Origin: Serinicoccus sediminis
GTDB taxonomy: Bacteria; Actinomycetota; Actinomycetes; Actinomycetales; Dermatophilaceae
Reading direction: 5' to 3'
DNA length: 64,000 nt
Assembly: GCF_004153545.1 (NCBI RefSeq)
Contig: NZ_SDVA01000002.1
Span: 62,001 to 126,000 of the forward strand
In this document: positions 1 to 64,000 of the stretch, piece after piece
How positions within the stretch are numbered: the stretch's first letter is position 1
How the letters are laid out: each line of letters starts with the position of its first letter
Made by a program: the position numbers and the translations under genes
Notes under the pieces: model-generated
The model's database searches: none
What the model saw: only the letters and a program-made list of their open reading frames with translations
Told to the model about the DNA's origin: nothing

Positions 1-422
1 CGGGTGCGGACCCGCTCCCGGACTGCGTGGTCGGCGAGGCCTACACGCCCGAGTCGGTGCCCACCGACGTGGCGGTGGACCACAAGGGCAGGCTCTACGT
101 CACCACCCTGGGCGGTGCCGCCGGCGAGATCGTCCCGCTGAGCCGCGTCTACCGCATCGACCGGCACGGGCACGCCACCACGGTCGTCCGCGGCCTCCAC
201 GGCGCGACGGGCCTGGAGCGCTCACGCGACGGCCACCTCGTCGTGGCGGAGCTGTTCGGGGGTGAGGTCTCGGTGGTCCGCCCCGGCACCGGGAAGGCCC
301 GCACCCTGTTCACCGCCGACTCCCCGGCGGACGTGGCCCTCTCGGGCAAGCGGGTCTACGCCACCACCGGAGCGTTCGGCAACGGGGCACTGGTGACGTA
401 CGACCTCGGCCGGCGCCGCTGA
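1..422 (+). CDS. ScyD/ScyE-like beta-propeller protein, 3' fragment
   Basis: Reading frame is open from the left edge (first full codon at base 3) to a TGA at 420-422, so only the C-terminal ~139 residues are present. The visible part has the NHL/SMP-30-like propeller pattern: VPTDVAVDHKGRLYVTTL, then VYRIDRHG, then a strand reading HLVVAELFGGEVSVV, typical of the ScyD/ScyE family of secreted proteins found widely in actinobacteria. The role in actinobacteria is unknown; the family name comes from the cyanobacterial scytonemin locus. The true start and any signal peptide lie outside the window. Family assignment rests on sequence pattern only. Confidence 0.7.
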   Translation, partial: GADPLPDCVVGEAYTPESVPTDVAVDHKGRLYVTTLGGAAGEIVPLSRVYRIDRHGHATTVVRGLHGATGLERSRDGHLVVAELFGGEVSVVRPGTGKARTLFTADSPADVALSGKRVYATTGAFGNGALVTYDLGRRR

Positions 423-431
423 CCCGGTGAC

Positions 432-1034
432 TCAGGCGGTGCTGCGGCCGGCGACCGAGGCGATGCCCAGCCAGGTATGCCGGTTGCCGGCCCAGCACCA
501 GCCCAGCTTGGGCGCGCCCCGGCGGTCGCGGCCGTCACGGCCGGTCCCGTTGCTGATCCACAGCGCCGGGACGCGCGCGTCGAGCCCGGGACGTCCCGCG
601 GCCCGCGGCCGGCGGGACCCGGTCGTCATGAAGCACCGGTTGCGCTCCAGGACCTCGGGCCGCTGCAGCACCCAGGCGACGCCCTCGGCCACGGTCATGA
701 GGTCGCGCCCCCGCGACCGGATCTGCGGGTCGACCTCGTCGGGGCTGCGGTCGGCGTGCTCGTCACCGCGCTCCGGCGCGTGCACGGCATACAGGTCGGC
801 GTCCGGGACCTCGACCCCCGGCGCCGGGCCGAACTCCGCCAGGTCGGTCATGTCCTCGACCACGAACCCGGGCCGGTCACCGCGCCGCAGCAGCGGCACG
901 AGGTCGCCCACCGGGGCCAGCCGGGGATGCACGACGAGCAGGTCGCCGACGAGTCCCGGTGGGAGGTCAGGGACCGGCACCCCCAGCTCGGCGAGGCGTC
1001 GGTGCTGGGCGGTCAGGTCGGGCAGCGGGTGCAC
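432..1034 (-). CDS. DUF5701 family protein
   Basis: A 200-residue protein starting at GTG 1034, chosen because an AGGAGG ribosome site (1038-1043) lies four bases upstream. Recognised as the actinobacterial DUF5701 family by the conserved run LLVVHPRLAPVGDLVPLL, the FVVEDMTDLAEF segment, EVLERNRCFMTTGSR and a C-terminal ALWISNGTGRDGRDRRGAP followed by GWCWAGNRHTWLG. No catalytic function is established for the family. No signal peptide or membrane segment is seen, so it is probably cytoplasmic. It is convergent with the ScyD-like fragment, with nine bases between the stops, and divergent from the aldo/keto reductase. Confidence 0.8.
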   Translation of the reverse strand: MHPLPDLTAQHRRLAELGVPVPDLPPGLVGDLLVVHPRLAPVGDLVPLLRRGDRPGFVVEDMTDLAEFGPAPGVEVPDADLYAVHAPERGDEHADRSPDEVDPQIRSRGRDLMTVAEGVAWVLQRPEVLERNRCFMTTGSRRPRAAGRPGLDARVPALWISNGTGRDGRDRRGAPKLGWCWAGNRHTWLGIASVAGRSTA

Positions 1035-1151
1035 GGTCCTCCTGGGTGTCCGGGGCGTCCTTCAACGCCGGCGCGGCCCATCCCATTCCCGTCGCGGCGG
1101 CCATGGGGGCCGGGCAGGACGAGCCCGGGAGAGCGGCATACCGTAGGAGGA

Positions 1152-2156
1152 ATGGAGTTCAGATACCTCGGAAACAGCGGCCTCAAGATCAGCGAGATCA
1201 CCTACGGCAACTGGCTCACCCACGGGAGCCAGGTCGAGAACGAGGTCGCCCACCAGTGCGTGCGCGCGGCCCTCGACGCCGGCATCAGCACCTTCGACAC
1301 GGCGGACGTCTACGCCAACACCAAGGCGGAGTCGGTCCTCGGCGAGGCCCTCAAGGGCGAGCGCCGCGAGAGCCTGGAGATCTTCACCAAGGTCTACTGG
1401 CCGACCGGCCCGGGCGGCAAGAACGACACCGGGCTGTCTCGCAAGCACATCATGGAGTCCATCGACGGCAGCCTCTCCCGGCTGCAGACCGACTACGTCG
1501 ACCTCTACCAGGCCCACCGCTACGACACGGAGACGCCGCTCGAGGAGACCATGCAGGCCTTCGCCGACGTGGTGCGGCAGGGCAAGGCGCACTATATTGG
1601 CGTGAGCGAGTGGACCGCTGACCAGATCCGGGCGGGGCACACGCTGGCCCAGGACCTGGGCATCCAGCTCATCTCCTCCCAGCCGCAGTACTCCATGCTG
1701 TGGAGGGTCATCGAGCCCGAGGTCGTGCCGACCTGCGAGGAGCTCGGCATCTCCCAGATCGTCTGGAGCCCGATGGCGCAGGGCGTGCTCTCCGGGAAGT
1801 ACCTGCCCGGTGAGCAGCCGACCGAGGGCCGCGCGGCGGACGAGTCCATGGGCAAGGGCATGCAGGGCTTCATGCGCGACGAGACGCTGCGCGCCGTGCA
1901 GGAGCTCAAGCCGCTGGCCGAGGAGGCCGGGCTGACCATGCCGCAGCTCGCCGTCGCCTGGGTGCTGCAGAATCCCAACGTCGCCGCCGCCCTGGTGGGC
2001 GCGTCCAAGCCCTCGCAGGTCGAGGACAACGTCAAGGCCGCCGGCGTGACCCTCGACGCCGACCTCATGGCCAAGATCGACGAGGCCGTCGGCGGGGTCG
2101 CCGAGAAGGACCCGGGCAAGACCGCGGAGAACGCCCCGCAGACCCGCGTGGCCTGA
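1152..2156 (+). CDS. Aldo/keto reductase (Kv-beta-like)
   Basis: A 334-residue NADPH-dependent aldo/keto reductase. The start at ATG 1152 follows a strong AGGAGG site at 1145-1150. The AKR signature is present: FDTADVYANTKAESVLGEAL contains the catalytic Asp and Tyr, the catalytic Lys is in IFTKVYWP, and the catalytic His in DLYQAHRYD. The C-terminal cofactor-binding segment reads AALVGASKPSQVEDNVKA. Sequence style is closest to the AKR6/potassium-channel beta-subunit-like group (DIVWSPMAQGVLSGKYLPG-type segment). The physiological substrate cannot be read from sequence. A very strong hairpin terminator follows at 2174-2216. Confidence 0.9.
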   Translation: MEFRYLGNSGLKISEITYGNWLTHGSQVENEVAHQCVRAALDAGISTFDTADVYANTKAESVLGEALKGERRESLEIFTKVYWPTGPGGKNDTGLSRKHIMESIDGSLSRLQTDYVDLYQAHRYDTETPLEETMQAFADVVRQGKAHYIGVSEWTADQIRAGHTLAQDLGIQLISSQPQYSMLWRVIEPEVVPTCEELGISQIVWSPMAQGVLSGKYLPGEQPTEGRAADESMGKGMQGFMRDETLRAVQELKPLAEEAGLTMPQLAVAWVLQNPNVAAALVGASKPSQVEDNVKAAGVTLDADLMAKIDEAVGGVAEKDPGKTAENAPQTRVA

Positions 2157-2173
2157 GCCCACCCGCGTCACCC

Positions 2174-2216
2174 ACGGCTCGCGCCGCGTCCGGCCCCCGG
2201 ACGCGGCGCGAGCCGT
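2174..2216 (+). terminator. Strong hairpin terminator after the aldo/keto reductase
   Basis: A perfect 20-bp inverted repeat (ACGGCTCGCGCCGCGTCCGG at 2174-2193 and its complement at 2197-2216) with a three-base CCC loop, followed by TTGTG. There is no long T-run, which is usual for this G+C-rich DNA. Confidence 0.85.
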
Positions 2217-2250
2217 TGTGCCGTGCCGTGGGCGGTGGCAGTCTTGGACC

Positions 2251-2874
2251 ATGAGACTGGACGAGGTCTTCGCCCGCCACAGCGACGGCAGCTCTGACCA
2301 GCCGTTGCTCGTCACCCCCGCCATCCGCCCCTCCGCGCGGGAGCAGCTGGCGACCCTGGAGCGCCTGGGCCTCAGCGCCCAGGACGGGGTCACCGAGGCC
2401 GACCTGCTCGCCGACCGCGAGGTCGCGCAGGCCATCCGCCAGCATCCCTACGTCGCGCTCCTGCACTGCCTGGCCCGCGACGCCGACGGGGAGCTGACCC
2501 ACCACCCGCACGTCACGACCGTCGACCTCGAGCACGTCGTCGGCCCGGACTCCTACCCCGACCTGGTGCGCAAGCTGGCCGCCGCCGCCGGGTCGACCGA
2601 GGAGCTCGGGGAGGTGCACGGCGGGGTGGACCGCGAGCGCAACCGCTGGGTCGTCCGCTTCCGGGTCGGGCGCATCACCCGCGAGCTGCACCCGCGCCTC
2701 GACCACGACTACGCCGACATGGCCGTCCTGCCGTGGATCTTCGACGCCGTCTGCCTGCCGGGCCAGGCCAGCGCCTTCGTCCGGCACGGCCAGCGCATCA
2801 CCGTGGCCTACGTGCCGCGGTGGCACGTCGACGAGCTGCAGCGGGTGCTGGACCGCTGGGCGTCCCTGGCCTGA
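2251..2874 (+). CDS. Hypothetical protein, 207 residues
   Basis: Start taken at ATG 2251, beginning MRLDEVFARHSDGSSDQP; an upstream in-frame ATG exists but lies in the terminator tail. I do not recognise a family. The protein is soluble-looking and acidic, with no signal peptide and no membrane segment. It has a histidine-containing middle (ADGELTHHPHVTTVDLEHVV) and a basic-aromatic C-terminus (VAYVPRWHVDELQRVLDRW). Codon usage matches neighbours, so it is very probably a real gene. It is convergent with the GH32 gene. Confidence 0.65.
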   Translation: MRLDEVFARHSDGSSDQPLLVTPAIRPSAREQLATLERLGLSAQDGVTEADLLADREVAQAIRQHPYVALLHCLARDADGELTHHPHVTTVDLEHVVGPDSYPDLVRKLAAAAGSTEELGEVHGGVDRERNRWVVRFRVGRITRELHPRLDHDYADMAVLPWIFDAVCLPGQASAFVRHGQRITVAYVPRWHVDELQRVLDRWASLA

Positions 2875-2893
2875 GCCGGCGGCGGTCCCGGGC

Positions 2894-4090
2894 TCAGGCC
2901 AGGGCCGCACCCTCCCACCGCCACGGCACCGGGTGCCGGAACGTCGCGGGCGCTCCCGTGGGCGGGTAGACCTCCAGCACCGACCCGTCCACCAGGACGC
3001 GGGTGCCCTCGACCAGAGCCAGCCGGCCGAGGTCGGGGTGGACCAGGCCGGCACCGGCCCCACCGACGTCGAGGCCGAGCTGCCCCTCCAGGGCCGCTCC
3101 GTGCACCGGCTCGGCCGCCCCCCACGGCAGCCCCGCGGCGGCCAGCGGGTCCAGCACCAGCCGGGGACGGCTGTCCTCGAGCACCAGGCGCCGCGGCACG
3201 GTCATGCAGCCGGCGTGGTCCCCGCCGCTCTCCTCCGGGCCGTCCTCACGGACCCAGCCCATGAGCCAGTAGCCCGCGCGTCCGTCGGCCGCGAGCTGCG
3301 GGGCGTAGAAGTCGGCGCCCTCGTCGAGCAGGTCGACCCGGTCGACCTCGAGCGCGGGCCGCCCGGCATCGTCGCTGCCGAAGGCCCCGGTGCACGCCAC
3401 CACCTGGCCGAGCACGCCACGGTCGTGCAGCGACACGACCAGCGTGGCCCGCCCGTCCCAGACCGCCAGCTGCGGACACTCCCACACGTCGGCGGGCAGG
3501 GCACCGGCCAGCGCGGGGTCGTCACCGGTCAGCCAGACACCGAGGTAGTCCCAGGCCAGGAGGTCGTCGCAGCCGTAGAGCAGGATCGCCGGCGTGCCGT
3601 CCCGGAGCCCGGCGCCGAGCACGGCATACCGGTGCCCCTCGTGCTCGAGGACGAACGGGTCGCGCATGACGGCGACGTCGTCCACCTCGGGGGTCTGGGC
3701 GACGACCACCGGGTCCGACCAGGTGTCGAGGTCCGCGTCCATCGACCAGCGCAGGCACACGGTGCTGCGCCCGTCCGCGCCGGTCACCCCGGAGTAGACG
3801 GCCGCGGGCCTCTGCGGCCCACTGACCAGGACGCCCGACCAGCAACCGAAGCTGTCGGGTCCTCCGTCCTGCGGGGTGAAGGCCACCGGGTGCTCGCGCC
3901 AGCGGAGCAGGTCGGTGCTGCTCGCGTGTCCCCAGGCGATCTGCCGGTGCCACGGACCCTGCGGGTTGTGCTGGAAGAAGACGTGCCAACGGCCCTCGTG
4001 GAAGACCATGCCGTTGGGGTCGTTCAGCCAGCCGCGGGCGGGGCGCAGGTGGTAGGCCGTGGGCGCTCCCCCGGTCGTGGACAGGCTCAT
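2894..4090 (-). CDS. Glycoside hydrolase family 32 (sucrose/fructan hydrolase)
   Basis: A 398-residue cytoplasmic GH32 enzyme hydrolysing beta-fructosidic bonds (sucrose, sucrose-6-phosphate or short fructans). The hallmark nucleophile motif WLNDPNG is at residues 21-27 (Asp24), the RDP motif is in AVMRDPFVLEHEG (~residue 145) and the acid/base Glu is in WECPQL (~205). A short C-terminal beta-sandwich follows, ending with VEGTRVLVDGSVLEVYPP. Start ATG 4090 has a GGAG site six bases upstream. No signal peptide is visible, so it acts inside the cell. No PTS or sugar transporter gene lies next to it, so the source of substrate is not clear from context. Confidence 0.9.
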   Translation of the reverse strand: MSLSTTGGAPTAYHLRPARGWLNDPNGMVFHEGRWHVFFQHNPQGPWHRQIAWGHASSTDLLRWREHPVAFTPQDGGPDSFGCWSGVLVSGPQRPAAVYSGVTGADGRSTVCLRWSMDADLDTWSDPVVVAQTPEVDDVAVMRDPFVLEHEGHRYAVLGAGLRDGTPAILLYGCDDLLAWDYLGVWLTGDDPALAGALPADVWECPQLAVWDGRATLVVSLHDRGVLGQVVACTGAFGSDDAGRPALEVDRVDLLDEGADFYAPQLAADGRAGYWLMGWVREDGPEESGGDHAGCMTVPRRLVLEDSRPRLVLDPLAAAGLPWGAAEPVHGAALEGQLGLDVGGAGAGLVHPDLGRLALVEGTRVLVDGSVLEVYPPTGAPATFRHPVPWRWEGAALA

Positions 4091-4196
4091 CGGTGCTCCT
4101 CGTTCGGCACGGTCCGGCGGCCACCGGCCGCGACGATCCCGCCCACTGTGCGAGAGGCCGCGAGGGCTGTCAACCTGCACCTGAGAGGGTGGGCCC

Positions 4197-5348
4197 ATGG
4201 CCTCTCCCTTCGACCTCTCGCTCGAGCAGATGCGGACCCACCGCAGCGCCAAGTGGAGCCGCGTCCCCGACGACGTGCTGCCGGCGTGGACCGCCGAGAT
4301 GGACGCCGTCACCGGCCCCGCGATCAGCTCGGCGCTGCACACCGCGATCGAGCGCAGCGACCTGGGGTATGCCGGTGAGCCCGGTCCGGTCGTCGACGCC
4401 TTCGCCGGCTTCGCGCGGGACGTGTGGGGCTGGGAGACCCAGGGCACGCCCGGCCGGGCGCGGCTCTTCGCCGACGTCGGCCAGGCCGCCAAGGAGACGT
4501 TGCGCGCGCTCACCTCGCCCGGCGACGCGGTCGTCCTCAACCCACCGGTCTACCTGTCCTTCTACCCCTGGCTGCGCGAGCTGGGCCTCGAGCCCCTCGA
4601 GGTGCCCATGCTCGACGTGGCCGGGGGCGGCCGGCTCGACCTGGGGGCGATGGGCCGCGCGGTCGCCGGCGGCGCCCGGGTGGTGCTGCTGTGCAGCCCG
4701 CACAACCCGCTGGGCTACGTCTACCCGCGCGAGGAGCTGGCCGCGCTCGCCGACCTGGCGGCCGAGCACGACGCCGTGGTCATCGCCGACGAGATCCACG
4801 CCCCGCTCGTCCACCCCGGCAGCCCGCGCCCGTTCGTGCCGTTCCTCACGGTGAGCGAGGCCGCGCGGCAGGTCGGCATCGCCCTGCACTCGCCGTCCAA
4901 GGCGTGGAACACCGCAGGGCTCAAGCTGGCGCTGGGCGTCACCGCGGTGGAGGGGAGGTGGCCGCAGCGCCAGCCGGAGACCGACTGGGCGCCGAGCATC
5001 CTGGGGCAGTACGCCGCGATCGCCGCCTACACCGAGGGCCGGGAGTGGCTGGCGACCACCGTGGCCGAGATCGAGGCGCGCACCCAGGCCCTGCCCGCCC
5101 TGCTCGCCGAGCACCTGCCGGGGGTCCGGTTCACCCCTGGCACCGCCTCCTACCTCGCCTGGCTCGACTGCCGCGCCCTCGACCTCGGTGACGATCCCGC
5201 GCAGACCTTCCTCGAGCGCGGGCGGGTGCTGCTCTCCCCGGGCCCGGCCTTCGGCGCCGGCGGCGCCGGCTTCGCCCGGCTCAACATCGGCACCAGCGAG
5301 GACCTCGTGCGCGAGGCCGTCCGCCGCATGGCCGCTGCCCTCCCCTGA
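4197..5348 (+). CDS. MalY/PatB-family PLP-dependent C-S lyase/aminotransferase
   Basis: A 383-residue fold-type I PLP enzyme. The N-terminus has the MalY/PatB hallmark (KWSRVPDDVLPAWTAEMD), the Asn-Pro PLP contact is in LCSPHNPLGYV, the Asp-Glu pair in VIADEIHAPL and the Schiff-base lysine in SPSKAWNTAG (about residue 235). The family catalyses beta-elimination of cystathionine or cysteine conjugates, releasing pyruvate and ammonia. Divergent from the GH32 gene; the gene is followed by the 22-bp tandem array. No regulator is adjacent. Family call is firm, exact substrate is not. Confidence 0.88.
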   Translation: MASPFDLSLEQMRTHRSAKWSRVPDDVLPAWTAEMDAVTGPAISSALHTAIERSDLGYAGEPGPVVDAFAGFARDVWGWETQGTPGRARLFADVGQAAKETLRALTSPGDAVVLNPPVYLSFYPWLRELGLEPLEVPMLDVAGGGRLDLGAMGRAVAGGARVVLLCSPHNPLGYVYPREELAALADLAAEHDAVVIADEIHAPLVHPGSPRPFVPFLTVSEAARQVGIALHSPSKAWNTAGLKLALGVTAVEGRWPQRQPETDWAPSILGQYAAIAAYTEGREWLATTVAEIEARTQALPALLAEHLPGVRFTPGTASYLAWLDCRALDLGDDPAQTFLERGRVLLSPGPAFGAGGAGFARLNIGTSEDLVREAVRRMAAALP

Positions 5349-5400
5349 CGGAGCACCCGCCCGACCCGGCCCGACCCGACCCGGCCTCCCCCCTTCCTGC

Positions 5401-5488
5401 ACCGGACGCGTGCTCCGGCCACACCGGACGCGCCCTCAGACCACACCGGACGCGTGCTCCGGCCGCACCGGACGCGTGCTCGACGGCC
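5401..5488 (+). repeat. 22-bp tandem repeat array, 4 units (locus A1)
   Basis: Four direct repeats with the invariant core ACCGGACGCG starting at 5401, 5423, 5445 and 5467, an exact 22-bp period. The typical full unit reads ACCGGACGCGTGCTCCGGCC plus two bases; the second unit diverges in its 3' half. Several units contain CCGGA-N7-TCCGG dyads. It lies between two convergent genes. The same array occurs at 27802-27889 (opposite orientation) and 62887-62974. Confidence 0.92.
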
Positions 5489-5498
5489 GCAGGCCCGA

Positions 5499-6419
5499 TC
5501 AGCCGCAGTCGATCGCCCCGAGCCGCGCCAGCCCCTCCAGGTCACCGGGGCCGAAGCCGGGCTGGCCGGTGTTGACCGCCGCCATGAGCTCGCCCGGGTC
5601 GTCCACGTGGTCCAGGCCCAGGACGTGGCCGAGCTCGTGGTCGAGCACCAGCGCGGTCTCCCTGGTGCCGACGAGGTCCTGGCGGTCCAGGACGACCGAG
5701 CCGCTGACCAGCGTCCTGCGCCCCGACACCGCGTCGGTCATGACGAGCGGGCCACCGAGCCCCGCCGTCCGCCCGGTGAGCGCCGGCACCTGCGCCGCGG
5801 TGGACCAGGCGACGAGCACCGGGTCCCGGGCCGTCCTCGGCTGGTCGAAGGTGTCCTCGCTCTCGCCCACGAGCTCGAGCAACAGCCCGGAGGCCGCGGA
5901 GACGCGCGCCAGCGACCCCTCCACGACGTCCTCGTAGCCCGCAGGTGCGCCGTCCGGGTTCACGACCACCTCGACCGACCGGCACGGTGAGAAGCCGACG
6001 GGCTCCTCCGACGCGGGCTGCGTGTAGAGGAAGGCGTGCTCGCCGGTCCGGGCGACAGCCACCTCTGGCAGCAGCCGGGAGGACTCCCCGGCGAGGCCAC
6101 CCAGCGGGTCGTCCAGCGGGGTGGACTCCTGCACCACGGCAGCGACCTCGTCCGCCCACGCCACCCGCTGGTCGTCATCACGGCCGGTGACCAGGTCGAC
6201 CGCCCGGCCGAGCAGCTCCGACGACTGCGTCGGGAAGAGGGCGACGGCGGCGACCCCCGCGATCACGACCACCCAGCCCGTGCCGGAGCGACGACGTCGC
6301 CGGCGGGGCGGGGAGGACGGGATGCCGCCCAGGCCGTAGAGCTCGTCCCAGCGGTCGAGCTCGGCGAGGCGGCGTTCCATCTCGCGCGCCCGGCGGCGTC
6401 GCGCCATCGGCTCGAACAT
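5499..6419 (-). CDS. Membrane-anchored matrixin-like zinc metalloprotease
   Basis: A 306-residue protein with a basic N-terminus (about 45 residues, RRRRRRSG), one transmembrane segment near residues 47-65 (GWVVVIAGVAAVALFP) and an extracytoplasmic catalytic domain. The C-terminal domain carries the metzincin-type zinc motif HELGHVLGLDH (HExxHxxGxxH), followed by DDPGELM, which resembles the Met-turn. Start ATG 6419 is preferred because an AGGA site precedes it. Substrate unknown. A clear paralogue, with the same VNPDGAP segment and zinc motif, lies at 17345-18055. Convergent with the MalY-type gene across the 22-bp array. Confidence 0.82.
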   Translation of the reverse strand: MFEPMARRRRAREMERRLAELDRWDELYGLGGIPSSPPRRRRRRSGTGWVVVIAGVAAVALFPTQSSELLGRAVDLVTGRDDDQRVAWADEVAAVVQESTPLDDPLGGLAGESSRLLPEVAVARTGEHAFLYTQPASEEPVGFSPCRSVEVVVNPDGAPAGYEDVVEGSLARVSAASGLLLELVGESEDTFDQPRTARDPVLVAWSTAAQVPALTGRTAGLGGPLVMTDAVSGRRTLVSGSVVLDRQDLVGTRETALVLDHELGHVLGLDHVDDPGELMAAVNTGQPGFGPGDLEGLARLGAIDCG

Positions 6420-6491
6420 GGGCTCATCCTGCCGCACGCCGCGGCATACCGCTGCCCGCTGCGCACCGCTCCCGACCGGGTATGCCGTCCC

Positions 6492-7760
6492 TCAGGCCTC
6501 GCGCGGTGGCGTCACCTTGGTGCGGGCGTAGCGGAAGGGCTCGCGCGGGGGCCGGGTCAGCAGGTCGGCGGTGAAGCGCCGACGGGCCAGCAGCACGAGC
6601 AGGCCCGCGGTGGCGAAGCAGGCCGCGGCCACCGCCCAGGTCACCGGGAAGCCGACGGCCTGCGAGAGCCCGCCCAGGAGCGCCGGGCCCAGGGCACCTC
6701 CGGCGAACGCCCCCGCCTGGACCGCGCCCGAGGCCTGGGCCGGGTTGTCGCGCCCGAGGCGGGCGACGGCATACAGCAGCAGGCCGGGCCACGACCAGCC
6801 GATGCTGAAGGCCAGCAGCCCGAAGGCCCACACCGCCCACGGCTCGGCCATGGCCAGGCCCGCGCAGGCCAGTGCCCCGACCCCCATCTGCGCGGCGACG
6901 ACGGGCAGGTTGGCCCCGTGCCGGTGGTCGGCCCGCCAGCCGGAGAAGATCCGGACCGCGATGGAGCCGCCCGAGCCCAGCGCCATGAGGATCCCGGTCT
7001 GCGACGGGGTGAGCCCGACCTCGAACCCCCAGGAGGCGGCGAAGGCACCGACGAAGTTGGCGGCCGCGCTCGCGAAGGTGATGGCCAGCGCCGCGAGCAC
7101 CAGCGGCAGGGTCGGCGGCGACTCCAGCAGCTCGGGCAGGGAGACGGCCCCGGCCGACCCCCGCCGGGCGCGGTGCCTCCGCTCCCGGACCAGCAGCACC
7201 AGCGCCCCGCCGACGACCACCAGCCCCAGGGCCGCGGTGATGAGGAACGTGGACCGCCACCCCCACACCGCCCCCGTGGTCGGGACCGCGAGCCCCCCGA
7301 GCATGATCGCGAGCGGCACCGCCGACTGCTTGACCCCGAAGCCGAGGCCGCGGCGCCCCGGCGGCAGGGTGCGGGCCATGAGCAGGTTCGCGGTGGCCTG
7401 GGACGCGGCGTTGCCGAGCCCGAGGGCGACCATGACGAGCAGCAGCGACCACCAGCCGCTGACCAGCACCGTCATCGCCACCCCACCCCCGGCGACGAGG
7501 GTGCCCGCCGCGAGCAGCAGCCGGCCGCGGCCCCACCGGTCCACGACGCCGGAGGTCGACAGGGTCGCGACCGCGGCGGTCGCGAAGAAGACGCTGACGC
7601 CTACCCCGAACGCGCCGAGCCCCAGCCCGAGGTCCTCCCGGATGCGCACCGCCTGGGCACCCAGGAGGAAGGGCGGGATGGCGCCGAGCGTGGTGACCGC
7701 CGAGGCGAGCACCATGACGAGCGCGGAGCGACCACGGCGCGGGGCTGCTGGCCTGACCAC
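6492..7760 (-). CDS. MFS transporter
   Basis: A 422-residue major facilitator superfamily protein with about twelve hydrophobic segments, from VMVLASAVTTLGAIPPFLLG near the N-terminus to FATAGLLVLLARRR near the C-terminus. The cytoplasmic loop between helices 2 and 3 reads VVDRWGRGRLLLAAG, the MFS GxxxDRxGRR-type signature. A basic central loop (RERRHRARRGSAG) separates the two halves. Start GTG 7760 is the longest option; an internal ATG about 15 codons in is possible. Substrate not predictable. It follows the DASS gene on the same strand with a 52-base gap, so co-transcription is possible. Confidence 0.85.
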   Translation of the reverse strand: MVRPAAPRRGRSALVMVLASAVTTLGAIPPFLLGAQAVRIREDLGLGLGAFGVGVSVFFATAAVATLSTSGVVDRWGRGRLLLAAGTLVAGGGVAMTVLVSGWWSLLLVMVALGLGNAASQATANLLMARTLPPGRRGLGFGVKQSAVPLAIMLGGLAVPTTGAVWGWRSTFLITAALGLVVVGGALVLLVRERRHRARRGSAGAVSLPELLESPPTLPLVLAALAITFASAAANFVGAFAASWGFEVGLTPSQTGILMALGSGGSIAVRIFSGWRADHRHGANLPVVAAQMGVGALACAGLAMAEPWAVWAFGLLAFSIGWSWPGLLLYAVARLGRDNPAQASGAVQAGAFAGGALGPALLGGLSQAVGFPVTWAVAAACFATAGLLVLLARRRFTADLLTRPPREPFRYARTKVTPPREA

Positions 7761-7812
7761 GCGGGCGCCTCGCCCCCTCCCTGCCGTCGAGCGGTATGCC
7801 GTCCGCCGGCCC

Positions 7813-9423
7813 CTAGAGCACCATGCCCAGGGCGAACGGCCCGATCAGCACCGTGAAGAGGGTGATGAGGAGCACGCCGACGACGTTGAGGACGATTCCA
7901 CCACGCGCCATCTCCTGGATTTTCACCGCCCCGGTGCCGAAGACGATGGCGTTGGGCGGGGTGCCCACCGGCAGCATGAACGCGCAGGTCGCGGCGAGCG
8001 CGGCCGGGATGAGCAGGGTGATCGGGTCGACCCCGATGCCGACCGCGACCCCGCCGAGGACGGGGATGAAGGTGGCGGCGGTCGCGGTGTTGCTCGTCAC
8101 CTCGGTGAGGAAGAGCACGATGGTGACGACGGCGGCGAGCAGCAGCACGATGGGCAGGGCGCCGAGCCCGGTCACCTGGGTGCCGAACCACTCGTCCAGC
8201 CCGGTGCCGGCCACCGCGGCCGCCAGGCTCAGGCCACCACCGAAGAGCAGCAGCACGCCCCAGGGCAGGCCCTCCTCCGCGTCGTCCCACTCCAGCGCCA
8301 TCCGGCCCTCCCGGTCCCCGGGGATGAGGAAGAGCGCCAGGCCTGCGCCGATGGCGATGGCGGTGTCGTCGAGCTCGCCGAGCCACGGGGCGGCCTCGGC
8401 GAGCGCCGGGATGTTGAACAGCAGCCCGGGCACGATCCACAGGAAGGCCGCGCCGCAGAAGACCGTGAGCACGACCTTCTCGCCCTGGCTCATCGGGCCC
8501 AGCTCGTCGATCTCGGAGTTGATGAGCTCACGGCCGCCGGGGATCTCCTGCAGCTGGAAGCGGAACATGAGCCGGGTGATGAGCAGCCACGCGAGGCCGA
8601 TGAAGACCACCACGATGGGGACACCGAGGAGCATCCAGGCGAGGAAGCCCACGTCGGTCCCCACCTCGTCGGCGAGGTAACCGGCGACGATGGCGTTGGG
8701 TGGGCTCCCGAGCAGGGTGCCCAGGCCGCCGATCGAGGCGGCCCACGCGATGGACAGGACGAGCGCGACGCCGAAGAGCCGCACGTCCGGGTCGTTGACG
8801 ACGTCGCTCACCGCGCGCCCCTGACCGACCTCCTCGGCCACGTCGCCGTCGGCCACGCTCGAGGCGGCCTGCCGGCTGTTCTCGACCACGAGGGCGAGCA
8901 CCGAGATGCCGATGGGCAGCATCATCAGGGTGGTCGCGGTGTTGGAGACCCACATCGACAGGAACGCCGTGGAGATCATCATGCCGAGGATGATCCGGCG
9001 GGGGTGGGTGCCGACCCGCCGCAGCGTGAGCAGGGCGATGCGGCGGTGGAGGTTCCACTTCTGCATGGCGATGGCGATGAGGAAGCCACCGAGGAAGAGG
9101 AAGACGATCGAGTTGGCGTAGGGCGCCGTCGCGTCCGCGACCCCGAGCCCGGTCAGCGGCGGGATGAGGACGATCGGCAGCAGCGAGGTCGCCGCCAGCG
9201 GGATGGCCTCGGTCATCCACCAGGTCGCCATGAGCACGGCGACCGCCGCGACGAAGCGGGCGTCGCCGGACATGTCCGCACCGCCCAGCAGGAGGTAGAC
9301 CAGCGCCGCCAGGCCGAGCCCGCCCAGCCGGAACGTCCAGGTGCGACCGGCCGGCCGGGGTGGCTCCCGGTCGCTCGCCTCGTAGTCGTACTCGCCCTGT
9401 TCCCGAACGACCTGTCCGCTCAT
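7813..9423 (-). CDS. DASS-family (SLC13-like) anion symporter
   Basis: A 536-residue membrane protein of the divalent anion:sodium symporter family, importing dicarboxylates or sulfate-like anions with sodium. Two SNT motifs that bind anion and sodium are present: SNTATTLMMLP in the first half and SNTATAATFIP in the second. Two related hairpin segments read LLGSPPNAIV and PVGTPPNAIVFGTG. The N-terminal ~30 residues (MSGQVVREQGEYDYEASD) are acidic and cytoplasmic. A long loop between the halves (VVENSRQAASSVADG) is insertion-like. Start ATG 9423 chosen because the family N-terminus is short. Divergent from the saccharopine dehydrogenase-like gene. Confidence 0.88.
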   Translation of the reverse strand: MSGQVVREQGEYDYEASDREPPRPAGRTWTFRLGGLGLAALVYLLLGGADMSGDARFVAAVAVLMATWWMTEAIPLAATSLLPIVLIPPLTGLGVADATAPYANSIVFLFLGGFLIAIAMQKWNLHRRIALLTLRRVGTHPRRIILGMMISTAFLSMWVSNTATTLMMLPIGISVLALVVENSRQAASSVADGDVAEEVGQGRAVSDVVNDPDVRLFGVALVLSIAWAASIGGLGTLLGSPPNAIVAGYLADEVGTDVGFLAWMLLGVPIVVVFIGLAWLLITRLMFRFQLQEIPGGRELINSEIDELGPMSQGEKVVLTVFCGAAFLWIVPGLLFNIPALAEAAPWLGELDDTAIAIGAGLALFLIPGDREGRMALEWDDAEEGLPWGVLLLFGGGLSLAAAVAGTGLDEWFGTQVTGLGALPIVLLLAAVVTIVLFLTEVTSNTATAATFIPVLGGVAVGIGVDPITLLIPAALAATCAFMLPVGTPPNAIVFGTGAVKIQEMARGGIVLNVVGVLLITLFTVLIGPFALGMVL

Positions 9424-9511
9424 CCGCCCAGCCCCTCTCACGTCGGTGTGACCGGCTCAACCTAGCGCACGCCCTGTCCTGGTTGACGCAGGGAGAAGAC
9501 GGGACTCGTCA

Positions 9512-9517
9512 TACCCT
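9512..9517 (+). promoter_or_regulatory. -10 element of a leaderless promoter (TACCCT)
   Basis: TACCCT lies seven bases before ATG 9525, so transcription should begin at or within a base or two of the start codon. There is no ribosome-binding site between. It represents the start arrangement used by many genes in this window. Confidence 0.6.
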
Positions 9518-9524
9518 GGACCGC

Positions 9525-10562
9525 ATGAGTCGTCCCCACCTGTGGATCCGCGCCGAGGCCCGCCCGGGCGAGCAGCGCGTGCCCATCGTCCCCGCCGACG
9601 CCGCCCGCCTGGTGGCCGACGGGTATGTCGTGACCGTCGAGGAGTCGCCCAGCCGCGTGGTGGACCTCGAGGAGTACGTCGAGGCCGGGTGCTCGGTCGC
9701 GCCCTACGGCTCGTGGGTCGACGCGCCCGAGGGCGCCGTGGTCGTCGGCATCAAGGAGCTGCCCGAGGACCCCGCCGACCTGGCGCACACCCACGTGTTC
9801 TTCGCCCACGCCTACAAGGGCCAGGAGGGCGCCGACGTCACCCTGGAGCGCTTCCGACGCGGCGGTGGAGAGCTGCTCGACGTCGAGTACCTCACGCTCG
9901 ACGGACGGCGGGTCGTCGCCTTCGGCTTCTGGGCGGGGTATGTCGGTGCGGCGCTGTCCGTGCTCCGGCACCGGGGTCTGCTCGACGGCGGGGTGGCGCC
10001 GATGGCGCGCGAGGACCTGGACGCGCAGCTGCGCGGCAGCGCCGAGGGCCGCGAGCCCGAGCGGGCGCTCGTCATCGGCTCCCGCGGGCGCTCCGGGCGC
10101 GGCGCGGTCGAGGCGCTGGAGCTGGCCGGGTGCACGGTGACGCGGTGGGACCGCGTCGACACCGTCGACCTCGACAAGGCGGCGCTGCTCGACCACGACA
10201 TCCTCGTCAACTGCGTCGTCAGCAGCACCCCGCGCGAGCCCTTCGTCGGTCCCGCCGACGTCGAGGCGCCCCGTCGGCTCCGCACGATCGGCGACGTCAC
10301 CTGCGACGTCACCTCGGACAACAACCTGCTGCCGATCAACACCGCCATCACCACGTGGGCCGAGCCGGTGCGCGACGTCGGCACGGCGCAGGCCCCGCTC
10401 GACGTCATCGCCATCGACAACCTGCCCTCGCTGCTGCCGCTGGAGTCCTCGGTCAGCTTCTCCGCCGAGCTCACGCCGCTGCTGGAGGACCTCGCCGAGC
10501 GGCGCGGCCCCTGGGCGGCCAGCCTGGAGTGGTTCCGCCGGCACGTGCCGCTGGGGGGCTGA
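9525..10562 (+). CDS. Saccharopine dehydrogenase (lysine-forming)-like oxidoreductase
   Basis: A 345-residue protein of the AlaDH/PNT-N fold related to NAD-dependent saccharopine dehydrogenase (Lys1). The N-terminal part has WIRAEARPGEQRVPI, VVVGIKELPEDP and THVFFAHAYKGQ, all typical of Lys1-like enzymes. The C-terminal part has the Rossmann segment ALVIGSRGRSGRGAVEAL, TIGDVTCDVTSDNN and VIAIDNLPSLLPLESS, which match the substrate-binding end of the family. The family reaction is reversible oxidation of saccharopine to lysine and 2-oxoglutarate; in actinobacteria the physiological role is unclear. The start is supported by TACCCT seven bases upstream (leaderless). Confidence 0.82.
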   Translation: MSRPHLWIRAEARPGEQRVPIVPADAARLVADGYVVTVEESPSRVVDLEEYVEAGCSVAPYGSWVDAPEGAVVVGIKELPEDPADLAHTHVFFAHAYKGQEGADVTLERFRRGGGELLDVEYLTLDGRRVVAFGFWAGYVGAALSVLRHRGLLDGGVAPMAREDLDAQLRGSAEGREPERALVIGSRGRSGRGAVEALELAGCTVTRWDRVDTVDLDKAALLDHDILVNCVVSSTPREPFVGPADVEAPRRLRTIGDVTCDVTSDNNLLPINTAITTWAEPVRDVGTAQAPLDVIAIDNLPSLLPLESSVSFSAELTPLLEDLAERRGPWAASLEWFRRHVPLGG

Positions 10563-10583
10563 CGCAGCCGGTCCGCCGCCCGC

Positions 10584-10711
10584 ACCGAGCGCCGCGAATG
10601 GTTGCCTGACCACCCACCGAGCGCCGCGAATGGTTCCCTGACCACCCACCGAGCGCCGCGAATGGTTGCCTGACCGCCCACCGAGCGCCGCAGATGGTGG
10701 TTGGACACGGC
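10584..10711 (+). repeat. 32-bp tandem repeat array, 4 units (locus B1)
   Basis: Four direct repeats beginning ACCGAGCGCCGC at 10584, 10616, 10648 and 10680, an exact 32-bp period. The core reads ACCGAGCGCCGCGAATGGTT; the fourth unit is degenerate in its 3' half. It sits between convergent genes. The same family occurs at 22589-22716, and one stray unit lies inside cobQ. Confidence 0.92.
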
Positions 10712-10728
10712 GACCCGTCGCCGGCGGC

Positions 10729-11301
10729 TCAGCGCTTCTGCGTCCAGCGCCACCCGCGCGGGGGCTTCGACCCGTCGTCCGGCAGCATGGTCCGCACCCG
10801 TACGTCACCCAGCAGACTCGTCGCCGTCACCCGCACGAGCGCCCCGGTCTCCGGCACTCCCTGGGCGTCCGGGTCGACGTCGTGGCGCAGGTCCCCCATG
10901 AGGGTGAAGCCCTGCAGCTCGACCCGGGTCCCGGCCGGCACCGCGATCTTGACGTCGCCCATGCCGGTGTAGGTCGAGATCTCCAGGGTCTCCCCGGGTC
11001 GGAGCACCTCGCGGAGGTCGAGCTTGACGTCGCCGAGGAACATCATCAGCGTCGTCCGCTCGGCCACCTGCCAGGACCCGGTGCGGGTGATGTCGCCCAG
11101 GAAGGTGCCCAGCGTCTGGCTCGGCTGGCGGAGCGGGCGTGGGAGGTCCGACGGGGGCCGGGACAGCCCGGAGGTGCGCCCGTCCGGGACCTCCTCCCGC
11201 GGCGCCGGCCGGTCCCCCGGTCGTGGGATCTCGGGTCGCCACTCGGGGGGGACCTCGGACGGCCCTCCGGCAGAGGGGTCGGGAGCGGTGGGGTAGGCCA
11301 T
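10729..11301 (-). CDS. LiaF-like C-terminal domain protein
   Basis: A 190-residue protein. Residues 1-75 are proline/arginine-rich and probably disordered. Residues ~80-185 form the LiaF-type beta-stranded domain of repeated GD-containing strands: TFLGDITRTGSWQV, MMFLGDVKLDLREV, TGMGDVKIAVPAG, LMGDLRHDVD and SLLGDVRVR. In LiaF proteins this domain takes part in envelope-stress sensing, but here there are no transmembrane helices and no liaSR genes nearby, so the role is unknown. Start ATG 11301 chosen because TACGCT lies eight bases upstream, giving a leaderless mRNA. The 32-bp array lies beyond its stop. Confidence 0.75.
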   Translation of the reverse strand: MAYPTAPDPSAGGPSEVPPEWRPEIPRPGDRPAPREEVPDGRTSGLSRPPSDLPRPLRQPSQTLGTFLGDITRTGSWQVAERTTLMMFLGDVKLDLREVLRPGETLEISTYTGMGDVKIAVPAGTRVELQGFTLMGDLRHDVDPDAQGVPETGALVRVTATSLLGDVRVRTMLPDDGSKPPRGWRWTQKR

Positions 11302-11374
11302 ACCCCCTGAGCGTAGCGAGGGCGCAGCTCGGCCGCCGGTGACACCTGTCACGCGGCGACCCGCGGGGCCGGGG

Positions 11375-12610
11375 TCAGCGGAAGGCGCTGGTGCCGGTCA
11401 CCGCGCGCCCGACGAGGAGGGACTGGACGGTGCGGCTCCCCTCGTAGGTGTAGGTCGCCTCGAGGTCGGCGAAGTGCCGGGCCACGTGGTGGTCGAGCAG
11501 GATGCCGTTGCCGCCCAGCATGTCCCGGGCGGTGGCGACCACCTCGCGGGCGGCCGTGGTCGTGTGCAGCTTGGCCATCGCGGCGTGCTCGATGGTGCAG
11601 CGCCCCTGGTCCTCGAGCTGGCTCATCCGCGTGCACATGAGCTGCATCGACGTGATGAGGGTGACCATGCGGGCGAGGTCGTCCTGGATGAGCTGGTTCT
11701 TGGCCAGCGGCCGGCCGAACTGCTCACGCCGCAGCGCGTAGGTCAGCGCGCCCTCGTAGGCCGCGACCGCGTGCCCGACGGCCTCCCACGCCACCGCCTG
11801 CCGGGACCGCGCCAGCACCCGGTTGGTGTCGGCGAAGGTGCGCGCCTCGGCGAGCCGGTTGCCCGCCGGGACCCGGACCCCGTCGAGCCGGATGTGCGCC
11901 TGCCACACCCCGCGGTTGCTGATCTTGCCGTCGATGACCTGGGCGTCCCACCCGTCCAGCTGCTGCGGGGACTCCACGACGAAGCCACCCACGTCGCCGT
12001 CGTCGTCCCGCGCCCAGACCACGACGAGGTCGGCGACCGAGCCGTTGCCGATCCACCGCTTGGCGCCGTCGAGCACCCAGTGGTCGCCGTCGCGCCGGGC
12101 CCGGGTCTCCATGCTCACCACGTCGGAGCCGTGGGTGGGCTCCGTGAGGGCGACCGCACCGACCGTCTCGACCCGGGCCATCCCCGGCAGCCAGCGCTCC
12201 CGCTGCTCCTCGTCGCCCAGCAGGTGCACCGAGGTCATCGCCAGCCCGGAATGGACCGCGTTGAAGGTCGCGATCGACCCGTCCCCGCGGGCCAGCTCGG
12301 CGCACATCATGCCGTCGGCGAGCGCCGACACCCCGGCGCACCCGTAGCCCTCGATCGAGGCCCCCGCGACCTGGGTGGCGGCATACCCCGGCACCATCTC
12401 GGCGGGGTACCGAGCGGCCTCCCACCACTCCTGCGCGGCCGGCACGACCGCCTCGTCGCACCACCGGCGCACCCCGTCGCGCAGCGCCCGCTCCTGCTCG
12501 GTGAGCAGCTCGTCGAGCTGCAGGAAGTCGGTCCCGCGGGCCAGCCCCAGGTCGGCGCCCTCCGGCACCCCCCGGTCGGACTCGGGCATCGGCTCCGGTG
12601 CGTCGCTCAT
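11375..12610 (-). CDS. Acyl-CoA dehydrogenase, glutaryl-CoA dehydrogenase-like
   Basis: A 411-residue flavoprotein acyl-CoA dehydrogenase. FAD- and substrate-binding segments read ALTEPTHGSDVVSMET and RWIGNGSVADLVVVWA. The catalytic Glu is in ATYTYEGSRTVQSLLVGRA near the C-terminus, the same position as in glutaryl-CoA dehydrogenases, whose C-terminal pattern it resembles more than medium-chain enzymes. It would transfer electrons to ETF. Start ATG 12610 is supported by TACCCT six bases upstream (leaderless), which overlaps a GGCATACC octamer. No ETF or CoA-ligase gene is directly joined; the acyl-CoA synthetase at 13532-15304 is on the same strand two genes upstream. Confidence 0.88.
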   Translation of the reverse strand: MSDAPEPMPESDRGVPEGADLGLARGTDFLQLDELLTEQERALRDGVRRWCDEAVVPAAQEWWEAARYPAEMVPGYAATQVAGASIEGYGCAGVSALADGMMCAELARGDGSIATFNAVHSGLAMTSVHLLGDEEQRERWLPGMARVETVGAVALTEPTHGSDVVSMETRARRDGDHWVLDGAKRWIGNGSVADLVVVWARDDDGDVGGFVVESPQQLDGWDAQVIDGKISNRGVWQAHIRLDGVRVPAGNRLAEARTFADTNRVLARSRQAVAWEAVGHAVAAYEGALTYALRREQFGRPLAKNQLIQDDLARMVTLITSMQLMCTRMSQLEDQGRCTIEHAAMAKLHTTTAAREVVATARDMLGGNGILLDHHVARHFADLEATYTYEGSRTVQSLLVGRAVTGTSAFR

Positions 12611-12642
12611 GACCCGAGGGTATGCCGCGGGCCCGACAAACC

Positions 12643-13437
12643 TCAGCCCAGGGGATGCCCGTGGGTCAGGCCGGGGGCGCGCCCCGGCTCGATGAACCAC
12701 TCGTCACCGAACATGGCCGCGAACTGCTCGGTGGGCATGCCGAGCATCCACCCGACGTCCTCCTGGCTGGCGTGCGCGGCGAGGGCCGCGCGCTTGGTGG
12801 CGAGCACCTCCTGCACGTCGACGTGCCAGTGGATCTCCGCCTCCGGGGTGCCCATCGGGTTGCCGTCGTCGCCGAGGCCGTCCGGGTCCCAGTCCTCCTC
12901 GCCCGTCGTGCCCGCCTCCCGGGCCGCCTCGATCATGCGGCGCACCTGGTCGCGGTTCATGGTGTTCTCCAGCAGCCGAGGACGGCGGGCGGCGAGCTCG
13001 GCCGCCCGGTGGGCCACGGCGTGGACCTTGACGTGGTCCGGGTGCCCGTAGCCGCCGTGCCAGTCGTAGCCGACGAGGACGTCGGCGTCCTCCTCGTCGA
13101 GGATCGTCGCGAGCCGGTGCGCCGCCTCGTCGGTGTCGGCGACGTGGAAGGACTGCTCGTGGGAGTTCTGCTCCCAGCCGGTCATGCCGGAGTCGGCGTA
13201 GCCCAGCCAGGCGATCCGGTGCGTGCCGAGGACCCGCCCGGCGGCCTCCGCCTCGACGCGTCGTCGGTCGACCACGGTCTCGCCCTCGCGAAGGTCACCG
13301 GGCGGCGTGCCGTGGTCGCCGTGGGTGGCGAAGACGCAGACCACCCGGTGGCCGGCGTCGACGGCCAGCCGGATGGTGCCGGAGGTGCCGCTGGCCTCGT
13401 CGTCGGGATGGGCGTGCAGGAGGACGATCGTGCTCAC
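12643..13437 (-). CDS. PIG-L family zinc deacetylase (MshB/Mca-like)
   Basis: A 264-residue PIG-L fold hydrolase. The zinc motif AHPDDE lies at residues 9-14 and the second zinc ligand in GYGHPDHVKVH. Members deacetylate N-acetylglucosaminyl compounds or cleave mycothiol conjugates in actinobacteria; the sequence does not decide between MshB, Mca and other members. It also has EIHWHVDVQEVLATKRAAL, typical of the Mca/MshB branch. Start GTG 13437 chosen because TATCGT lies six bases upstream, again leaderless. Neighbours do not add functional context. Confidence 0.8.
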   Translation of the reverse strand: MSTIVLLHAHPDDEASGTSGTIRLAVDAGHRVVCVFATHGDHGTPPGDLREGETVVDRRRVEAEAAGRVLGTHRIAWLGYADSGMTGWEQNSHEQSFHVADTDEAAHRLATILDEEDADVLVGYDWHGGYGHPDHVKVHAVAHRAAELAARRPRLLENTMNRDQVRRMIEAAREAGTTGEEDWDPDGLGDDGNPMGTPEAEIHWHVDVQEVLATKRAALAAHASQEDVGWMLGMPTEQFAAMFGDEWFIEPGRAPGLTHGHPLG

Positions 13438-13531
13438 GGGCTCACGATAGGCCCCGGTCCCGACAGACCCGGCCCGTCGACCGGCAGCAGACGCGACCGG
13501 CGACGGCCGGCGTGACCAGAGAGGGCCGGCG

Positions 13532-15304
13532 TCACCCCCGCAGGTCGGGGAAGTCGCTGTCCCGCCACTCGGTCGCCTCGGCTCCCGGTGCAGCACCGCT
13601 CGTCGGGGCGGCGTCGGCACCCTCCCCGCCGCCGGCCAGCTGCTCCTCGCGGGCCCGCAGCTCGACCCGCCGGATCTTGCCGCTGATCGTCTTGGGCAGC
13701 TCGTAGAACTCGACCCGTCGGACCCGCTGCCACGGCTGCAGGTGCTCGCGGGCGTGCGCGAGGATGGAGCGCGCCGTCTCGGCGGTCGGTGCGTGCCCGT
13801 CGACCAGGGCGACGTAGGCCTTGGGCACCGACAGCCGCAGCTCGTCGGGCGCGGGCACCACGGCCGCCTCGGCGACGGCCGGGTGCTCGATGAGCACCGA
13901 CTCCAGCTCGAACGGGCTGATCTTGTAGTCGCTGGCCTTGAAGACGTCGTCGGTGCGGCCGACGTAGGTGATCATGCCCGCCGCGTCCCGCTCCGCGACG
14001 TCCCCGGTGTGGTAGAAACCACCGGCCATCGCCTCGGTGTTGCGGCCCTCGTCACCCTGGTAGCCGGTCATCAGCGCCACCGGCGACGCCGACAGGTCGA
14101 GGCAGATCTCGCCCTCCCCGGGGCCGTCGACCCGCTCCCCCGACTGCGGGTCGACGAGCACCGAGGGGATGCCGGGCAGCGGCATACCCATCGACCCGGG
14201 CTTGACCCGCTCGCCCGGGCAGTTGCCGATCTGCGCGGTGGTCTCGGTCTGGCCGTAGCCGTCCCGCAGGGTGAGCCCCCAGTGCCGCTGCACCTGGGTG
14301 ATGACCTCGGGGTTGAGCGGCTCACCGGCCCCGATCACCTCGCGCAGCGCGCCGGGGCCACCGGACAGGTCGGCGTTGATGAGCATGCGCCAGACCGTCG
14401 GCGGCGCGCACAGGCTGGTGACGCGGTGCCGGCGCACGACGTCGAGGAGCACGGCGGGGTCGAACCGCCGGTAGGCGTGGACGAGGATCGTCGCCTCGGC
14501 GATCCAGGGGGCGAAGAAGCAGCTCCACGCGTGCTTGGCCCAGCCCGGGCTGGAGATGTTGAGGTGGACGTCGCCGGGGCGCAGGCCCAGCCAGTAGGCC
14601 GTCGACAGGTGCCCGACCGGGTAGCTGACCTGGGTGTGCTCGACCAGCTTGGGGCGGTTGGTGGTGCCGGAGGTGAAGTAGAGCAGCAGCCGGTCGTCCG
14701 GTCCGGTGCCGGGGTGGTCGACGCGGGGGGCGTCCTGCCGGTATGCCGTGCGCAGGTCCGTCCAGCCGTCGACCTCTCCCACGGACACCCGGACGTAGTC
14801 GCCCGGCACGTCGTCGAACGTCGGCGTGTCCACGGCGTCGACCACCACCGCCCGGGCCGCGCCCCGCTCCAGCCGGTCCCGTAGGTCGGAGGGGCCGGCC
14901 GCGGTCGTGGTGGGCATGAGCACGGCCCCGAGCTTCATCACCCCGAGCATGGTGTCCCAGAGCTCGACCTGGTTGCCCAGCATGATCATCACGCTGTCGC
15001 CGCGGCCGATGCCCTGGTCGGCCAGCAGCGCGGCGACCTGGTCGGACCGGGTCGCGACCTCGTCGAAGGTCAGCGTCTGGTCCGAGCCGTCCTCCTGCAC
15101 GACCACCAGCGCGGGCGTGTCGTTGCCTCGCGCGATGGCGTCGAACCAGTCCACCGCCCAGTTGAACTGCTCCCCCACGTCGGGGTAGCGGAACTCCTCC
15201 CGGGCCCGCGCGGGCTCACCGTAGAGCTCCAGCAGCTGGTCGCGGGCAGCCCGGTAGGCCTCGTAGGCCGGGGTGGTCGGCTGGTCGGTCGACATCGGCG
15301 TCAT
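13532..15304 (-). CDS. AMP-forming acyl-CoA synthetase (medium-chain-like)
   Basis: A 590-residue ANL-superfamily ligase forming acyl-CoA from carboxylate, ATP and CoA. The N-terminal pattern GEQFNWAVDWFD is typical of the medium-chain acyl-CoA synthetase group. Motif A3 reads YFTSGTTNRPKLVEHT, A5 DGYGQTETTAQ, A7 YHTGDVAERD, and A8/hinge YVGRTDDVFKASDYKISPFE; the catalytic lysine is in LPKTISGKIRR. The last ~40 residues are Gly/Ala/Glu-rich and low complexity. Start ATG 15304 has a TAGGCA element seven bases upstream; ATG 15295 is an alternative. Exact chain-length preference unknown. Confidence 0.88.
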   Translation of the reverse strand: MTPMSTDQPTTPAYEAYRAARDQLLELYGEPARAREEFRYPDVGEQFNWAVDWFDAIARGNDTPALVVVQEDGSDQTLTFDEVATRSDQVAALLADQGIGRGDSVMIMLGNQVELWDTMLGVMKLGAVLMPTTTAAGPSDLRDRLERGAARAVVVDAVDTPTFDDVPGDYVRVSVGEVDGWTDLRTAYRQDAPRVDHPGTGPDDRLLLYFTSGTTNRPKLVEHTQVSYPVGHLSTAYWLGLRPGDVHLNISSPGWAKHAWSCFFAPWIAEATILVHAYRRFDPAVLLDVVRRHRVTSLCAPPTVWRMLINADLSGGPGALREVIGAGEPLNPEVITQVQRHWGLTLRDGYGQTETTAQIGNCPGERVKPGSMGMPLPGIPSVLVDPQSGERVDGPGEGEICLDLSASPVALMTGYQGDEGRNTEAMAGGFYHTGDVAERDAAGMITYVGRTDDVFKASDYKISPFELESVLIEHPAVAEAAVVPAPDELRLSVPKAYVALVDGHAPTAETARSILAHAREHLQPWQRVRRVEFYELPKTISGKIRRVELRAREEQLAGGGEGADAAPTSGAAPGAEATEWRDSDFPDLRG

Positions 15305-15436
15305 GCCCCCATGCCTACACCGCCGCGGGTATGCCTGTCAGCCGGGGGCCGCCCCCGCCGCCGGCCCGGGTCGGGCGTGGTCGGCGTCGCCGGCTTGGGC
15401 GCGCCACTGTCGGACGTGCGTCCTAGAGTCGGGTCC

Positions 15437-15721
15437 ATGACGAACCCCATGGACGACCAGACCCAGCCCGCCCCTCCCGACACCGACGGCGAGGTGCTGG
15501 GCGCACCCAGCCCGCAGTCGCCGGACGACCAGCTCGAGCGCGACCCGCAGAACTGGACCACCGGGGACGACCCGGCGACCGAGGCGCAGAAGTCCTACCT
15601 CGACCGCCTCGCGAGCGCCGCCGGCCAGCAGATCCCGGCCGAGGGGCTCACCAAGGCCCAGGCCTCCGAGCACATCGACCGCCTCCAGTCCGAGACGGGG
15701 ATGGAGCCGCGCGAGTCCTGA
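15437..15721 (+). CDS. DUF3072 family small protein
   Basis: A 94-residue acidic protein. The C-terminal half has the DUF3072 pattern: DPQNWTTGDDPATEAQKSYL, then LTKAQASEHIDRLQ. This short helical domain is common in actinobacteria and proteobacteria, with no known function. The N-terminal 40 residues are Pro/Asp-rich and probably disordered. Start ATG 15437 is supported by TAGAGT seven bases upstream (leaderless). Confidence 0.85.
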   Translation: MTNPMDDQTQPAPPDTDGEVLGAPSPQSPDDQLERDPQNWTTGDDPATEAQKSYLDRLASAAGQQIPAEGLTKAQASEHIDRLQSETGMEPRES

Positions 15722-15739
15722 GCCTCGCACCGGCCTGCC

Positions 15740-16648
15740 TCAGGAGGCGTCGGGCGACCAGACCCGTCGCACCTCGGCCGCCACGGAGGCGACGGCGGGC
15801 CGACGCTCGCTGGAGTCCCGGTGGACGAGCATGACGCGCCGGGTGGGCGGGTCCGTCACCGGCAGCGCCACGACGTCGTCCGGCAGCTCCGGACGCCCCA
15901 GCCGCGGCATGAGGCCGATGCCGAAGCCGGCCTCGACGAGGGCGATCTTGCTCGGGTGGGTGTCGGCGGTGGCCGCGATCCGGTAGTCGAGGTGTCGCTC
16001 GCGCAGCGCCGTGAGCAGCCAGTCGCTGAACACCCCCGGTGAGTCGTCGACCCAGTCCCGGCCACCGCAGTCGCGCAGGTCCACGATGCCGTTGCGCCCG
16101 ACCCGCAGGTCGTGGTCGTGCCGGGCGATGAGGTCGACGACGTCGTTGCCGAGGACGTCCGAGACCAGGCCCTCCGGGAGCGCCTTGTGGTAGTCCGTCC
16201 AGTCGTGCACCACCGCGAGGTCGACCTCGCCGCGGCGCAGGGCCCGGAGCGAGCCCTCGGGGGTGAGCTCGCGCACGGTGAGGCGCAGCAGGGGGTAGAG
16301 GTCGCGCAGCGTGGGCACGGCCGGCGCGAGCAGGCCGACGATGCCGGTGGGGAAGGACGACAGCACCAGGGGGCCCGAGACGTCGCTCGTCAGGTGCTCC
16401 AGCTCGGCCCGGGCGGCCTCGTCCAGCTGCTCCACCTGGGTGGCGAGGCGCACCAGCACCTCGGCGGCATCGGTGGGCACGACGTTGCGCCCCCGCCGCA
16501 CCAGGACAGGCTGCCCGACCTCCCTCTGCAGCCGGGTCAGCTGCTGGCTGACCGCCGAGGCGGTGAGGCCCAGCCGGTCGGCCGCGGCGAGCACCGTGCC
16601 CTCCTCGACGACGGCCTTGAGACTGACCAGGTGCTCGGGAGAGAACAT
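15740..16648 (-). CDS. LysR-family regulator of the duplicated 30-residue peptide genes
   Basis: A 302-residue LysR-type regulator with an N-terminal winged helix (EHLVSLKAVVEEGTVLAAAD, then LTASAVSQQLTRLQREVGQ) and a periplasmic-binding-protein-like effector domain (residues ~90-295). Start ATG 16648 is chosen because TAAGGT (16656-16661, minus strand) lies seven bases upstream, making a leaderless mRNA. Its -10 overlaps the near-palindrome TTACACGTACGTATAA at 16659-16674, as in autoregulated LysR genes. It is divergent from the 30-residue peptide gene. A matching TTA-N10-TAA box precedes the second peptide copy, so it probably controls both. Effector unknown. Confidence 0.88.
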   Translation of the reverse strand: MFSPEHLVSLKAVVEEGTVLAAADRLGLTASAVSQQLTRLQREVGQPVLVRRGRNVVPTDAAEVLVRLATQVEQLDEAARAELEHLTSDVSGPLVLSSFPTGIVGLLAPAVPTLRDLYPLLRLTVRELTPEGSLRALRRGEVDLAVVHDWTDYHKALPEGLVSDVLGNDVVDLIARHDHDLRVGRNGIVDLRDCGGRDWVDDSPGVFSDWLLTALRERHLDYRIAATADTHPSKIALVEAGFGIGLMPRLGRPELPDDVVALPVTDPPTRRVMLVHRDSSERRPAVASVAAEVRRVWSPDAS

Positions 16649-16658
16649 GCAGCACACC

Positions 16659-16674
16659 TTACACGTACGTATAA
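16659..16674. promoter_or_regulatory. Candidate LysR operator, peptide copy 1
   Basis: TTACACGTACGTATAA is a 16-bp near-perfect palindrome (one mismatched pair) of the TTA-N10-TAA/T-N11-A type bound by LysR proteins. It overlaps the -10 of the LysR gene and ends eleven bases before the -35 of the peptide promoter, an activator-like position. A box of the same length and same distance precedes copy 2. Confidence 0.65.
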
Positions 16675-16685
16675 GAAATGTTCGT

Positions 16686-16714
16686 TTGTGCTAATGCAAG
16701 AATCCTGTCAGAGT
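16686..16714 (+). promoter_or_regulatory. Promoter of 30-residue peptide gene, copy 1
   Basis: TTGTGC (16686-16691), a 17-base spacer, then CAGAGT (16709-16714). The same two hexamers with the same spacer are conserved in copy 2. A 5' leader of about 33 bases leads to an AAAGGTGG ribosome site before ATG 16754. Confidence 0.55.
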
Positions 16715-16753
16715 ATTCAGTGTCAGACCCCGACGCGAAGAAAGGTGGCCATC

Positions 16754-16846
16754 ATGACCGCTCTGTCCAAGGCTTTCCGCAGCAGCACCCACGTGATCCT
16801 CGAGATCGGTCGCTCCTGGCGGCCGATCGAGCACATCCGCGGCTGA
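16754..16846 (+). CDS. Duplicated 30-residue peptide, copy 1
   Basis: A 30-codon ORF starting MTALSKAFRSSTHVILEIG and ending RSWRPIEHIRG. It is real by several signs: a strong ribosome site (AAAGGTGG, five bases before ATG), its own promoter and terminator, and a paralogue at 17123-17215 differing at only one residue (Phe8 for Leu8). The peptide is basic and amphipathic, with no signal sequence and no cysteine, so it probably stays inside or acts at the membrane. Function unknown; it could be a regulatory small protein, a sensor of the LysR effector or a leader-type peptide, though no gene follows it on the same strand. I do not recognise a family. Confidence 0.75.
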   Translation: MTALSKAFRSSTHVILEIGRSWRPIEHIRG

Positions 16847-16862
16847 CGCCCACGACCTCGAC

Positions 16863-16896
16863 GAGCCGCTCTGGGAACCATCCCCCGGGGCGGCTC
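16863..16896 (+). terminator. Terminator after peptide copy 1
   Basis: GAGCCGC (16863-16869) pairs with GCGGCTC (16890-16896), with an inner GGG/CCC pairing, followed by TTCG. The outer stem is the same as in the terminator of copy 2. Confidence 0.7.
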
Positions 16897-17027
16897 TTCG
16901 CATGTCAGACGGGGAACGAGGCCCTCACCCGGGGTGCCGGACCGGGCAACCCGGGTCGACGTGGAACCGGGCGGGACCGCGCCCTGCGGGACACCCCCGG
17001 GACGGCGGTTCGACCGTTCAGCCCCGC

Positions 17028-17043
17028 TTATCGGTATTAGTAA
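17028..17043. promoter_or_regulatory. Candidate LysR operator, peptide copy 2
   Basis: TTATCGGTATTAGTAA, a TTA-N10-TAA box of the same 16-base length as the box of copy 1, again ending exactly eleven bases before the -35 hexamer. The interior differs, but the ends and spacing are kept. There is no divergent gene here, so the box survives because of the peptide promoter. Confidence 0.6.
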
Positions 17044-17054
17044 GCAATGTCAGT

Positions 17055-17083
17055 TTGTGCTAAAGCAAGAAGAACGTCAGAAT
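17055..17083 (+). promoter_or_regulatory. Promoter of 30-residue peptide gene, copy 2
   Basis: TTGTGC (17055-17060), 17-base spacer, CAGAAT (17078-17083); same architecture as copy 1. The intervening sequence diverges between copies while the hexamers are kept, which supports the call. Confidence 0.55.
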
Positions 17084-17122
17084 AGAACCTGTCAGACCCC
17101 GACACGAAGAAAGGTGGCCATC

Positions 17123-17215
17123 ATGACCGCTCTGTCCAAGGCTCTCCGCAGCAGCACCCACGTGATCCTCGAGATCGGTCGCTCCTGGCGCCCGATCGAG
17201 CACATCCGCGGCTGA
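17123..17215 (+). CDS. Duplicated 30-residue peptide, copy 2
   Basis: Second copy of the 30-codon gene; it encodes MTALSKALRSSTHVILEIG followed by RSWRPIEHIRG. The coding region is nearly identical to copy 1 at the DNA level, with a mix of silent changes and one replacement. The intervening 275 bases hold only the first terminator, unremarkable G+C-rich sequence and the second operator/promoter. Keeping two independent transcription units, rather than a tandem operon, suggests gene dosage or separate tuning. A perfect 14-bp terminator follows. Function unknown. Confidence 0.75.
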   Translation: MTALSKALRSSTHVILEIGRSWRPIEHIRG

Positions 17216-17231
17216 CCCCCACGACGTCGAG

Positions 17232-17263
17232 GAGCCGCCCCCGGGACACCCCGGGGGCGGCTC
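17232..17263 (+). terminator. Terminator after peptide copy 2
   Basis: A perfect 14-bp stem (GAGCCGCCCCCGGG at 17232-17245 with 17250-17263) around an ACAC tetraloop, followed by TTCTGTGTG. It closes the very short transcription unit of the second peptide gene. Confidence 0.88.
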
Positions 17264-17344
17264 TTCTGTGTGCGACTGGTGCCACCCGTCGGCTCGTCGG
17301 CCCCCGGCCCGCGACGGGTCACCCTCACCCGTGGCTCGCCCGGC

Positions 17345-18055
17345 TCACCCGCAGGCGGCCTCCTGGAGCGCATCCAGCCCGTCCAGGTCGGCCGCGGTGA
17401 ACTCGTCCTGACCGGAGTTCTCCGCGGCCATGAGGGCGCCGGGGTCGTCGGAGTGGCCGAGCCCCAGGACGTGCACGAGCTCGTGGACGAGCACGGTCTC
17501 CTCGTCCAGGCCCCCCAGCCAACCGGTGGGCATGTCCGTGTCGAGGACGACCATCCCGCCGACGGACCGCGCGCCGCCGCCGGGCCCGATGACGTAGGAG
17601 GCACCACCGAGACCGGCCGTGGGGCCGGTCAGCTCGCGCACCTCCTCCTCGTCGGCCCAGCCGATCAGCACCGGACCGCGCTGGCGGCCGGTGAACTCGC
17701 GGTCGTCGGTCTCGCCGGTCACCACGAAGGTGAAGCCGCTGACGTCGTTGACCCGGCCGACCGCCGAGGCGACGAGGTCGGCATACCCCTCGGGCGCCCC
17801 GTCGGGGTTGACCTCCACCTCGATGCGCGCCTGGCACCCCCAGGTGATGGGGCTGCCGTCCTCGGTGACCTGCATGAAGGTGTAGCCCTCCCCACCCGAG
17901 CCGACGATGCCGGCGGAGCTGTCGGAGTAGACCGCCCGACGCAGGTTGCCGAGGTCCAGCCCCGGGGAGAGGTAGACGACCATGCTGATGACGAGACCCA
18001 GGACGAGCAGCATGCTGAGGACGCTCGTGCACCCCCCGCCACGCCGCTCGCTCAT
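17345..18055 (-). CDS. Membrane-anchored matrixin-like zinc metalloprotease (second copy)
   Basis: A 236-residue paralogue of the protease at 5499-6419. The N-terminus has one membrane segment (SVLSMLLVLGLVISMVVYL, residues ~11-29). The exported domain contains VEVNPDGAPEGYADLV, shared with the paralogue, and ends with the zinc motif HELVHVLGLGH and DDPGALM. Two cysteines (in TWGCQARIEV and the C-terminal AACG) correspond to cysteines in the paralogue, probably a disulfide. It lacks the long basic cytoplasmic N-terminus of the other copy. Substrate unknown. The stop is 129 bases past the end of peptide copy 2 (convergent). Confidence 0.82.
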   Translation of the reverse strand: MSERRGGGCTSVLSMLLVLGLVISMVVYLSPGLDLGNLRRAVYSDSSAGIVGSGGEGYTFMQVTEDGSPITWGCQARIEVEVNPDGAPEGYADLVASAVGRVNDVSGFTFVVTGETDDREFTGRQRGPVLIGWADEEEVRELTGPTAGLGGASYVIGPGGGARSVGGMVVLDTDMPTGWLGGLDEETVLVHELVHVLGLGHSDDPGALMAAENSGQDEFTAADLDGLDALQEAACG

Positions 18056-18085
18056 GCGTCCAGTCTGCCCGGGGAGCCTGGAGGG

Positions 18086-18733
18086 CTACTGACCGAGCCC
18101 GGCCAGCAGGTCCTCGAAGTCGGGGACGTCCTGCTGCGCCGCCGACCCGCCACGGCCGGCGGGCTCCTCGGAGGCGAGGCCGACGACGCCGGCGGCGACG
18201 ACCGCCGTGGCCAGCTCACCGGCGGCCCGGCGGATGCGGGCTCCGAGCTCGTCCGACCCGGCGCCACCGAAGTCATCGGTCGCGGCGAACACGCCGGTCG
18301 GCACCACGGCGGCGCGCAGGTAGGCGAACAGCGGGCGCATCGCGTGGTCGAGCACCAGCTGGTGCCGGGCCGTGCCCGCGGTGGCGGCGACGAGCACCGG
18401 CGTCCCTGCGAGCGCCTCGGGGTCGAGCACGTCGATGAACATCTTGAACAGCCCCGAGTAGCTCGCGGCGAACACCGGGGTGACCGCGACGAGGGCGTCG
18501 GCGCCGGCCACGAGCTCGCGCGCGGCCTCGACGGCGGGCGTCGGCATCCCGCCCGTGGTCATGGTCGTGGCGAGGTCGTGCGCGAGCTCGCGCAGCTCCA
18601 GCACCTCGACCGTCGCGGCCTCGCCGCGCGCGCTCACCTGGGTGGCGACGGCGTCGGCGAGGCGGTCGGCGAGCAGCCGGGTGGAGCTGGGCTGCGAGAG
18701 CCCGGCGGTGAGGACGACGATGCGGCGGGTCAT
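18086..18733 (-). CDS. NAD(P)H-dependent FMN reductase, partner of the LLM enzyme (CE1759-like)
   Basis: A 215-residue flavodoxin-fold FMN reductase (IVVLTAGLSQPSSTRLLADR at the N-terminus is the FMN phosphate loop; VAVTPVFAASYSGLFKMF is the second flavin contact). It lies 32 bases downstream of a luciferase-like monooxygenase. This pairing matches the CE1758/CE1759 pair described in actinobacterial genomes, in which the reductase supplies FMNH2. The pair's substrate is not known. The C-terminal ~25 residues (GRGGSAAQQDVPDFEDLLAG) form a variable tail. Confidence 0.85.
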   Translation of the reverse strand: MTRRIVVLTAGLSQPSSTRLLADRLADAVATQVSARGEAATVEVLELRELAHDLATTMTTGGMPTPAVEAARELVAGADALVAVTPVFAASYSGLFKMFIDVLDPEALAGTPVLVAATAGTARHQLVLDHAMRPLFAYLRAAVVPTGVFAATDDFGGAGSDELGARIRRAAGELATAVVAAGVVGLASEEPAGRGGSAAQQDVPDFEDLLAGLGQ

Positions 18734-18765
18734 GGCGTGCTCCTTCGGTATGCCGTTGGGGCGGC

Positions 18766-19917
18766 TCAGGCGGAGGCGCGGGCGGGCGAGGTGGTCGCCG
18801 TCGCGGCGCCCCGGGCCGGGGCCACGAGGTGGTGCGGGGCGTCCGGGCCCTGCGCCACCAGGGAGGCGTGGGTGGGCGGGTCGCTCGGCACGTGCGCGGG
18901 GCGGCGCGCCTCGAACTCGCGACGCAGCACCGGCACCACCTCGCGGCCGAGGATCTCGATCTGCTCCAGGACGACGTCCTGCGGCAGACCGGCGTGGTCG
19001 ATGAGGAAGAGCTGGCGCTGGTAGTCGCCGACCGCGTCCGCGAAGCCCAGCGTGCGCTCGATGACCATCTCCGGGGTCCCCACGGTGAGCGGGGTCATCC
19101 GGGTGAACTCCTCCAGGCTCGGGCCGTGACCGTAGACCGGCGCCACGTCGAAGTACGGCCGGAAGGCCCGCTTGGCCTCAGCCTCGCTGCCCGCGATGAA
19201 CGCCTGGCCGCCGAGGCCGACGACCGCCTGGTCCGCGGACCCGTGGCCGTAGTGCTCGAACCGGCGGCGGTAGAGGCCGACCATCTGCGCGGTGTGCTCG
19301 ATGTTCCAGAAGATGTTGTTGTGGAAGAACCCGTCGCCGTAGTAGGCCGCCTGCTCGGCGATCTCGGTGGACCGGATCGAGCCGTGCCACACGAACGGCG
19401 GGGTGCCGTCGAGCGGGCGCGGCGTCGCGGTGAAGCCCTGCAGCGGGGTGCGGAACTTCCCCTGCCAGTCGACGACCTCCTCGCGCCAGAGACGGCGCAG
19501 CAGGTGGTAGTTCTCGATGGCCAGCGGCACGCCCTGGCGGATGTCCTTGCCGAACCACGGGTAGACCGGGCCGGTGTTGCCGCGGCCCATCATCAGGTCG
19601 ACGCGACCACCGGACAGGTGCTGCAGGAAGGCGTAGTCCTCCGCGAGGCGCACCGGGTCGGTCGTCGTGATGAGGGTGGTCGCCGTCGACAGCTGCAGCC
19701 GCTGCGTCTGCGCGGCGATGAAGGCGAGGTGGGTGGTCGGCGCGGAGGAGATGAAGGGCGGGTTGTGGTGCTGCCCCGTGGCGAAGACGTCGAGCCCCAC
19801 CTCCTCGGCCTTGAGCGCAGACGACGTCATGGCGGCGATCCGCTCGCCGTCGGTCGGTATGCGGCCGGTCGTGGGGTCCGGCGTGATGTCGCCGACGCTG
19901 AAGATGCCGAACTGCAC
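18766..19917 (-). CDS. Luciferase-like FMN-dependent monooxygenase (CE1758-like)
   Basis: A 383-residue LLM-class flavin monooxygenase. Start GTG 19917 gives the usual N-terminus VQFGIFSVGDITPDPTTGR, with AGGAGG nine bases upstream; longer starts would overlap that site. Hallmarks: DVFATGQHHNPPFISSAP, DLMMGRGNTGPVYPWFG and WHGSIRSTEIAEQAAYYGDG. It would use reduced FMN from the adjacent reductase and O2 to oxidise an unknown substrate. The promoter region contains three ATCAAC-type half sites (19938-19960), suggesting a MarR/TetR-like repressor. A LysR gene and a 29-codon ORF lie further upstream. Confidence 0.87.
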   Translation of the reverse strand: MQFGIFSVGDITPDPTTGRIPTDGERIAAMTSSALKAEEVGLDVFATGQHHNPPFISSAPTTHLAFIAAQTQRLQLSTATTLITTTDPVRLAEDYAFLQHLSGGRVDLMMGRGNTGPVYPWFGKDIRQGVPLAIENYHLLRRLWREEVVDWQGKFRTPLQGFTATPRPLDGTPPFVWHGSIRSTEIAEQAAYYGDGFFHNNIFWNIEHTAQMVGLYRRRFEHYGHGSADQAVVGLGGQAFIAGSEAEAKRAFRPYFDVAPVYGHGPSLEEFTRMTPLTVGTPEMVIERTLGFADAVGDYQRQLFLIDHAGLPQDVVLEQIEILGREVVPVLRREFEARRPAHVPSDPPTHASLVAQGPDAPHHLVAPARGAATATTSPARASA

Positions 19918-19937
19918 CTGACTCACCCTCCTGGGTC

Positions 19938-19960
19938 GTTGATGTATCAACTATATCAAC
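19938..19960 (-). promoter_or_regulatory. Promoter/operator of the LLM-FMN reductase pair
   Basis: GTTGAT-GT-ATCAAC is followed by three bases and a second ATCAAC, so two overlapping inverted repeats share the left half site. On the minus strand TATAGT (19949-19954) is a near-consensus -10 inside this element. A repressor bound here would block transcription. The binding protein is not identified. Confidence 0.6.
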
Positions 19961-20044
19961 GCAGAGACCCCCGCGATATTCCAGGAGGCGTCCGGGGTGG
20001 CCGCACCACCGGGCGGGCGGTCGCCCCGGGCCGCCGCCAGGGCG

Positions 20045-20134
20045 TCAGCGGGTGACGCGCTGGGTGGCGACGGGCAGCGAGTGGACGTCGTGCTGGGAGC
20101 GGTTCATCATGAGCGAGAGCAGGAACTGGGTCAT
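20045..20134 (-). CDS. Small ORF (29 residues) upstream of the LLM pair
   Basis: A 29-codon ORF (MTQFLLSLMMNRSQHDVHSL, then PVATQRVTR) between the LLM gene and the divergent LysR gene, with GGAGG 12 bases before its ATG. It points toward the LLM/FMN reductase genes and ends 127 bases before them. It is the second tiny ORF in this region placed divergently from a LysR gene. It contains no cysteine and does not look like the Cys-type leader at 62684-62770. It could be a leader peptide or an independent small protein. Support is the ribosome site, the position and full codon-like composition, so confidence is moderate. Confidence 0.5.
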   Translation of the reverse strand: MTQFLLSLMMNRSQHDVHSLPVATQRVTR

Positions 20135-20189
20135 GCAGGCTACGATCCTCCGTCAGGACTCATGCGTCCAATGTCTGCTTGATATGTCA

Positions 20190-20210
20190 CCTATGCGCTA
20201 AGGTCATAGG
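20190..20210. promoter_or_regulatory. LysR operator and leaderless promoter of the second LysR gene
   Basis: CCTATG-N9-CATAGG is a perfect 6-bp inverted repeat of the LysR type. The central bases contain TAAGGT (20199-20204), the -10 seven bases before ATG 20212. The regulator would therefore repress itself. TAAGGT plus seven bases plus ATG is exactly the arrangement of the other LysR gene at 16648. Confidence 0.68.
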
Positions 20211-20211
20211 T

Positions 20212-21144
20212 ATGGAGGTCCAGACGCTGCGCTGGTTCCAGCTCGTCGCGGACGGGGCGACCGTCACCGAGGTCGCGGACCTGGAGATGGTGTCCCAGCC
20301 GGCCGTGTCCCGCGCGCTGGGCCGGCTGGAGCGCGAGATCGGCACCCCCCTGCTGCACCGAGAGGGACGTGTGCTGCGGATGACCCACGCCGGGACGATC
20401 TTCAAGCAGCACGTCGACGTCGTGCTGCACGAGCTGGACGACGGGGTCGCCGCGGTGCAGCAGCTCCTGGACCCGGAGACGGGGACGGTGGCGGTGGCCT
20501 TCCAGCCCTCGCTCGGGACCTGGCTCGTCCCCGACCTCATCACCAGCTTCCGGGCTCGGCACCCACGGGTACGGCTCGACCTGCGCGGGAAGGACGACGA
20601 GACGGTGCCCGCCGTCGGCCCGCGCTCCGACGTCGACCTCGAGCTGTCCACGCTGCGGCCGCGGCGAGGCGAGGACCAGCCGCGCTGGCGGGCGCTGGTC
20701 GCCGAGCCGTTGCGGCTGCTCGTGGGGCCGGAGCACCGGCTCGTCGGACGGCCCCGGGTCCTGCTGCGCGAGGTGGCCGGGGACGCCTTCGTCGTCATGA
20801 CGCCGACCTCGGTGCTGCGCCGGCACACCGAGCAGCTGTGCGCCGACGCAGGGTTCGTGCCGCGCATCTCCTTCGTGGCCGCCGACCTGCCCACGCTGCG
20901 GGGGTATGTCGCCGCCGGGCTCGGGGTGGCCGTGGCCCCCACGCGCTGGGGCGGGTCGGTGGCGGCACCGGTGGTGGGGCTGCACGTGCTGGCGCTCGAG
21001 GACCCCACCGCCACCCGGGACGTGGGGCTGTCCTGGTCACCCGCGCGCCGCCTGCTGCCGGCCGCGCAGCTGTTCCGTGAGCACGTGCTGCAACGCGCCG
21101 ACGCCGGGCTCCTGCCCGACCCGGTGCCGTCGACGGAGGGGTGA
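20212..21144 (+). CDS. LysR-family transcriptional regulator
   Basis: A 310-residue LysR-type regulator. The winged helix occupies residues 1-60 (VSQPAVSRALGRLEREIG is the recognition helix) and the effector domain residues ~85-295 (GTVAVAFQPSLGTWLVPDLI begins it). Start ATG 20212 is supported by a leaderless -10 inside a perfect operator palindrome. It is divergent from the 29-codon ORF and, beyond it, the LLM/FMN reductase pair, which are its likely targets. The effector domain resembles the YybE/YtlI-like group with GYVAAGLGVAVAP. Effector unknown. Confidence 0.87.
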   Translation: MEVQTLRWFQLVADGATVTEVADLEMVSQPAVSRALGRLEREIGTPLLHREGRVLRMTHAGTIFKQHVDVVLHELDDGVAAVQQLLDPETGTVAVAFQPSLGTWLVPDLITSFRARHPRVRLDLRGKDDETVPAVGPRSDVDLELSTLRPRRGEDQPRWRALVAEPLRLLVGPEHRLVGRPRVLLREVAGDAFVVMTPTSVLRRHTEQLCADAGFVPRISFVAADLPTLRGYVAAGLGVAVAPTRWGGSVAAPVVGLHVLALEDPTATRDVGLSWSPARRLLPAAQLFREHVLQRADAGLLPDPVPSTEG

Positions 21145-21198
21145 GCGGTCCAGGCACACCCGAGGGTGCGCCGCCGAGAGGCCCGGACGGCCCTGGTC

Positions 21199-21600
21199 TC
21201 AGGCCTCGGGGGCCAGGAGGTCCTCGCGACCGAACATCGCGGCCGTCTCGCGGGCGGTCGGCTGCCCGGCGTCCGGGCTGGCGCCGTGCTGCAGCAGCAC
21301 GTCGACGACCTCCGGCTCGCCCTTGAAGACGGCGCCCGCCAGCGGCGACTGACCACGGTCGTTGAGCCGGTCGACGGCCGCCCCGCGGCGGGCCAGCCGG
21401 GCGACGGTCCGGGGGTGGCCGTGGTAGGCGGCCAGCATGAGCAGGGTGTTGCCGGCCGGGTCGGTGAGGTCGACCGGCGCACCCGCGTCGACGTAGGCCG
21501 CGAGGCGCTCGCCCTCTCCCGCCCGGGCGAGGTCGAAGAGCACGTGCGCGAGGTCGACGACCTCCGGCGCGGGGGTCTCGGGACCGAGCGGGTCGTTCAT
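21199..21600 (-). CDS. Ankyrin-repeat protein
   Basis: A 133-residue protein with about three ankyrin repeats: AHVLFDLARAGEGERLAAYV, then NTLLMLAAYHGHPRTVARLA and QSPLAGAVFKGEPEVVDVLL. The end, ARETAAMFGREDLLAPEA, is a capping fragment. Start ATG 21600 follows TAGGCT by seven bases (leaderless). Bacterial ankyrin proteins of this size act by protein-protein contact, and in actinobacteria one often sits next to catalase, but not here. No signal peptide. Function unknown. Confidence 0.82.
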   Translation of the reverse strand: MNDPLGPETPAPEVVDLAHVLFDLARAGEGERLAAYVDAGAPVDLTDPAGNTLLMLAAYHGHPRTVARLARRGAAVDRLNDRGQSPLAGAVFKGEPEVVDVLLQHGASPDAGQPTARETAAMFGREDLLAPEA

Positions 21601-21632
21601 GCTCGAGAGCCTAGCGCCGACGCGTCGGGGGG

Positions 21633-22574
21633 TCAGGGGTGGTGGGCGTGCTCGTGGCCGCCGTGCTGCCGCGGCTCCAGCTGGAAGGTCGAGTGCTCCA
21701 CACTCACGTCGAAGTGCTCCGCCACGCACTCCTGCAGGGCGTCGAGCATCTGCGGTGCGTGGCCGTCCCGGAAGCACCCGTCCTCGACGACCACGTGGGC
21801 GCTGAGGACCGGCGTGCCGGTGCCGATCCGGGAGACGTGCAGGTCGTGCACGTCCACGACGTGGTCGACCTCCAGCAGGTGCTCGCGCAGCTCGGGCAGC
21901 GACAGCCCCGGGGGGACCGACTCCAGCAGCACGCTGCCCGCCTCGCGCAGGATCGTCACGGCGCGGGGCAGGATGAGCAGCGCGATGAGCGCCCCCGCGA
22001 CGGCGTCGGCCCGGGTCCACCCCAGCGTCTGGATGAGCACCGCCGAGACGATCACCGCGACCGACCCCAGCGCGTCGAACCCGACCTCGAGGAAGGCCGC
22101 CCGCAGGTTGAGGTTGTCCTGCCGTGCGCCGGCGAGGACCAGCAGCGAGACCACGTTGCCCAGCAGGCCCACGACACCGAAGACGAGCAGCAGGCCCCCG
22201 GCGACCTGCACGGGCTCGTCCGCCAGCAGCCGGCGGACGCCCTCGACGAGGGCGTACCCGCCGACCCCGAGCAGGACCGCGGCCTGGGCGCCGGCGCCGA
22301 GGACCTCCGCACGGGCATACCCCCAGGTGCGCCGCTCGGTGGGCGGCCGCGCCATGAGCCGCGCGGCCGTGAGGGCGATGAGCAGGCCACCGGCGTCGGT
22401 GAGCATGTGCCCGGCGTCGACGAGCAGCGCGAGGCTGCCCGTCACGACGGCACCGACGACCTGGGTGACGAGGATGACGGCGGTGACGGCGAAGGCGACG
22501 AGGAGCCGGGTCGTGCTCGCCCCGGCACCGTGGTCGTGGCCGTGCCCGCGCCGGTCCGCTCGCCCCGTGCTCAT
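21633..22574 (-). CDS. Cation diffusion facilitator (CzcD/ZitB-like)
   Basis: A 313-residue CDF exporter of zinc or similar divalent metals in exchange for protons. The N-terminus is His-rich (GHGHDHGAG), there are six transmembrane helices, and the metal site of helix 2 reads LLVDAGHMLTDAGGLL (Asp/His), with its partner in helix 5 (AAFLEVGFDALGSVAV, where Glu replaces the usual His). The cytoplasmic C-terminal domain (HVVDVHDLHVSRIGTGTPVL) ends with a His-rich tail (HGGHEHAHHP). The promoter region upstream is occupied by the 32-bp array. No metal-responsive regulator is adjacent. Confidence 0.88.
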   Translation of the reverse strand: MSTGRADRRGHGHDHGAGASTTRLLVAFAVTAVILVTQVVGAVVTGSLALLVDAGHMLTDAGGLLIALTAARLMARPPTERRTWGYARAEVLGAGAQAAVLLGVGGYALVEGVRRLLADEPVQVAGGLLLVFGVVGLLGNVVSLLVLAGARQDNLNLRAAFLEVGFDALGSVAVIVSAVLIQTLGWTRADAVAGALIALLILPRAVTILREAGSVLLESVPPGLSLPELREHLLEVDHVVDVHDLHVSRIGTGTPVLSAHVVVEDGCFRDGHAPQMLDALQECVAEHFDVSVEHSTFQLEPRQHGGHEHAHHP

Positions 22575-22588
22575 GCCCCGATCGTCCC

Positions 22589-22716
22589 ACCGAGCGCCGC
22601 GGATGGTTGCCCCCACCCCGACCGAGCGCCGCGGGTGGTTGCCCCCACCCCGACCGAGCGCCGCGGATGGTTGCCCCCACCCCGACCGAGCGCCGCGGAT
22701 GGTTGCTCGACCCTCA
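22589..22716 (+). repeat. 32-bp tandem repeat array, 4 units (locus B2)
   Basis: Four direct repeats starting ACCGAGCGCCGCGG at 22589, 22621, 22653 and 22685, an exact 32-bp period; the core runs through GGATGGTTGCC and the spacer CCCACCCCG is also conserved. It lies between the divergent CDF and HEAT-repeat genes, inside the only possible promoter region for the CDF gene. Same family as 10584-10711. Confidence 0.93.
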
Positions 22717-22777
22717 CGCCGGGGAGGAATGAGCGTGGTCCTGCACGCGTTGCCCACCAGAACCCGAGGAGAGAGCT

Positions 22778-23557
22778 GTGAGCACGCTGGAGCAGGCGCG
22801 TCGCGCCGTGTATGACGTCGACCCCACCGTCCGCCAGGAGGCGGCGGTGCACCTGGGGACCTACGGGGACGAGTCGCTGACCCCCGAGCTCGTCGCGCTG
22901 CTCGTGGCCGAGCCGGACCTCTTCGTGCGCGAGACGTTGACGTGGGCGGTCGTGCGCCGGCCCGAGGCAGCGCTCCCCCACCTGGTCGACGCGCTGACCG
23001 GGGCGCCGGAGGCGAGGGTGCAGGTGCTGCACGCGCTGAGCAAGATCCAGGCCCCGGACGCGGTGCCGCACATCCTGCCCTTCGCCGACGACGCCGACCA
23101 GCGGGTGGCGATGAAGGCCTGGTGGGCGCTCGGCCGCACCGGCACGCCCGAGGCGGCGCCCGCGCTCCTGCCCCACCTGGGCCGCGGCGACGAGGAGCGG
23201 CGGCGCGAGCTCGCCCGCGCCTTCGAGCAGCTCGGCGACCCGGGGGTGCCCGGGCTGGCGGAGGCGGTGGCCGACGGTGACGAGGCCGTCCGCCGGCACG
23301 CCGCCCAGACGCTCGTGCTCGTCGGCGACCCTGCGGCCCGTCCCGCCGCTCCCGCCCTGGCGACGATGGCCGAGACCGATGAGAAGGACAACGCCCTCGT
23401 GGCGCTGGAGGCCCTGGCCGCCCTGGACGAGCCGTGCGTCGAGCCGGCCCTGGAGCGGCTGCGCGACGGCGAGGACCGGTTCCGGTCCATGACCGCCCAG
23501 TGGCTGCTCGCCGACCGGGCCGAGCGCGGGCTCGGCGGGGCCACGCGGGCGGGCTGA
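22778..23557 (+). CDS. HEAT-repeat protein
   Basis: A 259-residue all-helical protein made of PBS-lyase-type HEAT repeats of about 30 residues, for example VRQEAAVHLGTYGDE, VRVQVLHALSKIQAPDAVPH, QRVAMKAWWALGRTGTPEAA and VRRHAAQTLVLVGDPAA. Start GTG 22778 has a GAGGAGAG ribosome site upstream. Such proteins serve as scaffolds or recognition modules; no enzymatic residues are apparent. It is followed after 62 bases by an AAA ATPase with its own leaderless promoter. Function unknown. Confidence 0.85.
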   Translation: MSTLEQARRAVYDVDPTVRQEAAVHLGTYGDESLTPELVALLVAEPDLFVRETLTWAVVRRPEAALPHLVDALTGAPEARVQVLHALSKIQAPDAVPHILPFADDADQRVAMKAWWALGRTGTPEAAPALLPHLGRGDEERRRELARAFEQLGDPGVPGLAEAVADGDEAVRRHAAQTLVLVGDPAARPAAPALATMAETDEKDNALVALEALAALDEPCVEPALERLRDGEDRFRSMTAQWLLADRAERGLGGATRAG

Positions 23558-23619
23558 CGGCATACCCGTCCGGGGGCGCGGCGACCGGGTGTGTCGGTGA
23601 CCATCCCTAGGGTGGCGGC

Positions 23620-24843
23620 ATGTACGCGACGGTCGCGGTCCACGGCTACCGCTCGCTGCGGGACGTGGTGCTGCCGCTGGGGCGGCTGACCGTCGTCACC
23701 GGGGCCAACGGGTCGGGCAAGAGCAGCCTCTACCGGGCGCTGCGCCTGCTCGGGGCGTGCGGCCGCGGTGACGCGGTGCGGGCGCTCGCGGGCGAGGGCG
23801 GCCTGGAGTCGGCGTTGTGGGCCGGCCCCGAGTCGCTCGCGCAGGCGCGGCGCGGCCACGAGGTGCAGGGCACCGTGCGCTCGGGTCCGGTCGCCGTCCG
23901 CCTCGGGGTCGGCGGTGCCGGATCCGACCTGTCCTACCTGGTCGACCTCGGCATCCCCGTGCCGGGCAGGTCGGCCTTCGACCGCGACCCCGAGCTGAAG
24001 CGGGAGGCCGTGTGGCGCGGACCGGTCATGCGGCCGGCGACCCTGGCCGCCCGGCGCAGGCACCACGCCGTGGAGCTGCGCGACGAGGACGGCCGGTGGG
24101 GGAAGGCCCCGGTCTCCGTGCCGCCGTGGTCCAGCATGCTCACCGACGTCGTCGACCCGGTCGAGGCGCCCGAGCTGTGGGCCGTCCGAGAGGAGCTGCG
24201 CACGTGGCGGTTCTACGACGGCTTCCGGGTCGACGCCGGGGCGCCGGCCCGGCGGCCGCAGGTCGGCACCCGGACCTGGGCCCTGGCCGAGGACGGAGGC
24301 GACCTGGCGGCGGCCCTGCAGACGATCCGCGAGGACTCCGCGGCCGAGCTGGCCACGGCCGTCGAGGACGCCTTCGACGGCGCGAGGCTGAAGGTCGCCG
24401 TGACCGACGGCCTCTTCGACGTGGCGCTGCACCAGCCCGGCATGCTGCGGCCGCTGCGCTCCGCCGAGCTGTCCGACGGGACGCTGCGCTACCTGCTGTG
24501 GCTCGCAGCCCTGCTCACGCCGGTGCCGCCGCGGCTGCTGGCGCTCAACGAGCCCGAGACGAGCCTGCACCCGAGCCTGGTGCCGGCTCTGGCCCGCGCG
24601 GTGGCGCGGGCGTCCCGGCGGGCCCAGGTCGTCGTGGTCACCCACTCGGCGTCCATGGTCGAGGCGCTGGCCGAGGGGGTGCGGGACACCCACGCGCTCG
24701 GCGCGGACCCCCGCGACCTCGAGCCCGACCCCGGCGAGGTGCCGGCGATGCGGCTGCACGAGCTGGAGAAGGACCTCGGTGAGACCCGCGTGGTCGGGCA
24801 GGGGATGATCACCCGACCCAGCTGGGAGTGGGGGCGCCGCTGA
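23620..24843 (+). CDS. AAA-family ATPase, RecF/SMC-like
   Basis: A 407-residue ATPase of the AAA_21 / RecF-like group. The Walker A motif GANGSGKSSLYRALRLL begins near residue 28. The Walker B/signature region is close to the C-terminus: SAELSDGTLRYLLWLAALL (ABC-type signature), LLALNEPETSLHPSL and VVVTHSASMVEAL. There is no long coiled coil, so it is a single-domain type like those annotated as predicted ATPases or found in defence-related OLD proteins, but no nuclease partner is adjacent. Start ATG 23620 follows TAGGGT by six bases (leaderless). Confidence 0.82.
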   Translation: MYATVAVHGYRSLRDVVLPLGRLTVVTGANGSGKSSLYRALRLLGACGRGDAVRALAGEGGLESALWAGPESLAQARRGHEVQGTVRSGPVAVRLGVGGAGSDLSYLVDLGIPVPGRSAFDRDPELKREAVWRGPVMRPATLAARRRHHAVELRDEDGRWGKAPVSVPPWSSMLTDVVDPVEAPELWAVREELRTWRFYDGFRVDAGAPARRPQVGTRTWALAEDGGDLAAALQTIREDSAAELATAVEDAFDGARLKVAVTDGLFDVALHQPGMLRPLRSAELSDGTLRYLLWLAALLTPVPPRLLALNEPETSLHPSLVPALARAVARASRRAQVVVVTHSASMVEALAEGVRDTHALGADPRDLEPDPGEVPAMRLHELEKDLGETRVVGQGMITRPSWEWGRR

Positions 24844-24930
24844 AGGCCGGGCAGAGCTGCAGGTCGATGGCAGGCCCGTCGGAGGCGCGGCTCGTCGACG
24901 GGGGCGGGTGCACGACCGGGCCGGCCGTCG

Positions 24931-25755
24931 TCAGGGGGTGGGGCTGGCGAGCGGGCTGAGCTGCGGCCGCTTCGGCACCCGGCCGTCGCCGGAGCTCTCG
25001 CGGCGGATACGGCGACGGAGCCAGGGCCGCAGGTGGTTGGCCACCCACTCCCGGTCGGCCTGCAGCGACTCGATCCGGGTCAGGTGCGGCGCAGGGTCCA
25101 GCGGCGTCGTCCAGTCCTCGTCCTGCTCCAGCCCCAGCGTCCACAGCGCCTGCCCCGCGACACGGGTATGCCCCTCGCTGCTGAGGTGGATGCGGTCCGG
25201 CGCCCACAAGCGGGCGTCGTGCAGGGCCCGGAGGGTGTAGATGTCGACGACGAAGGCCCCCGTGCGCTGGGCGACGCCCCACAGGTTGGCGGTGTACTCG
25301 ACCATCCGCGGGTGCACCCGGTTGACCAGCGGGGCCCAGGACACGTCCGGGGCGGTGACGAGCAGCACGTCGGCCCCGGTGTCCCTGAGGTCGACGACGG
25401 CCCCCTCGAGGCGCTCCATCACGGCGCGCATCGACACGCGGGGCCGCAGCACGTCGTTGCCGCCTGCGGACAGGGAGACGAGGTCGGGTCGCAGGGCCAG
25501 CGCGGCCGGCAGCTGCTCGCTGACGACGGCATCGATGAGACGGCCCCGGATGGCGAGGTTGGCGTAGCCGAAGGGCACCCCCAGCTCGGCGTTGCGGGCG
25601 GCCAGAGCGGCAGCGACCCGGTCGGCCCAGCCGACGTAGCGGTCCTCGGTGGGCGCGCTCGGGTCGGGATCGTCCAGGCCCTCGGTGAAGGAGTCCCCCA
25701 GGGCCACGAACCGTTCCCACACGCGCGTCTGCGGTGCGTCAGGACGGACGGGCAT
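24931..25755 (-). CDS. SGNH/GDSL hydrolase
   Basis: A 274-residue SGNH-fold esterase. Block I ALGDSFTEGLDDP holds the nucleophilic Ser, block III SAGGNDVLRP the Asn, and block V DRIHLSSEGH the Asp-x-x-His dyad. No signal peptide is seen, so it is cytoplasmic. The C-terminal ~50 residues (HLRPWLRRRIRRES) form a basic extension typical of an actinobacterial subgroup. Start ATG 25755 follows TATGCT by six bases (leaderless). Substrate unknown. Confidence 0.87.
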   Translation of the reverse strand: MPVRPDAPQTRVWERFVALGDSFTEGLDDPDPSAPTEDRYVGWADRVAAALAARNAELGVPFGYANLAIRGRLIDAVVSEQLPAALALRPDLVSLSAGGNDVLRPRVSMRAVMERLEGAVVDLRDTGADVLLVTAPDVSWAPLVNRVHPRMVEYTANLWGVAQRTGAFVVDIYTLRALHDARLWAPDRIHLSSEGHTRVAGQALWTLGLEQDEDWTTPLDPAPHLTRIESLQADREWVANHLRPWLRRRIRRESSGDGRVPKRPQLSPLASPTP

Positions 25756-25860
25756 ACCTGCAGCATAAGCAGGCCGGCGCCGCTGCGGGAGACCCGTCGC
25801 GCATCCTCTGGGAGGCGGTCGAGCGCCTCGCGCCAGTCGCGTCGGGCACCCGGACACACC

Positions 25861-25895
25861 GACGCCCGGCCGGCCACGAGGGCCGACCGGGCGTC
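25861..25895 (-). terminator. Terminator of the HU gene
   Basis: GACGCCCGG (25861-25869) pairs with CCGGGCGTC (25887-25895), with an inner GGCC/GGCC pairing. It lies 18 bases past the HU stop codon. No T-run is present. Confidence 0.7.
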
Positions 25896-25913
25896 AGAGA
25901 AGAGAGCCTCGGC

Positions 25914-26186
25914 TCAGGAGACGCGCTCCTTGAGCTTGGAGCCGGCCTTGAACGCCGGGGCCTTGCTCGCGGCGATCTGGATCTCCTCGCCGGTCTGCGG
26001 GTTGCGGCCGGTGCGGGCCGAGCGCTCGCGGACCTCGAAGGTGCCGAAGCCGGGGAGGGAGACCTTCTCGCCCTTGGCGAGCTCGGCGGAGATGGCCTCG
26101 AGGACGGAGTTGACGACCTTGTCGGCGGCGGCCTGGGTCATGCCCGCCTCGCGCGCGACGGCCTCGACGATAACCTTCTTGCTCAT
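25914..26186 (-). CDS. hup: HU-family nucleoid DNA-binding protein
   Basis: A 90-residue HU protein that bends and compacts DNA as a dimer. The sequence MSKKVIVEAVAREAGMTQAA starts the helical dimerisation body; GEKVSLPGFGTFEVRERSA and ARTGRNPQTGEEI form the saddle and the arm with the conserved Arg-Asn-Pro. Unlike many mycobacterial or streptomycete HupB/HupS proteins it lacks the Lys/Ala-rich C-terminal tail, ending at KAGSKLKERVS. It has a ribosome site (GAAAGG) and a conventional promoter upstream, in contrast to the leaderless genes nearby, which fits high expression. Confidence 0.95.
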   Translation of the reverse strand: MSKKVIVEAVAREAGMTQAAADKVVNSVLEAISAELAKGEKVSLPGFGTFEVRERSARTGRNPQTGEEIQIAASKAPAFKAGSKLKERVS

Positions 26187-26223
26187 GGGTGACTACCTTT
26201 CGTAGAGCCAGTGGATCGGCCAC

Positions 26224-26254
26224 ACCGTAGGCAGACGGTCGCGCGTTTTGCCAA
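26224..26254 (-). promoter_or_regulatory. Promoter of the HU gene
   Basis: On the minus strand TTGGCA (26249-26254) and TACGGT (26224-26229) are separated by 19 bases. Transcription would start near 26217 and leave a 5' leader of about 30 bases that includes the GAAAGG ribosome site. Confidence 0.55.
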
Positions 26255-26362
26255 CTACGAAGCCCGGCGCGTCGCGGAATTCGGGGCCTCGACGGGGTGT
26301 CGGAGGGGGTCGCCGGCCCGACCGACGCACCTTCCCCGCCGCCCGCACCTAGGGTCGTGGTC

Positions 26363-26893
26363 GTGATCCACCCCTACCGCATCGGCAGCATCATCGGTCT
26401 CGTCGGCGCCACCGTCTTCGTCCTCGTCAACCGTGGGGCCCTCCCCGGGGCGTGGTCGGCGGCGGCCCTGGTCGGCTACCTCGTCGCGCTGGCGTTCTAC
26501 GTCTGGGCGGTGTGGGTGCGCCCGGCGTCGAGCCTCCCGGCCGGTCAGCCGCCGCGCCGGTACGCCGGCCTGGTCTACCTCGCCTCGGTGGCCGGCATGC
26601 TGCTCGTCTTCGCCCTCGGTCGGCTCGTCCTGGCCCAGGCCGACCGTGAGGAGCTCATGCCCGCCCTGGTGGCCGCGGGCGTGGGCCTGCACCTCGTGCC
26701 CTTCGCCGCCGCCTTCCGCGCACCGGTCTTCCTGACCCTGGGGTGGCTGCTGGCGGCCATCGGGCTCGTCGGCCTCCTGGTGGGCTGGCTGGGCGCGGGT
26801 GCCGTCGCCGCGGCCGCGGCGGCGGTCGTCGCCGGGGTGGTGATGCTGGTCGTCATGGGTGCCGGCGCGCTCACCGGGGGACGTCGGGCGTGA
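26363..26893 (+). CDS. Small integral membrane protein
   Basis: A 176-residue protein with five to six predicted membrane helices, for example SIIGLVGATVFVLVNRG, AALVGYLVALAFYVWAVWV and FLTLGWLLAAIGLVGLLVGWL. Start GTG 26363 is preferred because TAGGGT lies seven bases upstream (leaderless); an upstream in-frame start at 26297 would add 22 Pro-rich residues. Its stop overlaps the GTG start of cobC by four bases, so the two are translationally coupled. I do not recognise a family; the linkage to cobC may be incidental. Confidence 0.7.
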   Translation: MIHPYRIGSIIGLVGATVFVLVNRGALPGAWSAAALVGYLVALAFYVWAVWVRPASSLPAGQPPRRYAGLVYLASVAGMLLVFALGRLVLAQADREELMPALVAAGVGLHLVPFAAAFRAPVFLTLGWLLAAIGLVGLLVGWLGAGAVAAAAAAVVAGVVMLVVMGAGALTGGRRA

Positions 26894-27798
26894 GGCCCGG
26901 TATGCCGTCCGTCCCGTCCGCGGGGGCCCACGGCGGGGACGGGGCGGCCGTGGCGCGGGCGTTGGGTCTGGACCCGGCCGAGCTGCTCGACCTGAGCCAG
27001 ACGATGAACCCGCTCGCGCCGGCCGTCGCGCCGCTGCTGGCCGGGCACCTGGACGCGCTGGGCCGCTACCCCGACCCTGCTGCGGGGACCCGGGAGCTCG
27101 CCGCCGTGCTGGGGGTGGAGCCGGAGCGGGTGCTCCTCACCAACGGTGGCAGCGAGGCGATCCACCTGGTCGCGTCCGAGCTCGGCGGCGGGGTGCGCAG
27201 CGAGCCGGACTTCGGCCTCCACCCGCGCTCCCCCGACGGTCCCCGGTGGCGCAGCGACCCGCACAGCCCCAGCGGGGTCCTCGCCGCCTTCGGCGAGCAG
27301 GCGGACGTCTGGGACGAGGCGTTCTACGCGTTGGCGACCGGCCGCTGGACCGCGGGACGGGACGGCGCTGCGGCCACGGTCGGCTCGCTCACCAAGACCT
27401 TCGCCTGCCCGGGGCTCCGGCTCGGGTACGTCGTCGCCGAACCTGGCCTCGTCGACCGGCTCCGGGCCCGTCAGCCCCACTGGTCGGTGGGCAGCCTCGC
27501 CCTCGCCGTCCTGCCCGACCTCCTCGCCGGCGCAGACCTGCCGGGGTGGGCGGACGGCATACGCGCGCTGCGCCGGGAGCTGGTCGACCTTCTCGCCGGG
27601 CACGGGTTGGAGGCGGACGCGGCCGACGCGCCCTGGGTCCTCGTGCACCGGGACGGGCTGCGCGAGGCGTTGGCGCCGCACGGCGTCCTCGTCCGCGACT
27701 GCACCAGCTTCGGTAGGCCCGGCGTCGCCCGGGTCGCCGTCCCGGGCACCGAGGGGTTGAGCCGCCTCGAGCAGGCCCTGGGTGCCGCCGGCGTCTGA
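26890..27798 (+). CDS. cobC: CobC-like PLP aminotransferase/decarboxylase
   Basis: A 302-residue class I/II aminotransferase fold enzyme of the actinobacterial CobC/HisC-like type, expected to supply aminopropanol phosphate or a related step in cobalamin assembly. The N-terminus has LSQTMNPLAPAV (NPLG-like), then RYPDPAAGTRELAAVLGV and LLTNGGSEAIHLVA; the PLP lysine is in VGSLTKTFACPGLRLGYV. It is shorter than the ~360-residue norm because the segment around GVRSEPDFGLHPR is compact, as in other actinobacterial members. GTG 26890 overlaps the previous stop (GTGA); ATG 26902 is an alternative start. It lies just upstream of the B12 riboswitch but outside its control. Confidence 0.78.
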   Translation: MRPGMPSVPSAGAHGGDGAAVARALGLDPAELLDLSQTMNPLAPAVAPLLAGHLDALGRYPDPAAGTRELAAVLGVEPERVLLTNGGSEAIHLVASELGGGVRSEPDFGLHPRSPDGPRWRSDPHSPSGVLAAFGEQADVWDEAFYALATGRWTAGRDGAAATVGSLTKTFACPGLRLGYVVAEPGLVDRLRARQPHWSVGSLALAVLPDLLAGADLPGWADGIRALRRELVDLLAGHGLEADAADAPWVLVHRDGLREALAPHGVLVRDCTSFGRPGVARVAVPGTEGLSRLEQALGAAGV

Positions 27799-27801
27799 GC
27801 G

Positions 27802-27889
27802 CGCGTCCGGTGCGGGCCGAGCACGCGTCCGGTGCGGGCCGAGCGCGCGTCCGGTGGGGGCTGAGCACGCGTCCGGTGCGGGGTGGGGG
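27802..27889 (-). repeat. 22-bp tandem repeat array, 4 units (locus A2)
   Basis: Four units in reverse orientation (CGCGTCCGGT on the plus strand) starting at 27802, 27824, 27846 and 27868, an exact 22-bp period. It lies between the cobC stop and the promoter of the B12 riboswitch. Same family as 5401-5488 and 62887-62974. Confidence 0.92.
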
Positions 27890-27899
27890 GCGGGTGGCG

Positions 27900-27905
27900 T
27901 AGTCT
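27900..27905 (+). promoter_or_regulatory. -10 element for the B12 operon
   Basis: TAGTCT immediately upstream of the riboswitch; transcription should begin near 27912, at the 5' edge of the aptamer. No clear -35 is seen in the G-rich sequence before it. Confidence 0.45.
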
Positions 27906-27911
27906 GGCGCG

Positions 27912-28040
27912 CGTCGTGCAGACGAAGTCCGGTGAGAACCCGGCACTGTCCCGCAACGGTGGAGCCGTCAGGGCGCTGTCCTTCCAGGAGGCGCGTGGCG
28001 GCCGAGTCCGGTCGAACTGCCCGATGATCCGACACCACAT
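27912..28040 (+). ncRNA. Cobalamin riboswitch
   Basis: The conserved aptamer core is present: GTCCGGTGAGAACCCGG, then CACTGTCCCGCAACGGT, followed by a variable arm, a GAGTCCGG segment and GAACTGCC, corresponding to the B12 box end. It precedes btuF by about 90 bases; the intervening sequence contains GGACG/CGTCC and CCTCC/GGAGG pairings that could hide the AGGAG ribosome site of btuF (28116-28120). Adenosylcobalamin binding is expected to shut off the whole uptake and salvage operon (28127-37574). Limits are approximate. Confidence 0.88.
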
Positions 28041-28126
28041 GCCCTCGAGGACCTAGGGCCGGTTCGGACGGCGGACGCCCGTCCCGTCGCTCGAGCGGAA
28101 CCTCCCTCGACCGACAGGAGACCTCC

Positions 28127-29158
28127 ATGAGCACCCGTCCCCCCTTCCGCCTGGCCTGCGCCCTCGTGCTCGGCCTCACCCTCGCCGCCTGCGGCGGCGA
28201 CGGCACCGACAGCGCCTCCGAGGACACCGCCGCCGAGCAGACCGACGACGCGGAGGCCGGCGACGACGACGCCATGACCGACGACGCCGCCGCCACCTCC
28301 GACGGCATGGGCGAGATGGCCGACCCGGGCAGCTTCCCGGTCACCGTCGACACCGTCGCCGGCGAGGTCACCATCGAGGAGCAGCCGCAGCGCATCGTCT
28401 CCCTCTCCCCCTCGGCCACCGAGATCCTCTTCGCCATCGGCGCCGGCGACCAGGTCGTCGCGGCCGACGCCTTCTCGACCTACCCCGCGGAGGCGCCGAC
28501 CACCGACCTGTCCGGCTACGAGCCCAACGTCGAGGCCATCGCCGGCTACGAGCCCGACCTCGTGGTCATCTCCGGCGACACCGCCGACCTCACCGCCTCG
28601 CTCGAGGCGCTGGACATCCCGGTCATCGACAACCCGGCCCCCACGACGATCGAGGACGGCTGGGACGGCATGGCCATGCTCGGCATCGCCACCGGGCACC
28701 CCGACGAGACGGCTGACACCGTCGCCGACCTGCGCCAGCAGGTGGAGGACGCCTTCGCCGACGCCCCCGAGGGCGTGGAAGGGCTGCGGGTCTACCACGA
28801 GCTGGACGACACCTTCTTCTCGGCGAGCAGCAACAGCTTCATCGGCGACGTCTACGACCAGTTCGGCGCGGTCAACATCGCCGACGAGGCGGACGCCGAC
28901 GGCACCGGCTACCCGCAGCTGACCGAGGAGGCCATCATCGAGGCCGACCCGCAGCTCATCGTCATCACCGACCAGGTGTCCTACACCGCGGAGGACGTCG
29001 CGAACCGTCCCGGCTGGTCCGAGGTCGCCGCCGTGCAGGACGACAACATCGTCACCGTGTCGGCCGACATCTCCTCCCGCTGGGGCCCGCGCCTGCCGCA
29101 GCTCGTGAGCACCCTGGCCGACGCCATGTCGCAGGTGGACGAGCCGGCGAACGGCTGA
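28127..29158 (+). CDS. btuF: Cobalamin ABC transporter substrate-binding lipoprotein BtuF
   Basis: A 343-residue lipoprotein: signal peptide with lipobox LTLAACGG (Cys ~23), then a very acidic linker of about 55 residues (Asp/Glu/Ala-rich) and a class III periplasmic-binding-protein fold. PBP landmarks are PQRIVSLSPSATEILFAIGA at the first lobe and DLVVISGDTADL. It captures corrinoids outside the cell for BtuC/BtuD. First gene of the riboswitch-controlled operon, 14 bases before btuC. The identity as corrinoid rather than iron-siderophore binder is inferred from the riboswitch and cob genes. Confidence 0.9.
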   Translation: MSTRPPFRLACALVLGLTLAACGGDGTDSASEDTAAEQTDDAEAGDDDAMTDDAAATSDGMGEMADPGSFPVTVDTVAGEVTIEEQPQRIVSLSPSATEILFAIGAGDQVVAADAFSTYPAEAPTTDLSGYEPNVEAIAGYEPDLVVISGDTADLTASLEALDIPVIDNPAPTTIEDGWDGMAMLGIATGHPDETADTVADLRQQVEDAFADAPEGVEGLRVYHELDDTFFSASSNSFIGDVYDQFGAVNIADEADADGTGYPQLTEEAIIEADPQLIVITDQVSYTAEDVANRPGWSEVAAVQDDNIVTVSADISSRWGPRLPQLVSTLADAMSQVDEPANG

Positions 29159-29172
29159 GACGGCATACCCCG

Positions 29173-30252
29173 ATGACGACCCGCGCCCACGCGCCCACCG
29201 ACGCGCTCGACGAGGCCGCCGACCGCGCCTTCCGGCTGTCGGTGCCCGCGCTGCTGGGGTGCACGGCCCTGCTGCTCCTCGCGATCCTGGCCTCGGCCAC
29301 GCAGGGGGCGGCAGGGCTGCCGGTCGAGGGGGTCGTCCGCGCGCTGGTCGGCGCCCTGCCGGGGGTCGACCTGACCCAGACGCTCACCCCCGCCCAGGAG
29401 GCGGTCCTCTGGCAGATCCGGCTGCCGCGCACCGTCCTGGCGGCGCTCGTCGGCGCCAGCCTCGCCATGGCAGGGGCCGGCTACCAGGGGGTCTTCCGCA
29501 ACCCGCTGGCCGACCCCTACCTGCTGGGCGTCTCCGCCGGGGCCGGGCTCGGCGCTGTCCTGGCGCTCGGCTTCGGGCTCGACCTGGCGTGGGGCCCGAT
29601 CGCGGCCCTGCCGATGGCCGCCTTCGTCGGCGCCGTGCTCGCGGTCACCGGCTCGGTGCTGGTCGCCCGCGGCTCGTTCCGCGACCCGGCGACCCTGCTG
29701 CTGGCCGGTGTCGCGATGGCGGCGCTCTTCTCCGCCACGCAGACGTATGCCCTCACCCGGCTCGACGAGACCCGCGCCCGGGAGGTCCTCTCCTGGCTGT
29801 TCGGCCGGCTCGCGACGCACGGCTGGGGCCCGGTGACGCTGCTGCTGCCCTACGTGCTGCTCGCGGGGGCGGTGCTGTGGCTGCACGCGCGGCACCTCGA
29901 CGTGCTGCGCCTCGGCGACGACGAGGCCCGTTCGCTCGGCCTGTCCCCCGCGCGCTCCCGGCTCGTCGTGGTCGCCGCCGCGACGCTCATCACCGCCGCC
30001 GCGGTGTCGGTGAGCGGGCTCATCGCCTTCGTCGGGCTCGTCACGCCGCACCTGGTCCGCCTGCTCGTGGGCCACTCCTACCGGCTCATCGTGCCGCTGT
30101 CGGCGATCCTCGGCGGGGCCTTCCTCGCCACGGTCGACATCGGTGCCCGCACCCTCGTCGCGCCCGCCGAGCTGCCGGTCGGCGTCATCACCGCCTTCGT
30201 CGGCGCCCCCTTCTTCTGCGTCGTCCTGTGGCGCCGGAAGGCCGACTCGTGA
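29173..30252 (+). CDS. btuC: Cobalamin ABC transporter permease BtuC
   Basis: A 359-residue FecCD-family permease with about ten helices. Family hallmarks: WQIRLPRTVLAALVGASLAM, AGAGYQGVFRNPLADPYLLG and the cytoplasmic coupling region LGDDEARSLGLSPARSRL, ending with GLIAFVGLVTPHLVRLLVGH. It forms the membrane channel with BtuD for corrinoid import. Its stop overlaps the GTG start of btuD (GTGA). Located second in the B12-controlled operon. Confidence 0.92.
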   Translation: MTTRAHAPTDALDEAADRAFRLSVPALLGCTALLLLAILASATQGAAGLPVEGVVRALVGALPGVDLTQTLTPAQEAVLWQIRLPRTVLAALVGASLAMAGAGYQGVFRNPLADPYLLGVSAGAGLGAVLALGFGLDLAWGPIAALPMAAFVGAVLAVTGSVLVARGSFRDPATLLLAGVAMAALFSATQTYALTRLDETRAREVLSWLFGRLATHGWGPVTLLLPYVLLAGAVLWLHARHLDVLRLGDDEARSLGLSPARSRLVVVAAATLITAAAVSVSGLIAFVGLVTPHLVRLLVGHSYRLIVPLSAILGGAFLATVDIGARTLVAPAELPVGVITAFVGAPFFCVVLWRRKADS

Positions 30253-31175
30253 CCACCCACCGGCTCCACCCCGCGCACGCCCTGCGCACCCGCGACGTGC
30301 GGGTCTCGTTCGCGGGCACCGAGGTCGTCGCGGGCATCGACCTGGACCTGCGGGCGGGCGAGTGGCTGGGGCTCATCGGCCCCAACGGCTCGGGCAAGTC
30401 GACCTTCCTGCGGTCGCTCGTCCGGCTCGTGCCGCGCACCGGCAGCGTCGAGCGCGGCGACGGCACCCCGCCCGGCCCCACCGACCTCTCGCTCATGCCG
30501 CAGTCGCCCGAGCTCCCGCCGGGGATGCCCGTGATGGAGTACGTCCTGCTCGGCCGCACCGCCCACCTCGGCTGGCTCTCGATGGAGTCCCGCGCCGACC
30601 GGCGCATCGCCACCGACGTGCTGCGCCGGTTGGGGCTCGCGTCCTTCGCCGGGCGGCCGGTGCGCAGCCTGTCCGGCGGGGAGGCGCAGCGGGTCGTCAT
30701 CGCGCGCGCCCTGGTGCAGCAGAGCCCGGTGCTGCTGCTGGACGAGCCGACCAGCGCTCTCGACGTGGGCCACCAGGTCGAGGTGCTCGAGCTGGTCGAC
30801 GAGCTGCGCCGCGAGGACAGCCTGACGGTGGTGGCGGCCATGCACGACCTCGGGATGGCGGCGCGGTACGCCGACCGTCTCCTCCTGCTCGAGCGCGGCG
30901 CCCCGGTGGCGCTCGGCACGCCGGACGAGGTCCTCGACGACACCCTGCTCAGCCGGGTCTACCACCACCCGGTCCGGGTCCACCGGCTCGACGGCCACCT
31001 GGTGGTGCTCCCGCAGGCGCGGGCATTGCATACCCCGGCGTCGGCGCCCATCCCCCTGCCCGACCGGTCCACCCCGGCCTCACCCCGTTCTGGACAGAGA
31101 GATCTGGGCGACGGGTCCCAGAAACCTAGGTCCAGGAAGCTGGGCTCGGCAGGTCCCCACGAGGAGGTCTCATGA
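30249..31175 (+). CDS. btuD: Cobalamin ABC transporter ATPase BtuD
   Basis: A 308-residue ABC ATPase: Walker A GPNGSGKSTFLRSL (~residue 43), signature RSLSGGEAQRVVIARALV, Walker B VLLLDEPTSALD and switch His in AAMHDLGMAARYAD. It energises corrinoid import through BtuC. The last ~50 residues (from QARALHTPASAPIPL to the stop) are outside the ABC fold, Pro/Ser/Arg-rich and unlike homologues; the DNA there looks intergenic, including a short TCTGGG/CCCAGA hairpin, so the reading frame may simply have run on to the next gene. The stop overlaps cobO by four bases. Confidence 0.9.
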   Translation: MTTHRLHPAHALRTRDVRVSFAGTEVVAGIDLDLRAGEWLGLIGPNGSGKSTFLRSLVRLVPRTGSVERGDGTPPGPTDLSLMPQSPELPPGMPVMEYVLLGRTAHLGWLSMESRADRRIATDVLRRLGLASFAGRPVRSLSGGEAQRVVIARALVQQSPVLLLDEPTSALDVGHQVEVLELVDELRREDSLTVVAAMHDLGMAARYADRLLLLERGAPVALGTPDEVLDDTLLSRVYHHPVRVHRLDGHLVVLPQARALHTPASAPIPLPDRSTPASPRSGQRDLGDGSQKPRSRKLGSAGPHEEVS

Positions 31176-31783
31176 GCGAGAACGGCAGCGACGCGCAGAC
31201 GGGCACGAGCGGCGAGCACGACGAGCCGCGGACGAGGCGGCCCTACGACCGGCGCGAGCTGCGCTCGGCGCCCTCGCTCGTGCTGGTCAACACCGGCCAC
31301 GGCAAGGGCAAGTCGACCGCCGCCTTCGGGACGCTGCTGCGCAGCCGGGGGCGTGACTGGCCGACGGCGTGCGTGCAGTTCCTCAAGTCCGGGAAGTGGC
31401 GGACCGGGGAGGAGGCGATGCTGCGCCAGCTGGGGGTCGAGTGGTTCAGCGCGGGCGACGGCTTCTCCTGGGACAGCACCGACCTCGACGAGAGCCGGGC
31501 CAAGGCGGTCGCGGCGTGGGACTTCAGCGCCGGGCTCATCGCCGCGGGCGAGCACCGGATGGTCATGCTCGACGAGATCTCCTACCCGATGAACTGGGGG
31601 TGGATCGAGGTCGACGCCGTCGTGCAGGCGCTGCGCGACCGGCCGCAGGACGTCAGCGTCTTCCTCACCGGCCGGGAGATGCCGCAGCCGGTCGTCGACG
31701 TGGCCGACACGGTGACCGAGATGGTGGCGGTCAAGCACGCCTTCCAGCAGGGGATCCGGGCGCGCCGCGGGATCGACTACTAG
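31172..31783 (+). CDS. cobO: Cob(I)yrinic acid a,c-diamide adenosyltransferase
   Basis: A 203-residue CobO/BtuR-type enzyme that attaches the 5'-deoxyadenosyl group from ATP to the reduced corrin cobalt. P-loop NTGHGKGKSTAAFGTLLRS (~residue 44), RTGEEAMLRQLGVEW and VMLDEISYPMNWGWIEVD are all typical; GREMPQPVVDVADTVTEM closes the fold. The C-terminal KHAFQQGIRARRGIDY is the conserved family end. Ribosome site GAGGAGG precedes the ATG. The next gene starts directly after its TAG stop. In a salvage setting it adenosylates imported corrinoids. Confidence 0.93.
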   Translation: MSENGSDAQTGTSGEHDEPRTRRPYDRRELRSAPSLVLVNTGHGKGKSTAAFGTLLRSRGRDWPTACVQFLKSGKWRTGEEAMLRQLGVEWFSAGDGFSWDSTDLDESRAKAVAAWDFSAGLIAAGEHRMVMLDEISYPMNWGWIEVDAVVQALRDRPQDVSVFLTGREMPQPVVDVADTVTEMVAVKHAFQQGIRARRGIDY

Positions 31784-33349
31784 GTGGGCGCGCTGCTCGT
31801 CGCCGGTGCCACGAGCGGCGCCGGCAAGTCCACGGTCACGGCGGCACTCTGCCGCGCCCTGGCCCGCCGCGGCGTGGACGTCGCGCCGTTCAAGGCGCAG
31901 AACATGTCCAACCACAGCGCCGTGACCCCGGACGGCGGCGAGATCGGCCGGGCGCAGGCGATGCAGGCGCTGGCCGCGCGGGTCGAGACCGACCGCCGCA
32001 TGGGGCCGGTGCTGCTCAAGCCCGCCGGCATGCGCTCGCACGTCGTCGTGCTCGGCGAGGAGGTCGCCGTCGACGACGCGGTGGGGTATGGCGCCCGTGC
32101 CCGTTCCCTGCGGCCGACCGTCTTGGCGGCGCTCACCTCGCTGCGGCGCGAGCACGCGGTCGTCGTCGCCGAGGGCGCCGGCGGGGCGGCGGAGACGAAC
32201 CTGCTCGACCGTGACGTCGTCAACCTGCCGCTGGCCGCGGCCGCCGGGATGCCTGCGGTGCTCGTGGTCGACATCGACCGGGGTGGCGCGTTCGCCGCGG
32301 CCTACGGCACCTGGGCGCTGCTGCCGGAGCGGCTGCGCTCCTGCCTGCGGGGGGTGGTCCTCAACGGGATGCGCGGCGACGTCTCCCTCCTGGAGCCGGC
32401 GGTGCGCGACCTCGAGGCGCGCACCGGCATCTCCGTCCTCGGCGTGCTGCCCCATCTCGGCGAGCACCTCATGCTGGGCGTCGAGGACTCGTTGGACCTG
32501 CGTGCAGCCGGTCGGCCCTCGCCCGAGGAGGGGCCGGGCGAGGGTCGGCCGCTGCGCGTGGGGGTGGTCGCGCTGCCGCACCTGGCCAACCCGTCCGACC
32601 TGGACCCGCTCGTCCTCGAGCCCTCCGTCGAGCTGCGGTGGGCCTCGCGCCCCGGCGACCTGCTGGACGTCGACCTTGTGCTGCTGCCCGGCACCCGGTC
32701 CACGCTCGCCGACCTGGCCTGGCTGCGGGAGCGCGGCCTCGCCGACGCCGTCGTGCGGCTGGCCCGGGAGGAGGACGGGCCGCACGTGCTCGGGATCTGC
32801 GGGGGCTACCAGATGCTCGGGACGCAGATCGAGGACGACGGGATCGAGGCCGCGTCCACCCACCCCGACCGAGCGCCGGATGTGGTTGCTTCCGCGGCCG
32901 GGGTCGTGCCCGGCCTGGGTCTGCTGCCCGTGTCGACCCGTTTCGCCCGGCCCAAGGTGGTGCGCCGGGTGGCCGGCAGGGTCGCGGGCGGGTCCTCGGT
33001 GGTCTCCGGCTACCAGATCCACCTCGGCCGGGTGACCCCGCACGAGGGCGCCGCGCCCTGGCTGGACCTCGACGGCATCGGCGACGAGGGGTGCCTCACC
33101 CCGGACCACCGGGTGCGCGGCACGACGGTGCACGGTGTGCTCGACGAGGACGGGCTGCGGCACGCCCTGCTCGGCGCGGTCGCCGCCGTCCGCGGGCGGG
33201 ACGTCCGCCCGTCGCCGGTGCCCTACGCCCACGCCCTCGACGCGCACCTGGAGCATCTCGCCGACTGGGTCGAGGCGCATCTCGACATCGACGCCGTGCT
33301 GGCGCTGGCCGGGGAGGCCTGGCCGGTCGGGCAGGAGCCGGGCTGGTGA
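31784..33349 (+). CDS. cobQ: Cobyric acid synthase CobQ, carrying a stray 32-bp repeat unit
   Basis: A 521-residue glutamine-dependent amidotransferase that amidates four side chains of adenosylcobyrinic acid a,c-diamide. The ATP-binding half begins VGALLVAGATSGAGKSTVTA and contains APFKAQNMSNHSAV. The glutaminase half has the Cys nucleophile in VLGICGGYQMLG and the His in the HGVLDEDGLRHALL segment. Between them, at 32868-32891 (about residues 361-370, PDRAPDVVAS), the DNA matches the 32-bp repeat family, probably adding around a dozen residues in a surface loop. GTG 31784 follows the cobO stop without a gap; the stop overlaps cbiZ. Confidence 0.92.
   Translation: MGALLVAGATSGAGKSTVTAALCRALARRGVDVAPFKAQNMSNHSAVTPDGGEIGRAQAMQALAARVETDRRMGPVLLKPAGMRSHVVVLGEEVAVDDAVGYGARARSLRPTVLAALTSLRREHAVVVAEGAGGAAETNLLDRDVVNLPLAAAAGMPAVLVVDIDRGGAFAAAYGTWALLPERLRSCLRGVVLNGMRGDVSLLEPAVRDLEARTGISVLGVLPHLGEHLMLGVEDSLDLRAAGRPSPEEGPGEGRPLRVGVVALPHLANPSDLDPLVLEPSVELRWASRPGDLLDVDLVLLPGTRSTLADLAWLRERGLADAVVRLAREEDGPHVLGICGGYQMLGTQIEDDGIEAASTHPDRAPDVVASAAGVVPGLGLLPVSTRFARPKVVRRVAGRVAGGSSVVSGYQIHLGRVTPHEGAAPWLDLDGIGDEGCLTPDHRVRGTTVHGVLDEDGLRHALLGAVAAVRGRDVRPSPVPYAHALDAHLEHLADWVEAHLDIDAVLALAGEAWPVGQEPGW
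32868..32891 (+). repeat. Stray 32-bp-family repeat unit inside cobQ
   Basis: ACCGAGCGCCG followed by GATG and GGTTGCT matches the core of the B1/B2 arrays with a two-base deletion and a one-base insertion; the preceding CCACCCACCCCG matches the spacer between B2 units. It stays in frame in cobQ. Confidence 0.7.
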
Positions 33350-34134
33350 GCGCCGCCGGGGCAGGCGCCGACGGGCCCGGCTGCCGCGTCGAGGACGCCG
33401 CGCGGGCGCTCGTCTGGGACGTGCCACCCGGCTGGCTCGCCCTGAGCTCGGCGGCGGTCGGCGGCGGGCTGGTGCGGGCGCGGTGGGTGACCAACCTCAT
33501 GGTGGACGACGGCTTCGACCGCGTGGACCTCGAGGCGTATGCCGACGAGCGGGCCGGCGAGCTCGGGCTGACCGGTCCGGGGACGACCCTGCTGACGGCG
33601 GCGGACGTCCGGCAGGTCGAGCACGCCGAGGTGGAGGGGGTGCGGTGCTGGGCCACCGTGGGGGTGACCAAACCCACCTGGGCGGCCGCGCCCGCGTGGG
33701 CGGCGGACACCATGCGCGAGGATCGCCTCCCACGACCGGACGAGCCCGACCAGGGCCGGCGCCGCACCGCCGGCACACGTCGACCCGGCGATCCCGGTGC
33801 GGCGGCACCACCCCCGGGGACGATCAACATCGTCGTCGCGCTGCCGGCGGCGCTCAGCACCTCGGCGCTGGTGCAGGCCGTCGGGACCATCACCGAGGCC
33901 AAGGCCCAGGTCCTGGTGCACGCCGGGGTGCCGGGCACGGGCACCGCCAGCGACGCCGTCGTGGTCCTGTGCCCGGAGGGGGGCCTCGGCAGTCCCGACG
34001 GGCCGGCCGAGGCGTTCGCCGGCGTGCGCTCCGTCTGGGGGCAGCGGGTCGCCCGGGCCGTCTACGCCGCGGTGGCGGCCGGACTGGCGGCGCACCCCTG
34101 GCGGCCGGACGACGGTGCCGGGGTGGTGTGGTGA
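33346..34134 (+). CDS. cbiZ: Adenosylcobinamide amidohydrolase CbiZ
   Basis: A 262-residue protein with the CbiZ domain. Landmarks: LALSSAAVGGGLVRARWVTN, VDDGFDRVDLEAYADERA and, after an Arg/Pro-rich linker (residues ~125-150), TINIVVALPAALSTSALVQA, TEAKAQVLVHAGVPGTGTAS and AVVVLCPEGG. CbiZ removes the aminopropanol part of adenosylcobinamide, returning adenosylcobyric acid that CobD can use again, and so lets the cell remodel foreign corrinoids. It overlaps cobQ and cobD by four bases each, as expected for a fixed module. Cytoplasmic. Confidence 0.87.
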   Translation: MSAAGAGADGPGCRVEDAARALVWDVPPGWLALSSAAVGGGLVRARWVTNLMVDDGFDRVDLEAYADERAGELGLTGPGTTLLTAADVRQVEHAEVEGVRCWATVGVTKPTWAAAPAWAADTMREDRLPRPDEPDQGRRRTAGTRRPGDPGAAAPPPGTINIVVALPAALSTSALVQAVGTITEAKAQVLVHAGVPGTGTASDAVVVLCPEGGLGSPDGPAEAFAGVRSVWGQRVARAVYAAVAAGLAAHPWRPDDGAGVVW

Positions 34135-35117
34135 GCGACGCCGCCAGCAGACTCGCGCGCCGCGGTCGCGGCGTCGCGGCCGGGCTGCTCCTGGACCGGG
34201 CCCTCGGCGAGCCACCGGACGCCTGGCACCCGGTGGCGTGGTTCGGGAGCACCATGGGCCGGGTCGAGCGCGCCACCTACGCCGACCGCCGCGCCGCCGG
34301 GGCACGGTATGCGCTCGCCGGCGCCGGCCTCGGCGCCCTCGCCGGTGCCGTCCTGACCCCGCTCGGGCCGGCCGGTCTGGCGACCGCGGTGGGGGTGGCC
34401 AGCGCCGGGCGGATGCTGCGGCATACCTCGACCCAGATCGAGGCGCTCCTGACCGCCGGTGACCTCGAGGGCGCACGGGAGCGCCTGCCGTGGCTCGTCG
34501 GCCGCGACCCCAGCGGCCTCGACGAGGCCGGGGTCAGCGCCGCCGTCGTCGAGTCGCTCGCCGAGAACACCGTCGACGCCGTCGTCGCGCCGGCCTTCTG
34601 GGGGCTGGTCGCCGGAGCGCCCGGTGTCCTGGTGCACCGCGCCGTCAACACGATGGACGCGATGGTCGGGCACCGCAGCCCCCGGTATGCCCGGTTCGGC
34701 ACCGTCGCCGCGCGGGCCGACGACGTCATGGCGTGGGTGCCGGCGCGGCTCCTCGCCGGTCTGGTGGCCCTGGACACCGGGCTCGGCGCCGGCTTCCGTC
34801 GGCCGGGGCCGCGACAGCCCTCCGCGCGCAGCGTCCTGGCGACGGTGCGGCAGGACGCACCAGCGCACCCTTCTCCCAACGCCGGCGTCGCCGAGAGCGC
34901 GGTCGCGGCGGCGCTGGGCGTCGAGCTCGGCGGCCCGCTGGTGTATGCCGGCCACCTCGAGGACCGACCGACGCTCGGCTCCGGCCCTCGCCCGGGTCCG
35001 GCGGACATCGCCCGGGCGCGCCGGCTCGTCGACCGGGTGGAGGGTGCCCTCGTCGTCGCCGGCGTGGCACTGTGGGTGGCGAACCGTGGCCGAGCCTCGA
35101 CGAGGAGACCCCGATGA
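34131..35117 (+). CDS. cobD: Adenosylcobinamide-phosphate synthase CobD/CbiB
   Basis: A 328-residue integral membrane protein that joins adenosylcobyric acid to the aminopropanol moiety. Characteristic segments: LLLDRALGEPPDAWHPVAWF near the N-terminus, VVESLAENTVDAVVAPAFWG, and VNTMDAMVGHRSPRYARFGT, then HPSPNAGVAESAVAAALGVE. It starts at GTG 34131 inside the cbiZ stop and ends inside the start of cobU. The order cbiZ-cobD fits corrinoid remodelling: CbiZ makes the cobyric acid that this enzyme consumes. Confidence 0.92.
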   Translation: MSDAASRLARRGRGVAAGLLLDRALGEPPDAWHPVAWFGSTMGRVERATYADRRAAGARYALAGAGLGALAGAVLTPLGPAGLATAVGVASAGRMLRHTSTQIEALLTAGDLEGARERLPWLVGRDPSGLDEAGVSAAVVESLAENTVDAVVAPAFWGLVAGAPGVLVHRAVNTMDAMVGHRSPRYARFGTVAARADDVMAWVPARLLAGLVALDTGLGAGFRRPGPRQPSARSVLATVRQDAPAHPSPNAGVAESAVAAALGVELGGPLVYAGHLEDRPTLGSGPRPGPADIARARRLVDRVEGALVVAGVALWVANRGRASTRRPR

Positions 35118-35638
35118 CGCTCACCTTCCTCACCGGTGGCGCACGCAGCGGCAAGTCGGCCCTCGCCGTCCGTCGCGCCCGGCGCAGCGGCCGCCCGGTG
35201 GTCTTCGTCGCCACCGGCCAGGCCGGTGACGACGAGATGGCCGACCGCATCGCCCGCCACCAGGCCGAGCGCCCCGAGGGGTGGGCCACGGTCGAGGCGC
35301 CGATCGACCTGGTCGGGGCGTGCGCGGCCCTCGAGCCGGGGGCCTGCGTCGTCGTGGACTGCCTGAGCCTCTGGGTCTCCAACCTCATGGAGCACGGGGA
35401 CGACGAGCCGGCCACCCTCGACCGGGCACGGGCGCTGGCGGGGTGGGCGACGGCATACCGGGGCAGCGTCGTCGTCGTGACCAACGAGGTCGGCCTCGGG
35501 ATCGTCCCCATGCACCCCGTGTCGAGGGGATACCGTGACCGTCTGGGTCGGGTCAACGCCGTCCTGGCCCGGGAGGCCGATCTGGCCCAGCTCGTCGTGG
35601 CCGGACGCACCCTGACCCTCGACCCGCAGGAGGACTGA
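35114..35638 (+). CDS. cobU: Adenosylcobinamide kinase/guanylyltransferase CobU
   Basis: A 174-residue bifunctional enzyme that phosphorylates adenosylcobinamide and transfers GMP to give adenosylcobinamide-GDP. The P-loop TGGARSGKSALAVRRA is at the N-terminus, the guanylylated His is in ADRIARHQAERPEGWATVEA, and VVVDCLSLWVSNLM and VTNEVGLGIVPMHPVSRGYR are the other conserved blocks. Length is normal for the family. Four-base overlap with cobD and a four-base gap to cobT. Confidence 0.93.
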   Translation: MTLTFLTGGARSGKSALAVRRARRSGRPVVFVATGQAGDDEMADRIARHQAERPEGWATVEAPIDLVGACAALEPGACVVVDCLSLWVSNLMEHGDDEPATLDRARALAGWATAYRGSVVVVTNEVGLGIVPMHPVSRGYRDRLGRVNAVLAREADLAQLVVAGRTLTLDPQED

Positions 35639-35642
35639 CCCC

Positions 35643-36818
35643 ATGGCCGACACCGAGCAGAGCGCCGACCGCGCCCTGATCGAGCGCACCATCGCGGCGA
35701 TCGGGGGCCCGGACCACGAGAGCTCGGCCGCCGTCGCCCGCGCCTTCGACGGCAAGGTCAAGCCGCTGCGCAGCCTCGGGCAGCTCGAGACCCTCGCCGC
35801 GCGCGTCGCGGGCATCCAGCGGACCACCACCCCCCGGGTCGACTCCCCGGTCGTCCTCGTCTGCGCCGCCGACCACGGGATCGCGCGGACCGGCGTCAGC
35901 GCCTACCCGCAGGAGGTCACCGCGCAGATGCTCGCCGCCTTCGCCGGCGGGCGCGCGGCCGTCTCGATCCTCGCGCACCAGGCCGACGCACAGCTCGTCG
36001 TCGCCGACCTCGGCGTCGTCGAGCCGCCGCAGCTGCACCCCACCCACGCGTATGCCCCGGTGCTGGACCGGCGGGTCCGCGCCGGGACCGACAACAGCGC
36101 CGAGGGGCCGGCGATGACCCGCGCCGAGGCCGAGCAGGCGGTCGCGACGGGCATCCGGCTGGCCGAGGAGCTCATCCAGGGCGGCGCCGACCTCATCGCC
36201 CTGGGCGAGATGGGCATCGGCAGCACGACCACCGCCAGCGTGCTCACCTCCGCCATCCTCGACCGCGACCCGGCGCGCGTCGTCGGCGCGGGCACGGGCG
36301 TCGAGGGGGAGGCGCTGGCGCACAAGGTCGAGATGGTCGACGCCGTCCTCGCCCGCCACGAGGACGTCGAGGCCCCCTGGGACGTGCTGGCCGCCATGGG
36401 CGGCCTGGAGATCGCCGCGCTGGCCGGGGTGGCGCTGGGGTGCGCGGCGCACCGGGTGCCGGCCCTGCTCGACGGCTTCATCAGCACCGCGGGGGCCCTC
36501 GTGGCCTGGCGGCTGGCCCCGGCCGCCGCCGACGCGATGATCGCGGCGCACCGCTCGACCGAGCCGGGCCACAGCATGCAGCTGCAGGAGATGGGGCTCA
36601 CCCCGCTGCTCGACCTGGAGATGCGGCTCGGTGAGGCCAGCGGCGCGGCCCTGGCCATCCCGCTCATCCGCTCGAGCCTCGCGCTGCTGCAGGACATGGG
36701 CGAGCTCGCCGACCTCGGGCAGGACGACGCCGGGCCCGACGACGCGCCGACGCACGGTGCGCCCGACGCCGCACCGCGGCACAGTGCAGGCGACGACGCG
36801 CCGCCCCACGGCGGCTGA
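35643..36818 (+). CDS. cobT: Nicotinate-nucleotide:DMB phosphoribosyltransferase CobT
   Basis: A 391-residue enzyme that makes alpha-ribazole phosphate from dimethylbenzimidazole and nicotinate mononucleotide. Conserved blocks: CAADHGIARTGVSAYPQEVT, GEMGIGSTTTASVLTS, GAGTGVEGEAL, LLDGFISTAGALVA and GHSMQLQEMGLTPLLDLEMR, the last with the catalytic Glu region. The final 30 residues (after GELADLGQDD) are an Asp/His/Pro/Ala low-complexity tail of the pattern DDAPxHGAPD, absent from standard CobT. It is followed after six bases by cobS. Confidence 0.93.
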   Translation: MADTEQSADRALIERTIAAIGGPDHESSAAVARAFDGKVKPLRSLGQLETLAARVAGIQRTTTPRVDSPVVLVCAADHGIARTGVSAYPQEVTAQMLAAFAGGRAAVSILAHQADAQLVVADLGVVEPPQLHPTHAYAPVLDRRVRAGTDNSAEGPAMTRAEAEQAVATGIRLAEELIQGGADLIALGEMGIGSTTTASVLTSAILDRDPARVVGAGTGVEGEALAHKVEMVDAVLARHEDVEAPWDVLAAMGGLEIAALAGVALGCAAHRVPALLDGFISTAGALVAWRLAPAAADAMIAAHRSTEPGHSMQLQEMGLTPLLDLEMRLGEASGAALAIPLIRSSLALLQDMGELADLGQDDAGPDDAPTHGAPDAAPRHSAGDDAPPHGG

Positions 36819-36824
36819 CCACCG

Positions 36825-37574
36825 ATGATCGGCAGGTTGCGGGATGCGACGAGCTTCCTCACCCGGGTGCCGGTGCCGGCGCGTCAGGGCTTCGACCTGG
36901 CCGGGGCGGCGTGGGCCTTCCCGGTCGTGGGGGCAGGCGTCGGTGCGCTGGTGGGTCTCGTCGCGTGGTCCGGCCACCTGCTGCTGCCGACCCTCGTGGC
37001 GGCGACCCTCGCCGTGCTCGCCGAGGTCGTGCTGACCGGGGCGTTGCACCTGGACGGCCTGGCGGACTGCGCCGACGGGTGCGGCGGGCACGACCGGGCC
37101 ACCCGGCTGCGGATCATGAAGGACCACGCGGTCGGGGTCTACGGCGCCGCGGCGGTCGTGCTGGCCCTGCTCCTGCAGGTCGCCGTGATCGACGCGCTGC
37201 TCGGGGCGATCGACGGGTGGGGGGTCGTCGCGGTGCTCGCCTCGGTCGGCGCGCTGTCCCGCTCGGCCATGCTCACCGTGGCGCTGCGGCTGCCGTCGGC
37301 CAGACCCGAGGGGACGGCGGGCACGCTGGTGCGGGGGCTGCTGCCCGGTCAGGTGCTGGTCGCCGCCGGCCTGGGCTCGGTGTCGACGTTGCTGATCTGG
37401 CCGGTGGGGGTGTGGGTCGCCGTCGGCGTCCTGCTCGCCGCCTTCGTCGCCCCGGTGCTCGTCGAGGTGTGGGCGGACCGGATGCTGGGCGGGGCCACCG
37501 GCGACGTGCTGGGGGCCACGGCGGTGATCACCCAGGTGGCCGGGCTGCTCGCCGCGCTGGCGGTCCTGGGCTGA
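36825..37574 (+). CDS. cobS: Adenosylcobinamide-GDP ribazoletransferase CobS
   Basis: A 249-residue polytopic membrane enzyme completing cobalamin by joining adenosylcobinamide-GDP and alpha-ribazole (phosphate). The motif LHLDGLADCADGCGGHDRAT holds the DGxAD metal-binding site, followed by LRIMKDHAVGVYGAAAVVLA. Six or so helices follow, ending VITQVAGLLAALAVLG. It is the last gene of the B12 operon; the next gene has its own leaderless promoter. Confidence 0.93.
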   Translation: MIGRLRDATSFLTRVPVPARQGFDLAGAAWAFPVVGAGVGALVGLVAWSGHLLLPTLVAATLAVLAEVVLTGALHLDGLADCADGCGGHDRATRLRIMKDHAVGVYGAAAVVLALLLQVAVIDALLGAIDGWGVVAVLASVGALSRSAMLTVALRLPSARPEGTAGTLVRGLLPGQVLVAAGLGSVSTLLIWPVGVWVAVGVLLAAFVAPVLVEVWADRMLGGATGDVLGATAVITQVAGLLAALAVLG

Positions 37575-37603
37575 GCCTGGCCGGCACGGCATACATTGGC
37601 GGC

Positions 37604-38527
37604 GTGAGCACTCCCCAGTTCGGCCAGCACCCGGCCCCGCTGCGCACCATCGCGCACGTCAGCGACACGCACCTGCTCGCCGACGGAGCGCCCCAGTTCG
37701 GCGCGATCGACACCACGGCCCACGCCCGGGAGGCCCTGCAGCGGCTCACCCGGCTCGACCCGGCGCCCGACGCGATCGTCGTCACCGGCGACCTGGCCGA
37801 CCAGGGCGAACCCGGGGCGTACCGAGAGCTGCGGGCGATGACGGAGCCGCTCGCGACCGACCTCGGCGCGCAGGTCGTGTGGGTCATGGGCAACCACGAC
37901 GAGCGCCCGGCCTACGCCGCCGAGCTCTTCGGCCGCGAGGCGGGGGTCGACGAGCCGCAGGACGCGGTCTACGACGTCGGCGGGCTGCGGGTGGTCTCGC
38001 TGGACACGACGGTGCCCGGCTACCACCACGGCGAGCTGCGCGAGGAGCAGCTGCGCTGGCTGGCCGAGGTGCTCGCCACCCCGGCCGAGCACGGCACGAT
38101 CCTGGCGCTGCACCACCCGCCGATCCCGGTGCCCATGGTGCCGGCCGCCTCCATCATCGAGCTGCTCGACCAGGACCGGCTGGCCGCCGTGCTCGAGGGC
38201 ACCGACGTCGTCAGCATCCTCGGCGGCCACTTCCACTTCTCCTCCCACTCGACCTTCGCCGGGATCCCCGTGAGTGTCGCGGCGGCGACGTGCTACCTCG
38301 AGGACCCGGCGCCGCTCGGCCGCTTCACCTCGGCGGTCGACGCGCACCAGTCGGTCAACGTCGTGCACGTGTATGCCGACCGCGTCGTCCACACGGTCGT
38401 CCCCGTCGCGCAGGCGCCCGAGGTCAAGGGCCACCCGGCCGAGGTGGTCGAGCAGCTGGCGGCGATGAGCCCGGAGCAGCGGCGCGAGCTGATCTCCCGC
38501 AAGGGCACGCGCAGCACCGAGGGCTGA
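37604..38527 (+). CDS. CpdA-like metallophosphoesterase
   Basis: A 307-residue calcineurin-like phosphoesterase of the cyclic nucleotide phosphodiesterase (CpdA/Rv0805) type. The five metal-binding motifs are present: HVSDTHL, VVTGDLADQG, VMGNHDERPA, ALHHPPIPVP and GGHFHFSSH. It would hydrolyse cAMP or a similar phosphodiester in the cytoplasm. The C-terminal ~50 residues (KGHPAEVVEQLAAMSPEQRR) form a helical tail as in other actinobacterial members. Start GTG 37604 follows TACATT by six bases (leaderless). Confidence 0.88.
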   Translation: MSTPQFGQHPAPLRTIAHVSDTHLLADGAPQFGAIDTTAHAREALQRLTRLDPAPDAIVVTGDLADQGEPGAYRELRAMTEPLATDLGAQVVWVMGNHDERPAYAAELFGREAGVDEPQDAVYDVGGLRVVSLDTTVPGYHHGELREEQLRWLAEVLATPAEHGTILALHHPPIPVPMVPAASIIELLDQDRLAAVLEGTDVVSILGGHFHFSSHSTFAGIPVSVAAATCYLEDPAPLGRFTSAVDAHQSVNVVHVYADRVVHTVVPVAQAPEVKGHPAEVVEQLAAMSPEQRRELISRKGTRSTEG

Positions 38528-38595
38528 CCTGCGGGCCGGACGCGGCGGCGGTCCGGTCGACGGCGTGCACCGATCACGCGACCTAGGGTGGGCCG

Positions 38596-39558
38596 GTGCC
38601 CGACCTCATCCCCGCCGCCTTCGCCGACCTCGTCCGCGACCGGCCTGCCGACGAGGTGCTCGCCGGGCTGCCCGACCGGGCCGGGCTGCCCCGCGCCGTC
38701 GACGGAGCGACGTGGCTCGACGGCCTGCCCGGTCTGGTCGACCGGCTGCTGCACGACTGGCGGCTGACGACCACCGGGGCCAGCCGGCACGGTGAGCGCG
38801 CGCTGGTGGTGCCGGTGCGACGGCATACCGGTGAGACGGCCGTGCTCAAGGTGACCTGGCCGCACGCGGAGGCCCGGCACGAGCACCTCGCGCTGCGCGC
38901 CTGGGACGGGCGGGGCGCGGTGCGGCTGCTCGCCGCCGAGCCGGTCTCGGGCACGCTGCTGCTCGAGCAGCTGGACGCCGACCGGTGCCTGCGCGAGCGG
39001 CCGCTGCTCGAGGCGTGCGAGGTCGTCGGCCTGCTCATGCGCCAGCTCGACCGGCCGGCCCCAGCACGCATCGACACGGTGGCGACGAAGGCGGAGCGGT
39101 GGGCCGAGCAGCTCGCCCGCCCCACGCCCAGCGTGCCGCGCCGGCTCACCGAGCAGGCTGCCTCGACGCTCCCCGACCTGCTGGCCGACCCACCCACACC
39201 GTCCCTCGTGCACGAGGACCTGCACGACCTCAACGTGCTCGCACCGCTCTCCGGCTTCGCGGACCGGGGCGACTGGCTGGCGATCGACCCCAAACCGGTC
39301 GCCGGGGAGTGGGAGTATGCCGTCGCCCCGGTCGTCTGGAACCGCGCCGAGGAGGCGACCCGGGCCAGCAACCTGCGCACCCACGCCCGGCTGCGGGCCG
39401 ATGTCGTCGCCGAGGCCGCCGGGCTCGACGAGGACCGGGTGCGGGCCTGGACCTTCGTCCGGCTGGTGCTCAACGCGGTGTGGGCGGCCCCCTTCGCGCC
39501 CGCGTCCGACGACTTCAGGGCGCGGATGATCGCGCTGGCGAAGGCCTTCACCGACTGA
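38596..39558 (+). CDS. Aminoglycoside/hydroxyurea kinase-family protein (APH(6)-like)
   Basis: A 320-residue kinase-fold protein of the streptomycin 6-kinase/hydroxyurea phosphotransferase family. The catalytic loop reads VHEDLHDLNVLAPL (Asp as base, Asn for Mg) and the DFG-equivalent is AIDPKPVAGEWEYA, the DPK form typical of this family. The N-lobe has ALVVPVRRHTGETAVLKVTW with the ATP-binding Lys. Presence does not by itself show resistance; many actinobacteria carry housekeeping homologues. Start GTG 38596 follows TAGGGT by six bases (leaderless). Confidence 0.83.
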   Translation: MPDLIPAAFADLVRDRPADEVLAGLPDRAGLPRAVDGATWLDGLPGLVDRLLHDWRLTTTGASRHGERALVVPVRRHTGETAVLKVTWPHAEARHEHLALRAWDGRGAVRLLAAEPVSGTLLLEQLDADRCLRERPLLEACEVVGLLMRQLDRPAPARIDTVATKAERWAEQLARPTPSVPRRLTEQAASTLPDLLADPPTPSLVHEDLHDLNVLAPLSGFADRGDWLAIDPKPVAGEWEYAVAPVVWNRAEEATRASNLRTHARLRADVVAEAAGLDEDRVRAWTFVRLVLNAVWAAPFAPASDDFRARMIALAKAFTD

Positions 39559-39664
39559 GCGGCGACGCCGCAACGGTCCGGACGGCAGGGCCGTGCCGCC
39601 GGGGGCTGAGCGCTCCCGGGTGACTGACTGAGCATCCCCGCGGCCACCGGCCTAGGCTCGAGGG

Positions 39665-40543
39665 ATGCATACACGCACTATCGGCAACCCCACCGTCGGC
39701 GAGCACCAGGTCGGCGCGATCGGCCTCGGGCTGATGACCTTCGACCAGAGCGGGGAGCAGCCCCGTGAGCAGCTCCTCGACACCGTGCGCGCGGCGCTCG
39801 ACGCCGGCGTGACCCTCTTCGACACGGCGGACGCCTACGGCCCGGGCGACAAGGGAGCCGCCGCCCAGGGCGAGAACGAGCGCCTCATCGCCTCGCTGAT
39901 GGACGAGCTCGGCGTGCGCGACCAGGTGCTGCTCGCGACGAAGGGCGGGCACGTGCGCACCGACGGCGGCGACTGGGCGACCGACAGCAGCCGCAGCCAC
40001 CTCACCTCGGCGGTGGACGCCAGCCTCGACCGGCTCGGGGTCGAGCAGATCGCGCTCTGGCAGCACCACCGGCCGGACCCCGACACCTCGGACGAGGAGA
40101 CCTTCGCCACGCTCAAGGAGATCGCCGACTCCGGCAAGGTCGCGATGGTCGGGCTGTCGAACGCGGACCCCGCCCAGATCCGGGCGGCGCACGAGATCCT
40201 CGGCGACGCGCTGGTCAGCGTGCAGAACCAGTTCAGCCCGAAGTTCCGCAGCAGCCACCCCGAGATCGAGGTGTGCGAGGAGCTGGGCCTGGCCTTCCTG
40301 CCCTGGTCGCCGCTGGGCGGGCTCAACGACGCCAAGCAGCTGGCCGACCACCACCCGGCCTTCGCCGAGGTCGCCCAGGAGCGCGGTGTGAGCCCGCAGC
40401 AGGTGGCGCTGGCCTGGGAGCTGGCGCAGTCGCGGGTGGTCATCCCCATCCCCGGGGCCAAGCGGCCCCAGTCGGTGCAGGACTCGGCCGCAGCGGCCGA
40501 CCTGCAGCTCAGCGACGAGGAGCTGGCGCGCCTCGACGGCTGA
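39665..40543 (+). CDS. Aldo/keto reductase
   Basis: A 292-residue aldo/keto reductase. LFDTADAYGPGDKGAAAQGE has the catalytic Asp and Tyr, LLATKGGHVRTDGG the Lys, and IALWQHHRPDPD the His; VVIPIPGAKRPQSVQDSAAA binds the cofactor phosphate. Shorter than the Kv-beta-like enzyme at 1152-2156 and of the pyridoxal/oxidoreductase-like class. Start ATG 39665 follows TAGGCT by six bases (leaderless). Convergent with the photolyase, 12 bases between stops. Substrate unknown. Confidence 0.88.
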   Translation: MHTRTIGNPTVGEHQVGAIGLGLMTFDQSGEQPREQLLDTVRAALDAGVTLFDTADAYGPGDKGAAAQGENERLIASLMDELGVRDQVLLATKGGHVRTDGGDWATDSSRSHLTSAVDASLDRLGVEQIALWQHHRPDPDTSDEETFATLKEIADSGKVAMVGLSNADPAQIRAAHEILGDALVSVQNQFSPKFRSSHPEIEVCEELGLAFLPWSPLGGLNDAKQLADHHPAFAEVAQERGVSPQQVALAWELAQSRVVIPIPGAKRPQSVQDSAAAADLQLSDEELARLDG

Positions 40544-40555
40544 CCGGGACGGCGC

Positions 40556-41923
40556 TCAGCGGCGCGCGGCTTCGTACCTGCTGAGCGCCTCCTTGCGTTC
40601 CTCGGCGTGATCGACGATGGGCTTCGGGTAGTCGTGCTCGTAGCCGTCGTCGGCCTTCCACGGCTGGTGGGCCGACTTGCCGGAGAGGTGGCGCAGCTCC
40701 GGCACCCAGCGCCGCACGTAGTCGCCGCTCGGGTCGAACTTCTCCCCCTGGGTGACCGGGTTGAAGACGCGGAAGTAGGGCGAGGCGTCGGTGCCCGTCC
40801 CGGCGACCCACTGCCAGCCGTGGTTGTTGCTGGCGATGTCGCCGTCGACGAGCCGGTCGAGGAACCAGCGGGCGCCCGTCGGCCACCAGACGTGCAGGTC
40901 CTTGGTGAGGAAGCTCGCGGTGATCATCCGCACCCGGTTGTGCATCCACCCGACCTCGCGCAGCTGGCGCATCCCCGCGTCGACGATCGGGTAGCCGGTC
41001 CGTCCGTCCTTCCACGCCTGGATCGCGTCCTGCGGCTCGTCGTAGCGCATGCCGGGCAGCGCGTCGCGCAGGTCGTGCCAGGCGCTGCGCGGGTTCTCCG
41101 CGAGGACGTCGCCGTAGAACTCGCGCCACGCGATCTCCTGCTCGAAGGTCTGTGCCCCCTGCGAGCGCTTGTCGGCGAGGTCGGCCAGGATCGTCCGCGG
41201 GTGGATGGCGCCGATCTTGAGGTAGGCCGACAGCCGGCTGGTGCCGTCGATGGCCGGCTTGTCGCGGTCGCCGTCGTAGTCGTCGAGCGCCTCGTCGCGG
41301 AAGTCGCGCCACCGGGCGAGCGCCGCCTTCTCCCCCGCCTCGGGCATCTGCGGCAGGTCGTCCTCGCCGAGTGCCTTCTCGAGCATGTCGAGCGCCTTCT
41401 GGTGGCTGTCGGCCTCGACGAGGTCGAGCGAGCGAGGGTATGCCGCGGGCTCGGGCCACCCGTGCTCGCGCCAGGCGCGGTGGAACGGGGTGTAGACCTT
41501 GTAGGGATCCCCGGAGCCGTTGCGCACCAGGCCCGGGCCGACGGCATACGGCGTGCCGGTCTCGACCCACTCGACGTCCTTGCCGGCCAGCGCGTCCTGC
41601 ACCTTCTTGTCGCGGCGCCGACCGGAGGGGGTGACCTCGCGGGTGACGTGCACCGAGCCGGCCCCGACCTCCGTGGCGACCGCGGGCACGACCTTGGCGG
41701 GGTCGCCGTGCCGGATGACGAGGCGCCCGTCGAAGCCCTCCTGGGCGGCCTGCAGGCTCGCGGCGAGCCAGGCGCGCCGGACCGGGCCGCCGCGCTCCCA
41801 GAGGTAGGGGTCGACGACGAAGATCACGCAGACGGTGCCGTCGTCGGAGGCGTCGCGGGCGGCGAGCAGGGCGGGGTGGTCGCCGCGGCGCAGGTCGCGC
41901 CGCAGCCAGAGCAGGGCGGTCAT
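40556..41923 (-). CDS. phr: Deoxyribodipyrimidine photolyase
   Basis: A 455-residue cryptochrome/photolyase family protein. The antenna domain starts TALLWLRRDLRRGDHPALLA; the FAD domain contains GTSRLSAYLKIGAIHPRTI, IAWREFYGDVLAENP and MHNRVRMITASFLTKDLHV, and ends with SNNHGWQWVAGTGTDASPYF and RVFNPVTQGEKFDP. These are features of class I CPD photolyases that repair UV-induced pyrimidine dimers with blue light. Translation of its ATG may be coupled to an 8-codon leaderless ORF whose stop overlaps it (41920-41946). Cytoplasmic, DNA-binding. Confidence 0.93.
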   Translation of the reverse strand: MTALLWLRRDLRRGDHPALLAARDASDDGTVCVIFVVDPYLWERGGPVRRAWLAASLQAAQEGFDGRLVIRHGDPAKVVPAVATEVGAGSVHVTREVTPSGRRRDKKVQDALAGKDVEWVETGTPYAVGPGLVRNGSGDPYKVYTPFHRAWREHGWPEPAAYPRSLDLVEADSHQKALDMLEKALGEDDLPQMPEAGEKAALARWRDFRDEALDDYDGDRDKPAIDGTSRLSAYLKIGAIHPRTILADLADKRSQGAQTFEQEIAWREFYGDVLAENPRSAWHDLRDALPGMRYDEPQDAIQAWKDGRTGYPIVDAGMRQLREVGWMHNRVRMITASFLTKDLHVWWPTGARWFLDRLVDGDIASNNHGWQWVAGTGTDASPYFRVFNPVTQGEKFDPSGDYVRRWVPELRHLSGKSAHQPWKADDGYEHDYPKPIVDHAEERKEALSRYEAARR

Positions 41924-41946
41924 GTCGTCACCGGTGCCGAGGTCAT
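41920..41946 (-). CDS. 8-codon leaderless ORF coupled to the photolyase start
   Basis: TAGGGT (41953-41958, minus strand) followed by six bases and ATG starts an ORF encoding MTSAPVTT; its TGA overlaps the photolyase ATG as ATGA. Since the promoter would start transcripts at this ATG, ribosomes loading there would end on the photolyase start, which otherwise has only a weak GGTGA site. This is read from sequence; translation of the ORF is inference. Confidence 0.45.
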   Translation of the reverse strand: MTSAPVTT

Positions 41947-42032
41947 GACTCGACCCTAGATCGGCTCACCGACAGTGGCGACTCGCGCGCAGGCAGGATG
42001 CGGGGGACCTGCGAGGACGGCATAGTGGCCCC

Positions 42033-43148
42033 ATGAAGATCGCCGTGCCGACCGAGGTCAAGAACAACGAGTTCCGGGTGGCCATCACCCCGGTGGGGGT
42101 GGACGAGCTGGTCCGCCGGGGGCACGAGGTCTTCGTCCAGCAGGGGGCGGGCATGGGGTCCTCCATCAGCGACGAGGAGTACGTCGCGCAGGGCGCGACC
42201 ATCGTCGAGGGTCCGGACGCGACGTGGGCGGCCGGTGAGATGGTGCTCAAGGTCAAGGAGCCGATCGAGAGCGAGTACGCCTACCTCCGCGACGACCTGC
42301 TGCTCTTCACCTACCTGCACCTGGCGGCCGACGAGCCGCTGACCCGGCGCCTGGTGGAGGCGGGCACGACGGCGGTGGCCTACGAGACGGTGCAGCTGCC
42401 CAGCGGCATGCTTCCGCTGCTCTACCCGATGTCCGAGGTCGCCGGCTGCCTCGCGCCGCAGGTCGGGGCGCACACGATGATGAAGGCGCAGGGCGGGCGT
42501 GGCGTGCTCATGGGCGGCATCGGCGGTGTCGCGAACGCGAAGGTGCTGGTGCTCGGTGGCGGTGTCGCGGGGCAGAACGCCGCCAACATCGCTCTCGGCA
42601 TGGGCGCCGACGTCACCATCCTCGACACCGACCTCGACAAGCTGCGCACCCTCTTCTGGCGCTTCGACAACCGGGTCCGCCAGCTCGCGTCCAACCACCT
42701 GACGATCACCGAGCTCGTGCCGCAGGCCGACATGGTCATCGGCACGGTGCTCATCCCCGGCGCCAAGGCGCCCAAGCTGGTCACCGACGACATGGTCGCC
42801 ACGATGAAGCCGGGCTCGGTGCTCGTGGACGTCGCCATCGACCAGGGCGGCTGCTTCGAGGGCTCGCGCCCCACCACGCACGCCGAGCCGACCTTCCCCG
42901 TGCACGACTCGCTCTACTACTGCGTCGCCAACATGCCCGGCGCCGTCCCCCACACCTCCACCTGGGCGCTCACCAACTCCACCCTGCCGTATGCCGTGCA
43001 GCTCGCGGACAAGGGGTGGGAGCAGGCCTTGCGCGACAACGCCTCCCTGGCGAAGGGGCTCAACACCCACGCGGGCCAGCTGACCTACGGCGCTGTGGGA
43101 GAGGCGTTCGGTATGGAGTCGGTCACCGTCGAGGAGGTGCTCGGCTGA
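42033..43148 (+). CDS. ald: Alanine dehydrogenase
   Basis: A 371-residue NAD-dependent alanine dehydrogenase converting L-alanine to pyruvate and ammonia. Family landmarks: MKIAVPTEVKNNEFRVAITP at the N-terminus, LKVKEPIESEYAYLRDDLLL with substrate residues, and the NAD site AKVLVLGGGVAGQNAANIAL, then LVDVAIDQGGCFEGSRPT. Length is exactly that of the family. CATAGT six bases before the ATG gives a leaderless promoter. No Lrp-like AldR regulator is adjacent. Confidence 0.95.
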   Translation: MKIAVPTEVKNNEFRVAITPVGVDELVRRGHEVFVQQGAGMGSSISDEEYVAQGATIVEGPDATWAAGEMVLKVKEPIESEYAYLRDDLLLFTYLHLAADEPLTRRLVEAGTTAVAYETVQLPSGMLPLLYPMSEVAGCLAPQVGAHTMMKAQGGRGVLMGGIGGVANAKVLVLGGGVAGQNAANIALGMGADVTILDTDLDKLRTLFWRFDNRVRQLASNHLTITELVPQADMVIGTVLIPGAKAPKLVTDDMVATMKPGSVLVDVAIDQGGCFEGSRPTTHAEPTFPVHDSLYYCVANMPGAVPHTSTWALTNSTLPYAVQLADKGWEQALRDNASLAKGLNTHAGQLTYGAVGEAFGMESVTVEEVLG

Positions 43149-43264
43149 GGCTGGGCGCCTGGGCCACACCTCTCTGGGATATGTAGGTGCTCGCGCAGCT
43201 CCATCGGATGGCAGCGGTTGGGGCTGCGCACCCCAGGTGTCATCTGATCGTGCAGCAGTCCCAA

Positions 43265-43624
43265 CTAGTGCCATCTGGCCGATTCGCGGGCTGCTGCGCG
43301 GTGGTCGGCCGCGCCGCTGGCGACGGCGATGACCAGGTCGTACGCGTCGTCGTCGGGTGCGTGCAGATCGATGTCGTTGAGTCCGTAGAACACGACTACG
43401 GCGAGCCATCCCAGGCGCTTGTTGCCATCGACGAGCGGGTGGTGGACGACGATGGACTCCAGCAGCGCGCCCGCCTTGACGTCGATGTCGGGGTAGGCGT
43501 CACGTCCGAAGACACTGGAGCTGGGGCGGTGGGCCGCCGAGTCCAGCAGGCCAAGGTCCTGGATCGGACCTACGCCCAGGTCCGTTGCCAGGGTGAGCAG
43601 GTCCTCGGTCGTCAGGTACTCCAA
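43265..43624 (-). CDS. Doc-family toxin (Fic fold)
   Basis: A 119-residue Doc-type toxin with the Fic motif HPLVDGNKRLGW (His72-Arg80 approximately), which in Doc phosphorylates EF-Tu. The N-terminus LEYLTTEDLLTLATDL and DLGLLDSAAHRPSSSVFG match the family. The start codon is TTG at 43624, three bases past the antitoxin stop and in the same reading frame as the antitoxin; no ATG or GTG gives a complete N-terminus. The Leu in the HPLVDGNKR motif replaces the usual Phe, as in many actinobacterial Doc proteins. Second gene of the toxin-antitoxin operon. Confidence 0.85.
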   Translation of the reverse strand: MEYLTTEDLLTLATDLGVGPIQDLGLLDSAAHRPSSSVFGRDAYPDIDVKAGALLESIVVHHPLVDGNKRLGWLAVVVFYGLNDIDLHAPDDDAYDLVIAVASGAADHRAAARESARWH

Positions 43625-43627
43625 GGA

Positions 43628-43831
43628 TCAGCGCCCCAGACGCTCGAGCAGGTCGGCGTACCGCTCTCGGCCCCGTGCGGACAGCTCGCGTACCTGCTCC
43701 TCATGCCCGCGCCGTGCAGCCGCCTCCCGGATCGCCCGGACGGTCGCCTCCTGCTTGCTCACACCCTCAGCCTCGGCCAGAGCCGCCAACGCTCGCTCAT
43801 CGTCTGGAGACAGTCGCAGAGTCATCGCCAT
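43628..43831 (-). CDS. Ribbon-helix-helix antitoxin of the Doc pair
   Basis: A 67-residue protein beginning MAMTLRLSPDDERALAALAE, a ribbon-helix-helix DNA-binding pattern (strand TLRL followed by two helices), with a C-terminal charged helix (EEQVRELSARGRERYADLLE) that would bind the toxin. It lies directly upstream of the Doc gene. The palindrome GTGGTACCAC seven bases before its ATG is the likely autorepression site. Confidence 0.82.
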   Translation of the reverse strand: MAMTLRLSPDDERALAALAEAEGVSKQEATVRAIREAAARRGHEEQVRELSARGRERYADLLERLGR

Positions 43832-43837
43832 GCGGCC

Positions 43838-43858
43838 GTGGTACCACTTTGGTATCTA
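43838..43858 (-). promoter_or_regulatory. Operator/promoter of the toxin-antitoxin operon
   Basis: A perfect 10-bp palindrome GTGGTACCAC (43838-43847) followed by a third half site TTTGGTATC; on the minus strand TAGATA (43853-43858) is the candidate -10. An RHH dimer bound here would block initiation. Confidence 0.62.
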
Positions 43859-43942
43859 GCGCTCTTGCCAACGTTCATGCAGTGGGCTGCCACCCGTCGC
43901 GTCGGGAGGCGGACGGAACTGGCCGCTTCCTACACTCTTCCC

Positions 43943-44746
43943 GTGAACGGACAACTGGCCCTCGTAGCGGCGCTGGCAGCGATCGGAGGGCGCTGGCTCC
44001 GGGGAGGTGCGAGTGCACCCATACCCGACTTGTCGGGCGGCAACTCAGCCTTCCAGTACGTGGGGTCGTTCACCGCCACACTGCCCCCGCGCGGCTTCCT
44101 GAGGCGCACGTCGGTGGCGACGGGTCCCGAGGAATGGCTCACCGGCCTTCAGTCCCGGGGAGTCACGGATCTCTCGTTGGTCACCGACCTGCCCACCACA
44201 GGTCCACTGCCTGCGCATGTCGCCTCGGGATTCTCCAACTCCGGCACCTGGGCCCTCCTCGCCACGGGCACGTCAGCGCCGACGCTATGGGCGTTCGGCT
44301 GGCAGGTCGGCGACCGCACCGCCCCGGACTCCCGGATCTGGTCAGTGTCTGCGCACGGCTCGTCGGCGGAGGGCCTCGGAGCACCACGGGTCGGCGTGAC
44401 AGAGGCCAGGACGGCGCTACGGGTCGCGCTGCACGCCATCGGGGGCTTCGCCCAGCAGTTCGACGAACTCCACAGGTGGGCGTCGTGGTTCACGAAGGCC
44501 GAGAGCCTCCTCACCGACCCGACCCCGGTTGCCCCCTACCACCAGGACCTGCTTCCGCCCGATGCCGACCTCGAGCGTCGCCAGCTGGCAGCCGCGGTCG
44601 TGCAGGGTTGGGTGTTCGGCGGGATGGGGTCGTGGAACGACGGCGGACCTGTGGATCGCGGGGCGCAGCGAGAGTACGAGCGCGTCGGCGCGCACTTGTA
44701 CTCCGCTCTGCTGACCGCGCTTCCGGCCGCGACCAACGGTGCGTGA
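43943..44746 (+). CDS. Hypothetical protein, 267 residues
   Basis: Start GTG 43943 follows TACACT by six bases (leaderless). I recognise no family. The protein is soluble, rich in Trp and Gly, with segments AFQYVGSFTATLPPRGFLRR, SGTWALLATGTSAPTLWAFG and LHRWASWFTKAESLLTDPTP. Near the C-terminus VQGWVFGGMGSWNDGG is notable. No signal peptide is apparent despite the hydrophobic LALVAALAAIGGRWLRGGA at the N-terminus, which could be a weak membrane anchor. Codon use is less G+C-biased than in flanking regions, consistent with an accessory islet. Confidence 0.65.
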   Translation: MNGQLALVAALAAIGGRWLRGGASAPIPDLSGGNSAFQYVGSFTATLPPRGFLRRTSVATGPEEWLTGLQSRGVTDLSLVTDLPTTGPLPAHVASGFSNSGTWALLATGTSAPTLWAFGWQVGDRTAPDSRIWSVSAHGSSAEGLGAPRVGVTEARTALRVALHAIGGFAQQFDELHRWASWFTKAESLLTDPTPVAPYHQDLLPPDADLERRQLAAAVVQGWVFGGMGSWNDGGPVDRGAQREYERVGAHLYSALLTALPAATNGA

Positions 44747-44799
44747 CGCCCGCCCTGCCTCGCCCGGAGGTCACGCCGCGACGAGCAGCAGTCCGCCCC

Positions 44800-45027
44800 T
44801 CAGAGCTTCTCGAGCTTGTGGAACGGGCTCGGGATGCGCATCGTGCGAGTGCCGAAGTTCACCGTGACCGCCGCGCTCTCCGTGCCCACGACACGTCCTA
44901 GACCCAAGGCCTGGTGCGAGACCCGGTCGTCGACCTCGAAATGCTCGATGTCCGGCTCGACCCGTGGCTTGAAGGGGCTGGAGGCAAGGTGGCGCCGCTG
45001 GGATCCGGACCGGGTTGATGTGATCAC
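44800..45027 (-). CDS. Small Tudor/CarD-like domain protein
   Basis: A 75-residue protein. After a basic N-terminus, residues ~25-75 read EHFEVDDRVSHQALGLGRVV, ESAAVTVNFGTRTMRIPSPF and HKLEKL, the pattern of a small beta-barrel found at the C-terminus of UvrD helicases and as stand-alone actinobacterial proteins. Possibly nucleic-acid- or protein-binding. Start GTG 45027 is the longest option; a shorter start is possible. Confidence 0.65.
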   Translation of the reverse strand: MITSTRSGSQRRHLASSPFKPRVEPDIEHFEVDDRVSHQALGLGRVVGTESAAVTVNFGTRTMRIPSPFHKLEKL

Positions 45028-45139
45028 CCCTCAGTATGCGCCCCCAGAGCCATGCCAGCCACACCCGCTGCTCACGGTGCGTCCAGGGCGCGGGGCCGGC
45101 TCGTGGTTGCCCTGCCGTGGCAGGTGGCGACGGAGGGCG

Positions 45140-45454
45140 TCACCGGCCCGCGGGTCCCTCTTCGGGCTCGCGGATGAGCCGCAGGTGGCGCTGCAGCCAA
45201 GGGCGGGCCTCCTCGAGCACCGCGTCCAGGCCGCGCACCGCTGGGTCGGGGTAGAACCCAGAGGTGTCGTTGGCGCGGTAGTAGAGGCCGGCTGGACGGT
45301 CGGCACCGTCGACCTCGTGCGGCCACGGGAGATAGATGACGGTGACCGGTTCGCCCTCGAGGTCGACCTCCCGGCTGCGGGGGGCCTCCTGCTCCGTGGG
45401 GAAACTCAGGATGGTGGCATCCTCGTCCCCGGTCCCTGGGCCCTGCTCCGTCAT
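45140..45454 (-). CDS. Hypothetical protein, 104 residues
   Basis: Start ATG 45454 is supported by TACGGT seven bases upstream (leaderless); a longer in-frame start at 45541 would read through that promoter. The protein is acidic, with VTVIYLPWPHEVDGADRPAG and YYRANDTSGFYPDPAVRGLD, and ends LRLIREPEEGPAGR. No known domain is recognised. It lies in the accessory islet. Confidence 0.6.
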   Translation of the reverse strand: MTEQGPGTGDEDATILSFPTEQEAPRSREVDLEGEPVTVIYLPWPHEVDGADRPAGLYYRANDTSGFYPDPAVRGLDAVLEEARPWLQRHLRLIREPEEGPAGR

Positions 45455-45603
45455 GTCGTTCACCGTACCGCTCCGGTGAGGGTCCCGCCGGATGCTGCCG
45501 GCCCAGTTGCGGGTGGGGAACCGCATGGCCAGGATGAGCATCCAGGACGACGTGAGTCTGCTGCGAGCACGGCGTAGGACAGGGACGACCAGGGAGGCCG
45601 ACG

Positions 45604-45924
45604 ATGCGCTGCTACCGACGTGTGCTCTCGGTCGTTGTCCTCGTCTGTGCTACTGCTTGCTCCGAGTCGGAGGGGCAGGACTACATGCTCGACACCCACT
45701 GCGGGATCGACGAGCTCCACGTCGAAGGACAGTGGTACGAACGCGCTCAGGGTCTTCTCGATGACGGCTCCGGGAACCCGCCCGACGATTGGGACAACCC
45801 GGAACAGACGGGCACCATCACCCGGGTCGACGAGACCACCCTCGTCTTCACCGACGAGGTCGGACACCGAGAGGAGTTCGTCCTCCGTCCGGGGGCGAGC
45901 GAAGCCAAGCGGGCCTGCGACTGA
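45604..45924 (+). CDS. Small putative lipoprotein
   Basis: A 106-residue secreted lipoprotein: signal peptide MRCYRRVLSVVVLVCATACS with the lipobox Cys at position 19. The mature part has CGIDELHVEGQWYERAQGLL, GTITRVDETTLVFTDEVG and a C-terminal Cys (AKRACD), giving two cysteines for a disulfide. No family recognised, but the HCGIDELHVEGQWYE-type start is common in small actinobacterial lipoproteins. Function unknown. Confidence 0.75.
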   Translation: MRCYRRVLSVVVLVCATACSESEGQDYMLDTHCGIDELHVEGQWYERAQGLLDDGSGNPPDDWDNPEQTGTITRVDETTLVFTDEVGHREEFVLRPGASEAKRACD

Positions 45925-46022
45925 GCGAGCATCGCCGTGTGCCGCTCGGTCCTCTCAGGCAGCCAACATCCCTCGCGCGTATGCCCCTGACCGCTCGTCT
46001 GCGGCATCGCCAGCGCGCACGA

Positions 46023-46571
46023 TCAGCCGAGGGAGGACCCACCAGCGAGGTCGACGTCGACCTCGAGAAGGACGCCGGTGCGCTGTTCTGTCCTCCGTCC
46101 CCGAGGGAAGAGGTCTCGATCACGACTCAAGCCACACTGCTCGACCTCCTCGTACCGTGCGCTCGGGGACTCGAACACCCACGTCCCGTCCCCGGCGGGG
46201 TCCTGGACGTACCGGCGGTGCTCGGTCCACATCCGGACCACGACCCCCGTCGTCCTCGGCCAGTCAGGCGGGGCGACGTAGGTGTCGAGCGACAGCACCC
46301 CGGTCACCACCCCAGGACCAGGGTCCATCTGCTCAGGCCATTCGCAGTAGACCGGGACCGGGCCGATGTCCAGGCGGTAGGCGTGGTAGCCCGACGCCAA
46401 CCCCTCCCACGGCTTCAGCGGGGTCACGACGGCCTCGTACGTCGCCCGCAGGCCAGCGGGCCGACCCTCGTCATCGTCGAGCACCAACCATTCCGAGAAC
46501 GAGTCCCCCACGGCCACCCCGTAGCCGCGATCACCCAGGACCCACTCCTCACAGTGCACCCTCAGCCGCAT
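46023..46571 (-). CDS. Hypothetical protein, 182 residues
   Basis: Begins MRLRVHCEEWVLGDRGYGVA, then VGDSFSEWLVLDDDEGRPAG. It resembles actinobacterial proteins of the DUF6578 type, which open with a short strand containing EDW/EEW followed by VGD, but I cannot verify this. The C-terminal part (VVVRMWTEHRRYVQDPAGDG) is beta-rich. No signal peptide or membrane segment. Function unknown. Confidence 0.6.
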   Translation of the reverse strand: MRLRVHCEEWVLGDRGYGVAVGDSFSEWLVLDDDEGRPAGLRATYEAVVTPLKPWEGLASGYHAYRLDIGPVPVYCEWPEQMDPGPGVVTGVLSLDTYVAPPDWPRTTGVVVRMWTEHRRYVQDPAGDGTWVFESPSARYEEVEQCGLSRDRDLFPRGRRTEQRTGVLLEVDVDLAGGSSLG

Positions 46572-46633
46572 GACAAGACTCTGCCACGTCGGTGGACGTG
46601 CCGCCCCCGTCCGGGACCGCTACGGTCCACGTC

Positions 46634-47044
46634 ATGGCCGACTACCCGCAGCTGCTGCATACCGTCCTCGACACCCCTGAGGTGCGACAGCTGGCCGAGT
46701 TCTACCGCCGGCTGCTCGGTCTGCAGTACCGGCCCGGCGACGAGCCCCCGGCGGACGAGAGCGATGACGCCGACTGGTTGGTCCTCACCGACGCGCAGGG
46801 CAACCGCACCCTGGCCTTCCAGGAGGTCGACCGCCTCGAGCGGACGACGTGGCCGCGGCCCGACGTACCGATGCAGATGCACCTGGACCTCACGGTGCCC
46901 GACCGTGAGACCCTCGAGACGCAGCACCGGCGGGCTCTCGACCTGGGCGCCGAGCTCCTCCTCGACCGCACCGACGACCCGGACGAACCGTTGTACGTCT
47001 ACGCCGACCTCGCCGGTCACCCGTTCTGCATCTTCGTCGCCTGA
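46634..47044 (+). CDS. VOC-family (glyoxalase-like) protein
   Basis: A 136-residue vicinal-oxygen-chelate fold protein with two beta-alpha-beta-beta-beta modules: LLHTVLDTPEVRQLAEFYRR and LLGLQYRPG in the first, PMQMHLDLTVPDRETLETQH and LYVYADLAGHPFCIFVA in the second. The metal ligands would be His9, His ~80 and a C-terminal residue. Start ATG 46634 follows TACGGT by seven bases (leaderless). Most actinobacterial members have no known substrate. It marks the right end of the accessory islet. Confidence 0.82.
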   Translation: MADYPQLLHTVLDTPEVRQLAEFYRRLLGLQYRPGDEPPADESDDADWLVLTDAQGNRTLAFQEVDRLERTTWPRPDVPMQMHLDLTVPDRETLETQHRRALDLGAELLLDRTDDPDEPLYVYADLAGHPFCIFVA

Positions 47045-47056
47045 CAAACGGAACCG

Positions 47057-48364
47057 TCAGCGCGCCCCGCCGCCCACGGCGAAGGAACGGCCTCGGTCGC
47101 CGTAGGTCACGCGGCGCAGCACCACCTCCGCCGGGCCCGGACGGCCGGCGCGGTCCAGCCAGGCGCACAGCCCCACCGAGGCCAGCCAGATGAGGATCGC
47201 GATCGCCGCCGCACCCGCCGACCCGATGCGCCCGCCGACGCCGAGCCCCCAGGCCGCCATCAGGGGCGCCATGACGACCGACTGCCAGAGGTATGCCGAC
47301 AGCGAGCGACGACCCACCGCCGCCAGCGCCCCTGTCACGGGCCCCGGCGCAGCCCCTTCTGCAGCCTCGCCTGCGGCGTCCGGCTCGGTCGCCCCGGACC
47401 GGGTCTGCAGGCGCGCGGCGACCAGGCCGAAGACGGCGGCATACCCGAGGCCGCCGGCCAACCCGGTGAGCATCTGCACGCCGATGAACATGAAGCTGAG
47501 CTCCGGAGTCAGCCAGACCCCGGTGTGGACCAGCATCAGCGGGACCCCGCCCAGCCAGGCCACGGGCAGCCCGACCAGAGCGGTGCGACGCAGCCGGGGC
47601 ACGTGGTCCGCAGGACGGTCCAGCACTCCCTCCCGCGCCCACAGCCACCCGGTGAGGATCGCGGCCGGCACGCTGAACGAGAAGGCGGTGAACCCGAGGA
47701 TGAAGGCGTACTCGCTGAGCCGCGGCAGGACCGACGCGGCGTAGGACGAGATCCCGTTCGCGTCCGTCGTCGCCGGCATCCACACCGCGGTGTCCCACGA
47801 CTCCTGCGGCAACGACAGCAGCGAGACGCCAGATGCCACCGTGAACGCGGCGAAGAGTGCGAGCAGGCCCACCAGCACGCCGCGGACGACCTTGATGGCG
47901 CGGGTGCTGCGCCAGAAGAGCAGCGGCACGAGCACCAGCCCGAGGATCCCGTACGGCCCGAGCACGTCGCCGTACCAGAGGAGCGCCGCGTGCATCGTGC
48001 CGATGACGACGAGCGCGACGTGCCTGCGCCGGAGCATGGCCCGGAAACCGGCCAGGGGCGTGCCGCGGGCCTCCTGCGCGCGGGCGAACTGCACCATCCC
48101 GTAGCCGAAAAGCAGCGCGAACATCGGCAGCGCCCGCGCGTCGACGAGCACGATCATCAGCGTCTGCACCACCCGGTCCACCCCCGTCGCGCCGACCGGG
48201 TGGCCGACCGACAACCCGTGCTGAACGCCGTAGAGGAACCACGGGATGTTGGCCAGCACGATCAGCAGCAGCATGAAGCCCCGCGCCAGGTCCGGGGCCA
48301 GGGCCCGCGGTGGCCCCACCCGAGCGGTGTCGGCCACCCGCACCGAGTCTGGTGTGTCCGTCAT
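47057..48364 (-). CDS. DUF418 family membrane protein
   Basis: A 435-residue protein with about ten helices of the DUF418 family. The N-terminus has LAPDLARGFMLLLIVLANIP, followed by DARALPMFALLFGYGMVQFA, both characteristic. The C-terminal DUF418 module contains GRRSLSAYLWQSVVMAPLMA and AWGLGVGGRIG. Related to acyltransferase-like membrane proteins, but no function is known. Start ATG 48364 chosen because the longer frame begins with a basic, non-family stretch. Confidence 0.83.
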   Translation of the reverse strand: MTDTPDSVRVADTARVGPPRALAPDLARGFMLLLIVLANIPWFLYGVQHGLSVGHPVGATGVDRVVQTLMIVLVDARALPMFALLFGYGMVQFARAQEARGTPLAGFRAMLRRRHVALVVIGTMHAALLWYGDVLGPYGILGLVLVPLLFWRSTRAIKVVRGVLVGLLALFAAFTVASGVSLLSLPQESWDTAVWMPATTDANGISSYAASVLPRLSEYAFILGFTAFSFSVPAAILTGWLWAREGVLDRPADHVPRLRRTALVGLPVAWLGGVPLMLVHTGVWLTPELSFMFIGVQMLTGLAGGLGYAAVFGLVAARLQTRSGATEPDAAGEAAEGAAPGPVTGALAAVGRRSLSAYLWQSVVMAPLMAAWGLGVGGRIGSAGAAAIAILIWLASVGLCAWLDRAGRPGPAEVVLRRVTYGDRGRSFAVGGGAR

Positions 48365-48476
48365 GCGTCTCAGCGTGGCAGCGGCGGCGACCGCCCGGGA
48401 CTGACGTCTGTCACGACCTCGACAGCGCAACCGCGCCGACCTGGCGGGTCGCCAGAGGCCGGTCCCAGCGTGGCCG

Positions 48477-49031
48477 TCAGAGCACGCGCTCGAAGAGGTG
48501 GAACTGGTCGAGGTCGGTGCCCTCGTAGTGCAGGGTGTGGACGCCCAGGTCGGTGAAGCCGCACCGGGGGTAGAGAGCTCGAGCGGCGGCGTTCTCGACG
48601 TAGGTGTCCAGGCGGACCGCGCGGCACCCCTCGCCTCTCGCCACCTCCAGGGCGGCGTCGACGAGGAAGCGCGCGACCCCCTGACGCAGGAAGGCGGGAC
48701 ACACCCCCAGGGCGTGCACCACGAGCACCTGCTCGGGCGGCGCGTCGACGGCCCAGGGCGCCTGCCGGTAGGCGTCGGGAGCGTCGTGGTTCAGCGCGAC
48801 GACGCCGGCGACCTGCTCGCCACTCGGGTCGAGGGCCAGGTACAGCTGGCCGGCGTCGACCCACCCCCGGACCTCGGCCTCGCTCGGGCGGTTCTCGGTG
48901 TGCCAGTGCGGGAAGTCCGCGGTCGCGGCCAGGTGGTCGATGATCTGCCGGTATGCGTCCAGCGCCGCCGCGGTGTCAGCCGGCCCCGCCACACGGAAGT
49001 CCCAGCTGACCGGCACGTCGCGCTCACCCAC
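48477..49031 (-). CDS. GNAT-family N-acetyltransferase
   Basis: A 184-residue GNAT protein. Motif A for acetyl-CoA binding reads VHALGVCPAFLRQGVARFLV, followed by AALEVARGEGCRAVRLDTYV, and motif B is ENAAARALYPRCGFTDLGVH. The N-terminal strand order is as expected. Substrate unknown. The ~112-base gap to the DUF418 gene has no recognised feature. Confidence 0.85.
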   Translation of the reverse strand: MGERDVPVSWDFRVAGPADTAAALDAYRQIIDHLAATADFPHWHTENRPSEAEVRGWVDAGQLYLALDPSGEQVAGVVALNHDAPDAYRQAPWAVDAPPEQVLVVHALGVCPAFLRQGVARFLVDAALEVARGEGCRAVRLDTYVENAAARALYPRCGFTDLGVHTLHYEGTDLDQFHLFERVL

Positions 49032-49061
49032 CCGTGCACCGTGACCGGAGCGAGCTGGCCC

Positions 49062-49475
49062 TCACGACGCCTGGGGGCCGGCGATGTTGACCATCCAGGA
49101 CACGCCGAACTCGTCGACGAGCATGCCGAAGGTGTCGCCCCACATCTGCGGCTCCAGCGGCATGGTCACCTCGCCTCCGCGCGCGAGACCGTCCCAGTAG
49201 CCACGCAGCTCCGCCTCGTCGTCCCCGCTGAGGCTGAGCGAGACGTTGCCGTCGGAGCCGGCCGCGGGCATACCCGGAGGCGTGTCCGAGGCCATGAGGA
49301 CGAGACCGGCGGGAGTGACGAGCTGCGCGTGCATGATGCCGTCCGAGCCCTCGCCCTCCATGCCGTACTCGCCGAAGCTGTTCATCGTCAGGTCACCGCC
49401 GAAGACCTGCTGGTAGCGCTCCATCGCCGTCTTCGTGGTGCCGGCGAAGGAGATGTAGGGGTTGAGCGTGGACAT
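49062..49475 (-). CDS. PhnB-like VOC-family protein
   Basis: A 137-residue PhnB-type vicinal-oxygen-chelate protein. It begins MSTLNPYISFAGTTKTAMER, followed by YQQVFGGDLTMNSFGEYG and IMHAQLVTPAGLVLMASDTP; ends DTFGMLVDEFGVSWMVNI. These are typical of the DUF1428/PhnB-like family, whose members are structurally known but functionally vague. Ribosome site AGGAGG lies before ATG 49475. Confidence 0.87.
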   Translation of the reverse strand: MSTLNPYISFAGTTKTAMERYQQVFGGDLTMNSFGEYGMEGEGSDGIMHAQLVTPAGLVLMASDTPPGMPAAGSDGNVSLSLSGDDEAELRGYWDGLARGGEVTMPLEPQMWGDTFGMLVDEFGVSWMVNIAGPQAS

Positions 49476-49561
49476 GCCGAGACCTCCTGGGTCGCTGACG
49501 GCTCCTCCGTCAGGGTGAGGGCAACCTACTCCGGGCCCCCGACAGGGTCGACCGCGTCGCG

Positions 49562-50653
49562 TCAGGGGGTGTCGGTGTCCCGGGCGTCCTCGTCCAGGCC
49601 CGAGCGGTCGGGGGAGTCGACCTCCCCGATGTGGACCAGCGCGTCACCCCGGTTGACCAGCGGCGCCTCGGCGCGGCCGATGACGACGCCGTCGCGGTCG
49701 GCCTTGACGATGGCCAGCCGCTTGCCGAAGGAGTTGAACAGCTCGCCGAGCTTCTCGCCCTCGCTCACCCGCTGCCCCAGCGCGACGTCCATGTGCACGA
49801 TGCCGGTCCGGCGTGCCCGCACCCAGCCGCTGCGCCAGCAGATGTCGCTGGGGCTCTCGGCCGGGTCGACGGTGACCTCCTCGGGGTCGATCATCCCGAG
49901 GTGCGCCAGCACCCGCAGGACCCCGTCCACCCCCGCGACGATCGCCCACTCGTCGAAGCGCCAGGCCTCGCCGCCCTCGTAGAGCAGCACCCGGGCACCC
50001 CGCTCGCGGGCGGCATACCGCAGCGAGCCGTCCCGGAGCTTGGCGTGGTAGGCCACCGGCGCGCCGAAGGCCTCGGCGAGCGCCCGCGTCTGCTCGTCCT
50101 CGAGGTCGCAGCGGATCTGCGGCAGGTTGGAGCGGCGGTCGGCGCCGGTGTGCAGGTCGATGCCGACATCGGAGGGGCCGATGACCTCGGTCATCATCAG
50201 GTGCGCGATGCGGCCGGCGAGCGACCCGCGGGCCGACCCGGGGAAGCTGCGGTTGAGGTCGCGCCGGTCGGGCAGGTAGCGGTCGCCCGACATCACGCCG
50301 AGCACGTTGACGATGGGCACGGCCAGCACGGTGCCCCGGATGGTCTTGGGGTCCAGCCGGGCCAGCACCCGCCGCACCACCTCGATGCCGACGACCTCGT
50401 CGCCGTGGATCGCGGCGGAGAGCCACAGGGTCGGGCCGTCCTCGTGGCCGTGCAGCACGTGCACCGGCAGGCTCACCTCGGCCCCGGTGACCAGGCGCGA
50501 GATCGGCAGCGACACCTCGCGACGGCTGCCCGTCCGCACCTTGACGGTGCCGATGGGGAAGGAGGGCCGCAGCTGGCGGGAACGCCGGGCCGGGGTCCGC
50601 GCGGCGGCTCCGCCGACAGCGTCCGGGCCGCCGTCGGTCCTCGCCGCGCTCAC
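49562..50653 (-). CDS. Succinylglutamate desuccinylase/aspartoacylase-family hydrolase
   Basis: A 363-residue M14-like zinc hydrolase. Zinc motif LSAAIHGDEVVGIEVV (His, Glu) and DVGIDLHTGADRRSN (His) are present, with Arg-Asn-Pro-like substrate residues in DRRDLNRSFPGS. The C-terminal domain includes TGIVHMDVALGQRVSEGEKL, a lipoyl-like barrel found in this subgroup. It overlaps the retropepsin-like gene by four bases and is divergent from the RimK-like ligase, so the three are one functional module: the hydrolase probably removes or processes the amino acids that the ligase adds. Confidence 0.85.
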   Translation of the reverse strand: MSAARTDGGPDAVGGAAARTPARRSRQLRPSFPIGTVKVRTGSRREVSLPISRLVTGAEVSLPVHVLHGHEDGPTLWLSAAIHGDEVVGIEVVRRVLARLDPKTIRGTVLAVPIVNVLGVMSGDRYLPDRRDLNRSFPGSARGSLAGRIAHLMMTEVIGPSDVGIDLHTGADRRSNLPQIRCDLEDEQTRALAEAFGAPVAYHAKLRDGSLRYAARERGARVLLYEGGEAWRFDEWAIVAGVDGVLRVLAHLGMIDPEEVTVDPAESPSDICWRSGWVRARRTGIVHMDVALGQRVSEGEKLGELFNSFGKRLAIVKADRDGVVIGRAEAPLVNRGDALVHIGEVDSPDRSGLDEDARDTDTP

Positions 50654-51144
50654 CGCTTGCCCCAGTTGCGCCGCCGCACGGCCCGGTCGGGCCGCCCGCC
50701 CGCATAGCTCAGCGCCGGGTCCACGAGGAACCCCTGCACCAGCGCCTCCCGCCCCACGAGCATCCGGAAGCCCATCTCGTCACGATCGGTCAGCGTGACC
50801 TCGGCCCGCACCTCACGGCCACCGAGGACCAGGGGGAGGAGCACGACATACCTCTGCTCCTCGTGCCCGGAGGACGAGCGGACCGAGCGCGAGTCGTGCA
50901 CCGGCAGCTCGACGGAGACGGAGTCCTCGGCGCTGGCCTGCCAGGGGTGGACGCTGAAGCTCACCCAGTCGCGTCCACCGCGGTCGAAGCCGCGCAGGTC
51001 GAAGGCGTGGATCGCCGAGGTCTTGGCGCCGGTGTCGATCTTCGCCTTGATCCACGGGACGTCGATCTGCGGCATCTGCACCCACTCCCGCCACCCGACG
51101 ACCCTCTGGTCTGTGGTGAGATGGTCTGGCCCTGTCACCCGCAC
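50650..51144 (-). CDS. RimB-like retropepsin-fold protease (ATP-dependent zinc protease family)
   Basis: A 164-residue protein of the family formerly named ATP-dependent zinc protease. The motif PWIKAKIDTGAKTSAIHAFD contains DTGA, the aspartic-protease-like catalytic signature, and VVGWREWVQMPQIDV is the conserved N-terminal block. In other bacteria the RimB relative trims poly-glutamate added by RimK. Start at GTG 51144 is uncertain; the domain begins at residue ~14. Overlaps the M14-like gene by four bases; divergent from rimK with only 19 bases between start codons. Confidence 0.82.
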   Translation of the reverse strand: MRVTGPDHLTTDQRVVGWREWVQMPQIDVPWIKAKIDTGAKTSAIHAFDLRGFDRGGRDWVSFSVHPWQASAEDSVSVELPVHDSRSVRSSSGHEEQRYVVLLPLVLGGREVRAEVTLTDRDEMGFRMLVGREALVQGFLVDPALSYAGGRPDRAVRRRNWGKR

Positions 51145-51163
51145 ATCCTCTCAGGACGCCTCG

Positions 51164-52366
51164 ATGAAGCTCGCCATCCTGTCCCGGTCCCTGCGCGCCT
51201 ACTCCACGCAACGGCTGCGGACCGCCGCGCTCGAGCGCGGGCACCAGGTCAAGGTCCTCGACACCCTGCGCTTCGGCATCGACCTGTCCGGGGACGAGCC
51301 CGACCTGCACTTCCGCGGGCGTCCGCTGTCGACGTACGACGCGGTCCTGCCCCGCGTCGGCGCGTCGGTGACCTACTTCGGGACGGCGGTGGTGCGCCAG
51401 TTCGAGCAGATGGACGTCTACACGCCCAACACCGCCAACGGCATCATGAACAGCCGCGACAAGCTGCGCGCCACGCAGATCCTCTCGCGGCACAACATCG
51501 GTATGCCGGCCACCGCCTTCGTGCGCAACCGCGCCGAGATCCCGCACGCCATCGAGATGGTCGGCGGGGCCCCGGTCGTCGTCAAGCTGCTCGAGGGCAC
51601 CCAGGGCATCGGCGTCATCCTCGCCCCGACGATGAAGGTCGCCGAGGCCATCATCGAGACCCTGCACGGCACCAACCAGCAGGTGCTCATCCAACGCTTC
51701 GTCAAGGAGTCGAAGGGCAAGGACGTGCGAGCCCTCGTCGTCGGCGACCGGGTCGTCGCGGCGATGCGGCGGCGCGCGCAGGGCGATGAGTTCCGGTCCA
51801 ACGTGCACCGCGGCGGGAGCGTGGAGCGCGTCGAGCTCGACCCGGAGTACGAGGAGATCGCCGTCCGCGCCGCCCACATCATGGGCCTGCGGGTCGCCGG
51901 CGTCGACATGCTGGAGGGCAACGACGGCCCCCTCGTCATGGAGGTCAACTCCTCCCCCGGCCTGCAGGGCATCGAGGCCGCCACCAAGCTCGACGTCGCC
52001 GGCGCGATCGTCGACTACATCGCCGACCAGTCCGGCTTCCCCGACATCGACGTGCGCCAGCGGCTCGCCGTGTCGACGGGGTATGGCGTCGCCGAGATCG
52101 CGGTCCTGTCCGGGTCCGACATGGTCGGTCAGACGATCGAGGCCTCCGGCCTGTGGGAGAAGGACATCCAGGTGCTGACCCTGCACCGCGGCACCCGGGT
52201 GGTGCCGAACCCCGCGGGCGCCAAGGTGCTGGAGGACGGCGACCGGCTGCTGTGCTTCGGCAAGCACGAGCACATGCGCTCGCTCATCCCGGCGCGGTCG
52301 CGGCGACCCCGGCGGGTCCGCACGCTGCCGAAGACCCCGATCCTCGAGGACGTGCCCACGGGCTGA
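51164..52366 (+). CDS. rimK: RimK-like ATP-grasp ligase fused to a TrkA-C/RCK domain
   Basis: A 400-residue protein. Residues 1-300 are a RimK ATP-grasp ligase: MKLAILSRSLRAYSTQRLRT, VLPRVGASVTYFGTAVVRQF, VVVKLLEGTQGIGVILAPT and MEVNSSPGLQGIEAATKLDV, with the Mg-binding Glu-x-Asn. Residues ~310-385 (VAEIAVLSGSDMVGQTIEAS, VLTLHRGTRVVPNP, EDGDRLLCFGKHEHM) form a TrkA-C/RCK-C domain that normally binds a ligand in potassium transporters. E. coli RimK adds glutamates to ribosomal protein S6; the target here is unproven. Start ATG 51164 has AGGA seven bases upstream. Confidence 0.88.
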   Translation: MKLAILSRSLRAYSTQRLRTAALERGHQVKVLDTLRFGIDLSGDEPDLHFRGRPLSTYDAVLPRVGASVTYFGTAVVRQFEQMDVYTPNTANGIMNSRDKLRATQILSRHNIGMPATAFVRNRAEIPHAIEMVGGAPVVVKLLEGTQGIGVILAPTMKVAEAIIETLHGTNQQVLIQRFVKESKGKDVRALVVGDRVVAAMRRRAQGDEFRSNVHRGGSVERVELDPEYEEIAVRAAHIMGLRVAGVDMLEGNDGPLVMEVNSSPGLQGIEAATKLDVAGAIVDYIADQSGFPDIDVRQRLAVSTGYGVAEIAVLSGSDMVGQTIEASGLWEKDIQVLTLHRGTRVVPNPAGAKVLEDGDRLLCFGKHEHMRSLIPARSRRPRRVRTLPKTPILEDVPTG

Positions 52367-52377
52367 GGGACGACGAA

Positions 52378-52406
52378 GGCCAGGCCCGGGATGCCCGGGC
52401 CTGGCC
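52378..52406. terminator. Bidirectional terminator between rimK and the NAD(P)-binding gene
   Basis: A perfect 13-bp inverted repeat (GGCCAGGCCCGGG at 52378-52390 and complement at 52394-52406) with an ATG loop, 12 bases past the rimK stop and 37 before the convergent gene stop. It can serve both strands. Confidence 0.85.
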
Positions 52407-52442
52407 TCGCCGTCTGTGGCTCTTGGCCGTGCTGCCTGTCGG

Positions 52443-53117
52443 TCAGGCCTTGCCGGCGACCGCGTCCAGGGCCTCGGCGATGGGGGTGGGCCCGCCCAGG
52501 AACTCGATCATCCGGCCGGTGAGGTCGTCGCGGTCCAGCGCGAGCGCGAGCAGGGCGGCGACGTCGGCGCGGGGCACGTCACGACCCTCGGCGCCCTCGA
52601 CCGTGCCGGTGCCGTCGCCCATGACCTCGATCTGGCCGGTGCCGGCGTCCAGGCTCAGGGCGCCCGGGGCGACGATCGTCCAGTCGAGCTGGGAGGAGCG
52701 CAGGTGGGCATCTGCGGCGGCCTTGGCCTCGGCGTAGGCGAAGAACGGGTTGTCCTCGGGCACACCGTGGTCGGTGCGGGCGCCCATGTAGCTGACCATG
52801 AGGTAGCGCTCCGCGCCGGCCTCCTGGGCGGCGTCCATGGAGCGGATCGCGGCGTCCCGGTCGACGGCGTAGGTGCGGTCCGGGTCACCGCCCCCGGCCC
52901 CGGCCGTCCACACGACGGCGTCGTGCCCGCGGAGCACCTCGACGAGCTGCTCGCGGCTCATGGTCTCGATGTCCGCGACGACCGGTCGCATGCCGGCGGC
53001 CTGGACGTCGGCCTCGTGGTCCGGGTTACGGACCACCGCGTCGACGTCGTGCCCGGCCAGCAGGGGGCCCAGCTGCAGGGCGATCTTGCCGTGTCCTCCG
53101 ATGATGGCGATACGCAT
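52443..53117 (-). CDS. NAD(P)-binding epimerase-like protein
   Basis: A 224-residue Rossmann-fold protein of the atypical SDR (NAD(P)H-binding, YwnB-like) family. The dinucleotide site is MRIAIIGGHGKIALQLGPLL; VRGHDAVVWTAGAGGGDPDR and MVSYMGARTDHGVPE match the family; DWTIVAPGALSLDAGTGQIE is the typical C-terminal block. The active-site Tyr of classical SDRs is not evident. No signal peptide. Function unknown. Confidence 0.83.
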   Translation of the reverse strand: MRIAIIGGHGKIALQLGPLLAGHDVDAVVRNPDHEADVQAAGMRPVVADIETMSREQLVEVLRGHDAVVWTAGAGGGDPDRTYAVDRDAAIRSMDAAQEAGAERYLMVSYMGARTDHGVPEDNPFFAYAEAKAAADAHLRSSQLDWTIVAPGALSLDAGTGQIEVMGDGTGTVEGAEGRDVPRADVAALLALALDRDDLTGRMIEFLGGPTPIAEALDAVAGKA

Positions 53118-53211
53118 ACCGGGGCCAACACCGCGGCGGCCGGTGCTGTTCCGTTCGGTGCTGCCCCTTCTGCAGCGACCCCATCGCAGCTGTCCGTCCG
53201 GTGCCGTTGCC

Positions 53212-53682
53212 TCAGCCGGCGGGGCGGGCGAGTCCGGCCCGCGCCGAGCGCATCATCAGCGCGTGGTTGGCGCGCAGCGCCCAGCGGGCCGGCGGCAGGG
53301 CGGCGAGGTGGCGCACCCCGGGCTTGGCCAGCAGCACCCGCTGCTCCCAGACCATCCGGCACCCGCCGGGGGCGGGCGCGACGTGCACCTCGACATACCC
53401 CTGCAGGTCACCCTCGATGCCCACCCGCAACCGCCCCGCCTGCCGGTCCTCGTGCTCGCGGACGAGGACGAGGTCCAGCGGGACGGGCAGGAGGCTGCGG
53501 GCCCGGACCCGAGCCCGGTCCGAGCTGAGCTGCTCGACCGAGCGCACCTGCCGCCACCACGTCGGGTAGGCCGCGAGGTCGACGAGCCGGTCGAGCACCG
53601 CCTCGGGAGCGACGGGCAGCGTCCAGTCCTCGCGGAAGGTGAACCAGCGGCCCCGGTCGGGGGTCTGGGGTGGTGTCGGCAC
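53212..53682 (-). CDS. SRPBCC (polyketide cyclase-like) protein
   Basis: A 156-residue START/SRPBCC-fold protein from GTG 53682, beginning VPTPPQTPDRGRWFTF. Its helix-grip core reads LPVAPEAVLDRLVDLAAYPT, WWRQVRSVEQLSSDRARV and CRMVWEQRVLLAKPGVRH. An in-frame ATG at 53742 lies inside the regulatory 19-bp element and is less likely. Family members bind hydrophobic ligands; no catalytic residues can be assigned. Divergent from the peptide-transport operon. Confidence 0.75.
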   Translation of the reverse strand: MPTPPQTPDRGRWFTFREDWTLPVAPEAVLDRLVDLAAYPTWWRQVRSVEQLSSDRARVRARSLLPVPLDLVLVREHEDRQAGRLRVGIEGDLQGYVEVHVAPAPGGCRMVWEQRVLLAKPGVRHLAALPPARWALRANHALMMRSARAGLARPAG

Positions 53683-53725
53683 ACCTCCATCCTCGCGCAA
53701 CCGGCCGGGGCCCCCGGGGGTCAGA

Positions 53726-53744
53726 CGTGGCCGAAAGTTCATGG
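53726..53744 (+). promoter_or_regulatory. 19-bp regulatory box, copy 1 (upstream of the peptide/ABC operon)
   Basis: CGTGGCCGAAAGTTCATGG is identical at 58227-58245. It ends 20 bases before TAGCGT (53765-53770), the -10 of the operon, a typical activator position near -40. The small dyad GAA-AG-TTC lies in its centre. The likely binder is the NarL-type response regulator of the same cluster. Confidence 0.78.
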
Positions 53745-53764
53745 TCGCCGCCCCGTGACCTGCC

Positions 53765-53770
53765 TAGCGT
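53765..53770 (+). promoter_or_regulatory. -10 element of the peptide/ABC operon
   Basis: TAGCGT preceded by the 19-bp box and followed by a 5' leader of about 45 bases with the GAGGAGAA ribosome site of the first gene. Confidence 0.5.
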
Positions 53771-53822
53771 CGTGGGTGTTCGACCGGCGGACCGTCCGCC
53801 GCAACGACCAGAGGAGAACGTC

Positions 53823-54176
53823 ATGACCGCCGTCACCGCCGAGTCCATGCGGACTCACCACCCCGCACCGCTGGCCAGCCAGATCCGCTCGGAGACGCCA
53901 CCCGGCCGCCGGCCGCTCACCCTCGCGGAGCGCACGCTGGCCATGATGCTGCTCATCAGCACCAGCCCCGCGTCCGCCATGGAGTCCCTCCAGGAGCGTC
54001 GCCGCAACAGTGCCGGCCCGATCGTGGTCATCTTCGTCGTCGCCATCGCCGTGCTCCTGGTCCTGGCCGCGGCGATGTCCGTCGCCGTGGTCATCTACTG
54101 CGCCAACAAGGCCATGGACTTCGAGTGGTTCGTCAAGACGAGCTGGTTCGAGGTCAAGATCGCCTGCAGCACCTGA
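53823..54176 (+). CDS. Small single-pass membrane protein, candidate peptide precursor
   Basis: A 117-residue protein with no recognised family. Residues 1-62 are hydrophilic and basic (TPPGRRPLTLAERT; LQERRRNSAG) and should stay in the cytoplasm; residues 66-92 are a strong membrane helix; residues 93-117 form a 25-residue external tail with aromatic residues (DFEWFVKTSWFEV) and cysteines at 93 and 115 that could close a loop. This is the topology of a precursor cut by an intramembrane protease, and such a protease (54546-55163) is encoded two genes downstream in the same operon. Ribosome site GAGGAGAA, then ATG. The role as peptide precursor is inference. Confidence 0.7.
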   Translation: MTAVTAESMRTHHPAPLASQIRSETPPGRRPLTLAERTLAMMLLISTSPASAMESLQERRRNSAGPIVVIFVVAIAVLLVLAAAMSVAVVIYCANKAMDFEWFVKTSWFEVKIACST

Positions 54177-54234
54177 GCACGCCGCTGCCGCCCAGCCCTC
54201 GTCCGACCCTCGTTCCGCCAGCAAGGAGGAGACA

Positions 54235-54549
54235 ATGACCACCATGGTGGGATCACCCTCAGACAGCAACGGCGCCCTGATGCGGCGCACCGTCGGCTTC
54301 AGCGCCCTCGGGGCCCTGGCCGGCTTGCTCCTGGGCGTCGTGGTCACCCTCGGCATCGCCCTGTGGGGTATGTCGCAGGTGTCCAGCCAGGGCGGGTCCG
54401 TGGACCTGCTGCCGATCATCGAGCTGCAGCGCAGCGCCGCCGGGGACGTGACGGCACAGTCGGGCAACGGCATCGTCGTGCTCCCGCTGGCCGGCATCCT
54501 GCTCGGCACCGCGAGCGGGCTGCTGCTGGGGTTGCGTCGTCCCCGATGA
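54235..54549 (+). CDS. Small two-helix membrane protein
   Basis: A 104-residue protein with two membrane helices (TVGFSALGALAGLLLGVVVT and VVLPLAGILLGTASGLLLGL) and an external loop of about 35 residues between them (SQVSSQGGSVDLLPIIEL). It has a very good ribosome site (AAGGAGGAG) and its stop overlaps the protease gene by four bases. No family recognised. In peptide-toxin operons a protein of this size and shape often gives immunity or assists export; that is a suggestion from context only. Confidence 0.65.
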   Translation: MTTMVGSPSDSNGALMRRTVGFSALGALAGLLLGVVVTLGIALWGMSQVSSQGGSVDLLPIIELQRSAAGDVTAQSGNGIVVLPLAGILLGTASGLLLGLRRPR

Positions 54550-55163
54550 ACCCCCGCGGACCGGCGGGCCACCCGGGCGGCACCACGCACCGCCCGGGTG
54601 GCCTGCTGCGCCGGTGTGCGGGGCCGCCGCTCCGGGTGGCGGCGCTGCTCGCACCGCTGCACCTGCTCGCCGGCTGGGTGCTGCACCCCTTCCTCGGCGC
54701 CGGCCCGGCCCTGCTCTGCGCGGCTGCGGCGCTGACCTATCCCACGTCCTACCTGGCCCACGAGATGGGTCACGTGCTCGCCTACCGTCGCCTCGCCCCG
54801 CCCGGTGCCGCGGCGGCGCTCGCCGCCCCGCAGCGGTGGACCGTCGTCATCGAGAGAGACCGGTTGCCCCGGCGCGAGGACGTGCTGGTCACCCTCGCCG
54901 GCCCCCTGGCAGGCGGCCTCACGTGCCTGGCCCCGCACGCCGTGGCCGCGCTGCTGGGTGCCGGCGTCGAGGTGCACCTGGCCCTGCTGCCGGGGACAGC
55001 CAGCCTGGTCCAGCACGTGGGCTCGCTCTCGGGGGGCGCGGCCGACCGCCAGGCCCTCGTCGCGGCGCTGCGCGAGCCCGAGCACCCCGTCGCCGTGCCG
55101 CGGCAGCCCGGGCACCCCGTGGCGCCACACCTCCCGACCCAGATGCGAGGAGAACCGTCATGA
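54546..55163 (+). CDS. M50-like intramembrane zinc metalloprotease
   Basis: A 205-residue membrane protein with the site-2-protease-like pattern: HEMGH at residues 72-76 inside a hydrophobic segment (SYLAHEMGHVLAYRRLAPPG) and LAGPLAGG at 117-124, the conserved second region of M50/M50-like peptidases. A third metal ligand (usually Asp in NxxPxxPLDG) is not clear. About four helices are predicted; the C-terminus is Pro/His-rich and cytoplasmic. Tightly coupled by four-base overlaps to the small membrane protein before it and the ABC ATPase after it, which suggests that it matures the peptide precursor at 53823. Confidence 0.75.
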   Translation: MNPRGPAGHPGGTTHRPGGLLRRCAGPPLRVAALLAPLHLLAGWVLHPFLGAGPALLCAAAALTYPTSYLAHEMGHVLAYRRLAPPGAAAALAAPQRWTVVIERDRLPRREDVLVTLAGPLAGGLTCLAPHAVAALLGAGVEVHLALLPGTASLVQHVGSLSGGAADRQALVAALREPEHPVAVPRQPGHPVAPHLPTQMRGEPS

Positions 55164-55972
55164 CCCCCGACCAGCCCCTCCACCCGTCCGGCGCCCGCAC
55201 CGGCCTCACCGTCGAGGCGGTGACCAGCGGGTACCGCTCCGGGCCGGACGTCGTCCACGAGGCGTCGTTCCGGGCCCCCGCCGGCCAGATCACCGCCCTG
55301 GTCGGCCCGAACGGCTCCGGCAAGTCGACGCTGCTGCACACGGTGCTCGGCCTCGTCCCGGCCCGGTCCGGGCGCACCCTGCTGGACGGGAGCGACCTGC
55401 GACCGCAGGTCTCGGAGGCGGTGGGCTTCTGCGCCGACGACCTGCCGCTGCCGGAGCTGCTGACGGGCGTGGAGTACGTGCAGACCATGGCCCAGCTGCG
55501 GGGCCGTCACGTCTCCCAGGTCGAGATCGGCGAACACTTCGAGGCGTTGCGGATGGGCTCGGCCACCGACCGGCTGCTGGGGACCTACAGCCACGGGATG
55601 AAGCGCAAGGCGCAGCTCGTCGCGAACCTGCTGCACATGCCCTCGCTGCTCATCCTGGACGAGCCCTTCCGCGGCCTCGACCCGGAGACCACGGCGCTCC
55701 TGCGGCGGGTGCTCACCGACACCGCGGCGGATGGCCGAACGATCCTGGTCTCCACCCACGACCTCGGCGCGGTGGCCTCCTTCTGCGACCGGGTCACGGT
55801 GCTCAGCGACGGCGTGGTGGTCCTGGACGAGGAGGTCGGCGCGCTGCGAGAGGCCGCAGGTCGCGACGAGCGCTTCCTGGAGGACGCCTTCCTCGAGGCG
55901 ACCGGCTTGCGGAGCGCCGTCGAGGAGTCCGCGCAGCGCGCGGCCACCCTGCTGCGAGGCGGCACCCGATGA
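55160..55972 (+). CDS. ABC transporter ATPase of the peptide operon
   Basis: A 270-residue ABC ATPase. Walker A LVGPNGSGKSTLLHTVLGL (~residue 46), signature LGTYSHGMKRKAQLVANLL (an SHGMKRK form common in bacteriocin-exporter and antibiotic-efflux ATPases), Walker B SLLILDEPFRGLDPE and switch His in VSTHDLGAVASFCD. The C-terminal ~50 residues form a helical extension. It would energise the permease encoded immediately downstream (four-base overlap), exporting or giving immunity to the peptide. Confidence 0.88.
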   Translation: MTPDQPLHPSGARTGLTVEAVTSGYRSGPDVVHEASFRAPAGQITALVGPNGSGKSTLLHTVLGLVPARSGRTLLDGSDLRPQVSEAVGFCADDLPLPELLTGVEYVQTMAQLRGRHVSQVEIGEHFEALRMGSATDRLLGTYSHGMKRKAQLVANLLHMPSLLILDEPFRGLDPETTALLRRVLTDTAADGRTILVSTHDLGAVASFCDRVTVLSDGVVVLDEEVGALREAAGRDERFLEDAFLEATGLRSAVEESAQRAATLLRGGTR

Positions 55973-57429
55973 GTGCCACCCTGCTGCTGGTCCGCGCCGA
56001 GAACCGCCAGCTGCGCCACCACGTGCAGCGCCGGCTCCCGTCCCGGGCCGCCTTCCCCGCTCTGCTGGTGACCGTCGCGGCAGCGGCGACGTCGCTGAAC
56101 CTCATGGTGTACCTGATGCTGCGGGAGGCGCTCACCGGCGTCCAGTCGACCCTCGCGGGCAGCGACTCCTCGGCAGATCTGCTCCAGCGCGCCGTCTCGG
56201 TCCTTCCCTTCGCCCTGGCGCTGGGACCGGCGGCGGCCGTCCTGGTGCTCCACCTGGTCAGCCCGCACGGGTCACCGCTGCTCCTGCACGCTCGGATGGC
56301 CGGGGTCAGCCGGCGCGCCTGCGGGGCCGCCCGCTACCTGGGGCATCTCGCGTGGGGGCTCATCCTGGGTCTGGGGCTGCTCCTCGGCGGCGGATGGGCA
56401 CTGGCCTGGCATCTCTCACCCCGCCCGGCGATGGCCATGGTCGGGATGATCCTGCTCGGCGCCGTGGCGACCGCGGCGGCCACCACCGTCCTCACCCTGA
56501 CCCAGTCGACCCTGACCCCGGTGCTGCGCTCGGCCGAGGCCACCAGGTCCGTCGGTCTGCTCCTGGTCTGTCTGGCCGTCGGGCTGCTGCTGGCCGACGT
56601 CATGCACGCCGTCACCGGCTCCGGCTCCGGCTCGGTGGTGCTCGCCGTCTCCGGACTGTGGGGAGGGCCGCTGCCCGACCACCCGGGCGCGCACCTGGTC
56701 CTCGTCGCGACGACGGGTGCCCTGGTCGGGGTGGGACTGCTCGCGGCACGCAGTGACGCCGCCGGCGGGGGGCTCCCCGTCCTCGGCCGCGCGCACAGCG
56801 TGCCGCAGACGGGCTACCTGCCGCTCGACCTGACCGCTCGAGAGATCGCCCAGGTGCTCCGTGACCCGGTCACCCGCGTCGCCACCCTCACCACGATCTT
56901 CGTGGCCGGGCTGGCGGTCCTCGGGGTATTCGCCGTCGACCTGCACCCGGGCGTCGCGGTGCTCCTCGTCGTGCTCCTCACGGCGCTGGGTGCCGAGACG
57001 GTCCACGGACGGTCCCGCCAGACCGCCTGGAACCTGCTGCTGGCGGGGGTCTCGCCCGCCCGTGCGGCGCTCATCCGGACGCTGCCCTACCTGCTGCTGC
57101 AGGGGTCGCTCTTCCTCGTCCTCTTCGCCCCGGTGGCCGTGTCGTTCGGGGGTCCGCTGGCCTGGGCCGAGGCGGTCAGCCTCTTCGCGCTGACCTTCAG
57201 CGTGGCCCTGCTCTCCGGCACGGTGCTCCCCCTCGACCGGCACGTGCCCACCGGTGTGGCGATCACGTCGGTGCTGACGCTGTCCATCGAGGCCATCGTC
57301 ATCCTGGCCATCACCGTGCTCCTGCGGCTCGAGGGGCTGGCCCTGGTGCTGGTGGACCTCGGGCTGGCCGTGGGCGTGGCCGCCGTGGCGCTGCGGCTGA
57401 TGGCCCGCGCCCTGTCACGGATGGACTGA
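55969..57429 (+). CDS. ABC transporter permease of the peptide operon
   Basis: A 486-residue polytopic protein with about eleven to twelve hydrophobic segments, for example SVLPFALALGPAAAVLVLHL, GHLAWGLILGLGLLLGGGWA, LLLVCLAVGLLLADVMHAV and AIVILAITVLLRLEGLALVL. No signature of a known permease family is recognised; the size suggests a two-module ABC-2-like permease. It overlaps the ATPase gene by four bases and is the last gene of the operon. Convergent with the response regulator, 30 bases between stops. Confidence 0.8.
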   Translation: MSATLLLVRAENRQLRHHVQRRLPSRAAFPALLVTVAAAATSLNLMVYLMLREALTGVQSTLAGSDSSADLLQRAVSVLPFALALGPAAAVLVLHLVSPHGSPLLLHARMAGVSRRACGAARYLGHLAWGLILGLGLLLGGGWALAWHLSPRPAMAMVGMILLGAVATAAATTVLTLTQSTLTPVLRSAEATRSVGLLLVCLAVGLLLADVMHAVTGSGSGSVVLAVSGLWGGPLPDHPGAHLVLVATTGALVGVGLLAARSDAAGGGLPVLGRAHSVPQTGYLPLDLTAREIAQVLRDPVTRVATLTTIFVAGLAVLGVFAVDLHPGVAVLLVVLLTALGAETVHGRSRQTAWNLLLAGVSPARAALIRTLPYLLLQGSLFLVLFAPVAVSFGGPLAWAEAVSLFALTFSVALLSGTVLPLDRHVPTGVAITSVLTLSIEAIVILAITVLLRLEGLALVLVDLGLAVGVAAVALRLMARALSRMD

Positions 57430-57459
57430 CCGGGCCACCCCCGCGGCTCACGACAGGGG

Positions 57460-58173
57460 TCAGCCCAGGTGGTCGCGGGGCAGCTGGGGCTGGACCAGAC
57501 CGAGCTCGGTGGACCGGATCAGCAGCTGCACCCGGTCCCGGACCCCCAGCTTGCGGCAGCACGAGGCGAGGTAGCTCTTGATCGCCCCCAGCGAGACGAA
57601 CATGGCGTCGGCGATCTCCTGGTTGGACATCCCGCGGGCCAGGTGGTCCACGCACTCGCTCTCGCGCTCGCTCAGGCTCTCCCACATGGGGTCCATCGGG
57701 GCGGGCGAGGCGACCCGCCTGCCCGCCTCCTCGTCCCGCAGCCGCTGCGCCACCCAGGTGGTGAGGGCGCGCGCCGCCTCTGGGGACAACGGCATACCGT
57801 CCTCCAGCACCGCGCGCACCGCCGGGCCGAGCTCCTGGGCGGCCCGGTCCTTGACCAGGTACCCGCTCGCGCCCGCCGCCATCGCCGCGAGCACGGTCTC
57901 CTCGGCGCTGAAGGTGGTGAGCGCGAGGACGGGGAGCTCGGGGTCGCTGCGATGCAGCTCGCGGATGGCCTCCACACCATCCAGCCGAGGCATGCCCAGA
58001 TCCATGAGCACCAGGTCGGGGCGCGTCGCCGCAGCCCGCAGCAGGGCCTCCTCGCCGTCCCCCGCGACGTCGATCCGCGTCACCTCGGGCTGGGCGAGTG
58101 TTTCCAGCAGCCGGCAGATGCCGTCGCGGACGGTGGCGTCGTCGTCCACCACCAGCACGCTGATCCCACCCAC
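57460..58173 (-). CDS. NarL/LuxR-type response regulator
   Basis: A 237-residue two-component response regulator. The receiver has the acidic pocket VLVVDDDATVRDG, the phosphoacceptor Asp59 in LVLMDLGMPRLDG, the Thr in LALTTFSAEET and the Lys in YLVKDRAAQE. The C-terminal LuxR-type helix-turn-helix reads SERESECVDHLARGMSNQEI, followed by FVSLGAIKSYLASCCRKLGV. Start GTG 58173 is chosen because TACCAT lies seven bases upstream (leaderless); ATG 58182 would sit within that -10. Divergent from the secreted peptide and the histidine kinase. Probably binds the shared 19-bp box. Confidence 0.9.
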   Translation of the reverse strand: MGGISVLVVDDDATVRDGICRLLETLAQPEVTRIDVAGDGEEALLRAAATRPDLVLMDLGMPRLDGVEAIRELHRSDPELPVLALTTFSAEETVLAAMAAGASGYLVKDRAAQELGPAVRAVLEDGMPLSPEAARALTTWVAQRLRDEEAGRRVASPAPMDPMWESLSERESECVDHLARGMSNQEIADAMFVSLGAIKSYLASCCRKLGVRDRVQLLIRSTELGLVQPQLPRDHLG

Positions 58174-58226
58174 GACCAGCATGGTATGCCGCCGAGCCCG
58201 GGCGTGCGCCGTCGGACACGGGGCAT

Positions 58227-58245
58227 CGTGGCCGAAAGTTCATGG
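58227..58245 (+). promoter_or_regulatory. 19-bp regulatory box, copy 2 (upstream of the secreted peptide gene)
   Basis: CGTGGCCGAAAGTTCATGG, identical to 53726-53744. It ends 21 bases before CACGGT (58267-58272), which sits six bases before ATG 58279, so the peptide mRNA is probably leaderless. Placement relative to the -10 differs by only one base between copies. Confidence 0.78.
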
Positions 58246-58278
58246 CGCGCCGCGTGCCGGTGCCAGCACGGTGGGTCC

Positions 58279-58455
58279 ATGCGCTCCTCATCCACACCCC
58301 GCACCTGGATCCACCGCTTCGCCCACGCCGGGGCCGCCGGCTCGCTGGTCGCGTCGGCGATCGCCGGCCCGGCGCAGACCACGGTCCTCGGCCCGGGGGT
58401 GGGTGGGCCCGGTCAGCTGTTCTGCGAGATCTTCGACTTCCTAGACTGTGACTGA
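58279..58455 (+). CDS. Small secreted peptide precursor with two cysteines
   Basis: A 58-residue precursor. Residues 1-32 look like a Sec signal: basic start (MRSSSTPRTWIHRFAH), hydrophobic AGSLVASAIAG and a probable cut after GPAQ or nearby. The mature part of about 25 residues is Gly/Pro-rich (VLGPGVGGPGQ), then LFCEIFDFLDCD with cysteines at 49 and 57, enough for a small disulfide ring. It lies between divergent response regulator and histidine kinase genes and shares the regulatory box of the ABC operon. It could be the signal sensed by the kinase or a second effector peptide. I recognise no family. Confidence 0.72.
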   Translation: MRSSSTPRTWIHRFAHAGAAGSLVASAIAGPAQTTVLGPGVGGPGQLFCEIFDFLDCD

Positions 58456-58509
58456 CGTGACCTCCCCGACTCCGGGAGGCTGACTCCGCACTCCCGGGAA
58501 GGAGAGGGC

Positions 58510-59748
58510 GTGGGCACGCCTGACGCGACCCACCGTCCGCCGCAGGTCGCCGTACGGCTTCCTGCCGTGGCGACCGCCGCGCTGGCCGCTGTCGCCGCCG
58601 TCTCGACCGTGGACGACCTGCGGTTCGCCTCCGGCGACCCCGCGAGGGTGCTGGTGCTGGTGCTGGCCGGGCTGTCCCTCGCCTTCGTCGGGCTGACCCC
58701 CTGGGCCGGCGTCCCGCTGCTCTGGCTGGCTCTGGTCCTGTCCGCCGTCACCGGGGCAGTCGCACCGGTGCTGCTCCCGGTGGCGCTGGTCACCTGTGTG
58801 ACCCAGGCGACGGCGCCGCGCTGGCTGTCGCTGATGCACCTCGGTGCCGCGACCGTCGGGGTGCTCGTGACGCTGGCCCGGCACACGGAGCTCAGCACGT
58901 CGTCGGCCCTGTGGGGCGCGGCGTTGCTCGTGCTGGTGGCCGCTGCCGTCGGGGAGCTGCTGCGCTGGGTGCTGGTCGCGCGCCGTCAGCAGGCCGTGAT
59001 GCGCGAGGAGGCGCGGCGCCGGGAGGAGGCGCACCGGGTCGCCGTCGAGCAGGTGCGGCAGCAGGAACGGGCCGCGCTGGCGCGAGCGCTGCACGACGTC
59101 GTCGCCAGCGAGCTCACGGTCATCGCCACCAGCATCGGTGCGGCCAGGACCGAGGTCGACCGCGACCGGTGGGAGGAGACGCTGCAGGTGGTGGACGAGG
59201 CCTCCTCGGCAGCCCTCCTGGAGCTGCGCGAGCTGCTCGAGGTGGCCACCGACCGTCCGGGCGGTGTGGTGGGCGGCACACCGGGCCACCGCGGTGAGGA
59301 CGAGGCCCGCGAGCTGCCGTCGGACCGGGTGGCACGCCTGGCGGGGACGGCGCGCAAGCTGGGGCGGGAGGTCGAGCTGCAGCTGGACCCCTCCTCCCGT
59401 CTCGACCAGACCCCCGGACCGGGGCCCGAGACGGTGGTGAGAGTGGTGCGCGAGGCGATCACGAACGCCATCCGGCACGCCGGCCCAGGCCCCATCCGGG
59501 TCGTCGTGACCGGCTCGGGGGACGGCCCGTCGGGCGAGCTGCGCGTCGAGGTCAGCAGCCCGCTCGCGGAGCCGGGCACGGGGACGCCCTTCGACGACGG
59601 CGCCCGTCGTGGCCTGGCCGGGCTGCGCACCAGCGTCGAGGACGCCGGAGGGGAGCTCGGGGCGGGTGCCACCGAGGATGGGAAGTGGCAGGTGCGCGCC
59701 CGCGTACCGCGAGACCCCGCCGCAGCGCCGCACGGCCGGCCAGGCTGA
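58510..59748 (+). CDS. Sensor histidine kinase with polytopic input domain
   Basis: A 412-residue kinase of the HisKA_3/NarX-DesK type. Residues ~15-155 hold four to six membrane helices with little external sequence, as in peptide-sensing kinases. The phosphoacceptor is His195 in LARALHDVVASELTV; the ATPase domain has the N box REAITNAIRHAGPGP and the G box GARRGLAGLRTSVEDAGG. Start GTG 58510 has AAGGAGAG upstream; a short CCTCCC/GGGAGG hairpin separates it from the peptide gene. It would signal to the response regulator at 57460-58173. Confidence 0.87.
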   Translation: MGTPDATHRPPQVAVRLPAVATAALAAVAAVSTVDDLRFASGDPARVLVLVLAGLSLAFVGLTPWAGVPLLWLALVLSAVTGAVAPVLLPVALVTCVTQATAPRWLSLMHLGAATVGVLVTLARHTELSTSSALWGAALLVLVAAAVGELLRWVLVARRQQAVMREEARRREEAHRVAVEQVRQQERAALARALHDVVASELTVIATSIGAARTEVDRDRWEETLQVVDEASSAALLELRELLEVATDRPGGVVGGTPGHRGEDEARELPSDRVARLAGTARKLGREVELQLDPSSRLDQTPGPGPETVVRVVREAITNAIRHAGPGPIRVVVTGSGDGPSGELRVEVSSPLAEPGTGTPFDDGARRGLAGLRTSVEDAGGELGAGATEDGKWQVRARVPRDPAAAPHGRPG

Positions 59749-59789
59749 GCGAGCGCCACCTTCCGGCTGCACCTGCAGGCCCGTCCGCC

Positions 59790-60527
59790 TCAGGGGGACA
59801 CGGCCTCCCGGTAGCGCCGGACCACGAGGTCGCGGAGCAGGTCGTGGGTGCCGAGCGGCCCGGTGGCGAGCGCGCCTCCGGCCTCGGCGACCCGCCGCGC
59901 CTTGGTCGCGAACCAGCCCGGCGAGAGCAGGTGGGTCGCCAGCACGATGCGGGTGTGCCCGGCGATCCGCAGCGCGGTGAGCGCGCAGGCCGCGCGCGGT
60001 CCGGGGCCGCTCAGGAACGCCGTTGCGGTGGCCGCGCCCAGCCGGGAGCCGACCAGCTCGGCGACCCGGGCGACCTCCGCGCGGGCGGCGTCGACGCTGG
60101 AGCCGGCCCCGACCACGAGGACGGCGTCGGCGTCCGGGTCGACCTCGCGGACCCGGTCGGCCAGGGCGTCGACGACCTCGTCGGCGGCCCCGAGGGCCGG
60201 GGTGAGGGTCGACCCCGGCAGCGCCTCGAGCGCCGAGGGCACGTCGTGCTTCACGTGGTATCCGGAGGCGAGGAAGAACGGCACGACCACCGGGTCGGTC
60301 ACGTCGGCCAGCACCTCGTCCAGGGTGGGGCCGCAGACGTCGACGTAGCCGACGCGGGCGGGGACGGGCATACCCAGCGCCGCGGCAGCACCGTCGGCGC
60401 ACCGTCGCACCACCGCCTGCCCCTCGGCGCTGGCGGTGCCGTGCGCAGCGACGACCAAGGGCCTGCTCGTGCGGTCGCGCGGATCGGTGGTCGAGGCAGC
60501 CGGGGTGGCAGCTGGTGCCCGGCTCAT
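59790..60527 (-). CDS. Sirohydrochlorin chelatase/CbiX-like protein
   Basis: A 245-residue protein of the CbiX/SirB family. The first half has LVVAAHGTASAEGQAVV with the chelatase His and VPFFLASGYHVKHDVP with the second His pair; the second half repeats the fold (VVGAGSSVDAARAEVARVAE, then TRIVLATHLLSPGWF). It would insert iron into sirohydrochlorin to make siroheme (or cobalt). Start ATG 60527 overlaps the cysG-like stop (ATGA). Third and last gene of the cysH operon; siroheme is the cofactor of sulfite and nitrite reductases. Confidence 0.85.
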   Translation of the reverse strand: MSRAPAATPAASTTDPRDRTSRPLVVAAHGTASAEGQAVVRRCADGAAAALGMPVPARVGYVDVCGPTLDEVLADVTDPVVVPFFLASGYHVKHDVPSALEALPGSTLTPALGAADEVVDALADRVREVDPDADAVLVVGAGSSVDAARAEVARVAELVGSRLGAATATAFLSGPGPRAACALTALRIAGHTRIVLATHLLSPGWFATKARRVAEAGGALATGPLGTHDLLRDLVVRRYREAVSP

Positions 60528-61813
60528 GCGACGGCGTGGGCGGTGAGGTGGTGGCCGGGCCGCCCGTCGCCGACCCCGGAGCCGGGCCGGCCCGCGCCCT
60601 CGACCTGCTCCGCCCATCCGTGCGCCAGGGTGACCACGTCACCAACGACCACCACTGCCGGCGAGCTGACGCCGACCTGCTCGGCCCGGTCGCCGATGTC
60701 GGCGAGAGTGCCGAGGGTGACCCGCTGATCTGCGGTCCAACCGCGCTCGACGATGCCCACCGGGCAGGTCGGGGGCCGCCCGGCGGCGACGAGGCGGGCG
60801 GCGGTCCCGCGCAGCCCGGCGACGCCCATGAGCACGACGAGGGTGTGATCGGTGCCGGTGGGCAGCCCGGGCAGCTCCTCGTGGCCGGTGACCACGGTGA
60901 AACCGCGGGCGACCCCGCGGTGGGTGACCGGGATGCCGGCCGCGGCGGGGACCGAGACGGCGCTGGTGATGCCGGGCACGACCTCGACGGTCACCCCGGC
61001 CTCCTCGCACGCGGCCCGCTCCTCCCCGCCGCGACCCAGGACGTAGGGGTCGCCGCCCTTGAGCCGCACGACCCCGTGCCCGCGCAGCGCCTCCTCCACG
61101 AGGATGCGGTTGATCTCCTCCTGCGGCACCGGGTGGTGCTGCGGCTGCTTGCCCACGTCGACGACCCGCACGGTCTCGGGCAGGCGCGCCAGCACGGACC
61201 GCGGCACCAGCCGGTCGGCGACGACGACGTCGGCCGCCGCCAGCAGGGTGGTGGCGCGGCGGGTGAGCAGCTGCTCGTCCCCGGGGCCGGCACCCACCAG
61301 CGCGACCCAGCCGCCGTGCGGGCGCCGGGCCCGCAGGTCGACGACTCCACCGGTCAGGTGCTCGGCCAGGTCGGTGCGGATGCTCGCGGCGCGACGGGGG
61401 TCACCGCCGGCGTGCACCGCCACCCGGACCTCGCCGGTCGGGGTCGGCACCGCCGCCCGGGCCGGCACCTGCGCGCTGCCCGCGGCGGCCTCGCCGGCGG
61501 CGATGCAGAAGGTATGCCGTGCCTCCGCGTCGGCGGCGACCCGCCGGTCGGTCTCCGGGTCGCCGGTCGCGGTGTGCACGAGGAAGGCGCCGTCGAGGTC
61601 GGGGGCACCGGCATACCGTCGCGGGGTCCACGAGAGGGTGGTGCCGCCGACCAGCAGCGCGGCCAGCGCGGGGCACAGCGCGGGGGCGACGACCTCGACG
61701 ACGGCGCCCTCGGCCAGCAGGTCGGTGACCCGGCGCTCGGTGACGGGCCCGCCGCCCACGGCGACGACGCGTCGGCCCGACAGGTCGAGGCCCAGCAGGA
61801 ACGGCCCGCTCAT
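60524..61813 (-). CDS. cysG: Siroheme synthase: precorrin-2 dehydrogenase fused to SUMT
   Basis: A 429-residue fusion. Residues 1-155 are the NAD-dependent precorrin-2 dehydrogenase (RVVAVGGGPVTERRVTDLLA; HTFCIAAGEAAAGSAQVP); residues ~165-420 are uroporphyrinogen-III C-methyltransferase (WVALVGAGPGDEQLLTRRA, RLKGGDPYVLGRGGEERAA, PGITSAVSVPAAAGIPVTHR). Together they convert uroporphyrinogen III to sirohydrochlorin. The SUMT part could also feed corrin synthesis, but no corrin-ring genes are in the window. Overlaps cysH and the CbiX-like gene by four bases each. Confidence 0.92.
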   Translation of the reverse strand: MSGPFLLGLDLSGRRVVAVGGGPVTERRVTDLLAEGAVVEVVAPALCPALAALLVGGTTLSWTPRRYAGAPDLDGAFLVHTATGDPETDRRVAADAEARHTFCIAAGEAAAGSAQVPARAAVPTPTGEVRVAVHAGGDPRRAASIRTDLAEHLTGGVVDLRARRPHGGWVALVGAGPGDEQLLTRRATTLLAAADVVVADRLVPRSVLARLPETVRVVDVGKQPQHHPVPQEEINRILVEEALRGHGVVRLKGGDPYVLGRGGEERAACEEAGVTVEVVPGITSAVSVPAAAGIPVTHRGVARGFTVVTGHEELPGLPTGTDHTLVVLMGVAGLRGTAARLVAAGRPPTCPVGIVERGWTADQRVTLGTLADIGDRAEQVGVSSPAVVVVGDVVTLAHGWAEQVEGAGRPGSGVGDGRPGHHLTAHAVA

Positions 61814-62577
61814 GACGCCTCCCTCCGTCGCTCCTCGGCTCGCGGCCCGCCGTGCAGGCCGCACTCGGTCTTGGCGAAGCCCGACCAGCGGCCGGCCCTC
61901 GGGTCCTCGCCCGGGGCGACCCTGCGGGTGCACGGGCCGCACCCGATCGAAGGGTAGCCCTGCTGGAGCAGCGGGTTGCCCGGCAGGTCGTGGAGCTCGG
62001 CGTAGAGCGCCACCTCCTCGTCGCTCCACGCCGCCAGCGGGCTGATCTTGACGACGCCGAAGGACTCGTCGAAGGCCACCACGGGCGTCCCGGCACGCCC
62101 CGGGCTCTCGACCCGGCGCACCCCGGTGACCCACGCGTCGTACCCCGCGAGCGCCCGGCGCAGCGGCTCGACCTTGCGCAGCGCGCAGCAGGCACCGGGG
62201 TCGCGCTCGTGCAGGCGCGGTCCGAGCTCGGCGTCCTGCTCGGCCACGGTGCGCTGCGGCCGGACGTCGACGACGGTGACGTCGAGCTGCTCGGCCACCC
62301 GGTGGCGGGTGCGCAGCGTCTGCGCGAAGTGGTAGCCGGTGTCGAGGAAGAGCACGTCCACCCCCGGCCGGTGCCGGGACACCAGGTGCGCCAGGACCGC
62401 CTCCGACATGCTCGACGTCACCGCGAGCCGGTCGCCGAAGGTCCGCGCGGCCCAGGCCAGGACGGAGTCGGCGTCGGCGTCGGCGAGCTGCTCGGCGGCG
62501 TGGTCGGCGAGCGTCCGCAGACGGGCGTTCTCGGCCCGGCCGGTGCGGGTCGTCAGGGGCAGGGTGGTCGTGGTCAT
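61810..62577 (-). CDS. cysH: Assimilatory APS/PAPS reductase CysH
   Basis: A 255-residue adenylyl-sulfate reductase. Nucleotide-binding start RLAVTSSMSEAVLAHLVSRH, VLFLDTGYHFAQTLRTR, and cysteines GACCALRKVEPL and GCGPCTRR form the CC...CxxC set for a [4Fe-4S] cluster, which favours APS rather than PAPS as substrate. The catalytic Cys is in KTECGLHGG at the C-terminus. Start ATG 62577 has GAGGTGAC upstream. First gene of the operon, behind a Cys-containing leader peptide that may regulate it. Confidence 0.93.
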   Translation of the reverse strand: MTTTTLPLTTRTGRAENARLRTLADHAAEQLADADADSVLAWAARTFGDRLAVTSSMSEAVLAHLVSRHRPGVDVLFLDTGYHFAQTLRTRHRVAEQLDVTVVDVRPQRTVAEQDAELGPRLHERDPGACCALRKVEPLRRALAGYDAWVTGVRRVESPGRAGTPVVAFDESFGVVKISPLAAWSDEEVALYAELHDLPGNPLLQQGYPSIGCGPCTRRVAPGEDPRAGRWSGFAKTECGLHGGPRAEERRREAS

Positions 62578-62683
62578 GTCACCTCGGGCTGCGTGTCGCT
62601 GGGAGGTCGCGCGGGGGCGCACGTCGGCGGGGTCGTGCACGCCGGTGCTGCGGTGGGTCCGCGGCGACCCAGGGGGGCGGGGT

Positions 62684-62770
62684 TCAGCGACAGGGGCACA
62701 TCAGCATGCTGCTGACGCGCAGGAGGTCCACTTCGTGGCACGTGGTGAGGCGCCATCCGCCGGAAGACAT
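62684..62770 (-). CDS. Cysteine-containing leader peptide upstream of cysH
   Basis: A 28-codon ORF (MSSGGWRLTTCHEVDLLRV, then SSMLMCPCR) 106 bases before cysH. It matches the actinobacterial pattern of sulfur-gene leader peptides, with an H-x-x-D-L-L-R-V segment followed by a Cys-rich end (three Cys, CPCR at the C-terminus). Ribosome stalling at the Cys codons when cysteine is scarce would alter downstream mRNA and raise cysH expression. GATAAC (62787-62792, minus strand) is a candidate -10. The pairing is established for the family; the mechanism here is inferred. Confidence 0.75.
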   Translation of the reverse strand: MSSGGWRLTTCHEVDLLRVSSMLMCPCR

Positions 62771-62886
62771 GCGCCCATCATGCCCAGTTATCGATCCGGT
62801 CACAAGTCGTTGGGTCACCTTCCCCCTCTCCACCCCCCGACCCCCCCTCCCCGCGACTCCTCCCTCCTCCCGACCCCCCTCCCCGC

Positions 62887-62974
62887 ACCGGACGCGCGGC
62901 CAGCACACACCGGACGCGCGCCCAGCTCACACCGGACGCGTCGTCAGCACACACCGGACGCGCGAGCGGCATAC
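62887..62974 (+). repeat. 22-bp tandem repeat array, 4 units (locus A3)
   Basis: Four units of the ACCGGACGCG core at 62887, 62909, 62931 and 62953, an exact 22-bp period, and a partial fifth core (ACCGGAC) at 62973. It lies just upstream of the GntR promoter, between divergent operons. Confidence 0.92.
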
Positions 62975-62985
62975 CGGACCGGGGG

Positions 62986-63015
62986 TTGACGCCGCTCGAC
63001 GTCCTGTGGTTCATT
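62986..63015 (+). promoter_or_regulatory. Promoter of the GntR-ABC operon
   Basis: TTGACG (62986-62991) and TTCATT (63010-63015) with an 18-base spacer. The -10 lies inside the left arm of the operator. Confidence 0.6.
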
Positions 63016-63035
63016 AGTGAAGTAATGAACCACAG
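63004..63035. promoter_or_regulatory. GntR (YtrA-like) operator
   Basis: A perfect 13-bp inverted repeat, CTGTGGTTCATTA (63004-63016) and its complement (63023-63035), with a six-base centre. It overlaps the promoter -10, so the regulator encoded next would repress its own operon. Confidence 0.8.
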
Positions 63036-63047
63036 AAGCGAGGGCTG

Positions 63048-63419
63048 ATGTTCGACGGACGAGACCCGATCTACCTGCAGATCGCCGAGGCGATCCGCGG
63101 TGAGATCCTCACCGGCGCCCTGCAGGAGGGGAACCAGGTGATGTCCACCACGCAGTACGCCACGACCTACCGCATCAACCCCGCCACCGCCGCCAAGGCC
63201 TTCGCCGAGCTGGTCGCCGAGGAGATCCTCGTCAAGCAGCGCGGCGTCGGGATGTTCGTCGCCGAGGGCGCGACGAGCCGGCTGCGCGCCGCCCGGAGGG
63301 AGGCGTTCTTCGACGAGCGCCTGGCCCCCGTCGTGCGCGAGGCCGCCGCCCTCGGGATCACCGCCGCCGAGCTGACGGCATACCTGCACACCCACCTCGA
63401 CCAGGAGGACGACCGATGA
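63048..63419 (+). CDS. GntR-family regulator, YtrA type
   Basis: A 123-residue regulator. MFDGRDPIYLQIAEAIRGEI and VMSTTQYATTYRINPATAAK form the GntR winged helix; the effector part is short (residues ~75-123) as in the YtrA subfamily, which regulates ABC transporters. The four-base overlap with the following ATPase gene and the perfect operator upstream fit the usual YtrA-ABC arrangement, induced by cell-wall-active compounds in several bacteria. The inducer here is not known. Confidence 0.88.
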   Translation: MFDGRDPIYLQIAEAIRGEILTGALQEGNQVMSTTQYATTYRINPATAAKAFAELVAEEILVKQRGVGMFVAEGATSRLRAARREAFFDERLAPVVREAAALGITAAELTAYLHTHLDQEDDR

Positions 63420-64000
63420 CCGGCCTCTCCGTGACCACCCGGGACGCCACCGTCCGGTATGGCGCCACCCACGCCCTCGACGGCGTCACCCTCGACCTCG
63501 CGCCGGGACGCATCCACGGCCTGCTCGGCCGCAACGGCGCCGGGAAGACGACGCTGCTGTCGCTGCTCGCGAGCTTCCAGCGCCCCGACTCCGGCGCGGT
63601 CGCCCTCGCGGGGCGCGACCCCTTCGAGGACGCGACCCTCATGCAGGACACCTGCCTCATGCGGGCCACCGGGGACCTCGCCGCCGACCTCAAGGTCCGC
63701 GACATCCTGCGCCTGCACCAGACGGGCCGCCCGCGCTTCGACCAGGGCCTGGCCGATCACCTGCTCGACCGGTTCGACATCCCGCGACGTCGCAGCCTCG
63801 CCCGGCTCTCCCGCGGGCAGCAGTCGGTGGTCGCTGCGACCCTCGGCCTGGCGAGCAGGGCACCGCTCACCATGCTCGACGAGGTGCACCTCGGCATGGA
63901 CGCGCCCACACGGCAGGAGTTCACCGAAGCCCTGCTGGCGGACTTCGCCGAGCACCCGCGGACGATCATCGTCTCGAGCCACCTCATCCAGGAGATCGAG
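63416..64000 (+). CDS. ABC transporter ATPase, YtrB-like, runs off the right edge
   Basis: The frame is open from ATG 63416 (overlapping the GntR stop) to the window end, giving 195 residues. Walker A HGLLGRNGAGKTTLLSLLAS, signature LARLSRGQQSVVAATLGLA and Walker B-like LTMLDEVHLGMDA (DEV instead of DEP), with the switch His in VSSHLIQEIE near the edge. This is the ATPase of an export-type ABC transporter controlled by the GntR regulator; the permease is expected just outside. Confidence 0.88.
   Translation, partial: MTGLSVTTRDATVRYGATHALDGVTLDLAPGRIHGLLGRNGAGKTTLLSLLASFQRPDSGAVALAGRDPFEDATLMQDTCLMRATGDLAADLKVRDILRLHQTGRPRFDQGLADHLLDRFDIPRRRSLARLSRGQQSVVAATLGLASRAPLTMLDEVHLGMDAPTRQEFTEALLADFAEHPRTIIVSSHLIQEIE

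Follow-up and report, generated by a model that had tools for sequence, protein, structure and literature searches.

We propose that an eight-gene accessory block of Serinicoccus sediminis would produce a bacteriocin-like peptide that is released from the membrane, looped by a disulfide and controlled by autoinduction, resembling the epipeptide operon of Bacillus subtilis but lacking an epimerase; we judge this explanation to have about an even chance of being right. The block lies within the window, that is, the whole 64,000-nucleotide stretch of contig NZ_SDVA01000002.1 analysed here, and an earlier note on this DNA had read it as a candidate system for peptide maturation, export and sensing, an interpretation that is partly supported by our results. 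The five co-directional genes and the adjoining regulator, 58-residue peptide and kinase that it described were all found as eight reading frames. The features, with their positions in the window, are the following:

53711..59795, no strand assigned: accessory block of eight genes, about 6.08 kb, absent in three same-genus genomes
53726..53744, forward: 19-bp box 1, upstream of the 117-residue gene, identical to box 2
53823..54176, forward: 117-residue one-helix putative peptide precursor with C93 and C115 (reading frame, alignment)
54235..54549, forward: 104-residue two-helix membrane protein (counterpart in relatives by architecture and place)
54546..55163, forward: M50/site-2-protease-like protein, 205 residues, with H72, E73, H76, P120 and D167 conserved (alignment, model)
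55160..55972, forward: ABC ATPase, 270 residues (PF00005, ABC_tran, E 2.3e-23; aligned with 14 relatives)
55969..57429, forward: ABC permease, 486 residues (no family match)
57460..58182, reverse: NarL-type response regulator, 240 residues, receiver plus GerE (Pfam Response_reg and GerE)
58227..58245, forward: 19-bp box 2, between the regulator and the 58-residue gene, identical to box 1
58279..58455, forward: 58-residue putative secreted signal-peptide precursor ending in FCEIFDFLDCD (codon-position G+C, upstream box, place)
58510..59748, forward: sensor kinase, 412 residues, with a polytopic membrane N-terminal half (Pfam HisKA_3 and HATPase_c; membrane helices judged by eye)

The operon runs from the 117-residue peptide through the two-helix protein, the M50-like protease and the ABC ATPase to the permease, with 58 nt separating the end of the first gene from the second and a 4-nt overlap at each of the three joints among genes 2 to 5. 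When the window was compared by blastn with three sister genomes (L101-L103), the block was missing from them as one piece: similarity ends at 53695-53710 and restarts at 59796-59800, with 81-100 bp lying between in the sisters. The earlier note had named two observations that would speak against it. One of them, non-conservation of the small frames in close relatives, was literally encountered, since these genomes lack the entire block; the other, homologues of the small genes without the protease or transporter, was not seen for the 117-residue protein at the loci read. An origin of the block by chance or artefact was rejected, since homologous cassettes exist at other loci and the box has only two sites in the genome.

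Distant homologues of the 117-residue peptide were located at a further 26 loci of Actinobacteria, in hosts that include Streptomyces, Glycomyces, Georgenia, Tessaracoccus, Terrabacter and Kibdelosporangium, among others. These relatives keep the peptide, the protease, the ABC pair and the two-helix protein together as a conserved unit, in line with the grouping first suggested, and 23 of the 25 uncut locus records share the order peptide, ATPase, permease, two-helix protein, protease. At the loci read, the peptide family is found strictly together with the ABC pair, and a protease gene is present in each complete cassette. Of 20 tested gaps between the peptide gene and the ATPase gene after it, 16 hold a strong RNA hairpin (with simple shuffles, 20 of 22), which suggests more peptide than machinery transcript; the corresponding gap in the window holds no stable hairpin (z +1.05). 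In a phylum-wide search with a mixed model, 10 of 396 genomes gave matches at E <=0.01, namely the own genome and nine with matches in long frames, which were judged to be chance from frame length.

The 117-residue gene has a coding-like G+C content at codon positions 1, 2 and 3 (0.59/0.50/0.96). Its product carries the two-cysteine tail previously noted, C93 and C115 having 21 residues between them and the stretch from C93 to the end comprising 25 residues. Both cysteines are invariant in an alignment of 28 peptides (28/28), in which the N-terminal helix and the transmembrane helix are also conserved, as is an FTGxW tail in most members of the core family. Many relatives have cationic tails, so the membrane topology of the precursor is less certain. 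By sequence, the window holds a divergent form of the peptide family: its peptide has no direct match to the main-family model and is connected to it via genome G071, which carries two tandem peptide genes. In NCBIfam no model scored above the cut-off for it; a sequence search of solved structures gave three irrelevant matches (E 0.097 or worse), and a fold search with its predicted model gave nothing at E below 4.9.

An alternative is that the 117-residue protein serves the ABC transporter as a small subunit or as a sensor and is turned over by the M50 protein in an envelope-stress or peptide-resistance module whose kinase senses an outside threat. The strict tie to the ABC pair would fit such a subunit, as would N-terminal and transmembrane helices more conserved than a mere leader requires; NarL-type regulators, moreover, often serve stress responses. 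The hairpin, however, suggests an excess of the small protein over the transporter, and the tandem genes of G071, the protease gene in each complete cassette and the presence, at three loci, of a private mini-peptide gene next to the kinase also speak against a subunit, a role that we consider unlikely.

With regard to the protease, the HEMGH and LAGPLAGG motifs reported earlier are present in the 205-residue protein. Its score for Pfam M50 (PF02163; E 0.056, 13.2 bits) stays under the gathering score of 27.2 bits, and for this reason the protein is called M50-like. The conserved H, E, H, P and D columns are kept in 21 of 21 protease sequences, the columns of H72, E73, H76 and D167 being invariant in all 21 and corresponding to an HExxH in a membrane helix with a distal Asp zinc ligand. 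In the alignment and the predicted model, the window protease appears site-2-protease-like. The idea that it had lost the aspartate ligand, raised by an LLPG motif, was withdrawn because the 21-sequence alignment and the model place D167 in a conserved column; in the predicted structure this residue stands at a helix start. A protease search across 149 genomes of the family returned 11 matches, ten of which were short and partial (E 1.9e-4 or worse), while a sequence search of solved structures gave none.

The window two-helix protein showed no detectable homology to its main-family counterpart with the family profile, and the permease gave one irrelevant match among solved structures (E 2.8). 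In the libraries searched, none names the peptide, the two-helix protein or the permease, and PADLOC defence and PHROG phage families gave no meaningful match for nine proteins. No description of the cassette was found among open-licence PMC papers by title or abstract start. As far as these searches reach, no named family was found for the cassette, which agrees with the earlier note.

An identical 19-bp sequence precedes both small peptide genes, an observation absent from the earlier note. Its 18-bp core has just two sites in the whole 3.55-Mb genome when up to 3 mismatches are allowed. When 12 region pairs from other loci were compared for a common box in direct and inverted orientation (60 shuffles each), none emerged that we trust; the best candidates are, at L060, an imperfect inverted 15-mer (p below 0.02) and, at L069, an 11-mer (p 0.05).

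The 58-residue gene is likewise coding-like in its G+C at codon positions 1, 2 and 3 (0.66/0.60/0.90), and secretion of its product was judged by eye. Upstream its frame remains open, running antisense to the regulator, so that its start is a presumed one and the frame fails our mini-peptide scan; no convincing homologue was found in 148 genomes of the host's family. Nevertheless, at L073 and L078, next to the same cassette, a two-cysteine mini-gene stands between the regulator and the kinase; the last 13 residues of the two are identical, with 3 synonymous changes. The full regulator/kinase pair in the window arrangement is found at few loci (the window, L073 and L078), and it lies outside the conserved core of the cassette; a small peptide gene adjoining kinase and regulator, the hallmark sought for a peptide pheromone, occurs at these same three. 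Before inspection, the scan itself had yielded 10 candidates upstream, where the controls predicted 1.16. L061, L065 and L068 proved to be out-of-frame readings of a conserved LuxR gene, L066 and L067 the LuxR gene itself, and L046 and L062 look like chance, leaving only L060, L073 and L078. The enrichment thus collapsed to 3 against about 1, and conserved GCVTxxCPF-like mini-peptides in Streptomyces were rejected.

The scarcity of such full pairs and the lack of conservation of the 58-residue frame would be expected if cassette and two-component genes were separate neighbours, the frame being no gene and the kinase controlling something else. We regard this as very unlikely: the identical box stands in front of each of the two transcription units and has no further site in the genome, the block is lost or gained as one, and the arrangement of regulator, mini-gene and kinase recurs. 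A further possibility is that the looped peptide is itself a pheromone rather than an antimicrobial, matured and exported by the protease and the ABC pair in the manner of Eep and PptAB. Maturation and export of pheromones by M50 proteases and ABC transporters are known, and in 13 of the 32 locus records inspected, which cover 27 loci, a LuxR-type regulator is encoded upstream. A separate two-cysteine mini-gene is, however, available for the signal role in the window and two relatives, and the FTGxW tail is conserved in most members, whereas peptide pheromones usually diverge in sequence; we find this option rather improbable.

Among known systems, the B. subtilis epipeptide operon epeXEPAB (yydFGHIJ) is described as comprising a small precursor, a membrane-bound M50 protease thought to release it and an ABC pair postulated for immunity, with a link to a two-component envelope response (PMC7026026, PMC10885120). 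The window similarly places a small precursor beside an M50-like protease and an ABC ATPase and permease. Compared by description, it differs in having a two-helix protein, its own regulator, kinase and mini-peptide, and two invariant cysteines, and no radical SAM epimerase match was found among its eight genes. Daptides (Mpa/Dap clusters) combine actinobacterial precursors, an intramembrane peptidase and ABC transporters (PMC10036551), as the window does; in contrast, no oxidative decarboxylase, aminotransferase or methyltransferase was found among the eight genes, and a C-terminal Thr occurs in only 1 of 28 peptides, that of the window. Group 6 circular bacteriocin clusters hold an M50 metallopeptidase gene beside transport genes (PMC8659200). 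The window shares this adjacency, but the SpoIIM gene of those clusters was not recognised among its eight genes. Pheromone maturation and export in streptococci and enterococci rely on Eep and PptAB/EcsAB-type exporters, likewise a site-2 protease plus an ABC exporter acting on short peptides. Those protease and exporter genes are not known to share an operon with the peptide, nor are the peptides known to have two-cysteine tails, whereas in the window protease and ABC genes share an operon with a two-cysteine-tailed peptide. Finally, three-component bacteriocin regulation in lactic acid bacteria places an inducing-peptide gene by kinase and regulator, with promoter repeats common to the signal and product genes, a layout that the window parallels in its peptide gene and shared box; it differs in its NarL/HisKA_3-type pair, and no peptidase-domain transporter was recognised among the eight genes.

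Under the preferred explanation of a bacteriocin-like peptide under autoinduction, the precursor would be a membrane protein whose N-terminus lies inside the cell and whose two-cysteine tail is exposed outside, and the M50-like protease would cut it within or next to the membrane. The freed C-terminal peptide, of some 25-35 residues, would be closed by a C93-C115 disulfide, and the ABC transporter with the two-helix protein would export it or clear it from the producer's membrane. The product would most likely be a bacteriocin- or cannibalism-type antimicrobial, a role suggested by analogy only. Regulator, 58-residue peptide and kinase may constitute the autoinduction circuit, in which the secreted peptide would trigger the kinase and the regulator would bind the 19-bp box, so that signal gene and peptide operon rise together. 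In favour of this explanation we count the conserved unit, the invariant cysteines, the likeness of the protease, the hairpins, the tandem peptides of G071, the absence as one block in the sisters, the private box and the mini-genes of L073 and L078, together with the epipeptide precedent as an analogy. Against it we count the missing hairpin in the window, the 58-residue gene with its presumed start and no homologue, the want of boxes elsewhere, the departure of the window two-helix protein from the family profile and the cationic tails of relatives.

More tentatively, and as a possibility that we hold to be less than probable, the family may represent a class of secreted actinobacterial peptides not described before (a membrane helix and then a disulfide-closed beta-hairpin), made by a site-2 protease and an ABC transporter without a tailoring enzyme and placed, in some hosts, under a regulator-kinase circuit with a peptide pheromone encoded by its own gene. 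Quorum sensing in Actinobacteria has been called under-explored (PMC4748050). If our reading is true, the window would hold a dedicated peptide quorum-sensing circuit in Actinomycetota and a directly testable peptide-signal circuit in Actinobacteria, and intramembrane proteases would gain a further role in peptide maturation. The cassette would then define an unnamed ribosomal peptide family that has a fixed machinery of five genes and occurs in antibiotic-producing genera, and it could yield new peptides for antimicrobial action or communication.

The eight genes and the layout described in the earlier note were borne out on re-reading the window, and an exact repeat absent from that note was found to precede both the 117-residue peptide gene and the 58-residue gene (19 bp identical):

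53726-53744: box 1, before the 117-residue peptide gene
53823-57429, forward strand: five-gene cassette (117-residue peptide, 104-residue two-helix protein, M50-like protease, ABC ATPase, 486-residue permease)
57460-58182, reverse strand: NarL-type response regulator
58227-58245: box 2, identical to box 1, before the 58-residue gene
58279-58455: 58-residue gene
58510-59748: kinase

The three joints between cassette genes 2 to 5 are each a 4-nt overlap. Three of the eight proteins were recognised by Pfam (ATPase, response regulator, kinase); the best that the protease reached against Pfam M50 was E 0.056, and the 117-, 104- and 58-residue proteins and the permease gave nothing above cut-off against Pfam or NCBIfam models. 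A query of 18 bp from the 19-bp identical stretch matched twice in the window against 0.03 expected, and across the 3.55-Mb genome these two sites were its sole matches at up to three mismatches. The other loci tested showed no shared box.

The eight genes behave as one block of about 6.08 kb. In a search of eight same-genus genomes with the gene to its left, three matched strongly, one matched more weakly and four lacked the gene. In the three strong matches (sister loci L101-L103) the block-flanking genes are adjacent: similarity ends at 53695-53710 and restarts at 59796-59800 (window coordinates), with 81-100 bp between the flanks in place of the block. The earlier note had held that small ORFs unconserved in close relatives would speak against the system; they are indeed absent from L101-L103, but the entire eight-gene block is absent with them. 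The simpler explanation is that the window lineage gained the block, with loss in the sisters as the alternative; on both accounts the regulator, the kinase and the 58-residue gene travel with the cassette. Separately, the interval between the NAD(P)-binding and SRPBCC-like genes measures 71 bp in the window (53153-53223) and about 4 to 4.6 kb in L101 and L103, with a similar stretch in L102; by eye, the L101 frames at 4619-8620 resemble a formate-dehydrogenase-like oxidoreductase gene and one for an MFS antiporter.

Matches to the 117-residue protein occurred in 7 of 149 same-family genomes, its own counted. The one examined of the other six, G071 (locus L027), carries tandem peptides of 77 and 78 residues, an ATPase, a two-helix protein, a permease and a HELGH protein. 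Among 396 genomes of the order, 14, again with the window's own counted, matched a profile built from the window peptide and this tandem pair. Eight of the other 13 were examined (L029-L034, L036, L038), and at seven a short protein that combines a single hydrophobic helix with a two-cysteine tail adjoins an ABC ATPase, the remaining cassette genes being present in the wider regions; on reading the locus, no such protein lies beside an ABC ATPase in L036. Scanning genome contigs with a narrower alignment gave 59 pattern matches, leading to 21 loci: Streptomyces (nine), Glycomyces (two), Georgenia (two), Oceanitalea, Terrabacter, Kibdelosporangium, Tessaracoccus and four MAG records. Records L070, L071, L072 and L075 duplicate L042, L044, L045 and L043, respectively, and L074 and L078 were treated as a single MAG locus split between two contig ends. 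With a model of 18 peptides, a search across the class matched 3 of 394 genomes, of which two were new; the window's own genome was unmatched by this model, which marks its peptide as a divergent member. Besides the window there are 26 distinct loci, from searches covering its own phylum, other phyla being reached through the contig scan alone.

The gene content is well conserved. In a tblastn survey of 27 locus records, two of which (L064, L078) are truncated by contig ends, 23 of the 25 uncut records show the order peptide, ATPase, permease, two-helix protein, M50-like protein. For L027, tblastn shows the peptide and ATPase; the other three genes were found by reading, in a different order, and the window order is unlike both. 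In L070 (Georgenia satyanarayanai CGMCC 1.10826) there is no two-helix gene by tblastn and the permease and protease matches abut at 9168-9171, a sign of either a deletion or faulty assembly. When profiles of the window plus G071 were compared with those of the main family (the related cassettes elsewhere), the peptide (96.9% probability, E 1.4e-10), the M50-like protein (93.5%, E 2.3e-7) and the permease (75.8%, E 2.3e-5) matched, against 1.6% and 2.0% for two mismatched controls; for the two-helix protein similarity was undetected (0.6%). As to the earlier note's question of whether homologues keep the same company, the M50-like protein and ABC pair accompany the peptide in those 23 of 25 records; 13 of 32 records (27 loci) have a co-directional LuxR-type DNA-binding gene upstream. 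In the alignment, the family ATPases have SHGM(R/K) where the LSGGQ signature is usual, and the Walker B motif runs on as DET in main-family members but as DEP in the window and L027.

All 28 peptides, drawn from 27 loci with the window counted among them, keep both cysteines: the first lies where the hydrophobic helix ends, and the second at the C-terminus or within three residues of it. A modest AlphaFold2 model of the L058 member (pLDDT 68.2, pTM 0.40) has helices at 10-35 and 38-66 and strands at 70-77 and 80-87. The RRR cluster before the helix of the window protein suggests an N-inside, tail-outside precursor, a topology less sure in many relatives because their tails are cationic. The peptide-ATPase gap holds a long stable hairpin at most loci: with dinucleotide shuffles, which omitted gaps above 150 nt, z was -2.7 or lower in 16 of 20 gaps, the others being the window (+1.05; here the gap leads to the two-helix gene, not the ATPase gene), L043 (+1.29), L064 (-0.25) and L094 (-1.52). 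With simple shuffles, z was -2 or lower in 20 of 22 loci, L043 and L077 excepted. A hairpin 3' of a precursor gene is usual where the peptide transcript must exceed that of the machinery.

The 13 records with an upstream regulator are nine Streptomyces, two Glycomyces, L073 and L078; the window regulator is downstream of the cassette on the opposite strand. A separate scan placed a regulator-like match about 2 kb upstream in L064, and Terrabacter tumescens (L060) has a larger LuxR-like gene that scores 22.3 bits in Pfam, just under the cut-off of 23.5 bits. Between that gene and the L060 peptide gene, a 43-residue frame (6698-6829) with a signal-like start and a CIDCWR end may be another signal peptide. 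Genes of 53 and 52 residues sit between regulator and kinase in Tessaracoccus L073 and MAG L078, respectively; they have diverged except for their last 13 residues, WYCLLIPYLCPHR, where the three nucleotide changes are all synonymous. The window 58-residue gene occupies the same position and ends in FCEIFDFLDCD, its sequence being otherwise unrelated. It starts 33 nt past its box with no clear ribosome site, so its transcript may be leaderless. The earlier note had looked to homologues of this protein, and no convincing one emerged from 148 family genomes: 47 of the 148 were listed at E ≤ 0.1, and, its own genome aside, these matches had E 0.001 or worse, mostly within long or broken frames. 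Apparently conserved two-cysteine mini-peptides upstream of the peptide gene in L061, L065 and L068 were rejected, since they are the conserved LuxR gene read out of frame, a pitfall when small genes are sought in high-G+C genomes.

The view that no named system has this gene set was upheld: the peptide, two-helix and permease proteins submitted had no match above cut-off or convincing in Pfam, NCBIfam, PADLOC or PHROGs, a literature text search for the peptide signature motif returned nothing related, and topic searches gave no apparent description of the cassette. The nearest known logic is that of the B. subtilis epipeptide operon, where peptide release is ascribed to a membrane protease and immunity was postulated as the role of the ABC pair, although tests left that pair only a minor part (PMC7026026; PMC10885120). 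Since none of the eight window genes encodes a radical SAM protein, the cassette is not an epipeptide operon by that criterion. Nor is it a daptide cluster, because the tailoring enzymes described in PMC10036551 are absent here and the daptide C-terminal Thr occurs in 1 of 28 peptides. We rate the cassette as belonging with the known protease-plus-ABC peptide operons, with a peptide family that is unnamed. In the best reading, the M50-like protease would cut the peptide off its membrane anchor, a disulfide would close the released peptide, which may kill, signal or tune the transporter, the two-helix protein would handle it together with the ABC pair, and the system's own peptide signal would switch the cassette on.
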